Notes under the pieces: generated by a model
Told to the model about the DNA's origin: nothing
The model's database searches: none
The model's input: only the letters and a program-made list of their open reading frames with translations
Program-made: the position numbers and the translations under genes
Assembly: GCA_028711445.1 (NCBI GenBank)
Contig: JAQTSD010000014.1
Coordinates: forward strand, 1 to 34,486
Reading direction: 5' to 3'
Origin: Candidatus Peribacteraceae bacterium
GTDB lineage: Bacteria; Patescibacteriota; Gracilibacteria; Peribacterales; Peribacteraceae
DNA: 34,486 nucleotides
In this document: positions 1 through 34,486 of the stretch, one piece after another
Numbering within the stretch: position 1 is the stretch's first letter
How the letters are laid out: each line of letters starts with the position of its first letter

Positions 1-1125
1 CCCTGCAAGGGAACCAGATCGTTCGCCAGTGATCACCAATTGCTGGACAGAGACAGGAAGAAGTTTCTTCGTCTCCTTCAGCTGTTCAAACGCCTTCGCA
101 AAGGAATCACCGAGTTGCACACGTTCGAGAAGATGTGTGTAGAAATTCTTGTACGCAACAACGGTGGTGACACTGACAAGTGATTCCATCGCCTCAAGGA
201 GGGGAACACCCGCCTGCAACAGCCCGCCGAGGATCACGCCGAAGCGTCCGATAGTCGCCTCCTTCGCAAGCCGTCCGATACCCGGAATATGAAACATGAC
301 CCACTGTGTGATCACTTTGAACCGCGTGAATTTTGCGAGAAGGAATAGGAGAATGATAAGACCAAACGAAGCCGGCACGAATACCGTACCATGGGCACTG
401 AATGCGTTAGCAATGACAATGATGACACGCGTGCTAACCGGAAGATCGGCATTGAGGGAGACAAGTACCTGAATGAGGTTAGGCAACACAAAGATGCCGA
501 GCCCCATAATGAGAACGAACATCATCGTGAGGATGATCGACGGATAAATCATTGCCATTTTTACTTTTGACTTCAGTGCACGATCCTTCTCTCTCTGCTC
601 TGTAAGGTATTCCATGTTGCGTGCAAGATTGCCGGCATCTTCCCCGATGCGCACCATCGAGATGTCATAGGGGGGAAAGAGGTGCTGTTCTTCCATAGCA
701 CGCCAGAGAGGGGAGCCACTCTCAACGGATTCGATGATCTTCTGGACGAATTTTTTCGATGCACCACCATGCGCCTCAAGTTGATAAATCTTGAGCGCAT
801 CAAGGAGCGGCAGACCGGCGTTGAGCATCATGGCAACACTCTGCACGAAGAGTCCTGCCTGCTTGCCCATGCCGATGTTATTCAGTCTCACAAGGAATGC
901 CATGAGCTGCGATTCCCCTGAATATTTTTTCGCCGGCTTTGCAGGTTCAACCTTCGTTTCTTCTTCCGCCTTTGTTTCCCCTTTTGAGACATGATCGACC
1001 CCCTTCGTTTTGAGCGGTGGGGATTCTGCAGGTGGAGCCTCAATCGTTTTCGCATGCGGATCAATGGCAGAAGACCGCTTCGATGCAGTCTCGACCACCT
1101 TCGATGTCTTCCTACTTCTTGCCAT
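1..1125 (-). CDS. pilC: Type IV pilus inner-membrane platform protein PilC (GspF family), C-terminus cut by window edge
   Basis: This ORF is missing from the track because it runs off the window. I translated it by hand: it is open from the ATG at 1125 to base 1, 375 codons. Residues 1-75 are a charged, Lys/Ala/Pro-rich linker (MARSRKTSKVVE...). Two T2SSF-type repeats follow. The first contains GMGKQAGLFVQSVAMMLNAG and ends in a hydrophobic segment (YPSIILTMMFVLIMGLGIFV). The second begins GRFGVILGGLLQAGVPLLEA and continues to VITGERSGSL at the edge. A second membrane segment lies between them (VFVPASFGLIILLFLL). PilC is the membrane platform on which the PilB motor acts during pilus extension. 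Its start overlaps the end of pilB by 14 nt in another frame, so the two are probably translationally coupled in one operon. The family call is firm; the missing C-terminus should hold the rest of repeat 2 and the last membrane helix. Confidence 0.93.
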   Translation of the reverse strand, partial: MARSRKTSKVVETASKRSSAIDPHAKTIEAPPAESPPLKTKGVDHVSKGETKAEEETKVEPAKPAKKYSGESQLMAFLVRLNNIGMGKQAGLFVQSVAMMLNAGLPLLDALKIYQLEAHGGASKKFVQKIIESVESGSPLWRAMEEQHLFPPYDISMVRIGEDAGNLARNMEYLTEQREKDRALKSKVKMAMIYPSIILTMMFVLIMGLGIFVLPNLIQVLVSLNADLPVSTRVIIVIANAFSAHGTVFVPASFGLIILLFLLAKFTRFKVITQWVMFHIPGIGRLAKEATIGRFGVILGGLLQAGVPLLEAMESLVSVTTVVAYKNFYTHLLERVQLGDSFAKAFEQLKETKKLLPVSVQQLVITGERSGSLAG

Positions 1126-2905
1126 GGGCAGACGGGATTGGTGTGGGCGGTGCGGCGACACGCATAAGCTCTTCAATGGTTGTCATACCTGTCTTCACTT
1201 TCTCGAGACCGTCTTCGAACATGAGCTTCATCCCATTCCGACGCGCGCAGACATTGATGTCCGTACTCGATGCACGGGCCACAATGAGGTCTTCGATTTC
1301 CGGTGTGATGAGAAGCAATTCATAGATACCAACGCGTCCGCGGTAACCCGTGCCGCCACATGCGTCGCATCCCTTGCCGCGATATAGCGTTGTTCCTTTG
1401 CCATCGAAGTACTCATGTGCATTTGGGAAGAGATTCTTCACCTCGGCGGCGGTAACAGATGCACTTGTTCTGCAGCGCGAACAGATGCGACGTACAAGGC
1501 GCTGCCCGATGACCACTTCCAGTGTGGAAGCAAGTAGGAATGGCTCCACACCCATCTCGAGGAGACGGGGAATGGAGGTCGCTGCATCGTTTGCGTGGAG
1601 CGTGGAAAAAAGCAAGTGCCCTGTGAGAGCTGCATTCACAGAAATATCCGCCGTCTCGCCGTCGCGGATCTCTCCGACGAGGACAATATCCGGGTCCTGG
1701 CGGACGAGAGCGCGCAATCCTTTGGCGAACGTAAGATCCGTCTTCGGATTCACCTGGATATGATTGATGCCGGCGATTTTGTACTCTACTGGATCTTCGA
1801 TGGTAGAGATATTTACATCGGGGGCATTGCGAATCTTCAAAAGTGCATAGAGGGTCGTGGATTTCCCCGATCCAGTCGGCCCCGTAGTGAGAAGCATGCC
1901 AAACGGCTTGTGTGCTTCTCGTTCGAGGATATTCCGATGCTCCAGAGAGAAGCCGAGATCAGCAAGAGTGAGGTGTCGGACATACTCGCCGAGGAGACGC
2001 ATCACAACTTTTTCGCCATCCACCACTGGAACGATGGAGACGCGGATATCGATGGGGCCGGAGGGAGTGGGATGACGGATGGCTCCATCCTGCGCCGCGA
2101 AGTGTTCATCGATGCGCATGTTGGAATCGATCTTGATGCGATTAAGTACACCTTCATAGTGTTCACGTGGGATCCGACCTGCTTCGTGCATGACGCCATC
2201 CACGCGGAAACGAACAACCACCACGGACTCCTGCGGTTCAAAGTGAATATCAGACGCCCTGAGTTGGATGGCGTCGGAGATGATCTCCTCAAGAATTTCC
2301 GGTGCAACCTTCTTCTGTTCATCGATAATCTGCTGAAACCGCGTGGCAAGCGGCTTCTGATAGTGAACAAAAGCTGCTTCGATAGCTGACTGAGGCGTAT
2401 AGACGAAAGAGATCTTTCCTGTGAAATGCTTCCTCTCCTCAACGGCCTTTTTCTTTCCTCCAAAGGAGAATCCGGATTTCTTTTCTTCTTTCTTCGCTCC
2501 ACTCTTTTCCTCCAGCTTTTGCGGATACAGGGGGCTCTCCTGCCCAAAATTGAGACGAACGGCTTCCTCCAACTGCTCATTCCCCGGATCGGACGTCGCC
2601 ACAGTAATAAATGATTCGTCACGTTTCACTACAACCGCACTGAATGCGCGCGCAATTTCCTCCGGGAGAAGCGTGATGACATTTGCGGGTGGTGGATTTG
2701 ATTGCACATCATAGAACTCAAGTTTGTAGTACTCAGCTAATGCATTCTCGTAGAGCTGCTGTGTAAGCAGACCCTGATCGATGAGCACGGAAAGGAGGGG
2801 CACTTTCAATTCGTCGGCACGTTTTTGCGCAGATTTTAATTCCTCCTCGGAGAGATAATTCTGTCCCGTGAGGAGTGTGCCGAGTGCATCATCCTTGATG
2901 GCCAT
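1112..2905 (-). CDS. pilB: Type IV pilus assembly ATPase PilB (GspE family)
   Basis: This is the hexameric motor ATPase that powers pilus extension from the cytoplasmic face. An N-terminal MshEN-like domain (about residues 1-190) is followed by the ATPase core. Walker A is GPTGSGKST (about 342-350), the Asp box region contains STIEDPVEY, Walker B is LVGEIRD (about 409-415), and the His box is STLHANDA. A tetracysteine zinc site (CSRC ... CDAC, about 475-516) is typical of PilB/GspE. The track starts at a TTG at 2911, which adds only two residues; I prefer the ATG at 2905, although neither has a clear Shine-Dalgarno. A Lys/Glu-rich insert (EEKSGAKKEEKKSG, about 132-145) interrupts the N-terminal region and may be a flexible linker. 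The gene lies between a receiver-domain gene 12 nt upstream and pilC, which overlaps its end, so all three probably form one transcript. Confidence 0.95.
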   Translation of the reverse strand: MAIKDDALGTLLTGQNYLSEEELKSAQKRADELKVPLLSVLIDQGLLTQQLYENALAEYYKLEFYDVQSNPPPANVITLLPEEIARAFSAVVVKRDESFITVATSDPGNEQLEEAVRLNFGQESPLYPQKLEEKSGAKKEEKKSGFSFGGKKKAVEERKHFTGKISFVYTPQSAIEAAFVHYQKPLATRFQQIIDEQKKVAPEILEEIISDAIQLRASDIHFEPQESVVVVRFRVDGVMHEAGRIPREHYEGVLNRIKIDSNMRIDEHFAAQDGAIRHPTPSGPIDIRVSIVPVVDGEKVVMRLLGEYVRHLTLADLGFSLEHRNILEREAHKPFGMLLTTGPTGSGKSTTLYALLKIRNAPDVNISTIEDPVEYKIAGINHIQVNPKTDLTFAKGLRALVRQDPDIVLVGEIRDGETADISVNAALTGHLLFSTLHANDAATSIPRLLEMGVEPFLLASTLEVVIGQRLVRRICSRCRTSASVTAAEVKNLFPNAHEYFDGKGTTLYRGKGCDACGGTGYRGRVGIYELLLITPEIEDLIVARASSTDINVCARRNGMKLMFEDGLEKVKTGMTTIEELMRVAAPPTPIPSAHGKK

Positions 2906-2917
2906 GATCAAAAGGGG

Positions 2918-3316
2918 TTAGAGGACGGATTTGACGTGCTTCACGATTGCAGAAATGGGGGTATTGGATTTCACGTAGTAGCCTTTTGCTCCGAGATTCT
3001 TCGCACGCGCCTGGTCTTCCTCTTGTCCAAGATTAGTGAGAACTATGACAGGTACTTTTGCTTTCCCGGCCTGCATCGCCTCGAGAAAAGCAAAGCCATC
3101 CATCCCCGGCATGATGAGATCCAAGAGAATAACATCGAATTTTTCTTTCTTGGCCATCTCCAGAGCTTCGCCGCCGTCCGTCGCAATATGCGGCAGAAAT
3201 CCTTCATGGGCGAACTTCAGCTCCAATGCGTGTGCGAGCGGTCGTTCATCCTCAACGATGAGCAGTGAGTGTTTTGTAGAATCGGCCGATTTTTTGGGTG
3301 TGGGTTTATCGGACAT
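2918..3316 (-). CDS. Stand-alone response-regulator receiver (CheY-like) upstream of pilB
   Basis: A single receiver domain of about 132 aa with no output domain. The acidic pocket is VEDE near the N-terminus, the phospho-acceptor Asp lies in LLDLIMPGMDG, the conserved Thr is in VIVLTNLG, and the conserved Lys is in GYYVKSNTP. All catalytic residues are therefore present, and it should be a working phosphorylation switch acting through protein contacts. The track ORF begins 19 codons earlier (MTHCLNADFLL...). I prefer the ATG at 3316 (MSDKPTPKKSAD) because the extension runs back toward a good promoter whose expected start site lies inside it. It is first in an apparent operon with pilB and pilC, so a role in controlling pilus activity is a reasonable inference. 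No histidine kinase is seen in the window. Confidence 0.88.
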   Translation of the reverse strand: MSDKPTPKKSADSTKHSLLIVEDERPLAHALELKFAHEGFLPHIATDGGEALEMAKKEKFDVILLDLIMPGMDGFAFLEAMQAGKAKVPVIVLTNLGQEEDQARAKNLGAKGYYVKSNTPISAIVKHVKSVL

Positions 3317-3336
3317 AGTCAGCGGTTTATCCTGTA

Positions 3337-3365
3337 ATTGTAGCAGAAAATCTGCATTGAGGCAA
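3337..3365 (-). promoter_or_regulatory. Promoter for the receiver-pilB-pilC operon
   Basis: On the minus strand, TTGCCT (3360-3365) and TACAAT (3337-3342) are separated by exactly 17 nt, with TG one base before the -10 (extended -10). The expected start is about 15 nt upstream of the preferred ATG at 3316. Its -35 box overlaps the -35 box of the divergent purH promoter by 3 bp. Confidence 0.7.
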
Positions 3366-3385
3366 TGAGTCATTCTCGCTACACT
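3357..3385 (+). promoter_or_regulatory. Promoter for purH
   Basis: TTGAGG (3357-3362), a 17-nt spacer, then TACACT (3380-3385). The expected start is near 3392, giving a leader of about 33 nt before the ATG at 3425. The transcript would begin downstream of the ATG at 3365 used by the track ORF, which supports the later start. The -35 element overlaps that of the divergent pilus operon. Confidence 0.68.
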
Positions 3386-3424
3386 TTGTGTGCCCTCCCG
3401 AGGATTTTTTCACCCTGTTCTCCC

Positions 3425-4939
3425 ATGTCATTGCGCGCACTACTCTCTGTCTCCAACAAGTCCGGCATCGAGAGCTTCGCCGGGGGGCTTCGAGAGGCGG
3501 GTTATGAAATTATTTCGACTGGCGGCACGCAGAAAGCGTTGGAAAAAGCCAAAATCCCCGTCACATCGGTTGGAGAAATTACACAATTTCCTGAGTGTTT
3601 CGGCGGACGCCTGAAGACGCTGCACCCGCTCATCTTTGGTGGTCTTCTCTATAAACGTTCCGATCCGGAACACATGAAGCAGGCGAAGAAACTCAAGGTC
3701 GAACCAATCGATCTTGTGTGCGTGAATCTCTACCCTTTCCAAGAGACTGCCAAAAAACCAGGCATCAGCCGCGGGGAGCTCATTGAGCAGATCGACATCG
3801 GTGGCCCGAGTTTGCTTCGTGCTGCGGCGAAGAATGCTGATGATGTTACTGTCGTCTGCGATCCACAGGACTATCCACGCATTCTGAAAGAATTAAAGGA
3901 ATACAAGAAGACATCTCCGGAGCTCCGCCGAGAGCTTGCTGAGAAAGTATTTCTGCATACGGCTTCTTACGACTGTGCCATCGCCTCTACCCTCTCGGAG
4001 GGGCGTCATGCAGGCCTCCTCCTTACGAATAGGATGCAGCTTCGCTACGGCGAGAATCCGCACCAATGGGGAGCATTTTACGAGTATGCCGACAGTCCAC
4101 CTGGGTGGAGAGTCCTCCAGCAGGAGAAGAAACAGATGAGCTATCTCAACATCCTCGATGCCGACGGTGCATGGAATCTTGTCTGTGAATTTTCTGAGCC
4201 CACTGCCGCCTGCATCAAACACGCGAATCCGTCTGGAGTTGCTTCACACGAGGATATCGCGGAAGCCTTTCAAAAAAGTTACGATGCGGACCGCCTCTCC
4301 GCGTTTGGCGTCATCATCGCCCTGAATAGAAAATGTTCTGCTGCTGTCATTCGAAAGATCATCGATCAGAAAATCTTCGTGGAAATCATCATTGCTCCCG
4401 GCTACGAGCCACAGGCTCTGGAGCTTCTCAAATCCAAGCCATCCATCCGCATCATCGAGCACCACTGCCCAGAGAATGCCGATGCCCCCGGCTATCGCTC
4501 CGCGCTTGACGGCATGCTCGTGCAGAATCTCGACCGAAAGATCGTAATGGAGGCGGATCTCACCTGTGTGACGACTCTCAAGCCATCAAAGGAGCAGATC
4601 GCAAATCTGCTCTTCGCGTGGAAGGTAGTGAAGCACGCAAAATCCAATGCCATCGTTTTTGTGAAGGACGCTTGTACGGTCGGTATCGGCGCCGGTCAGA
4701 CCAGCAGAGTCGACTCAACGATCATCGCAGCTCGCCGTGCCGGGGAAAAAGCGAAGGGCGCCGTCATGGCCTCCGACGCCTTCTTTCCTTTCCCCGACTC
4801 CGTCGAGGAAGCTGCCAAATACTCCATCGCTGCGATTATCCAGCCGGGAGGATCTGTACGTGATGAGGAAGTGATCGCAAAGGCGAATGCCCTCAAGATT
4901 CCGATGGTGCTGACGGGGGTGAGAGGATTCCGACATTGA
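3425..4939 (+). CDS. purH: Bifunctional AICAR transformylase / IMP cyclohydrolase PurH
   Basis: PurH carries out the last two steps of de novo IMP synthesis: formylation of AICAR with 10-formyl-THF, then ring closure. The product is 504 aa, close to the family size. The N-terminal cyclohydrolase (MGS-like) domain begins RALLSVSNKSGIESFA and contains ISTGGTQKAL, GGRLKTLHP and DIGGPSLLRAAAKN. The transformylase part contains RYGENPHQ (about 206) and the catalytic Lys-His in CIKHANPSG (about 263), and ends QPGGSVRDEEVI...TGVRGFRH. The track start at 3365 adds 20 residues that do not fit the family; the ATG at 3425 matches the normal N-terminus and lies downstream of the predicted promoter. The symporter gene follows after 12 nt and is probably co-transcribed. 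No other purine synthesis gene is present here. Confidence 0.96.
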   Translation: MSLRALLSVSNKSGIESFAGGLREAGYEIISTGGTQKALEKAKIPVTSVGEITQFPECFGGRLKTLHPLIFGGLLYKRSDPEHMKQAKKLKVEPIDLVCVNLYPFQETAKKPGISRGELIEQIDIGGPSLLRAAAKNADDVTVVCDPQDYPRILKELKEYKKTSPELRRELAEKVFLHTASYDCAIASTLSEGRHAGLLLTNRMQLRYGENPHQWGAFYEYADSPPGWRVLQQEKKQMSYLNILDADGAWNLVCEFSEPTAACIKHANPSGVASHEDIAEAFQKSYDADRLSAFGVIIALNRKCSAAVIRKIIDQKIFVEIIIAPGYEPQALELLKSKPSIRIIEHHCPENADAPGYRSALDGMLVQNLDRKIVMEADLTCVTTLKPSKEQIANLLFAWKVVKHAKSNAIVFVKDACTVGIGAGQTSRVDSTIIAARRAGEKAKGAVMASDAFFPFPDSVEEAAKYSIAAIIQPGGSVRDEEVIAKANALKIPMVLTGVRGFRH

Positions 4940-4951
4940 AATTTTTTTGCC

Positions 4952-6283
4952 ATGATTTCCTTAAGTCTCCTCTTTCTCCTCCTCTACGTTGCCATTGTCG
5001 TGCTCATTGGTGTGATGACTGCACACAGAGAGACGGAAGAAGGGTTCATGATCGCAGATCGCAAGGTGGCAGGCCTTCAGCTTGCCGCAACAATGAGCGC
5101 AGGTTTCTTCGACGGAGCAACTCTCTCAATCTACTTGGCATATGTTTATCAATTCGGCTTCTCCGCCCTGTGGGCATTTGTTGGCGCTGCTTTGGGATAC
5201 ATCGTGCTACGACACTTCTCCGGGCGGGCAAAAATGCTTGCCGATCAGTTGCGTTGTTACTCCATGCCGGAATATTTCGGTCGGATCATCGGCTGGCGGA
5301 GCGGACTTGCTTTCTCGGCCATTCTCATCTTTCAGTTTTTCCTGCTTGCTATCGTCGATCTCGTCGTTAGTGGGAAGATTCTCTCCTCTATTTTTCCCAT
5401 ACCATACGCCGCAGCGGTATCGATCGGAGGGGCCATCATCCTCAGCTATCTCCTCCTTGCTGGATTCAAAGCAGTAGTACGCACCGACTTCTTCCAGCTT
5501 ATCATCATGTTCGTCATGAGTATTTCCGTCGGTTGGTATCTTATGGGAGAGAGTGTTATCGTCCCCGCTGATTTTTCCCTCTGGAATATGGGGGTCGGCG
5601 ACACGATCGGTTTTCTTGTCGTCGGTGCCATGAACATCATGATTGCTCCGGACCTCTGGCAACGGATGTTCGCGTCGAAGAACGAGCGGTCTCTCCGCAC
5701 AGCATTCATCTACGCAGCTTTTTTTCTGACACTTCTCGGCATCATCATCAGTATCGTCGGTTTAGCGACCAAGCAGCACTTCCCATCCATTGCGCCGGAG
5801 GATGCATTCCTTGTCGGTTTCACCCGACTTCTGCCCTATGGGCTCATGCAGTTCGGATTGGTACTCCTCTATGCCGTCGCACTGTCCTCCTGCGATACGA
5901 TCACATTTGTCGTCTCTTCGATTCTCACCCGTGACGTACAGACGTACATCCCGCACTTCAGCGCGCAATCCATGCGGCGGCTGACGCGCTGGTTCATGCT
6001 CGCCTTTGTCCTGCTGGCCATCGCATCCGGTCTGTTGATTCAAGATATTTTGACGCTCGGATTCTCCTTTTCAGGCATCTGCCTTGCTCTCTTCCCGGCA
6101 GTCATCGGATCGTTTTACTGGAAATTAAAAGACCGCGCCGTGACCGGGAGCATCATCATTGCTCTCTCCAGCCTTGTGGCGCTTCTACTTTTCAAAATCC
6201 CCCTTTCCCCGGAGACCGTCCTCATTACATTGCCAGTGTCTCTTGCTTCGCTCGTTGTTCTGCAGAGGGCACTGAAAGCGTGA
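4952..6283 (+). CDS. Sodium:solute symporter family transporter (SSS/PutP-PanF type)
   Basis: A 443-aa integral membrane protein with about 12-13 hydrophobic segments throughout, in the LeuT-fold SSS family. It begins SLLFLLLYVAIVVLIGVMTAHRETEEGFMIADRKV, the usual TM1 followed by the (F)xxADR-type motif. ATMSAGFFDGAT corresponds to the unwound TM region. Near the middle, ALSSCDTITFVVSSILTRDV matches the family Na+-site helix, where two adjacent Ser/Thr residues bind sodium. The substrate cannot be read from sequence; proline, pantothenate, sugars and carboxylates are all used in this family. It sits 12 nt after purH and is convergent with recR, 14 nt from its stop codon, so it is probably the last gene of the purH transcript. 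An uptake role would fit an organism with limited biosynthesis. Confidence 0.87.
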   Translation: MISLSLLFLLLYVAIVVLIGVMTAHRETEEGFMIADRKVAGLQLAATMSAGFFDGATLSIYLAYVYQFGFSALWAFVGAALGYIVLRHFSGRAKMLADQLRCYSMPEYFGRIIGWRSGLAFSAILIFQFFLLAIVDLVVSGKILSSIFPIPYAAAVSIGGAIILSYLLLAGFKAVVRTDFFQLIIMFVMSISVGWYLMGESVIVPADFSLWNMGVGDTIGFLVVGAMNIMIAPDLWQRMFASKNERSLRTAFIYAAFFLTLLGIIISIVGLATKQHFPSIAPEDAFLVGFTRLLPYGLMQFGLVLLYAVALSSCDTITFVVSSILTRDVQTYIPHFSAQSMRRLTRWFMLAFVLLAIASGLLIQDILTLGFSFSGICLALFPAVIGSFYWKLKDRAVTGSIIIALSSLVALLLFKIPLSPETVLITLPVSLASLVVLQRALKA

Positions 6284-6297
6284 GGAGACCGGAAAAT

Positions 6298-6894
6298 TCA
6301 CAGCTTCCTTCTCCCCTCCACCGCCTCTTTGAGCGTCACCTGATCTGCAAATTCGATGTCCGCACCCATGGGCAGACCATGTGCAAGGCGCGTGATGGAG
6401 GGAACGGCATCGGAAAGCTGTCGTTGAATGTAGCTGGCCGTTGCCTCGCCCTCGATATCCGGGTTTGTCGCCACGATCACTTCCTTCACCTCTCCTTTCT
6501 TGCAACGTTCGATGAGCTCTCTCAATTTCAATTGTTCTGGTCCCATTCCGTCGATAGGGGAAAGGACGCCGTGAAGCACATGGTAGACGCCCTTGAATCC
6601 CGATCGCTCGAAGGCGATCACATCGAGCGGGTTCTCCACGACGAGGATTGTCGCATGATCCCGTGAGGTATCCGCACAGATCGCGCATTCCTCCTGCAGT
6701 GTAACCATCTGACAATGCTTGCAGTAGTTCAGCTGCGTCCGCAGATCCGCGAGCGCCTTCCCAAGTGTTTCAGGCGAGGCTTTGGAACTGCGCAGCAAGT
6801 GAAATGTGAGCCGCTCAGCGGACTTCATGCCAATGCCAGGGAGCTTACTGAACTCCTCAATCGTCTTCTGAATTTGCGGAGGAAGGAGAGACAC
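6298..6894 (-). CDS. recR: Recombination mediator RecR
   Basis: A 198-aa RecR, full length for the family. The N-terminal helix-hairpin-helix contains FSKLPGIGMKSAERLTFHLL. The zinc site is the four-cysteine CKHCQMVTLQEECAIC (about 58-73). The Toprim domain contains ILVVENPLDVIAFERSGFKGVYHVLHG and VIVATNPDIEGEATASYI, and the C-terminus has the Walker-B-like TRLAHGLPMGADIEFAD. RecR works with RecF/RecO to load RecA on gapped DNA. The start is a GTG (MSLLPPQ) without an obvious Shine-Dalgarno; the preceding bases are pyrimidine-rich. It follows smpB after 46 nt on the same strand and is probably in the same transcript. The gene is convergent with the symporter. Confidence 0.97.
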   Translation of the reverse strand: MSLLPPQIQKTIEEFSKLPGIGMKSAERLTFHLLRSSKASPETLGKALADLRTQLNYCKHCQMVTLQEECAICADTSRDHATILVVENPLDVIAFERSGFKGVYHVLHGVLSPIDGMGPEQLKLRELIERCKKGEVKEVIVATNPDIEGEATASYIQRQLSDAVPSITRLAHGLPMGADIEFADQVTLKEAVEGRRKL

Positions 6895-6940
6895 GAGGAG
6901 AGAATCGGGAATTAGGAATCAAGAATCAAGTGGAAAAAGC

Positions 6941-7381
6941 TCAGTAATCTCCCGACCGCTTCAATCTCCGCTCCACATCGCGTGCACGGATCTTCTGTCG
7001 CTTGTCGAATCTCTTCTTTCCCCGCCCGAGCCCGAGGAGGACTTTGATGAATTTTCCCGCACGTACTTCGAGCGGGATGACGGTCATACCCTTCTCTTCA
7101 GTGCCTGCTGTGAGCTTGCGAATCTCTGATTCCTTGAGGAGGAGCGGCCGGTCATGTCCAGGGTCATAATTCTCCACGCCGGATGCATACGCATAGAGAG
7201 CGACCGACGCATTTTTCAAGACGGGCTTCCCCAAAAGGAATGATACATATGCGCCGGAGAGGTGGACATGCCCCAAGCGGCAGGATTTCACCTCGGGGCC
7301 GGAGAGGACGATGCCTGCCTCCACCGTATCAAGGATCTCGTAGTCATAACGTGCCCGGCGATTGTCCGCGACTCGCTTCAT
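6941..7381 (-). CDS. smpB: SsrA-binding protein SmpB
   Basis: SmpB binds tmRNA and delivers it to stalled ribosomes for trans-translation. The 146-aa product has the family OB-fold motifs: NRRARYDYEILDTVEAGIVLSGPEVKS near the N-terminus, then LKNASVALYAYAS and GHDRPLLLKESEI. The basic C-terminal tail GRGKKRFDKRQKIRARDVERRLKRS folds on the ribosome mRNA channel. Length and start (ATG at 7381) match the family. It precedes recR on the minus strand. An AT-rich inverted repeat lies 25 bp upstream. No tmRNA gene was recognised in the window. Confidence 0.97.
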   Translation of the reverse strand: MKRVADNRRARYDYEILDTVEAGIVLSGPEVKSCRLGHVHLSGAYVSFLLGKPVLKNASVALYAYASGVENYDPGHDRPLLLKESEIRKLTAGTEEKGMTVIPLEVRAGKFIKVLLGLGRGKKRFDKRQKIRARDVERRLKRSGDY

Positions 7382-7405
7382 AGACGAAGTATGACCTTTC
7401 GGCGC

Positions 7406-7430
7406 AAAATAGCCAAGAATCAGCTATTTT
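7406..7430. repeat. 8-bp inverted repeat upstream of smpB
   Basis: AAAATAGC (7406-7413) and GCTATTTT (7423-7430) are perfect inverted copies around a 9-nt centre. On the minus strand the right arm ends GCTATTTT, which could act as a weak terminator of transcription arriving from pilD, as part of the smpB promoter (TATTTT as a -10), or as an operator. Function is not decidable from one site. Confidence 0.45.
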
Positions 7431-7448
7431 AGGAAAGGGTGAATATTA

Positions 7449-7476
7449 TTGACAACTTGATAATCAAATGTATTAT
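7449..7476 (+). promoter_or_regulatory. Promoter for candidate small RNA
   Basis: A consensus -35 TTGACA (7449-7454) is followed, 16 nt later, by TATTAT (7471-7476); overlapping TATAGT at 7474-7479 is another possible -10. No plus-strand protein gene follows for about 3 kb, so the promoter is best explained by the structured RNA starting near 7484. Confidence 0.6.
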
Positions 7477-7483
7477 AGTGATA

Positions 7484-7609
7484 CCAGATCACTCTCACCG
7501 AAAGGTGGGACTGGCGGTAATCCGCCCAGCTTTCGGTCTGGCCATCACAGGGCTTTGTCCCTCATTTCTTTCTGGGCACGGAGCCCTGTTTGATATGTGA
7601 ATGGTTTTT
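7484..7609 (+). ncRNA. Candidate small structured RNA, convergent with pilD
   Basis: About 125 nt between a consensus-like promoter and a T5 run at 7605-7609. Hairpin 1: CCAG (7484-7487) pairs with CTGG (7538-7541), ACCGAAAG (7497-7504) with CTTTCGGT (7530-7537), and CTGGCGG (7511-7517) with CCGCCCAG (7522-7529, one bulged C) around a TAAT loop. Hairpin 2: CAGGGCT (7548-7554) pairs with AGCCCTG (7582-7588), and the outer CCATCA with TG-a-ATGG directly before TTTTT, as in an intrinsic terminator. The last bases overlap the pilD stop codon, so the RNA is antisense to the very end of pilD mRNA. I looked for 4.5S (GGAAGCAGCC), tmRNA and 6S hallmarks and did not find them. The minus strand would fold similarly but lacks the promoter and the T-run. 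Confidence 0.5.
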
Positions 7610-8348
7610 ACGGAAGAATCACCAGTAATCGGTCTCCCACGATCAAGGTGATAAGGGCACCCGTTACAAGGAAGGGGGCGAAGGCGATATGTGCCTGTCG
7701 ATGTGTCTTTTTTAGAAGAAGGAGTGTCGCTGCCACAACACCCCCAACGATGTAGGAAAGGAGTAACCACAGAATTACATGCCCCGGCGTGGCAAGAAGA
7801 AAGCCGATACCAATCGCAACAAGGATGTCTCCACTGCCAATCCACTTGCCGGAGCTTATGCCCCACTGCAATGCAAATAATGCTGCTCCGAGTGCGGGTG
7901 CAACGATGGAAAAATCTTTCTGAAGGAATGCGAAGAGCGCACAGATAGCGATAAGAGGGATGGTGAGGATATCTGGAATTTCTTTTGTGGATGCATCGAT
8001 CACCGCAATAATAAACAACAGCCATAGAATGGCGGCAAGAAGGATGGCTAAAGGAATTTTTGTCGGCACGAGAAAATACGCAAGAATGAAGAGGAGTGCG
8101 CCTGCTGCTTCGACGAGCGGATAGCGAATGGAAATACGCTTTCGGCAACTGCGACAGTGCCCCTGGAGGATGAGATAACTCACAACGGGGATGAGATCGA
8201 TGATCCTGAGGTGGACTCCGCAGAGGGGGCAGTGAGATCGGCCAGTGATCTTCTCCCCTGTTGGTAAGCGGGCAATGAGTACATTTCCAAAGCTCCCAAA
8301 AACAAGGCCCAAGATGACGAAGAGGACTATGGCAATATCCGATTGCAT
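7608..8348 (-). CDS. pilD: Type IV prepilin peptidase / N-methyltransferase PilD (A24 family)
   Basis: The membrane aspartic protease that cleaves and methylates type IV prepilins. The 246-aa product starts with a hydrophobic helix (IAIVLFVILGLVFGSFGNVLIARLP), the family N-terminal motif. A cytoplasmic loop carries the zinc pair C40-P-L-C43 and C65-R-S-C68, typical of bifunctional enzymes. The two catalytic aspartates are D118 in AVIDASTKEIPD and D174 in GSGDILVAIG. About seven further membrane helices follow. The track ORF begins at 8384, but the ATG at 8348 gives the normal N-terminus and avoids overlap with the upstream gene, whose stop is at 8363. It belongs with pilB and pilC of this window functionally, although in a separate operon. 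Its stop codon overlaps the end of a convergent candidate RNA. Confidence 0.94.
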   Translation of the reverse strand: MQSDIAIVLFVILGLVFGSFGNVLIARLPTGEKITGRSHCPLCGVHLRIIDLIPVVSYLILQGHCRSCRKRISIRYPLVEAAGALLFILAYFLVPTKIPLAILLAAILWLLFIIAVIDASTKEIPDILTIPLIAICALFAFLQKDFSIVAPALGAALFALQWGISSGKWIGSGDILVAIGIGFLLATPGHVILWLLLSYIVGGVVAATLLLLKKTHRQAHIAFAPFLVTGALITLIVGDRLLVILP

Positions 8349-8362
8349 AGGCGGCAGTCTAC

Positions 8363-9019
8363 CTAGAAAATCTCTCCTCTGCACATGATCGCCTTCTTAA
8401 AAAGCTTCCACTGCATAGCGATGGTGAGTACGAATGCGACGAATATCCCGACCCACAACCCGATGCCGGATGCGGGGAGCTGCACTCCTTCTGGCTGCAT
8501 ACGCCACTCTTTGTGGTCACCGACAGAAGCTGTGAATTTCGAAGGGGTTGGAGTATTTGCCTTGTCTTGCCGCACCGTCTCGCGCATGGGGGCAACGACC
8601 GTGGTGTCGGAGGCGGGTGTTTCCTCTGTTGACTCAGCTTCGATACCGGAGGCCTGTGCCATCTGCCCCGGAACAGCCGGCTGATCGAGTGCCTCTTCTG
8701 CCAGTTTTCTCTGTTCATCGGTAAGATTTAGCTGAACATTTTTCGCCCGCTCGGCAATGCGATCAAATGTTTCTGGCGCAGCAAAGTGTTCTGCGATTGT
8801 GCGATTGCGCGCTTCCTGACGCTGGAACTTCACCTGATCGGCTGTCACTTCGTTCACCTCTGCGAATCGTGCATCCGTCGATCCGGAGGGGATCTTCAAA
8901 AGTGCCGTCACACTCGGAGCAACCGCTTGGTATCCCTGATACAAAAGTAGCGCGAACGTTGCGCCCACTATCGCGCCGAGGAGCTGCCGTACCAACGGAA
9001 TATGCAGAAGATTCTTCAT
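8363..9019 (-). CDS. Hypothetical two-TM membrane protein upstream of pilD
   Basis: A 218-aa protein I do not recognise. Visible features: a short N-terminus, then a membrane segment at about residues 10-28 (LLGAIVGATFALLLYQGYQAV), a charged and probably helical region (about 55-115, rich in Glu/Arg/Gln), a low-complexity Thr/Ser/Pro/Ala stretch (about 120-165), and a second membrane segment near the C-terminus (GLWVGIFVAFVLTIAMQW) with a short basic tail. The middle is therefore probably extracytoplasmic. It is transcribed from a good promoter inside the end of the preceding gene, and pilD starts 14 nt after its stop, so the two are probably co-transcribed. A pilus-related function is only suggested by this neighbour. 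Confidence 0.75.
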   Translation of the reverse strand: MKNLLHIPLVRQLLGAIVGATFALLLYQGYQAVAPSVTALLKIPSGSTDARFAEVNEVTADQVKFQRQEARNRTIAEHFAAPETFDRIAERAKNVQLNLTDEQRKLAEEALDQPAVPGQMAQASGIEAESTEETPASDTTVVAPMRETVRQDKANTPTPSKFTASVGDHKEWRMQPEGVQLPASGIGLWVGIFVAFVLTIAMQWKLFKKAIMCRGEIF

Positions 9020-9046
9020 AGAAAGATAAGGATGTGTGTTCGAAAC

Positions 9047-9075
9047 AGTATAGCAGATCTTGCGTTCTATTCCAA
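9047..9075 (-). promoter_or_regulatory. Promoter for the 8363-9019 gene and pilD
   Basis: On the minus strand, TTGGAA (9070-9075) and TATACT (9047-9052) are spaced by 17 nt. The -35 box lies inside the last codons of the upstream cytidylyltransferase gene. The expected start is about 20 nt before the ATG at 9019. Confidence 0.65.
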
Positions 9076-9462
9076 GGAAGCACGACGAACGCTCGATTTG
9101 TAACGATGAGGCTCAAAAGCCGGAAGGCGCTCTATGGCGCAAGGAAAGGCTTCTATTGCCACTCCGGGGGGCAGGGCTTGATCGTAACCCAAAAAGATGA
9201 GATCAGGATGCACTTGCCTTACGGGAGCGAGATAGTCACCTATCTCTCCGAGCATGACATGCGCATCCGGGAAAGCCGCAATGATATTTTGTGCACGCTG
9301 CTCTGCCGACTCGAGAGGAAGATGTCCTTTCCCCTCATGTACAGTCTCATCGTGCGCAACAACAATCCATAAGTCACCATGTTTTCCGGCTTCAGTAAGA
9401 AAGAACCGATGTCCTGGGTGGAGATTGTCGAATGTGCCGAAGACGAGTACGCGCGGCCTCAC
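9067..9462 (-). CDS. Small cytidylyltransferase-family protein (TagD/RibL/FAD-synthetase-like)
   Basis: A 131-aa single-domain nucleotidyltransferase of the cytidylyltransferase superfamily. The N-terminal phosphate-binding motif is VLVFGTFDNLHPGHRFFL, with the HxGH signature HPGH. PDLIFLGYDQ matches the second conserved strand. The usual C-terminal ISTTxIR motif appears as YKSSVRR, a plausible variant. Such enzymes transfer CMP or AMP to glycerol-3-phosphate, FMN, phosphopantetheine or similar substrates; the substrate cannot be decided here. The start is GTG and overlaps the stop of the preceding PP2C-like gene by 4 nt (GTGA), which implies translational coupling. The C-terminal codons also hold the promoter of the next gene. 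Confidence 0.85.
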   Translation of the reverse strand: MRPRVLVFGTFDNLHPGHRFFLTEAGKHGDLWIVVAHDETVHEGKGHLPLESAEQRAQNIIAAFPDAHVMLGEIGDYLAPVRQVHPDLIFLGYDQALPPGVAIEAFPCAIERLPAFEPHRYKSSVRRASLE

Positions 9463-11408
9463 TTGGTCCCCAAATCGATCGAGTACACCCTCTTTTCATC
9501 CATCACATAGAGCCTCTGTTCCTCCGGATCGACATAGAGATCTTTCAGCATACCCACCTGGTCCCCCTGAAGAACAAACTGGCGAATGTAGGAAGCTTCG
9601 CCGGTCTTGCCGCCATCCGTTGCGACGATGACACGACTGCCAGCCGGATCGAGGAAGTAGATATTGCTGTCCATGATCTTGAATACTTTCACTGCGGTTT
9701 TCAGTGCATTCTCAGGTAGATGACGAATGACATACGGTTGTGTCTCCCCACGCAGCAACTTTACGATTTGCCCACCTTCCTTGAGGACATATATATTTCC
9801 ATCGAGCGCGATATCCATCGCACCGGCCAGATCGCCATTGACGTTGTACTCCGCTGGCGCTGCATAGCGATTGGAGAGACGCTCGTATTTGTAAATCTGA
9901 TTATTCTCCGGCGAGAGGATATAGAGGAACCGCAAGTACGTCTTGATTGATTTTCCCGTGATCCACCCGGCGGGGTCCTCGGTTTTCATGGTGGACGGCT
10001 GGCCATTGATCACTTCGATGATGCTGTTTGCCGTTGTCTGGAAGAGAAGTGACTGCATTCGCGCAAAGTAGTTGCCGTTCAAGATAAGCTCTTCATCTGA
10101 AAGGCGCGTGGGCTCATCCACAGAATTGAGCAGGATGCGATAGAGATCTTGTCGATCGTAGACGACGAGCTCTCCGTCTTTGAGCCCGATGAGTCCGCTG
10201 GCGGAGATATCCGCCTTTTTTGCTGCAAGATTGGCTACAACGCGCGGCGGGATGCGCACGATATTGTTTATCTCTTCACTTTTCTGACGAATGCGCTCAA
10301 TAAGATCGAGCGTCTCCGTACGATAGAGTCCGCTCTCATTGTCCATGACCCGCTTCGCCTGTTCCTCCGCACGCTGAAGAATAGCATTTGCAGAATCAAT
10401 ATCGCCTGTGAGACGTCGGTTCTCTGCTGTACGGATATCTGAATCGATCTGAGAAACAAGCTGCTCGAGTTCAGCACTTGTGGAGCTGCGCTGATTGGAC
10501 GTGGCAATATTTACTATCGCCCAAACAACAAGAAAAGTTGCCACCGCACCGGCAAGAAGCAGGAGATGCGCCTTCTTGCGACGCTTGGGATCTTTGAGGT
10601 CACTCAAAATCTTCGTGGGCGCCATGCGGGCGGTCCCGAGCCAACGTGAGGAAGTGATCTTTTCCCAGAGATCTCCCAATCTGGCCCCCAGTGAAGAGAA
10701 AACGGGGCCAATCGCAAAGGATCTCGACCACTTTGCCCCTCGCTGACGCATCGCACGCGGGGGGAGGGGTTTGCTGGGCAAGGCATCGCGCATACGCCGA
10801 TCTTCCACATGAAGAATGGTGAGTGCTGCCCGCTCTTTTTCTGCTTCTAACGCCATCTTGAGTTCATCGAGCATCTGATCGCCACGTGCAGAGATCTGCG
10901 CGAGCTGTGCCGGCGTCACTGTCCGCAGCAATCGTTGTGTGGAGAGTACAACCACATCTCTCGCTTCGAGTTCACCACTCGCAATATGTACGAATGCCGG
11001 GGTGGCCTTGCCACGTGTATACTCCGTGATTTGGCTCGCAGCTCCCGCACGTACAATATATGCCTCTGCACGACCTGCGTGGGACACATGCAGTGTTCCG
11101 TTCGATCCCACAATCGCCACAATCGCATGGATATCCTCCACCGTCTGAGAAACGAGCAAGCCCTTCAGGAGACCATTGAGTTCTTTGAGGGCGCTGTCCA
11201 AGCGATTCGCCGCATCTCCTTCCGTCTCAAGCAATGCATGTTCCACAATGGAGACGTATTCCTTCTCGAGAGTCTTGGCCTCTTGCGGGGCTGCATGAAT
11301 CTGCAGAAGAAGTGCTACCTGTTCGCCCTTGCCCGACTTCAGCGCAAGCGATACCAAGGAAACCCCACTGGCTGTTTTCGTGTGGCCTGTGTGGACAGCA
11401 ATGTCCAT
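9459..11408 (-). CDS. PP2C-like pseudophosphatase, TM helix and C-terminal beta-propeller-like domain
   Basis: A 649-aa protein in three parts. Residues 1-205 resemble the PP2C/SpoIIE phosphatase fold: GTLHVSHAGRAEAYIVRAGAASQITEY aligns by eye with the family strand that normally reads VGDSRAYL, but the metal-binding Asp is absent, and no GDGxGG-like motif is seen. It is thus probably catalytically inactive. Residues 205-275 are a charged linker. One membrane helix lies at about 280-302 (AHLLLLAGAVATFLVVWAIVNI), followed by a helical stretch (about 310-375). The remainder is a repeated beta-rich domain (e.g. YLRFLYILSPENNQIYKYE, DIALDGNIYVLKEGGQIVKL, DLYVDPEEQRLYVMDEK) suggesting a propeller, predicted outside. 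The track starts at 11543; I chose the ATG at 11408 (MDIAVHTGHT) because it begins the domain, though M20 and M23 of the longer frame remain possible. It is coupled to the cytidylyltransferase gene. Confidence 0.78.
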   Translation of the reverse strand: MDIAVHTGHTKTASGVSLVSLALKSGKGEQVALLLQIHAAPQEAKTLEKEYVSIVEHALLETEGDAANRLDSALKELNGLLKGLLVSQTVEDIHAIVAIVGSNGTLHVSHAGRAEAYIVRAGAASQITEYTRGKATPAFVHIASGELEARDVVVLSTQRLLRTVTPAQLAQISARGDQMLDELKMALEAEKERAALTILHVEDRRMRDALPSKPLPPRAMRQRGAKWSRSFAIGPVFSSLGARLGDLWEKITSSRWLGTARMAPTKILSDLKDPKRRKKAHLLLLAGAVATFLVVWAIVNIATSNQRSSTSAELEQLVSQIDSDIRTAENRRLTGDIDSANAILQRAEEQAKRVMDNESGLYRTETLDLIERIRQKSEEINNIVRIPPRVVANLAAKKADISASGLIGLKDGELVVYDRQDLYRILLNSVDEPTRLSDEELILNGNYFARMQSLLFQTTANSIIEVINGQPSTMKTEDPAGWITGKSIKTYLRFLYILSPENNQIYKYERLSNRYAAPAEYNVNGDLAGAMDIALDGNIYVLKEGGQIVKLLRGETQPYVIRHLPENALKTAVKVFKIMDSNIYFLDPAGSRVIVATDGGKTGEASYIRQFVLQGDQVGMLKDLYVDPEEQRLYVMDEKRVYSIDLGTK

Positions 11409-11672
11409 ACAGATTGAGAGGGTACCTTTCTCCTTAATGCGGAGCAAGAGAAACGACAAAGAGAAGAGTGATCTCATCGTCTTCATGCTCAGCGGCAGCC
11501 GCTCTCCAACTGTAACGCATGTGGTATAACTTTTTTGCCACATCTATCCTTTGCCGGGCTCAAGACGGACCCCGAAACGCTCCGAGGAGGCTGGCAGTCT
11601 GTAAAATCCAAAAATTCTAAGTAAAAATTTATTGTAAACAAGCCAAAAAATCGATGTGTCGACATTTGATTG
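11409..11672. other. Intergenic region between the PP2C-like gene and RNase J
   Basis: The 336-nt divergent gap (11409-11744) contains the RNase J promoter at its right end. The open frame of the PP2C-like gene continues to 11543 but reads MWQKSYTTCVTVGERLPLSM..., which does not look like domain sequence. AT-rich patches near 11615-11640 could hold minus-strand promoter elements, but I found no pair with proper spacing that I would trust. No other gene or strong structure is visible. Confidence 0.4.
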
Positions 11673-11701
11673 TTGCCTTTCCCTCTCATGAGGAGTACAG
11701 T
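11673..11701 (+). promoter_or_regulatory. Promoter for RNase J
   Basis: TTGCCT (11673-11678), a 17-nt spacer and TACAGT (11696-11701). The expected start near 11708 gives a leader of about 37 nt before the ATG at 11745. Confidence 0.6.
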
Positions 11702-11744
11702 GTGAGCATCACGGTATTTCCGATTACATTCCAAGAGACAAGAC

Positions 11745-13622
11745 ATGAAGACCGTAGGACAGTGGCTGCAATCCGTTGCGGCCCAGGTGAGTGCAGAGAC
11801 ACCACAGCCCAAACCCCCTCTGCAGGGACAGCCCGAAGGAGCGCCACCCTTAAAAGGCCCTCTTCCTTCTTCTCCTGTGCCACGCCCGCCCTTTCAGCAT
11901 CGCGGCTTGCGGCAACCGCAGCAACAGCGAAAACCTTTCATTTCACAGCAGCGTTCGTGTCCTCTTAGGGTTTACCCTCTTGGCGGCTTCGAACAAATTG
12001 GACGCAACTGTTTCGCCATTGAGGTGGACGGCAGCATCTACATCATCGATTTGGGACTGCAGTTTCCTGACGAGGATATGTTGGGGATCGATTATCTTAT
12101 CCCTGATATCTCGTCGCTTCGTGGGAAGGAGAACCGCATCAAGGCGATCCTCTTCACGCATGGACACCTTGATCACATCGGCGCAGTCCAACATCTGCTG
12201 CCACAACTACACTTTCCACCATGCTATGGCACAAAGCTCACCATGGCTTTTGTGCGGAAGCGCCTTGATGAAGAGAAGCTCACTTCCAAGGCCAATCTCA
12301 ATATCGTTCCCTACAGTAAACGCATCCGCATCGGCAAAGTGGAAGTGGAATTTCTGAAGGTGACACATAGTATTCCTGACTCCGCAGCCATTGCCATTCA
12401 TACACCATATGGCACTATCGTCCACACGGGAGATTTTAAGTTTGATCTGACTCCTGTCAGTGAGCCACCTGCTGATTTCTATAAATTGGCAGAGCTCGGC
12501 AATCGCAATGTGCTCGCAATCATTGCAGATTCAACCAATGCGACGAAGCCCGGATACTCGAAAAGCGAAGCAGAGATCTCCCAAACGCTCCATGAGCTCA
12601 TCCGAGATGCCAAAGGTCGTATCATTATCTCGACTTTCTCGTCCCTCTTAAACCGCATCCAGCAGATCGTCGACCATGCAAAAGACTTCAACCGCAAGGT
12701 CTTCATCTCTGGGCGCAGTATGGAGACAAACGTTGAGATTGCCCAGAATCTTGGCTATCTGAAGGCGCCACGCGGCCTCATCCGCAAGGTGTCCCCGGGC
12801 ATGGACAAGGTGCCTGATAACGAGGTGATCATCATCACAACTGGCAGTCAAGGCGAGGAAATGGCCGGTCTTGCACGCATCGGCCTCGGAACTCACCGGC
12901 ACATCGCCGTCAAAAAAGGAGATACTGTTATCCTGAGTTCCAATCCTATTACGGGAAACGAGCGGGCGATCGCCAAAGTGATCAATAACCTCCATCTGAA
13001 GGGCGCCTTCGTGAAAACAAATGCGGAACTTGCTCTCCACACGACGGGTCATGGTCACCAAAACGACTTACTTCTTATGCATCGCCTCGTTCGTGCACGT
13101 CATATCATCCCCGCTCACGGAGAACCTCATATGCGTTCCGTCCACGCAGATATTGTGAAGACGCTTGGTTACGAAGAGAACCGAATCCATTCGCTCGTGA
13201 ATGGTGAAATCCTTGAATTCGAAGCGAATGGTTCTGTTCGCAAGAGCAAGCAGAAAATCTTCCTCCAAGATGTCATCATCGACGGATACGGCTCTGCTGG
13301 GGAAGGTCATCGAGTGCTCGATGACCGCAAGGTCATGAGTAGCAGCGGCGTTCTTGTTGTTGTCTTCCGCATCTACGCTTCAAGCAAACGCCCTGTAGGG
13401 GACCCGGATGTCCTCTCGCGTGGGCTCATCTACGGCTCCGAACAGACGCAGATCACTCGCGAGGTGATCGAGACTTCCAAGAAGGCCTACGAGGAAGCAC
13501 TCAGCCGCGGTGTAACTGACCGCAAAGAGCTCAAACGAACGATTGGCGGGGCGCTTTCGCGCTACTTCGATCGGAAGCTCGATCGTGAACCGATGGTGAT
13601 CCCCATCTTCATCGAGGTATGA
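11745..13622 (+). CDS. rnj: Ribonuclease J (metallo-beta-lactamase / beta-CASP)
   Basis: RNase J degrades and matures RNA by 5'-exonuclease and endonuclease action in the cytoplasm. The 625-aa product has a Pro/Gln-rich N-terminal extension (about 1-65) not part of the catalytic fold. The core starts CPLRVYPLGGFEQIGRNC. The metal-binding motif is LFTHGHLDHIGA (about 135-146), the next ligands are in VTHSIPDSAA and TGDFKFD, and the beta-CASP region has ADSTNATKPGYSKSE and STFSSLLNRIQQI. Motifs TTGSQGEEMAG and HTTGHGHQNDL...RARHIIPAHGEPHMR follow; the family often has HVSGH, so HTTGH is a mild variant. The C-terminal domain ends near the family length. It has its own promoter and terminator, so is monocistronic. 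Confidence 0.95.
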   Translation: MKTVGQWLQSVAAQVSAETPQPKPPLQGQPEGAPPLKGPLPSSPVPRPPFQHRGLRQPQQQRKPFISQQRSCPLRVYPLGGFEQIGRNCFAIEVDGSIYIIDLGLQFPDEDMLGIDYLIPDISSLRGKENRIKAILFTHGHLDHIGAVQHLLPQLHFPPCYGTKLTMAFVRKRLDEEKLTSKANLNIVPYSKRIRIGKVEVEFLKVTHSIPDSAAIAIHTPYGTIVHTGDFKFDLTPVSEPPADFYKLAELGNRNVLAIIADSTNATKPGYSKSEAEISQTLHELIRDAKGRIIISTFSSLLNRIQQIVDHAKDFNRKVFISGRSMETNVEIAQNLGYLKAPRGLIRKVSPGMDKVPDNEVIIITTGSQGEEMAGLARIGLGTHRHIAVKKGDTVILSSNPITGNERAIAKVINNLHLKGAFVKTNAELALHTTGHGHQNDLLLMHRLVRARHIIPAHGEPHMRSVHADIVKTLGYEENRIHSLVNGEILEFEANGSVRKSKQKIFLQDVIIDGYGSAGEGHRVLDDRKVMSSSGVLVVVFRIYASSKRPVGDPDVLSRGLIYGSEQTQITREVIETSKKAYEEALSRGVTDRKELKRTIGGALSRYFDRKLDREPMVIPIFIEV

Positions 13623-13643
13623 GAATCCTTAAGTGAACAATAG

Positions 13644-13674
13644 AAGCTGCGAACTTTGTGTCCGCAGCTTTTTT
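13644..13674 (+). terminator. Intrinsic terminator after RNase J
   Basis: AAGCTGCG (13644-13651) and CGCAGCTT (13663-13670) form a perfect 8-bp stem with an 11-nt loop, running into six Ts. It lies 21 nt after the RNase J stop. Confidence 0.9.
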
Positions 13675-13710
13675 GTCGAATCATTCGCTTCCACGTATCA
13701 TCGAATCCTC

Positions 13711-14337
13711 ATGCAACCTGCAGCCTTTCTCTTCGATCTCGACGGAACGCTCATCGACTCCCTCCCGCTCTATGAAGAAGCGTACCTTTCTGCGTTTGCT
13801 GCACACGATCTCCCACTGGACATCGAAACCTTCCGCCGCGACATCTACTGCAAAGGCCTGCCTCTGAAGTCCGCACTCGCCCCGCACAAAGCCACGCATC
13901 TCAACAATTCGATCCGTGCCGGACGCGACGCGCACTACGAGCATCTCCTTGCGACGAAACTTCGGTGGTTCCCTGATGTCCTGCCGCTGCTCGAAGCGCT
14001 GCCCCCATCGATACCGCGTGCAATCGTGACGGGGTCTCACCGCTCGTACGTGAAGGCCATCGAGCGATGCCTGCCACTCTCGAAATATTTTCCGACGATC
14101 ATTACCGCGGATGAGATGGATCCGTACTTCAAGCCACATCCGCACGGACTGTTTCTGGCGGCACAAGCCTTGGGCGCGGAACCGCAGCATTGCGTGTATA
14201 TCGGTGACCAGGTGTTTGATATGGAAGCGGCGCGCAATGCTAAAATGGCGAATATTCTGATCGCTCGGGAGTTCACTCCATCCTATGCGAGGGACCATGC
14301 GGATCGTGTCATCACGTCGCTCGGAGAATTGGCCTGA
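13711..14337 (+). CDS. HAD-superfamily hydrolase (beta-phosphoglucomutase/phosphoglycolate phosphatase type)
   Basis: A 208-aa HAD subfamily IA phosphatase. Motif I is FLFDLDGTLIDSLP with the nucleophile and acid/base aspartates, motif II is AIVTGSHRS, the motif III lysine is in YFKPHPHGLFLAA, and motif IV is VYIGDQVFDMEAARNA. A helical cap lies at about residues 15-85. Enzymes of this group dephosphorylate small phospho-metabolites; the substrate is not readable. The track starts at 13633 inside the RNase J terminator; the ATG at 13711 (MQPAAFLFDLDGT) places motif I at its normal distance from the N-terminus. It ends convergently with the unknown gene at 14418. Confidence 0.9.
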   Translation: MQPAAFLFDLDGTLIDSLPLYEEAYLSAFAAHDLPLDIETFRRDIYCKGLPLKSALAPHKATHLNNSIRAGRDAHYEHLLATKLRWFPDVLPLLEALPPSIPRAIVTGSHRSYVKAIERCLPLSKYFPTIITADEMDPYFKPHPHGLFLAAQALGAEPQHCVYIGDQVFDMEAARNAKMANILIAREFTPSYARDHADRVITSLGELA

Positions 14338-14417
14338 CTACGCAAGAAATACGAAAAATCCGGCAGCCTCATCCTGAGACCGCCGGGAGTGCAACCCATT
14401 CCGTTACGAACACGGCA

Positions 14418-15032
14418 TCATGCCCACACGGAGATCCAGCTTCCTTCTGGAATCATCTCCTGGAGCCCGCAGATGTGCAGCTTGCTGCCGGCAACGTAGC
14501 ACATCTGCTTACTCTCGAGATTGCCATCGAGTGCGTAGAACCGCACCGATGAATCTCGATCGTATGCCGGGAAGGCTTTCGAAGCCGCGAGGTAGTGGTA
14601 CATGTCCACATACGATCCGGGGTACCACAGTGGTTCATCCCCGACTGCCTCTGCAATCTCTTCGCCGGGGGCACTCGTGCCTGCTAGCAAGATCGAGAGG
14701 ATCTTTGGCCTGTTGACCGAAGCGTGGGGCAACAGCCACTGCGAAGGATTGAAACCCTTAGGCAGTTGCAGCCACTCCGGGGAAGCCGCACATCGATCCA
14801 CACTGATGGAGATTGGGGAATGCGAGTTCTTCTTCAGGTGATCGATCAGCAGCGGTTCTCCGCGCAATATGCCTCTGGCAATCCTTGCGCAATACGGAGG
14901 ATGGCGCACCAAGAGGTCAAACACATCATCAGGACGACCTCCGGCATCCCTGATCGCTTCTGCCAGGTGTTGCACCACGGCAGTGGCATAATGGAGATCG
15001 CTCACCAATTTGCATCGCAGCCGACGTGGCAT
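14418..15032 (-). CDS. Hypothetical protein, no family recognised
   Basis: A 204-aa soluble protein with no signal peptide or membrane segment. I recognise no domain. Composition is ordinary, with 6 cysteines scattered singly. Visible stretches include LVSDLHYATAVVQHLAEAIRDAGGRPDDVFDLLVRHPPYCARIARGILRGEPLL in the N-terminal helical part and YPGSYVDMYHYLAASKAFPAYDRDSSVRFYALDG later. A real gene is supported by a strong Shine-Dalgarno (AAGGAGAGGAG just before the ATG), one of the few in this window, and by a promoter at 15129-15157. Two copies of CGTGAGTAG lie in its leader. It stands alone between a convergent HAD gene and pyrC. Confidence 0.78.
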   Translation of the reverse strand: MPRRLRCKLVSDLHYATAVVQHLAEAIRDAGGRPDDVFDLLVRHPPYCARIARGILRGEPLLIDHLKKNSHSPISISVDRCAASPEWLQLPKGFNPSQWLLPHASVNRPKILSILLAGTSAPGEEIAEAVGDEPLWYPGSYVDMYHYLAASKAFPAYDRDSSVRFYALDGNLESKQMCYVAGSKLHICGLQEMIPEGSWISVWA

Positions 15033-15053
15033 TTTCTCCTCTCCTTTCTGAGT

Positions 15054-15089
15054 CTACTCACGCACATCAAAGTACGGAGCCTACTCACG
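15054..15089 (-). repeat. Direct repeat in the leader of the 14418-15032 gene
   Basis: On the minus strand CGTGAGTAG occurs twice (15081-15089 and 15054-15062). The similarity extends to CGTGAGTAG-N-CTC, and the copies start 27 nt apart. They lie between the predicted transcription start and the ribosome binding site, so they could be an operator or RNA-level element, or chance. Confidence 0.4.
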
Positions 15090-15128
15090 AAAGTGCCAAA
15101 AGTTGAAAGAGCGGGTTGCACTGTCATT

Positions 15129-15157
15129 GTGATACAGCGACGGTCTTGACAAATCAA
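15129..15157 (-). promoter_or_regulatory. Promoter for the 14418-15032 gene
   Basis: On the minus strand, TTGATT (15152-15157) and TATCAC (15129-15134) are 17 nt apart. The expected leader is about 90 nt and includes the CGTGAGTAG repeats. A TTGACA on the plus strand at 15146-15151 overlaps it but has only a poor -10. Confidence 0.5.
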
Positions 15158-15198
15158 CAAAATAATCAGTAATTTTCATTTAATCTTTTTCCAAATGA

Positions 15199-16377
15199 TC
15201 ATGGGAGAAGAGTGATTTTCCCCACAACTTTCCATCCTTCATACGGCGTCCAGCCACACTTGGAGTGAAGGTCCTTCCCGCGAATGATCCACTCATCACT
15301 GAGATCCACGGAAACCCTCTCCTCCGAGGAGGCGCCAAGAGAAAAGATGTGATTAGGATTCGTGAAACACAATCGCACGATGTCCTCTATCCGAAGCTTG
15401 AAATCCGAATCCCGAAGTTTCGCTCCCGGCCACTTGCCTGCCGCCACCGTGAGGAGAAGCGGCAGCATCGTCTCCACTCCCGGCACGCCGCTTGGAGCCT
15501 TCAGGGGATCGGCTGTCTGCTTCTCGGCAAGCGTATGAGGTGCATGATCGCTCGCAATGCAATCGATCGTGCCGTCGACAATGGCCGCCCAAAGGGCGGA
15601 CTGATGTTCTGTTGAACGAATGGAGCGCAATGGAGGATTCATCTTGGCCAGTGCTCCGAGCTTCATGTAATCCTCGATAGTAAGGAAGAGATGATGCGGA
15701 GTGACATCGCAGGTAATATTTACGTTGTTTGCTTTCGCAGTGCGGATGAGTGTCAAGGCATCTCTCGAGGAGATGTGCGTGGCGTGAGCGCGCGTTCCGT
15801 ACTGCGAAGCGAGCTCGATGGCGCGGGTCACCGCTCTCTCCTCGCTCTCCGGGGGGCGCATGAGTGAATGGGCAGTGATATCTTTTGTCTTCAATTCTTC
15901 TGTAGCACGCCGATTGATCTCTGGATCTTCACAATGTGCAATGAGTGGAATAGAGAGTTCGGCGCACAGCTTAAATGCATCCGCAATAATGGATTCCTCG
16001 ATCCCTTGATCACCCGTCGAATGATCCATGTAAATCTTCAATCCTGCACACTTCTCTTTGAGATTCTTCATCTTCTCATTTGTCCACAGCTGTCTTAGCT
16101 CACCTAAATGCTCCTGCTTCGTCGCCCCGAAGAAGAAGTGAATGTCACAATTTTTCACTTGTTCTGCGCGCCGCACCTTGTCCTCCAGTGCCTTCACCGT
16201 CACTGTCGGTGGAGAGGTATTGGGCATATCGCAAACTGTGAACACACCACCCGCACGGGCACTGCGCGCGCCCGTCGCCATTGTCTCTTTCTGTTCTCCT
16301 CCCGGCTCACGGAAGTGCACGTGGCAGTCGATGAGACCAGGAAGCCGGAGACGTGTGCCCTTCGAAGGGGTCATCAT
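15199..16377 (-). CDS. pyrC: Dihydroorotase PyrC, lacking the usual N-terminal beta segment
   Basis: Dihydroorotase closes carbamoyl-aspartate to dihydroorotate in pyrimidine synthesis. From the double ATG at 16377 the protein is 392 aa. Zinc ligands and catalytic motifs of type I enzymes are present: LIDCHVHFREPG (HxH), AGLKIYMD (candidate carboxylated Lys), PLIAHCED, HATHISS and ASDHAPHT. MPNTSPP is the substrate-loop motif. The C-terminus DEWIIRGKDLHSKCGWTPYEGWKVVGKI matches the family. However, the metal motif begins only about 18 residues from the start, whereas most type I enzymes have some 45-60 residues before it. The track extension to 16536 does not supply this: it runs backward through the pyrB stop region and reads non-family sequence. 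It starts 16 nt after pyrB and is clearly in an operon with it. Confidence 0.92.
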   Translation of the reverse strand: MMTPSKGTRLRLPGLIDCHVHFREPGGEQKETMATGARSARAGGVFTVCDMPNTSPPTVTVKALEDKVRRAEQVKNCDIHFFFGATKQEHLGELRQLWTNEKMKNLKEKCAGLKIYMDHSTGDQGIEESIIADAFKLCAELSIPLIAHCEDPEINRRATEELKTKDITAHSLMRPPESEERAVTRAIELASQYGTRAHATHISSRDALTLIRTAKANNVNITCDVTPHHLFLTIEDYMKLGALAKMNPPLRSIRSTEHQSALWAAIVDGTIDCIASDHAPHTLAEKQTADPLKAPSGVPGVETMLPLLLTVAAGKWPGAKLRDSDFKLRIEDIVRLCFTNPNHIFSLGASSEERVSVDLSDEWIIRGKDLHSKCGWTPYEGWKVVGKITLLP

Positions 16378-16393
16378 GGCAAGCGTAGCATTC

Positions 16394-17311
16394 TCACGCC
16401 TTCTTGAGGAGCATCGCAAGAAGAGCCATGCGCAATACCACACCATTGTGCACCTGTCGGAAGTAGGCGGCGGTTGGTAGTGGATCGACATCGAGAGCGA
16501 TTTCTCCGACACGAGGCAACGGATGGAGTACGGCAATGGAACGGTCTTTAAGCTGTTCAGCTGTGAGAACGTACTTCAATTTCAAACGTTCGTATTGCGC
16601 CGCATCTCCGAAGCGCTCTTTTTGCACGCGTGTCATGTAGACGACATCCGCATCGAGACCGTCTTCAAGATTCTCCGTCTCCGTATACGTGATTTTCTTA
16701 TCCTTATAGAAGCTCGTGACCTTCTCCGGCATGGTAAGCTCCGCTGGCGAGACTAAAGTAAAGCGGATGTTCTTATAGAGTCCGAGGAGGAAACTGAGAG
16801 AGTGAACAGTGCGACCGAACTTGAGATCGCCAACCATAGTGATATGAATGCCATCCAGTTTCCCGCGTTCCTTCTCAATCGTGTAAAGATCGAGGAGCGC
16901 CTGCGTGGGGTGCTGGCCCGGGCCATCGCCCGCATTGATGAACGGGATAGTGCTCACGGCTGCAGCACGATCGGCAGACCCCTGCTCGGGATGACGCATC
17001 GCAATGATATCCGCATATTGGTTCACCACCCGGATCGTGTCCTCGACGGACTCCCCCTTATACAGCGAGCTGAATTGTAGCCCATCCGCCGTAATCACCT
17101 GTCCCCCGAGCCGCTGCATGGCCGTCTCGAAACTGAGTCGCGTGCGCGTGCTCGGCTCATAGAAAAGGCTTGCGAGGATCTTCCCGTGCAGGAGATCCGA
17201 TCCCCCTTTCCTGAGCACCCCCTCCATCTCCGCGGCGACACACAAAATAGCGTCCGTATCCCCTCGTGTGAGTTGCTTGGTGGACGTGAGGTGCTGGAAC
17301 GGAAGCGGCAT
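16394..17311 (-). CDS. pyrB: Aspartate carbamoyltransferase catalytic subunit PyrB
   Basis: PyrB joins carbamoyl phosphate and aspartate, the first committed step of pyrimidine synthesis. From the ATG at 17311 it is 305 aa, the normal family size. The carbamoyl-phosphate motif is FYEPSTRTRLSFETAMQRLGG. Other conserved parts are SLYKGESVEDTIRV, ADIIAMRHPEQGS, the catalytic region INAGDGPGQHPTQALLDLYTI, the aspartate-domain strand ITMVGDLKFGRTVHSL, and the C-terminal VLHPLPRVGEIALDVD. The track ORF extends to 17650, but those 113 residues do not resemble the family and lie in a structured, non-coding region. pyrC follows after 16 nt. No pyrI is present, so it may be an unregulated trimer. No clear minus-strand promoter was identified. 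Confidence 0.95.
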   Translation of the reverse strand: MPLPFQHLTSTKQLTRGDTDAILCVAAEMEGVLRKGGSDLLHGKILASLFYEPSTRTRLSFETAMQRLGGQVITADGLQFSSLYKGESVEDTIRVVNQYADIIAMRHPEQGSADRAAAVSTIPFINAGDGPGQHPTQALLDLYTIEKERGKLDGIHITMVGDLKFGRTVHSLSFLLGLYKNIRFTLVSPAELTMPEKVTSFYKDKKITYTETENLEDGLDADVVYMTRVQKERFGDAAQYERLKLKYVLTAEQLKDRSIAVLHPLPRVGEIALDVDPLPTAAYFRQVHNGVVLRMALLAMLLKKA

Positions 17312-17356
17312 TCTGCTGGCAAAGGGTAAAGAAGATCCGGAATGTTGTCCAACTGA

Positions 17357-17385
17357 TTGACAAATATCTGAAGCGAGTCTTAAGT
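17357..17385 (+). promoter_or_regulatory. Possible promoter for structured RNA 1
   Basis: A consensus -35 TTGACA (17357-17362) with a 17-nt spacer to TTAAGT (17380-17385), a weak -10. It points away from pyrB into the 300-nt structured region. Confidence 0.4.
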
Positions 17386-17390
17386 ATGCG

Positions 17391-17691
17391 CAATCCTTCG
17401 GGTACCCCCTTGTATCCCAACGGGTGCCTTCCGGACAGCCTTCCTGGTCTTGACCCAGGGTTTCACCCTCTTTACAGGATCGTACCAACCGTAAGCGAGG
17501 TGACGTCGCAAAGCCATTGGGCTTCCCGACATCTAATCCACACAGTTGAAACGACCCACCTAGGATGGGTATTCCTACCCCTGGCTCCCAACTGGGATGG
17601 CGCGCCTCCGTCGCTCTGCATTTTGCGGAACTGTCCTCAAACAGATCCAAAGAAAGCCCTCATTCGGGCAAGCAGCGACGGGGGCTCTTTT
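17391..17691 (+). ncRNA. Candidate structured RNA 1 (about 300 nt), identity unknown
   Basis: No credible protein is encoded here on either strand. Many small stems are visible: CCTGG/CCAGG (17443-17459), AAGCC-ATTG-GGCTT (17511-17524), ACCCA/TGGGT (17554-17570). A long 12-bp stem, GCCTCCGTCGCT (17604-17615) with AGCGACGGGGGC (17674-17685), encloses CTGT/ACAG and GCCC/GGGC hairpins and is followed by TCTTTT, so it can end the transcript. One pair of the 12-bp stem is G-U on the plus strand and would be an A-C mismatch on the minus strand, which together with the promoter box favours plus. I searched by eye for RNase P (GAGGAAAGTCC), SRP (GGAAGCAGCC) and tmRNA tRNA-like ends and found none. 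A minus-strand pyrB leader is the main alternative. Confidence 0.42.
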
Positions 17692-17722
17692 AACATCTCC
17701 ACGCAAATCAACGAATATTTAT

Positions 17723-17751
17723 TCGACACGTGTTGATGCGTAGTTTACAGT
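17723..17751 (+). promoter_or_regulatory. Promoter for structured RNA 2
   Basis: TCGACA (17723-17728), a 17-nt spacer and TACAGT (17746-17751), the same -10 as in the RNase J promoter. An inverted repeat CGAATA-TT-TATTCG (17712-17725) overlaps the -35 box and could be an operator. Confidence 0.55.
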
Positions 17752-17757
17752 CGTCGC

Positions 17758-17949
17758 ATCTCCTTAACCGTGGGTCGGCCGATTCTCACTACCATGACGT
17801 GTGGCATCTTCCGAGTCGAAGAACCCCGTCTCCCTTGAATCAATCGACCCGACGTAAGGAGCGCCCTCCTCCATTGTCCTGAGGGGCAATCAGCCTTGGT
17901 ATACGCCCTCCCCGATTACGGGACTGCCCTCAGAGGAGGAGGGCTTTTT
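17758..17949 (+). ncRNA. Candidate structured RNA 2 (about 190 nt), sRNA or flippase leader
   Basis: Two domains fill the transcript predicted between the promoter and the T5 run. Domain 1 is closed by CTCCTTA (17760-17766) with TAAGGAG (17855-17861), then GGGTCG with CGACCC, then CGATTC with GAGTCG. Domain 2 is closed by a perfect 10-bp stem, GCCCTCCTCC (17863-17872) with GGAGGAGGGC (17935-17944), with CTGAGGGGCA/TGCCCTCAG nested inside. GAGGGC can instead pair with either of two nearer GCCCTC copies (17905, 17926). It could be a free-standing RNA or a leader whose terminator controls the flippase gene 64 nt downstream. No known riboswitch or 6S RNA pattern was recognised. Confidence 0.5.
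17926..17949 (+). terminator. Intrinsic terminator at the end of structured RNA 2
   Basis: GCCCTC (17926-17931), a 7-nt loop and GAGGGC (17939-17944) are followed by TTTTT. The 3' arm can alternatively join a 10-bp stem with 17863-17872, and both forms end directly at the T-run. Confidence 0.8.
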
Positions 17950-18012
17950 CATGGGGCGCGGGATGGCCACTTGGCATCTCTCCTGAATCTATTTTCCTCT
18001 ACAATCCCCCCG

Positions 18013-19494
18013 ATGTTCCTCCAGCGGAAAATCGCGCTCTCCACTCTCTGGCAACTGGCCAGCCAGGTGACCATGGCAGCCTTGAGCATCCTCACGGTGA
18101 AGTTTGTGGCTGTAGGCTTAAGCAAGGAACTTGCCGGCAATTACAACTCCGCCTACGGGTTCCTCCAACTCTTCGGCATCCTCGCGGACTTCGGCCTCTA
18201 TGCTGTAGCTGTACGAGAGGTGAGCCGGGCCGGAGACCGAAAGGCGGAAGTGCTTGGCGCACTGCTCATTCTGCGTACGATCATTCTCTTTCTTTCGCTT
18301 GGTTCGGCCATTGTCATTGTCTGGCTCATGCCAATGTGGCACGGAACACCACTGCCTATCGGTGTGACAATTGCCGCATTTGTCCCATTCTTCACACTAC
18401 TCGCAGGTATTATCCGCACAGTTTTCCAAGTAGAGTACCGAATGCACTGCGTGTTCATTGCGGAGGTGGCACAACGCATTCTGACTGCGAGTGCGATCGG
18501 ACTCTTTATCTTTTTTGGTGTGCGCAGCAGCGATAATCCTCATGTTTATGAGGCGTTCCTCGGTATCGGAGGAGCGGGAGCGCTACTGTTGTTTATTCTT
18601 TCCCTTCTGTTTGCACGACGCTCCATGCCGCTCTGTCTTCGTTGGAATAACGCTCTCCTCAAAAAACTCATCGTTGCTGCCGCCCCCTTTGGCCTCGCCT
18701 ATCTCTGCATGGCTCTTTACCGACAATTCGACGTGACGCTGATCGCCCTTCTGCGCCCGGACTTCGAGCTGCAAAACGCTTATTATGGCTTTGTGCAGCG
18801 TATGGCAGATATGGGCTATCTCATTCCTACGTTCCTACTCAACTCTATCTTGCCGCTCTTAAGCGAACGCCACGAGCATGGTGAAGCAACGGAATCGCTG
18901 CTCGGAAAAACCCTTTTTGCCATCCTTATCTGCAGTTCCATCTCGTTGCTCTTCAGTATCTTTTGGGCCCGCCCGCTCATCGCACTTCTCACCACAAACG
19001 CCTATCTTTCCACCGCCACCCAGAGTGGATCCGACTCAGTCCTGCGTCTCATTGGATTCTCCATGTTCTTTAATGGATTCATCCTCTATGGATTCTATGT
19101 TCTCCTCACGCGCCATCAGTGGAAGCGCCTGGTAACCATCCTCCTCTTTGGAGGATGCCTATCACTCACCAGTAACATCATCCTCATTCCACAAGAAGGC
19201 TTCATGGGCGCTGCAACGACATCCGTAATCGTTCACACCGCCCTTGGCTTCCTCCTCCTCGCAGAGGGGCTGCGCGCAATGCCTGCCTCCTTCGACTGGA
19301 ATGACACAATACGATGGATCGGCTTCGCGATGCCGCTTGCGATCTTCCTCTTTTTCAGCGCCCCTCTGCTCACCAGTGAGCTGAAGACGATTGTCGGCTT
19401 GGGTGCCGCCACGCTCCTTATGGGTATTTTGGCTTGGGTTCTTGGTCTTGATCGCGGCATCCTACGAGGGATACAGAAGGAGAACTTGGTTTAG
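18013..19494 (+). CDS. Lipid-linked oligosaccharide/polysaccharide flippase (Wzx/MATE-like, MOP superfamily)
   Basis: A 493-aa polytopic membrane protein with about 12-14 hydrophobic segments. The N-terminus (KIALSTLWQLASQVTMAALSILTVKFVAVGLSKELAGNYNSAYGFLQLFGILADFGLYAVAVREVSR) is characteristic of Wzx-type flippases, with the conserved G-Y...L...LADFGL-like pattern in the first helices. Central AAPFGLAYLCMALYRQFDVTLIALL and the C-terminal half match the second six-helix bundle. Such proteins move undecaprenyl-linked sugars across the membrane. The track start at 17896 lies inside structured RNA 2; the ATG at 18013 gives the normal N-terminus. TACAAT at 18000-18005 only 8 nt before the ATG hints at a leaderless transcript, though no matching -35 is seen; read-through of the upstream terminator is the other option. 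The exact substrate is unknown. Confidence 0.87.
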   Translation: MFLQRKIALSTLWQLASQVTMAALSILTVKFVAVGLSKELAGNYNSAYGFLQLFGILADFGLYAVAVREVSRAGDRKAEVLGALLILRTIILFLSLGSAIVIVWLMPMWHGTPLPIGVTIAAFVPFFTLLAGIIRTVFQVEYRMHCVFIAEVAQRILTASAIGLFIFFGVRSSDNPHVYEAFLGIGGAGALLLFILSLLFARRSMPLCLRWNNALLKKLIVAAAPFGLAYLCMALYRQFDVTLIALLRPDFELQNAYYGFVQRMADMGYLIPTFLLNSILPLLSERHEHGEATESLLGKTLFAILICSSISLLFSIFWARPLIALLTTNAYLSTATQSGSDSVLRLIGFSMFFNGFILYGFYVLLTRHQWKRLVTILLFGGCLSLTSNIILIPQEGFMGAATTSVIVHTALGFLLLAEGLRAMPASFDWNDTIRWIGFAMPLAIFLFFSAPLLTSELKTIVGLGAATLLMGILAWVLGLDRGILRGIQKENLV

Positions 19495-19514
19495 GAGCCT
19501 ATCTGTGCTATAAT
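19486..19514 (+). promoter_or_regulatory. Promoter for the secreted FN3-type protein
   Basis: TTGGTT (19486-19491), a 17-nt spacer and a perfect TATAAT (19509-19514). The -35 overlaps the last codons of the flippase gene. The expected start is about 20 nt before the ATG at 19541. Confidence 0.75.
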
Positions 19515-19540
19515 TTCTCGAAACATACACCCATACTCCT

Positions 19541-20845
19541 ATGCGCCAGAGTACTGCCGCTTCCCTTGCATCATTAACCATTGCTCTCCTCTTGCCGGTG
19601 ATCACGTTGGCTGTTGCCCCATCGCCGGTAACAGGATTAACAGCTGAATCGCGTGATGGAAAAGTCATCGTGAGTTGGCAGGCGCAACCAAACGAGAACG
19701 TGGCGCTCTACAGAGTGTATTTTAGCTCTCAATCCATTCTGGAAAACCGCGGACTCTACGACGATTTCGAAACGACTGCTGGGCCGGTGACATCTTATGT
19801 CATTGAGAATCCTCCTAATGTGCCTACGCTTTACATTAGCGTGCTTGGTGTGAGCTCTTCAGGCGAGGATGCGAATACTTTTGTGGAGGAAGTGAGCGTA
19901 TCCATCGCTCCGAAAACCGCTCCGGAACCGACACCCGCCGTCCAACCACCCATACCAACTCCCACTCCCAATGCCCCCACCCCCCCCTCCGAGCCAACTC
20001 CACCCGTAGAACAGCCTCTTGCTCCACAAAGGAATGCCACTGTTTCAATTGTGTCGCTGCAAGTCGTTTCTGCAACTGGGGTACTGCTCCAGTTCTCCGA
20101 CCCAATTACAGTGGAACCGACAAGGGCCCCGGAGGCATTCTTCATTGTAGATGCTTCCGGTGCGCAATTACCCATTGTTCGTATCGCCATTGAAGGATCG
20201 ACGATCCTCGTCGTGACAGATACACAGGAACGCGGACAAAAGTATGAGATGCGTGTCACAGAACCAGCCTTCAATATCGAGGGCATTCCGCTTGATCCTG
20301 TGCGCCGTGCTGTCGTCTTCGATGGATCACCATCCGGACGAGATCCGATTCCCGCTGTTCTCCAGGATCCAAATGCGGGCATGCCGCTTGTTGGTATTGG
20401 GAACTTTGTCATGCATACAGTGCAACAAGGGAACGGCCTTTACACCATCACAGCAACATGGGATATCGTCGGAAATCCTCAGGAACTTGGTTATTACATA
20501 GTGGAACAGACACGAGATGAAGGAATCACCTTCGGCGGAACACAGACGCTGCCAGCCGGCATCCCAGGCATGCAATTGAGTGATGTTACCCCCGGATCAT
20601 TCGGTATCGTCGTGACGCCGGTGAAAACAGATGGGACAAAATTGCCAAGTGCCTCACAAATGGTACTGTTGGAAGGGAAGGCTTCTGCAACATCACAATC
20701 GCCTGTTGCCGGTGTTTCTGCGCCAAGATCTCCGGCAACCGACCGCCTTTCCACAACCGGATTTGGTGTCGCCGCTCTCGCGTTTGCTGCCGCTGGAGCC
20801 ACTGCCGGATGGCGCAGGACGAAGAAAAATCAGCATGAAGGATAA
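19541..20845 (+). CDS. Secreted FN3-domain surface protein with sortase-like C-terminal anchor
   Basis: A 434-aa exported protein. Residues 1-25 form a signal peptide (ASLASLTIALLLPVITLAVA). Residues 28-125 look like a fibronectin type III domain (PVTGLTAESRDGKVIVSWQAQPNENVALYRVYF). A Pro/Thr-rich linker (PEPTPAVQPPIPTPTPNAPTPP, about 128-165) leads to an Ig-like region (about 166-265) and a further beta-rich domain (about 285-375). The C-terminus has LSTTG, then a hydrophobic stretch (FGVAALAFAAAGATAGW) and a basic tail (RRTKKNQHEG): the layout of an LPXTG sorting signal with Ser in place of Pro. It may equally be a plain C-terminal membrane anchor. Adhesion or cell-surface structure is the likely role, inferred from architecture only. 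It has its own strong promoter. Confidence 0.82.
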   Translation: MRQSTAASLASLTIALLLPVITLAVAPSPVTGLTAESRDGKVIVSWQAQPNENVALYRVYFSSQSILENRGLYDDFETTAGPVTSYVIENPPNVPTLYISVLGVSSSGEDANTFVEEVSVSIAPKTAPEPTPAVQPPIPTPTPNAPTPPSEPTPPVEQPLAPQRNATVSIVSLQVVSATGVLLQFSDPITVEPTRAPEAFFIVDASGAQLPIVRIAIEGSTILVVTDTQERGQKYEMRVTEPAFNIEGIPLDPVRRAVVFDGSPSGRDPIPAVLQDPNAGMPLVGIGNFVMHTVQQGNGLYTITATWDIVGNPQELGYYIVEQTRDEGITFGGTQTLPAGIPGMQLSDVTPGSFGIVVTPVKTDGTKLPSASQMVLLEGKASATSQSPVAGVSAPRSPATDRLSTTGFGVAALAFAAAGATAGWRRTKKNQHEG

Positions 20846-20883
20846 GTGATGAAGAGCGATGCTTCTGATATAGTTATGCACTT

Positions 20884-21744
20884 ATGCATCGATCCCTTTC
20901 GCGATGGACGGTCGCCCTCTTCATTGTCGTTGCCGCAGCGACACTCATCTGGCATGAGCTCTCCCTCGCGGCGAACGGCAAACTCACCGTGCGCTTCCTC
21001 CCTGTGGGGGAAGGGGCAGCCACTCTCGTCACGACTCCCTCCGGAAAACGCATTCTTGTTGATGGCGGCCCCGATCTGACGGTTCTTGAAGAACTTGGGC
21101 GGTTTCTTCCGATCGCCGCTCGTTCCATCGATCTCCTCATCTTGAGCCATCCGCATGCCGATCATGTCGCCGCACTTCCGGAAGTAATGAAACGCTACCG
21201 TGTGAAATCTGTGCTCTTAAACGGCATAGAGCATACGCTCCCGCGCTATCAGGCTTTCCTTTCCTTTATCGAACAACAACGGATTCCCATCGTCATCGCC
21301 GATCCTGCGGAAGATTTTTCTGTGGGAGATGACGTCATGATCGATATCCTTTGGCCACCCGATGTGCATTCATCTGTGTTCCCAAACGATCTCAATGAAG
21401 CATCTCTCGCCTTACGAATTCTCTATGGAAAAACGGCTGTCCTCCTTCCGGGGGATATCGGATTCGCTTCAGAGCGGGTGCTTCTCTCTAGTGAAGAGGA
21501 TCTTTCTGCAACGGTGATGGAACTCCCGCATCACGGCAGCAGACTGTCTTCTTCGACTGATTTTCTCCTTGCCGTCCATCCTGACGCGGTAATTGTGTCA
21601 TCCGATCCGGAAGGCCGGTATCCGCATCCGCATCCGGAAGTTATCTCTCGCTTGAAGGCTCTCAGTATCCCACTCCTTTCTCTCCACGAAACCGGCACTG
21701 CCACCTTCACCAGTGACGGTCTGCACGCCTCTCTTTCTTACTGA
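20884..21744 (+). CDS. ComEC-like stand-alone metallo-beta-lactamase-fold hydrolase
   Basis: A 286-aa protein with an N-terminal hydrophobic segment (about 8-30, VALFIVVAAATLIWHELSLAA), a signal peptide or anchor, followed by an MBL domain like the C-terminal part of ComEC/Rec2. Motifs: VRFLPVGEGAATLV, VDGGPD, the metal site LILSHPHADHVAALPEV (HPHADH about 89-94), LLPGDIG, and LPHHGSRLSSS. The ComEC membrane channel and competence domain are absent. Homologous MBL domains are thought to degrade one DNA strand during uptake, but free-standing versions are common and their substrates are uncertain. TATAGT at 20869-20874 would place the start within a few nt of the ATG at 20884, so the mRNA may be nearly leaderless. 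Likely extracytoplasmic or membrane-tethered. Confidence 0.87.
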   Translation: MHRSLSRWTVALFIVVAAATLIWHELSLAANGKLTVRFLPVGEGAATLVTTPSGKRILVDGGPDLTVLEELGRFLPIAARSIDLLILSHPHADHVAALPEVMKRYRVKSVLLNGIEHTLPRYQAFLSFIEQQRIPIVIADPAEDFSVGDDVMIDILWPPDVHSSVFPNDLNEASLALRILYGKTAVLLPGDIGFASERVLLSSEEDLSATVMELPHHGSRLSSSTDFLLAVHPDAVIVSSDPEGRYPHPHPEVISRLKALSIPLLSLHETGTATFTSDGLHASLSY

Positions 21745-21779
21745 AAAAAGGCTTTTTTCTCTCCCGTAAGCCCCTTTTG
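21744..21779 (+). terminator. Possible weak terminator after the MBL gene
   Basis: AAAAAAGGCTT pairs imperfectly with AAGCC-C-CTTTT across a 13-nt loop, ending in a short T4 run. A simpler AAAAAAGGCTTTTTT hairpin overlaps it. Weak but in the right place. Confidence 0.3.
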
Positions 21780-21803
21780 AGAGTACGCTAAAGGCCGATC
21801 ACG

Positions 21804-23105
21804 ATGAAGACGCTGCTGCTTCTTGCCGGCCGATCCAAGCGCTTCTGGCCCCTTGCCGAGAAGACGCTCTTCCCTGTCTGTGGAACAAATCTCCTCGCCG
21901 TACAAATCGAACGACTGCGACGCGCAGGATGCACAGACATTATCCTTGTTGGAGGATCTCACAATCTGCCACAGGCCTCTGCCCTCTTCCCATCCCTGCC
22001 AACCATTGAACAGGAAGATTTGGACTTGGGAATGCGTGGTGCGCTTTTGAGCGCTCTTCCACATTGCGACAGAGAGCCCGTTCTTATTGTTTGTGGTAAT
22101 GATATCGTCGATGCTTCTGCGTACGAGCGACTCCTTACATCCTCCCGAGAAAAAGGAGTAGCAGGATGCCTGCTTGCCCAACGACGAGAGCGCTACTTCC
22201 CTGGTGGTTATCTCCGAACCAAAGAAAACCGCATCCTCTCTATTGTGGAGAAGCCCGGTGAAGGCAAGGAGCCCGGTAATCTTGTAAATATCGTGGTTCA
22301 TATACATAACGATGCTTCGCTTCTTCTTTCCGCCCTGCAAACCGTCCACACCAAAAATGATGATGGTTATGAGCAAGCACTCGCCAATTTGTTCCCCGCT
22401 TATGAGTATCGAGTGGTGGTCTATGAGGGGGTATGGACGGCTGTGAAGTTTCCATGGCATCTGCTGGCATTTAAAGATCTTCTCCTTGCAGGAATCCGCC
22501 AACCACAAATTCATCCCGGCGCACAGATCCATACGACAGCAGTAGTGGAAGGTCCTGTCATCCTTGAGGAGGGGGTACGTATTTTCCCACACGCCACAGT
22601 TCGTGGCCCTTGTGTCATCGGAAAGGGGACTATCGTCGGCAATAACACCCTCATCCGGGACGCGAGTATCGGCGACCACTGTGTGATCGGTTTCTCCAGT
22701 GAAGTGAAGTCGAGTGTTTTAGGACATCATGTCTGGACACACATGTCCTTCGTCGGAGACAGTGTGATCGGCAACAATGTTTCTTTTGGAGGAGGCTGTA
22801 TGACTGGCAATCTCCGGCTTGATGAAGGAGAAATTTTTTCTGCAGTTCATGAGACGCCGGAGAGAACCGGCCTCACGAAGTTTGGAACGGTAATCGGTAA
22901 TGATTGCCGTCTTGGTATTTCTGTTCACATCAATCCTGGCGTGAAGGTTGGTGGTGGAACTTTTGTAACGGGACATCTCTTGCTTACGCAGGATATTCCC
23001 GATCATAGTTACGTCACCTTGAAGGATGGCACGCTCGTTGTTACGGAGAACCGTATCCGCCCTCCGGAATCCTCCGCTCGCGAGGGAGCACACAAGAAAT
23101 TGTGA
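21804..23105 (+). CDS. GlmU-like sugar-phosphate nucleotidylyltransferase with left-handed beta-helix domain
   Basis: A 433-aa two-domain protein. Residues 1-235 are a nucleotidyltransferase (KTLLLLAGRSKRFWPLAEKTLFPVCG, VLIVCGNDIVD, SIVEKPGEG, GYEQALANLF). Residues 236-420 are a left-handed beta-helix of hexapeptide repeats (IHPGAQIHTTAVVEGPVILEEGVRIFPHATVRGPCVIGKGTIVGNN...). This is the layout of GlmU and related dTDP-/UDP-sugar enzymes, which activate sugar phosphates and may also acetylate them. The signature loop is unusual: the family reads AxGxGTRxxPLT...PK, while here it is LAGRSKRFWPLAEKTLFPV, with the first glycine pair reduced and the PK lysine displaced, so substrate or activity may differ. 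It lies just upstream of oriC and near a flippase, suggesting an envelope-glycan role. Confidence 0.85.
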   Translation: MKTLLLLAGRSKRFWPLAEKTLFPVCGTNLLAVQIERLRRAGCTDIILVGGSHNLPQASALFPSLPTIEQEDLDLGMRGALLSALPHCDREPVLIVCGNDIVDASAYERLLTSSREKGVAGCLLAQRRERYFPGGYLRTKENRILSIVEKPGEGKEPGNLVNIVVHIHNDASLLLSALQTVHTKNDDGYEQALANLFPAYEYRVVVYEGVWTAVKFPWHLLAFKDLLLAGIRQPQIHPGAQIHTTAVVEGPVILEEGVRIFPHATVRGPCVIGKGTIVGNNTLIRDASIGDHCVIGFSSEVKSSVLGHHVWTHMSFVGDSVIGNNVSFGGGCMTGNLRLDEGEIFSAVHETPERTGLTKFGTVIGNDCRLGISVHINPGVKVGGGTFVTGHLLLTQDIPDHSYVTLKDGTLVVTENRIRPPESSAREGAHKKL

Positions 23106-23133
23106 TTTTTGGCTTGTAGAAGCTTTGGGGGGA

Positions 23134-23384
23134 TTATCCACACTTGTGTGGAAAAGGAGATGAAGGAGAAGGCCCCATCCCTGCAGTTCTTCTCCACAGG
23201 TCTTGTAGCATTTGGCTTCATGAAGCCAAAATAAAACATTTCCCTCTCTGAAGCCCCTGCACGTCATGTTATCCACGAGTTTTCCACATCCCCCACACAC
23301 AAAAAAAGTGAACGAGGTTCCTTTGGTCTCTCCTCAAGAAGCAAAAATGTTAAATCTCACAAGAGTTACCATTGTCTTTCCACA
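23134..23384. other. oriC: Probable chromosomal replication origin (oriC) with DnaA boxes
   Basis: The 364-nt gap before dnaN holds six sites like the DnaA box TTWTNCACA. Perfect: TTATCCACA (23134-23142, plus), TTTTCCACA (23147-23155, minus strand, read TGTGGAAAA on plus) and TTTTCCACA (23280-23288, plus). One mismatch: TTATCCACG (23269-23277), TTCTCCACA (23190-23198) and CTTTCCACA (23376-23384). The first two form an inverted pair 4 nt apart; those at 23269 and 23280 are tandem, 11 bp apart, i.e. one helical turn. AT-rich stretches lie at 23226-23242 and 23346-23356 and could unwind. The location next to dnaN is typical of bacterial origins, although dnaA is not the upstream neighbour here. 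Open ORFs in the track across this interval have no support. Confidence 0.8.
23211..23230. repeat. 20-bp perfect palindrome inside oriC
   Basis: TTTGGCTTCATGAAGCCAAA reads the same on both strands with no central gap. It sits between two groups of DnaA boxes. A degenerate copy (TTTGGCTTGTAGAAGC) lies at about 23109-23124. Probably a binding site for a dimeric protein or a cruciform element. Confidence 0.9.
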
Positions 23385-23469
23385 GAGCACACTGGATAAT
23401 CTCCTCCTTGGGAAGATACTACTTTGATGACGGATTGTTTATACTCCTTCTAACTACCTTATCATTACC

Positions 23470-24633
23470 ATGAAATTTTCCTGCAAAACCTCCGAACTTC
23501 TTCAGGCGCTTCAGCTTGTAAATAGAGCAATTGGAGGACAGCAAACACTTCCTATTCTGAATAATGTTCTTGTAGAGGTGGAGGGGAAGCGATGTGTCAT
23601 CAGTGCAACAGACTTGGAATTAAGTATTGTTACTAGTTTCGAGGCAAATATTGAAAATGAGGGAGCGATCACCGTGCCCGCAAAAGCCATCCTCAACTTT
23701 GCTCAATATAACTCTGATGCAGAGGTTCTTCTGGAGACGAGTGGGGGAAATCAATTAAAATGCACCTCTACTCATGCCAAAACCCTCATTGCCGGCGAAT
23801 CGGCAACCGAGTATCCAACCATCACTCCTATCGAAAACGAGGAAACTTTCACTATTGGTGCAGAACCGCTTTTGGATGCGCTTCATATGGTAACCTTCGC
23901 TTCTGCAAAATCCACTCTGCGACCGGTTCTCTCCGGTGTCTATCTCCGGGCTGAAAAGGGAAATCTCATCTTTGTCTCCACCGATAGTTATCGCCTCTCG
24001 GAGTATAAAGTTCCTCTTTCCACAGGTAAGGCGGATCTCTCCTGCATCATCCCCGCAAAGGTTCTCGAGGAATTGAAGGCTGTTTTGGGAAGCAAAAAAG
24101 GAGAGGAATCAAAGAAGGAAAAGGAGGAGAAGAAAGGGAAAGACCACCAAACAGCAGCAACAATTGAAATTGCCCTCAGCAATCAACAGATCGAACTACG
24201 AACCGGTCGCACGCGCCTCCTTTCCCGCCTTATTGATGGCAAGTTCCCGGACTATCAGCAGATCATCCCAAAAGAAGCAAAAACAAAGGTGACAGTTCCG
24301 GTGCGAGAATTGCTCACTGTCATCCGTCGTATGCATTACTTCGCAAAGGAGATTAATAACAATATCACCTTCCACTTTTCCAATGGCAAAATGCACATGA
24401 CTACACCTCAGACACAGATGGGTAAAGATGAAGCAACACTTGAGGTGTCACAGAGTGGCAAGGAGAATAAAATTGCATTGAGCTCCTCGTATCTTCTCGA
24501 TTTTCTTAATCATATGGAGAACGAAGAGGTGGAGATACAGATCACTGATAGTATGCACCCCGCAGTCTGTCGGCTGCCCGGTAAAGAATTTCTCCTTCAT
24601 CTCATCATGCCGCTACGACTACAGGAAGAATAA
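23470..24633 (+). CDS. dnaN: DNA polymerase III beta sliding clamp DnaN
   Basis: The 387-aa clamp that tethers the replicative polymerase. The N-terminus KFSCKTSELLQALQLVNRAIGGQQTLPILNNVLVEVEG is diagnostic, followed by ISATDLELSI, then domain 2 (VTFASAKSTLRPVLSGVYLRAE, FVSTDSYRLSEYK) and domain 3 (LIDGKFPDYQQIIPKEAKTKVTVP). It ends HLIMPLRLQEE, the conserved C-terminus forming part of the protein-binding pocket. A Lys/Glu-rich insert (SKKGEESKKEKEEKKGKD, about 208-225) interrupts the end of domain 2 and is not typical; it is probably a surface loop. TATACT at 23440-23445 is a likely -10, with no good -35. It directly follows the predicted oriC. Confidence 0.97.
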   Translation: MKFSCKTSELLQALQLVNRAIGGQQTLPILNNVLVEVEGKRCVISATDLELSIVTSFEANIENEGAITVPAKAILNFAQYNSDAEVLLETSGGNQLKCTSTHAKTLIAGESATEYPTITPIENEETFTIGAEPLLDALHMVTFASAKSTLRPVLSGVYLRAEKGNLIFVSTDSYRLSEYKVPLSTGKADLSCIIPAKVLEELKAVLGSKKGEESKKEKEEKKGKDHQTAATIEIALSNQQIELRTGRTRLLSRLIDGKFPDYQQIIPKEAKTKVTVPVRELLTVIRRMHYFAKEINNNITFHFSNGKMHMTTPQTQMGKDEATLEVSQSGKENKIALSSSYLLDFLNHMENEEVEIQITDSMHPAVCRLPGKEFLLHLIMPLRLQEE

Positions 24634-24657
24634 GGATTTAAATGAAGGTTTGTGTGC

Positions 24658-24686
24658 TTGCCCTTCGTCCTGTTTTCCTCTATAGT
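24658..24686 (+). promoter_or_regulatory. Promoter for mfd leader
   Basis: TTGCCC (24658-24663), a 17-nt spacer and TATAGT (24681-24686). The expected start near 24692 coincides with the first base of the terminator-like hairpin, about 90 nt before the mfd ATG. Confidence 0.65.
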
Positions 24687-24690
24687 ATCC

Positions 24691-24743
24691 GCGGAAGTTT
24701 TGTTTTGGGACCAGATGTCTTTTTCCCAACCCCGCCTTTTTTT
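24691..24743 (+). terminator. Terminator-like hairpin (possible attenuator) in the mfd leader
   Basis: GCGG (24691-24694) pairs with CCGC (24732-24735), and TTGGG (24705-24709) with CCCAA (24725-24729), followed by a run of seven Ts (24737-24743). It begins at the predicted transcription start and ends 40 nt before the mfd ATG, so it could end most transcripts early, release a roughly 50-nt RNA, or be regulated. The stem has a 10-nt asymmetric internal loop, so its strength is uncertain. Confidence 0.5.
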
Positions 24744-24783
24744 AGAGACGGAACCTTCCAGCACTTGGTAAATCATCGAAATC

Positions 24784-27700
24784 ATGCAATCTTCTCTCCT
24801 CCTTGGGAGTGAGACACATCGGGATCTCGCACACCTTTTGAAGGCCCGTAGACGGCTGACCCTTTCAGGTGCCTCCAATGAGACTGCTAAAGCACTCCTC
24901 ATTACTTCGCTTCTCACTCACCAGCCGCACCAGTCTCTCCTTGTTACAGAGAAGGATAGCAATTGTGAAGCCCTGCGTCATTGGCTGCATTTCTTTGATC
25001 AACATGTATACATGCTCACCCCCGTTGAAAATTCTGCTGGAGAGATCTTACCGGAGGCATTACAGACATATCTTCTCTTCATGGGGCGGGCGGGGAAAGA
25101 TATTTTCCTCTGTTCACGAGAAACATGGGACCAGGATTTCCCCTCACTCAAAGAATTAAATGAACGGCGAATTCGTCTCGAGAAAGACGGGGAAATCGCC
25201 TTCACCGATCTTGTTGAATCTCTCATAGCGCTTGGGTACCAGCATGGTGCAGATCTTTACCTCCAGCCCGGAGAGTATCGTCGGACAGGAGATGTTTTCG
25301 ATATTTTCCCCATTCAATCAGATCACCCTTATCGCATTTCCCTCAATCTTGATCGCGTAGAGAAGATTCTCGCAGTTGATCGAGTCGATCTTTCAAAGAC
25401 GCACGACGCGGGTCAGGAGCTTTTCATCTTTCCTGTGCTCTATGAAAAGATGCTTCCCCTCAACGAACAACTACCGGACGAAGCCCTTCTGATTCTGGAT
25501 GATCAAGACGATATCTCCCCGCCACTCAAGACGGCACTCCTGCGGTTTACGCCATTCCCTACGGGCGAGGATAATCATGCACACGTACGGTACCTCTCCG
25601 TGCTGAAGTTCTACACACTTACGGATTTCCTGAATGATATTCGTGACAAGCTTCAGCAGGATTGGGCGCTCTTTGTCGTAACAAAACGTTTGGATGAGCT
25701 GAAAGGAATTTGTACCGAGGAACATATCTCCTGCAGCCTTGAGCTTAAGCTACAGAAGGGGGTTCTCACGCTCATTCATGCAGGAGAAGAAGATCTCCTC
25801 CCACACTCCCTGCAAAATCCGGATTTGAAGTTTGCCCTTTTGACCGATCGTGAAATCTTCTCACTCAAGAAGACCGGCAAACAACGTAGTATCCAAAAAC
25901 TTGCACTCGATTTCATCACATCGCTCGTTGCGGGGGATTACGTCGTACATATGGAGCATGGGATTGGCTACTTCGAGGGTATGACGCAAAAGGAAATCGA
26001 TGGAACAATGCGGGAATACCTTGAACTTACCTACGCGGAAGGCGACAAGCTCTTCATCCCCGTAGATCAGGCGGATAAATTGAGTAAGTACGTCTATGAT
26101 GAAGGGAATGAGCCACAACTCACGCGGCTCGGGACTAGTGAATGGAAGCGCATCACGGAAAAAATGCGCGAAGAGACCCGATTGATCGCCAAAGAACTTC
26201 TCGATATTTACGCTAAGCGCGCGAGTGCCAAGGGATTCGCCTTTGGACCGGATACAGATGCACAGAACGCCTTCGAGAAGGCGTTTCCCTATCAGGAGAC
26301 TCCAGGGCAAATGAAGGCAATCGAGGATCTCAAACATGATATGGAGCGAGATCATCCTATGGACCGTCTCATCTGTGGGGATGTGGGATTCGGTAAGACG
26401 GAAGTAGCCATGCGCGCCGCTTTTAAGGCGGTACAGGCAGGCAAACAGGTCGCTGTTCTCGCCCCCATTACCATTCTCGTAGATCAGCACTTCCGGACGT
26501 TTACCGAGCGCATGAAGGGCTTCCCTATACGTATCGAAATGCTCAGCAGATTCCGCACGCCTCGTCAGCAAAAAGAGGTACTCGAAAAGCTTCGTAAAGG
26601 TGAAGTGGATATCATCATCGGCACACATCGCCTACTGCAGGCGGATGTAAAATTCTTCAATCTCGGGCTTGTAGTCCTCGATGAGGAACAGCGGTTCGGT
26701 GTGAAGCAGAAAGAAAAATTCAAGGAACTACGGGCAAATGTTGATGTCCTTACACTCACTGCCACGCCCATCCCCCGTACGCTCAATCTCGGGCTCCATA
26801 AATTGCGCGACATCACTACCATCACTACCCCTCCTCCAGGGCGACTCCCGATTGTCACGGAAGTACGTAAGTACTCCGATCAACTCGTGCGGCAGGCGAT
26901 TCTGCAGGAAATCGAGCGTAAGGGGCAGATCTTTATGCTCCACAATCGCGTTGAGACCATCGATGCATTTGCCGACAAACTGCGCGAACTTGTGCCAGAG
27001 GCCACATTCATCGTCGGCCATGGGCAACTCAAGCCTGATGATCTCGAGAAACGCATTGTGGCCTTCAAGGACGGCCACTACGACGTCTTGGTGAGCTCCA
27101 CTATCGTTGAGAATGGTATCGATCTTCCACGAGCCAATACACTCATCGTGAACGGTGCAGAGAATTTTGGTCTTGCTCAGCTCTACCAGCTGCGCGGACG
27201 CGTGGGACGCAGCAAACTGCAGGCATATGCGTACTTTCTCTACCATGGGCAGAAACTCGAGGAGGATGCACGTAAGCGTCTCAAGGCCATCGTGGAGGCG
27301 TGTGAGCTGGGGAGTGGCTTCCAGGTGGCCATGCGTGACCTCGAGATCCGCGGAGCCGGTGAGATTCTCGGCGCCAATCAATCCGGCACCATGCTCACTG
27401 TCGGCGTCAGTCATTATCTGCGCATGCTGAAAAATGCAGTTGAGGAACTCAAGGCTGGAGGGAAAGGGGTAGCTGAAGAAGAATTCACCGTCGAAATTTT
27501 GCTCCCGATTCTCGCTCTCATTCCATCGTTTTACATTCCTGATGAGCAAGAGAAGATTTCTATTTATCAGAAGCTTGCAGGGAGCGAGGATGATGCGATC
27601 CTCAAAGAATTTGAGAATGATCTCATCGAAGAGTACGGAGTACTTCCGCCACAAGTGGAAAATCTCTTCAAGGTATTGCGTCTCAAACTGACGTGTCGTA

Positions 27701-27954
27701 AAGCTGGTGTGATGCGCGTGAAAGAGGAGGATGACCGCAAGGATGGTAAGGAAATTGTCATCACCTTAGTTAAAGGAGTGACAGCCAAGGAGATCATGCA
27801 ACTCCTCTCGGTGAATGGCTTGTGGCGCGTGAGCGGGTCCAATTTAAGAATCTTCGAAAAGGCACTCCTTACAGGGAAGAAAGATCTCTTGGAAGTTCTC
27901 ACGGAGGAGGTGGCACATCTCAAGAAGAAAGGAAAAAACAAAGAAGAAGAATGA
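24784..27954 (+). CDS. mfd: Transcription-repair coupling factor Mfd
   Basis: Mfd removes RNA polymerase stalled at DNA lesions and recruits UvrA. The 1056-aa product is somewhat shorter than the roughly 1150 aa of E. coli, the difference lying in the N-terminal UvrB-like part (about 1-300). The RNA-polymerase-interacting CarD-like domain starts LVAGDYVVHMEHGIGYFEGM (about 382). The helicase motor has Walker A ICGDVGFGKTEVAMRAAFK (about 529), DEEQRFGVKQKEK (about 632) and TATPIPRTLNL (about 658), and the second RecA domain has IVENGIDLPRANTLIV and QLYQLRGRVGRS. The C-terminal TRCF/UvrA-masking domain is at about 900-1020, with a basic tail. Internal start choice agrees with MQSSLLLGSETHRDL. 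The leader contains a terminator-like hairpin. Translation is open throughout with no frameshift. Confidence 0.96.
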   Translation: MQSSLLLGSETHRDLAHLLKARRRLTLSGASNETAKALLITSLLTHQPHQSLLVTEKDSNCEALRHWLHFFDQHVYMLTPVENSAGEILPEALQTYLLFMGRAGKDIFLCSRETWDQDFPSLKELNERRIRLEKDGEIAFTDLVESLIALGYQHGADLYLQPGEYRRTGDVFDIFPIQSDHPYRISLNLDRVEKILAVDRVDLSKTHDAGQELFIFPVLYEKMLPLNEQLPDEALLILDDQDDISPPLKTALLRFTPFPTGEDNHAHVRYLSVLKFYTLTDFLNDIRDKLQQDWALFVVTKRLDELKGICTEEHISCSLELKLQKGVLTLIHAGEEDLLPHSLQNPDLKFALLTDREIFSLKKTGKQRSIQKLALDFITSLVAGDYVVHMEHGIGYFEGMTQKEIDGTMREYLELTYAEGDKLFIPVDQADKLSKYVYDEGNEPQLTRLGTSEWKRITEKMREETRLIAKELLDIYAKRASAKGFAFGPDTDAQNAFEKAFPYQETPGQMKAIEDLKHDMERDHPMDRLICGDVGFGKTEVAMRAAFKAVQAGKQVAVLAPITILVDQHFRTFTERMKGFPIRIEMLSRFRTPRQQKEVLEKLRKGEVDIIIGTHRLLQADVKFFNLGLVVLDEEQRFGVKQKEKFKELRANVDVLTLTATPIPRTLNLGLHKLRDITTITTPPPGRLPIVTEVRKYSDQLVRQAILQEIERKGQIFMLHNRVETIDAFADKLRELVPEATFIVGHGQLKPDDLEKRIVAFKDGHYDVLVSSTIVENGIDLPRANTLIVNGAENFGLAQLYQLRGRVGRSKLQAYAYFLYHGQKLEEDARKRLKAIVEACELGSGFQVAMRDLEIRGAGEILGANQSGTMLTVGVSHYLRMLKNAVEELKAGGKGVAEEEFTVEILLPILALIPSFYIPDEQEKISIYQKLAGSEDDAILKEFENDLIEEYGVLPPQVENLFKVLRLKLTCRKAGVMRVKEEDDRKDGKEIVITLVKGVTAKEIMQLLSVNGLWRVSGSNLRIFEKALLTGKKDLLEVLTEEVAHLKKKGKNKEEE

Positions 27955-27988
27955 GGCTTACAGCCGCGGCGCACCAGAGGAGTGAATC

Positions 27989-28017
27989 TTGTAAAGAGAG
28001 ACATTTTCGTGTATAAT
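27989..28017 (+). promoter_or_regulatory. Promoter for the 28045-30266 gene pair
   Basis: TTGTAA (27989-27994), a 17-nt spacer and a perfect TATAAT (28012-28017). The expected start is about 20 nt before the ATG at 28045. This shows that the track start at 27982 is too early. Confidence 0.75.
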
Positions 28018-28044
28018 TGTCTTAACAAATACCGATCTTCTTTC

Positions 28045-28383
28045 ATGCCTTCTGACCCCACGCCGCCGGTCATTCCTGACCCCAAAGATCTCTATAACAA
28101 ACTCATGCAGCCCATTAACCCGGAGCTGACCACAGAGGCTTTGGATCATGCCAACGAAAAGTACAACTCAACGACAGAAGCCCCAGAACAAACAGCCACT
28201 CGCGCAGAGAAAAGTGAACAATCTTTCGCACAGTTTCATACTGGCGCCGCGCAAGAACTTACTCGTATTGGACATCAGGCGAGCGCTTATATGCGTGGTG
28301 CTCAGGCACGTCAGGAGGAACAATCGAAGGGGGCGGACGAGGCAACCATCATTAGCATCGAATCTTCCATGAATTTTTCCTAA
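28045..28383 (+). CDS. Small hypothetical protein, probably helical
   Basis: A 112-aa soluble protein (MPSDPTPPVIPDPKDLYNKLMQPINPEL...). After a Pro-rich start it is Glu/Gln/Ala-rich and probably helical (ELTTEALDHANEKYNSTTEAPEQTATRAEKSEQSFAQFHTGAAQELTRIGHQASAYMRGAQARQEEQSKG). No signal peptide, membrane segment or known motif is seen. It follows a strong promoter and lies 11 nt before the 623-aa coiled-coil gene, so the two probably act together. The ATG at 28045 is chosen because the predicted transcript begins downstream of the track start. Confidence 0.72.
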   Translation: MPSDPTPPVIPDPKDLYNKLMQPINPELTTEALDHANEKYNSTTEAPEQTATRAEKSEQSFAQFHTGAAQELTRIGHQASAYMRGAQARQEEQSKGADEATIISIESSMNFS

Positions 28384-28394
28384 CCTTTTGTTTT

Positions 28395-30266
28395 ATGGAT
28401 GCACTCCAACTTTTCACTATCGGGATACAAGAACATAGACTTGTAGGCATGGCTGCCCCCAATGCTCCCGCCCCTGCTCCAGCGGATGATGCAGCAGAAG
28501 CCCCCGAGAAAAAAGAAAAGAAAGAGAAGCCCAAGATTTCTGCGGAGGAGCAGAACAAGCGCGATCTTGAGCGTAGTAAAAAAGAAATAGAGTCCCTGGA
28601 GCAAGGTTTGAAGAAGGCTACTGATCGACTCGCAGCCGGAAAAGCCATTGAAAACGATCCGAAAGAACGACAGAAAATCTACGAAGAGGAGCATAAACCT
28701 CAGTACGAGCGCGCTCGTCAGGAAATTCAGCAGCTGCTCGCACCCGCCGATGCCAAATTTAAGGCTGCTCAAGAGCAACTTGCCGCATTTATGAAAACCG
28801 TTCCACCAAATACCCCCAAGACGGCTCTTGATGCCCATCCTCAGTATCAAACGCTCAAGAGACAACTTGATGAGTGTAAGGAGAATCGTGACAAGGTTGC
28901 GAGCGCCTTAGTCGATGTGAATGCGCGGGAAACAGAGGAGAAACGTGGTCTGCGCGGTCCTCCGAAATCAAATGCGGAAGGCCACTCGCGCGATATCCAA
29001 GATGCGATGGAGGATATGAAAAACGCAAAGAACCCCATGGAAGCTATTGCTCACCTCCTACGCGCATTCACTGCGCTCATGGCTCTTATGAAGGGCGAAG
29101 TACATTCAGGAGTGCAGCAGGGCAAGGAGGCGCAGGCTGCACAGGGGCGGCGCAATGCTCTTAAGACAGAAGTCGCCGGAACGACCGCAGCTGCAGGGAA
29201 AACAAAGTTGGACACATTAATTACCAACAAGCAAACCGCGCTAGATGCTCCTACAGGCCCGAAGAAATCAATGGCCAATCTTGAGGAGGCAAAAACAAAG
29301 CTGGATGCAAACACAGCGAGACGGCAAGCACTTGAGGCGCTGCCAGCGGGACCACCGTCGCCGCCCGGTCGGAATGCCGCTCAAGAGGCAGAGTTAACAG
29401 CGGTAAAACAGGCTATCGAACTCGCATCTGGCTATGACGCAAAAAAAGCGGATCTTCAAAAAGTTATCGATAAGGCGGAAACGGAAATCAAGGATCTTAC
29501 TGCCATGAAGGAAGAAACAAAGGCTGCTGTTAATGCGGAGAATGTTGCGTTCGATCGGATGCGTACGGCGAATCCCAAGCTCTCGTATTTGGAGGGCATC
29601 CGTGCCAGCGTGGGATCCGACGGAATCTCTCTCACATTTAAGGTGGACACGCCAGTGAGAGCTTTGGCTTTGCGAAATACTTTAGGTAGCCCCCCGCCCC
29701 TCCCTGTTGCCGTTTTGGGGAATGATGGCACCGTTTCAGACCCTACTGCATTCAAAGATGCGCTTCAGGCGAAGATGGGGCAGACCTTTGATGCTCTTAA
29801 GGCAACCAATACGTTCCAGAGGGCGGTGCTCGGGCTCAAAAATGGCGAGTGGCATCAAACTACAGAACCAGCACTCACGGGATTTCCGGCGGGTTTTACG
29901 AAGGCCATGAACATGCGTGGGAATATTCTTTTGGAGAATGGGGCAGGAGAGCTATACATCATGCCAGTTGGTGGAGATCCGGGTCGCCTCGCCAAGATAA
30001 AAGGGGGAATCAATGATGCCGGGTCGCAGAGATTCTACGATGCTGTCTTGAAGGGGGGCGGAGAGAAAGCTGGTAATTTTATTGCCGCTCCCGCAGGAGT
30101 AGCCCTCGCAGCGCCTGACGCACCTCCAGCAACTCCACCCATTGCTACATATTCCGTTGAACTGACCACATTCACTTTAAGCTGCGCTACGGCAGATAAG
30201 AAAAATGTCTATAAATACAACCCGAGTGGTGCAGCAGGAGCGAGATGGTCGAGAGTGCTCGCATGA
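28395..30266 (+). CDS. Large coiled-coil protein of unknown function
   Basis: A 623-aa protein that I do not recognise. After an Ala/Pro-rich and Lys/Glu-rich N-terminus (about 19-55), residues 50-180 are strongly charged and helical (KRDLERSKKEIESLEQGLKKATDRL...), a short apolar helix follows (PMEAIAHLLRAFTALMALMKGEV, about 215-238), then a second helical stretch (about 245-400). Residues 400-610 look globular and beta-rich, with LEGIRASVGSDGISLTFKVD and NMRGNILLENGAGELYIMPVGGDPGRLAKIKGG. No signal peptide or certain membrane helix is present. The start could be the ATG at 28395 (MDALQLF) or 28449 (MAAPNAPAPAP); neither has a Shine-Dalgarno, and the second looks more like a natural N-terminus. 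It is second in an operon with the 112-aa gene. Cytoplasmic or structural roles are possible; none is supported. Confidence 0.78.
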   Translation: MDALQLFTIGIQEHRLVGMAAPNAPAPAPADDAAEAPEKKEKKEKPKISAEEQNKRDLERSKKEIESLEQGLKKATDRLAAGKAIENDPKERQKIYEEEHKPQYERARQEIQQLLAPADAKFKAAQEQLAAFMKTVPPNTPKTALDAHPQYQTLKRQLDECKENRDKVASALVDVNARETEEKRGLRGPPKSNAEGHSRDIQDAMEDMKNAKNPMEAIAHLLRAFTALMALMKGEVHSGVQQGKEAQAAQGRRNALKTEVAGTTAAAGKTKLDTLITNKQTALDAPTGPKKSMANLEEAKTKLDANTARRQALEALPAGPPSPPGRNAAQEAELTAVKQAIELASGYDAKKADLQKVIDKAETEIKDLTAMKEETKAAVNAENVAFDRMRTANPKLSYLEGIRASVGSDGISLTFKVDTPVRALALRNTLGSPPPLPVAVLGNDGTVSDPTAFKDALQAKMGQTFDALKATNTFQRAVLGLKNGEWHQTTEPALTGFPAGFTKAMNMRGNILLENGAGELYIMPVGGDPGRLAKIKGGINDAGSQRFYDAVLKGGGEKAGNFIAAPAGVALAAPDAPPATPPIATYSVELTTFTLSCATADKKNVYKYNPSGAAGARWSRVLA

Positions 30267-30315
30267 TGCTCCAACTTGATGGGCGCAGAGAGAGCGAAGA
30301 GAAGAGTGAAAAATC

Positions 30316-31158
30316 TCAGAAAATCTCGAAGTCCGGGAAGCGCTCTTGCCAGAAGTCCTCCCACCATGAGTCGAAAACATCTTCGGACATGAGGGGCCCC
30401 CGATAGACCTCCTTTGTACCCGTATCGAGGTGGAAGAGGAGGATGCGCGATTCCTCACAGATGTCATCCTCCGGGCAGCGACTCAATGCACCGTTCAATT
30501 CCACGGAATCCTCGACGCCGGCTGCAACGACGAGGGTAGAATCGTCAAGCCAGGCCACATCGTAAAAGCCGCAGCAGGGGCCGTACGTCGCCCACTTTTT
30601 GGCCTGATCGGTGGCCGGATCGAGGGTAACAATCGAGGAATCCACATCGAAGATGATCGACTGGTCCTCCTCCTCGTTGGTGACGTCCGCGCCGGTGATC
30701 CCGGCAAGTTGCGTGCCGTCGGGAGAAGCCACAAAGAAGAGATCACGTGCTTCATCGGGGGGGAGCGAGAAAACATACGGTTTGCCGAGAGATTCGTCTT
30801 TCCCTTTCACAAACTCCATGAGAGCGAAATCAGGAGCGGTAAATTCCCACTCGCTGACCCAAGCGGGGAACTTCTTCGCAACGAATGCCTGCAATTTGTC
30901 AGACATTGCAGGGCCTTCCAATATTGCAGGGGTTGCCTCTTCCAAGTCATCGAGTTCATCAAGATCTTCATCTTCAAAATCCTCATCTTCCAAATCTTCC
31001 TCGATGTCTTCGACATCGTCGATGACAGCGGGAAGAGCTTGTTCTTCATCATTGGGTGACGGAGGTAACTGCTGCTCCGGAGGGGTCGGCGCAGGAGATG
31101 CAGCGCATGCGGAGAGGAAAAGGACAGAGACGAGAAAGAGGGGGGTGGTTGCTTTCAT
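30316..31158 (-). CDS. Lipoprotein with Asp/Glu-rich linker and beta-rich domain
   Basis: From the ATG at 31158 the protein is 280 aa and begins with a lipoprotein signal peptide: MKATTPLFLVSVLFLSACAASPAP, with the lipobox LSAC. A Pro-rich part is followed by a striking acidic run (about 45-80, VEDIEEDLEDEDFEDEDLDELDDLEEA), then a globular region with PYVFSLPPDEARDLFFVASPDGTQLAGITG and YGPCCGFYDVAWLDDSTLVVAAG, which resembles WD40/propeller-like blades. The C-terminus (DTGTKEVYRGPLMSEDVFDSWWEDFWQERFPDFE) is rich in aromatics. The track start at 31281 would bury the signal peptide and is rejected. TATCAT lies about 8 nt upstream of the ATG, so the transcript may be leaderless. The protein is expected on the outside of the membrane. 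The acidic region could bind Ca2+ or other cations, but that is conjecture. Confidence 0.82.
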   Translation of the reverse strand: MKATTPLFLVSVLFLSACAASPAPTPPEQQLPPSPNDEEQALPAVIDDVEDIEEDLEDEDFEDEDLDELDDLEEATPAILEGPAMSDKLQAFVAKKFPAWVSEWEFTAPDFALMEFVKGKDESLGKPYVFSLPPDEARDLFFVASPDGTQLAGITGADVTNEEEDQSIIFDVDSSIVTLDPATDQAKKWATYGPCCGFYDVAWLDDSTLVVAAGVEDSVELNGALSRCPEDDICEESRILLFHLDTGTKEVYRGPLMSEDVFDSWWEDFWQERFPDFEIF

Positions 31159-31355
31159 GGAAGGAATGATAGCAGGGGCGAGAGAATCCCCTTCGGGAAA
31201 ATCGCTTGCCATTTGCAGGTTTACCATCGATTTGCGTAGCAATGATATGGCGAACATTTTTTCAGTGATGATCTTCTTCATTCAAAATTTATTCGAGATA
31301 TACGCCTTTGAATAGTTGGCTTCCCGCTGCCGCATAGTGTCTGTATGATTGGCTC

Positions 31356-32831
31356 GTGCAGCTGACGAAAATTCCATTCACAGGGCGCATCTTGATGCTC
31401 GGCTTCGGCGGAGTGGCACGATGTACTCTGCCGCTCCTACTCCAGAACCTCGCAGTTTCCTGCAAGCAGATCACTGTCATGGACATGGAGGATCATCGGG
31501 AGCTTCTTGCGGATTATTTGAAGCAGGGACTGACATTTACGTGCGAGCGCCTCACACAGGAACACCTCAGTGATCAACTCTCTGCACTGGTCTCGCGAGG
31601 AGATCTGCTTGTCGATCTTGCTTGGAACATCGCGTGCACGGATCTCCTCGATTGGTGCCATCGAAATGGCGTGCTCTACGTCAATACTTCTATTGAGCTC
31701 TGGGATCCCTACCAGGGGCGGGACCACTCCGATCCCCGTGAGCAGACACTCTACGTCCGTCACATGGCCATCCGTGAGCTGGTGCGTTCCTGGAAGGACC
31801 GGCCGGGCCCCACTGCCGTTGTGGAACATGGCGCGAACCCCGGACTCGTATCGCACTTCACGAAAAAGGCGCTCCTCGACATCGGCGAGAAGCTCATCGA
31901 CGAGAATCCCCGTGACCTTCGCAGGGAAGCAATCAATCATGCGATGCGCTACGGAAACTTCGCCGAACTCGCAACACTCCTGAATGTGCAAACGATTCAC
32001 ATTAGCGAGATCGACACACAAATCGCTCACAGTCCCCATGATCCAAATACATTTCTCAATACATGGAGCGTCGAAGGGTTTCATGAAGAAGGGACTGCCC
32101 CGGCGGAAATGGGGTGGGGCACCCACGAGCGTACGATGCCGGAAGACGGCATTGCCCACCAGTCCGGGCCCCGAAATCAGATCTGTCTCAAGCGTTTCGG
32201 CATCAATACATGCGTCAAATCCCGCGTGCCGAGCCAGGAGATCGTCGGCATGATCGTGCGCCATGGGGAAGCATTCACGCTCTCGGACGCACTGACCTCA
32301 TGGAATGACGACGGGACGCCTGCGCACCGGCCGACCGTGCACTATGCTTACTGCCCCTGTGTGGAGGCCATTCGCAGCCTTGATGATCTGCGGGCAAGAA
32401 ACTACGTGATGCAGGAAAAGTGGAGGATCCTGTCCGAGGATATTCGTGAGGGCGGTATCGATGAGTTGGGGGTGCTGCTCATGGGGCACGATTTCAAGAC
32501 CTGGTGGACGGGGACGATTCTCAGTATCGAAGAGGCGCGCAGGCTCGTGCCGGGCCAGAATGCGACGACATTGCAGGTGGCGGCGTCGGTCATGGCTGCT
32601 GTCCGATGGATGATCCGCCATCCGGAGGAGGGGGTGAATGTTCCCGACCAATTACCCCATCGCGAGATTTTGGCGGCAGCGGCTCCGTATCTGGGTCAGA
32701 TCTGTTCAGTCCCTATCGATTGGACGCCTACAGGGAGGGGGGTCGATCAGGACACCTGGCAATTTGAGAATTTTCTGACCGATGAGAAACCGCACGGCAA
32801 GGTGTTTCATCCGGATTTGGTTGCAGGGTGA
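31356..32831 (+). CDS. hss: Homospermidine synthase-like protein
   Basis: Homospermidine synthase makes homospermidine from putrescine units in an NAD-dependent reaction. The 491-aa product has an N-terminal Rossmann nucleotide site (ILMLGFGGVARCTLPLLL), then VDLAWNIACTDLLDWCHRNGVLYVNTSIELW. Family signatures include AVVEHGANPGLVSHFTKKAL, IHISEIDTQ and NTWSVEGFHEEGTAPAEMGWGTHE, a stretch highly characteristic of bacterial Hss and containing the conserved active-site Trp and Glu. Length agrees with the roughly 475-aa family. The start is a GTG at 31356; the next ATG would cut the nucleotide-binding strand. TATGAT (31344-31349) just upstream suggests a nearly leaderless message. No other polyamine gene is visible here. 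The gene is convergent with tRNA-Leu. Confidence 0.88.
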   Translation: MQLTKIPFTGRILMLGFGGVARCTLPLLLQNLAVSCKQITVMDMEDHRELLADYLKQGLTFTCERLTQEHLSDQLSALVSRGDLLVDLAWNIACTDLLDWCHRNGVLYVNTSIELWDPYQGRDHSDPREQTLYVRHMAIRELVRSWKDRPGPTAVVEHGANPGLVSHFTKKALLDIGEKLIDENPRDLRREAINHAMRYGNFAELATLLNVQTIHISEIDTQIAHSPHDPNTFLNTWSVEGFHEEGTAPAEMGWGTHERTMPEDGIAHQSGPRNQICLKRFGINTCVKSRVPSQEIVGMIVRHGEAFTLSDALTSWNDDGTPAHRPTVHYAYCPCVEAIRSLDDLRARNYVMQEKWRILSEDIREGGIDELGVLLMGHDFKTWWTGTILSIEEARRLVPGQNATTLQVAASVMAAVRWMIRHPEEGVNVPDQLPHREILAAAAPYLGQICSVPIDWTPTGRGVDQDTWQFENFLTDEKPHGKVFHPDLVAG

Positions 32832-32836
32832 TTTTC

Positions 32837-32923
32837 TGGTGCCGAGGGAGAGGGTTGAACTCTCATGGGATTGCTCCCACCAGCTCCTAGGGCTGGCGCG
32901 TCTGCCAATTCCGCCACCTCGGC
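32837..32923 (-). tRNA. tRNA-Leu (anticodon UAG), CCA encoded
   Basis: On the minus strand the acceptor GCCGAGG pairs with CCTCGGC, followed by discriminator A and an encoded CCA. A long variable arm (TGGGAGCAATCCCA) marks it as a class II tRNA. The D region is GGCGGAATTGGCAGACGC, and the T arm contains GAGAGTTCAACCCTCTC. The anticodon stem CCAGC/GCTGG holds the loop CCTAGGA, so the anticodon is UAG (reads CUA/CUN Leu). Position 33 is C instead of the near-universal U. The gene ends 6 nt after the convergent hss stop codon. Confidence 0.95.
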
Positions 32924-33034
32924 AAATATCGATAGATGAAGACCAAGAGAAGTATATATCTACGGATGACTGCGAACACCGTAAAAAACAACATGATTGG
33001 ATGTCGGAGCCGGAATCTCCCTATTTACTTTCTT

Positions 33035-34036
33035 TTACTGCGGCTTCTCCCCCTTCAGGATGCGATCCTGGTTCTGTTTGATGTGCTCTTTGCGCTTCGT
33101 CTCCTCGCGCTCGGCATCGTGCTTACGTTGGTATGCCTGCTTTTCCAAGTGGGCGACGCCCTCCCGCTCTGCCATGGAAGCCTCATCTCGCAATTTTCGG
33201 CACTTGGCTTCGATTTGAAACTTTTCCTTTTGGGTACGTGCAATGATTTCCGATTTCTTGCGATCAAAATCCGCCTTGATCGTCTGCAGTTTCCATACTT
33301 CTTCACGTTCGACGTCTCCGAGCATGCGTAAGCGCTCGCCCGCGTTTCCGATGCGATTCGCCTCGGCACGTTTTCGCTGTACTTCCTGGCCGTAGGTGAG
33401 CAATTGCGTGCGCTCGGTGGTGTTCAGCTTCGCTACCTCCTTCGTAGCCCGCTCATCGAGCTCTTGTTTCGCCTTCTTCTCTTCGAGGTCGATGTGTGCA
33501 CGTACATTGCGGGTATCTGCCGCGAGATCGCGCTTCGCTCGTGCCGTCTCCATATCAATCTCCTGCTTTCGACGGAACGTGAGGCCTTCCGCCTCCCGCT
33601 TGCCCGTTTCGACATACTTCTGCGCTTCAGTCTTACGCTTCTCCGCACGCATCATAAACTTGTTCTGTGCAGCCAGTTCCTTCAAATAGCCCGCGCGCTT
33701 CGCCTGTTCACGCTCCGTCTTCGCCTTCTTCGCTTCGAGATACTTGAGATGTTCCTCCTGCTGCTTTTTCATCTCCGCTACATCCTCCTCACGCTGTTTC
33801 TTTTGTTTCTTCCAGTGCTTCACAAGACGCTCCTGCGCCTCCTGTTGTTCTTGCTCTTGTAAGACGTACTCTTCTGCCCTCTTCGCTTCTTGAATTTTCT
33901 GGATCTCATGGCCATGTTTCTTCTCTTCGATGGCTGCGCGCAACGCCTCAATTCGTCGCTGACTCTCGGCAAACTGCTGAGAGAGGAATTCCTTCTTGTC
34001 GGGTGTGCCTCCGGGTCCTGTCGGGTTAGGGTTCAT
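33035..34036 (-). CDS. Long coiled-coil protein of unknown function
   Basis: A 333-aa protein that is almost entirely charged helix after a short Pro/Gly-rich start (MNPNPTGPGGTPDKK). It is very rich in Lys, Glu, Arg, Gln and Ala, e.g. EEYVLQEQEQQEAQERLVKHWKKQKKQREEDVAEMKKQQEE, and low in hydrophobic residues. No membrane helix, signal peptide or catalytic motif is visible. The pattern suggests a continuous coiled coil from about 15 to 325. Such compositions give spurious matches to many families, so I assign no function. Its codon usage and unbroken reading frame support a real gene. The AT-rich upstream region has TG-C-TAAAAT, a possible extended -10. It lies between aspS and tRNA-Leu on the same strand. 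Confidence 0.75.
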   Translation of the reverse strand: MNPNPTGPGGTPDKKEFLSQQFAESQRRIEALRAAIEEKKHGHEIQKIQEAKRAEEYVLQEQEQQEAQERLVKHWKKQKKQREEDVAEMKKQQEEHLKYLEAKKAKTEREQAKRAGYLKELAAQNKFMMRAEKRKTEAQKYVETGKREAEGLTFRRKQEIDMETARAKRDLAADTRNVRAHIDLEEKKAKQELDERATKEVAKLNTTERTQLLTYGQEVQRKRAEANRIGNAGERLRMLGDVEREEVWKLQTIKADFDRKKSEIIARTQKEKFQIEAKCRKLRDEASMAEREGVAHLEKQAYQRKHDAEREETKRKEHIKQNQDRILKGEKPQ

Positions 34037-34101
34037 CTTGATATTTTAGCATAAAATAGCTATTTAAGCTATATATCCCTGAGCGCATTAGACAGGGCTC
34101 T

Positions 34102-34486
34102 TCACTCTTCCATCACTTTTATACCAAGCTCTTTGAGTTGGATATCAGGGACCAGAGAAGGGGCTCCAAGAAGGAGATCTTTCCCCTTCTGATCCTTCGG
34201 GAAAGCAATTACCTCGCGGATATTTGGTTCTCCGGCGTAGAGCATTGCCATGCGATCCAAGCCCCAAGCAATGCCACCGTGGGGTGGGGCACCGTACTGA
34301 AAAGCTTTGAGCATATGGCCGAATCGCCGCTCCGCGTCTTCATCAGAGATTTTGAGAATATCGAAGATCTGTTTCTGGAGATCCTGTTCGTGAATACGCA
34401 CCGACCCGCCGCCGATCTCGTAGCCGTTAAGAACGATGTCGTAGGCTTCCGCCTTCACGGAGAGTGGATCATCCTTCAGCCTTCCC
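34102..34486 (-). CDS. aspS: Aspartyl-tRNA synthetase AspS, C-terminal part (cut by window edge)
   Basis: The last 128 codons of a class II aspartyl-tRNA synthetase. The frame is open to the window edge (reading ...LKDDPLSVKAEAYDIVLNG at the N-terminal side), so the start lies outside. Family motifs seen: AYDIVLNGYEIGGGSVRIHEQDLQKQIF and the class II motif 3 YGAPPHGGIAWGLDRMAMLYAGEPNIREVIAFPKDQKG with the ATP-binding Arg. The C-terminal extension LLLGAPSLVPDIQLKELGIKVMEE fits bacterial AspRS. The M shown by the track is a GTG inside the domain and not a start. Whether it is discriminating or also charges tRNA-Asn cannot be seen from this part. Confidence 0.95.
   Translation of the reverse strand, partial: GRLKDDPLSVKAEAYDIVLNGYEIGGGSVRIHEQDLQKQIFDILKISDEDAERRFGHMLKAFQYGAPPHGGIAWGLDRMAMLYAGEPNIREVIAFPKDQKGKDLLLGAPSLVPDIQLKELGIKVMEE

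Follow-up and report, generated by a model that had tools for sequence, protein, structure and literature searches.

The window analysed here is the whole of contig C23 (34,486 bp), part of an assembly (G000) of 1,251,900 bases in 45 contigs that is 99.7% complete. It contains dnaN, identified by a match to TIGR00663 (4.9e-78), and the closest named relatives of the encoded DnaN come from Candidatus Peribacter, Peribacteraceae and Peregrinibacteria MAGs. In the classical locus the order is dnaA-oriC-dnaN, with dnaA usually flanking the origin. Here the gene upstream encodes a sugar-1-phosphate nucleotidylyltransferase/acetyltransferase, whose best model is Arch_glmU at a score under the curated cut-off of that model. 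The genes and the gap between them are as follows.

21804 to 23105, + strand: GlmU-like nucleotidylyltransferase/acetyltransferase gene, occupying the usual place of dnaA; upstream in 28 of 30 family loci.
23106 to 23469, no strand: proposed oriC, the entire 364-nt gap between the GlmU-like gene and dnaN, proposed from box enrichment, conservation in relatives and a skew turn at the orthologous locus.
23470 to 24633, + strand: dnaN, DNA polymerase III beta clamp.
24784 to 27954, + strand: mfd, transcription-repair coupling factor; downstream in 28 of 30 family loci.

DnaA boxes were defined as TTWTCCACA with at most one mismatch, and six of them were found in the gap.

23134 to 23142, + strand: TTATCCACA, perfect; position near -336 conserved.
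23147 to 23155, - strand: TTTTCCACA, perfect, facing the box at 23134; the facing pair is conserved.
23190 to 23198, + strand: TTCTCCACA, one mismatch; from the box scan and the comparison of relatives.
23269 to 23277, + strand: TTATCCACG, one mismatch, first member of a tandem pair 11 nt apart.
23280 to 23288, + strand: TTTTCCACA, perfect, second member of the tandem pair.
23376 to 23384, + strand: CTTTCCACA, one mismatch, nearest to dnaN.

This clustering is well above chance, as expected of a DnaA-dependent oriC. Against the three perfect boxes and six within one mismatch, 20,000 dinucleotide-preserving shuffles of the gap gave means of 0.017 and 0.34 and maxima of 2 and 4, respectively, so the observed counts were never reached. 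Among the stretches of 364 nt sampled from the rest of the contig, none has more than two boxes. The whole assembly contains 19 perfect boxes, three of which fall in this gap within 155 nt, and no two others lie less than 400 nt apart anywhere in it.

The first-pass annotation of this DNA had counted six box-like sites, three of them perfect, in the 364 nt before dnaN, and this count is exact, with every position confirmed. Its reading of the upstream gene as GlmU-like rather than dnaA agrees with the profile match, the sole dnaA match of the assembly being on another contig (C17). The span that it marked, 23134 to 23384, covers the box array, but the probable unwinding region described below extends on to the dnaN start.

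Conservation and GC skew at the dnaN locus

The family comparison was made with 30 dnaN loci, 29 of which were oriented for box counts. At least three boxes are present in 28 of the 29, mostly as a recognisable array. Counted from the dnaN start in window numbering, the array consists of the facing pair near -336/-323, a box near -280, the tandem pair near -201/-190 with its 11-nt step, and a last box near -94. This array, the upstream GlmU gene and the downstream Mfd gene are conserved across Peribacteraceae. The sole family locus lacking both DnaA boxes and GlmU before dnaN is that of G025 (contig C21, L045). The DNA upstream of dnaN in G025 is rich in repeats with AACCAGA-like units, through either rearrangement or misassembly.

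Because the assembly is split into contigs, GC skew was taken from relatives. On a 311-kb contig of a genome of the same genus (G001), the cumulative skew reaches its minimum at 224,169, with dnaN at 224,540-225,709 and six boxes starting at 225,795. This puts the minimum 0.4 kb away from dnaN and some 2 kb away from the boxes; the skew is -0.043 to one side of it and +0.044 to the other. In a complete genome of the family (G028), a two-segment fit of the skew gives 1,055-1,080 kb for the origin and 475-505 kb for the terminus. The orthologous box cluster of G028, at 1,075,476-1,075,834, falls inside the fitted origin interval and is the densest found in the sequence examined, about 10% of that genome being masked or outside it. 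In another complete genome (G030), the sampled skew is noisy but would fit an origin close to dnaN (9 kb), with the terminus at about 700-860 kb. The skew of the window itself turns weakly, with a minimum at 25,926, 2.5 kb beyond the boxes.

The first-pass annotation had taken this locus for the probable origin of the chromosome, naming GC skew as a check and a skew minimum elsewhere with another box cluster as the refutation. The skew turns at the orthologous locus both in the same-genus contig and in the complete family genome, and no comparable box cluster was found elsewhere in G000 or G028. Together with the conservation in relatives, these results support the assignment.

A periodic block and unstable DNA beside the boxes

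Between the last box and dnaN, two further features were recognised.

23417 to 23436, + strand: 3-nt-periodic block TACTACTTTGATGACGGATT, with the family consensus (YKA)n-WTT, DnaA-trio-like.
23417 to 23469, no strand: probable DNA unwinding element, comprising the block and the adjoining least stable DNA.

In 23 of 27 genomes the block begins 36-39 nt past the final box, and each third column of it is A in 24-27 of 29 genomes. Of all 50-nt windows in the 2.6-kb locus, the least stable one begins at 23433 here, and in 26 of 28 genomes it starts at most 20 nt from the block. Unstable A+T-rich DNA is thus found beside the boxes, where an unwinding element is expected.

In eight genomes, the distance from the block to dnaN exceeds 100 nt. 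Seven of the eight still have the unstable DNA at the block, and four (G004, G005, G013 and G021) also keep the box-to-block spacing. Both features therefore belong with the boxes and not with the gene, following the boxes where inserted DNA lengthens the distance to dnaN. Judged by this arrangement, 23417-23469 is the probable DNA unwinding element. The block was also considered as a promoter of dnaN, which is disfavoured by its position being fixed relative to the boxes and the unstable DNA, not to the gene.

In a published survey of the basal unwinding system (PMC8287927), the trio criterion is at least three trios with a central A, read 3'-NAN-5', at most 16 nt from a DnaA box. The conserved block is periodic, but its A is on the other strand from the trio rule and it lies 32-37 nt after the box. 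A run of six trios on the expected strand is found at 23435-23452, within A+T-rich DNA and 50 nt past the last listed box.

Separate dnaA and alternatives to an origin beside dnaN

Locating dnaA had been named as a further check, and it was found away from dnaN. The sole match in G000 is on contig C17 (8.7 kb), near the contig end and behind an M50 peptidase gene, so that the classical adjacency of dnaA and dnaN does not hold. Its product matches Bac_DnaA and Bac_DnaA_C, with both the ATPase and the DNA-binding domain encoded. The gene is present in a single copy, away from the origin. It is about 430-460 kb from dnaN in the single-contig G028 and G030 and in G029, and its distance to the origin is about 459 kb in G028 and about 440 kb in G030. 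In G028, dnaA lies on the steadily falling arm of the skew, 79% of the way from the origin to the skew maximum.

Upstream of the M50 peptidase-dnaA pair, G000 has TGTGGAAAACTTTTCAGTTTTCCAC, an inverted pair of DnaA boxes.

C17 (L002), about 2990 to 3014: inverted repeat of two DnaA boxes, TGTGGAWAACTTTTCAGTTWTCCAC, upstream of M50 peptidase-dnaA; found in four family genomes.

The repeat is also carried by G001 and G030, and in its G028 counterpart, TGTGGATAACTTTTCAGTTATCCAC, both arms have the same A/T change. In G029, two perfect boxes 17 nt apart occupy the same kind of place. The conservation of the repeat upstream of the pair suggests that it is a probable autoregulation site, through which DnaA would control its own operon.

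We considered that the box cluster before dnaN could serve to control dnaN in response to DnaA, or to titrate DnaA, with the true origin elsewhere. Regulated promoters also carry DnaA boxes, and the two-box inverted repeat before the dnaA operon, which is conserved in the family, is the main other repeated box site. That site is away from any skew turn, whereas in both G001 and G028 the dnaN locus is where the skew turns. No comparable cluster was found elsewhere in G000 or G028, and the block and the unstable DNA are placed relative to the boxes rather than to the dnaN start. Such a role in place of an origin is therefore very improbable.

Still less credence can be given to an origin at dnaA, as in the classical locus, with the cluster before dnaN as a relic. 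The conserved inverted pair upstream of the dnaA operon would fit it, but there are only two boxes there, and dnaA of G028 lies within its falling skew arm, not at the skew minimum. Equally hard to sustain is an assembly artefact hiding a dnaA that truly neighbours dnaN: this genome is fragmented and dnaA is close to the end of a short contig, but dnaN is within a continuous 34-kb contig with neighbours as in relatives, the two genes are far apart in G028, G029 and G030, and they are adjacent in no genome of the class.

This last count comes from a tally over genomes in which both genes were found, with cases on different contigs (82 of the 99 inside the class) scored as non-adjacent. Inside the class, 0 of 99 genomes have the two genes side by side on the same strand, compared with 107 of 122 elsewhere in the phylum. 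A contig break could account for an individual different-contig case but not for all 82, and all 17 same-contig cases are non-adjacent as well. Because the tally, same-contig cases included, divides in this way, the separation is probably ancestral to the class. The rearrangement of the dnaA-dnaN locus suggested by the first-pass annotation is thus real, but it is ancient and class-wide, not peculiar to this chromosome. A class-wide split was not found reported in the open-access literature. The departure of dnaA from the locus probably predates the divergence of families within the class, with dnaN staying at the origin; the latter is seen for Peribacteraceae only.

In other families of the class, some of the regions upstream of dnaN contain several boxes (families f4 and f16) and many contain none. 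A box-pattern scan of four complete genomes from such families, including G101 and G083, showed no clustering of perfect boxes at dnaN.

Several observations were made on other genomes. On G101:C1, a complete genome of another family of the class, perfect boxes along the entire chromosome number 29 and 4 on the two strands, while the backwards control gives 28 to 7; the strand composition of G101 seems one-sided throughout, without an evident switch between origin and terminus. In G136, G180 and G223, met in the searches of the phylum (97-99% complete, one of them a single contig), neither the dnaA nor the dnaN family was matched, which masked stretches may explain. At G125:C1:184129 the dnaN match falls in an open frame as long as 24,189 codons, for which masked N stretches are the most likely cause. 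Some members of the class have internal TGA codons in dnaN, fitting Gracilibacteria, the presumed name of the class.

Proposed initiation at the dnaN side and related systems

The 364 nt before dnaN are very probably the chromosomal oriC, of a fairly ordinary bacterial type, where a distantly encoded DnaA would open 23417-23469. In the course that we propose, DnaA made elsewhere on the chromosome would bind the array of six boxes. Acting from those nearest to dnaN, it would open the adjoining least stable stretch, 23417-23469, which starts with the periodic block. The helicase would then be loaded at the opened stretch, and two forks would depart.

A more specific proposal, which we regard as tentative and somewhat doubtful as a whole, is a variant unwinding architecture. 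In it, a fixed spacer of about 37 nt would connect the last DnaA box to the (YKA)n element, the initiator gene would have moved, early in the history of the class and permanently, to a site far along towards the terminus, and the DnaA-box inverted repeat there would serve autoregulation.

As in the classical locus, the origin abuts dnaN, but dnaA is absent and the GlmU-like gene is on the other side. In the basal unwinding system, known from Bacillus subtilis and others, a trinucleotide-periodic stretch and unstable DNA come after the boxes, and the strand carrying the boxes is directed towards that stretch (PMC8287927); both hold here. On the other hand, the spacer of about 37 nt exceeds the maximum of 16 set in the survey, and the block has its invariant A on the opposite (top) strand (PMC8287927).

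In Candidatus Peribacter riflensis, of the same family, the origin was mapped by GC skew, and DnaA-box-like short repeats are reported at that skew-defined origin, as they are here (PeerJ 2016, 4:e1607; PMC4736985). In the passage of that paper on the origin, it is described as otherwise not apparent from gene predictions, and neither dnaN nor the absence of dnaA is named (PMC4736985). In Synechococcus elongatus PCC 7942, oriC is near dnaN at the GC-skew shift point, and cyanobacterial genomes with irregular skew encode dnaA and dnaN separately (PMC7198777). Both this cyanobacterium and Peribacteraceae have the origin near dnaN and dnaA elsewhere; the phyla are unrelated, and the comparison covers location. 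The skew-mapped Peribacter origin and a dnaN-side origin in Synechococcus were thus already known; this analysis adds a precise gene anchor, the architecture conserved among relatives and the adjacency tally across the class.

For an uncultured family, the locus offers a precise and testable origin, which serves genome orientation and growth estimates from read depth. The lost neighbourhood of dnaA and dnaN marks one class of the phylum, the origin being kept with dnaN at least in Peribacteraceae. The conserved spacing between the boxes and the block makes a concrete prediction for how DnaA of Peribacteraceae would open DNA.
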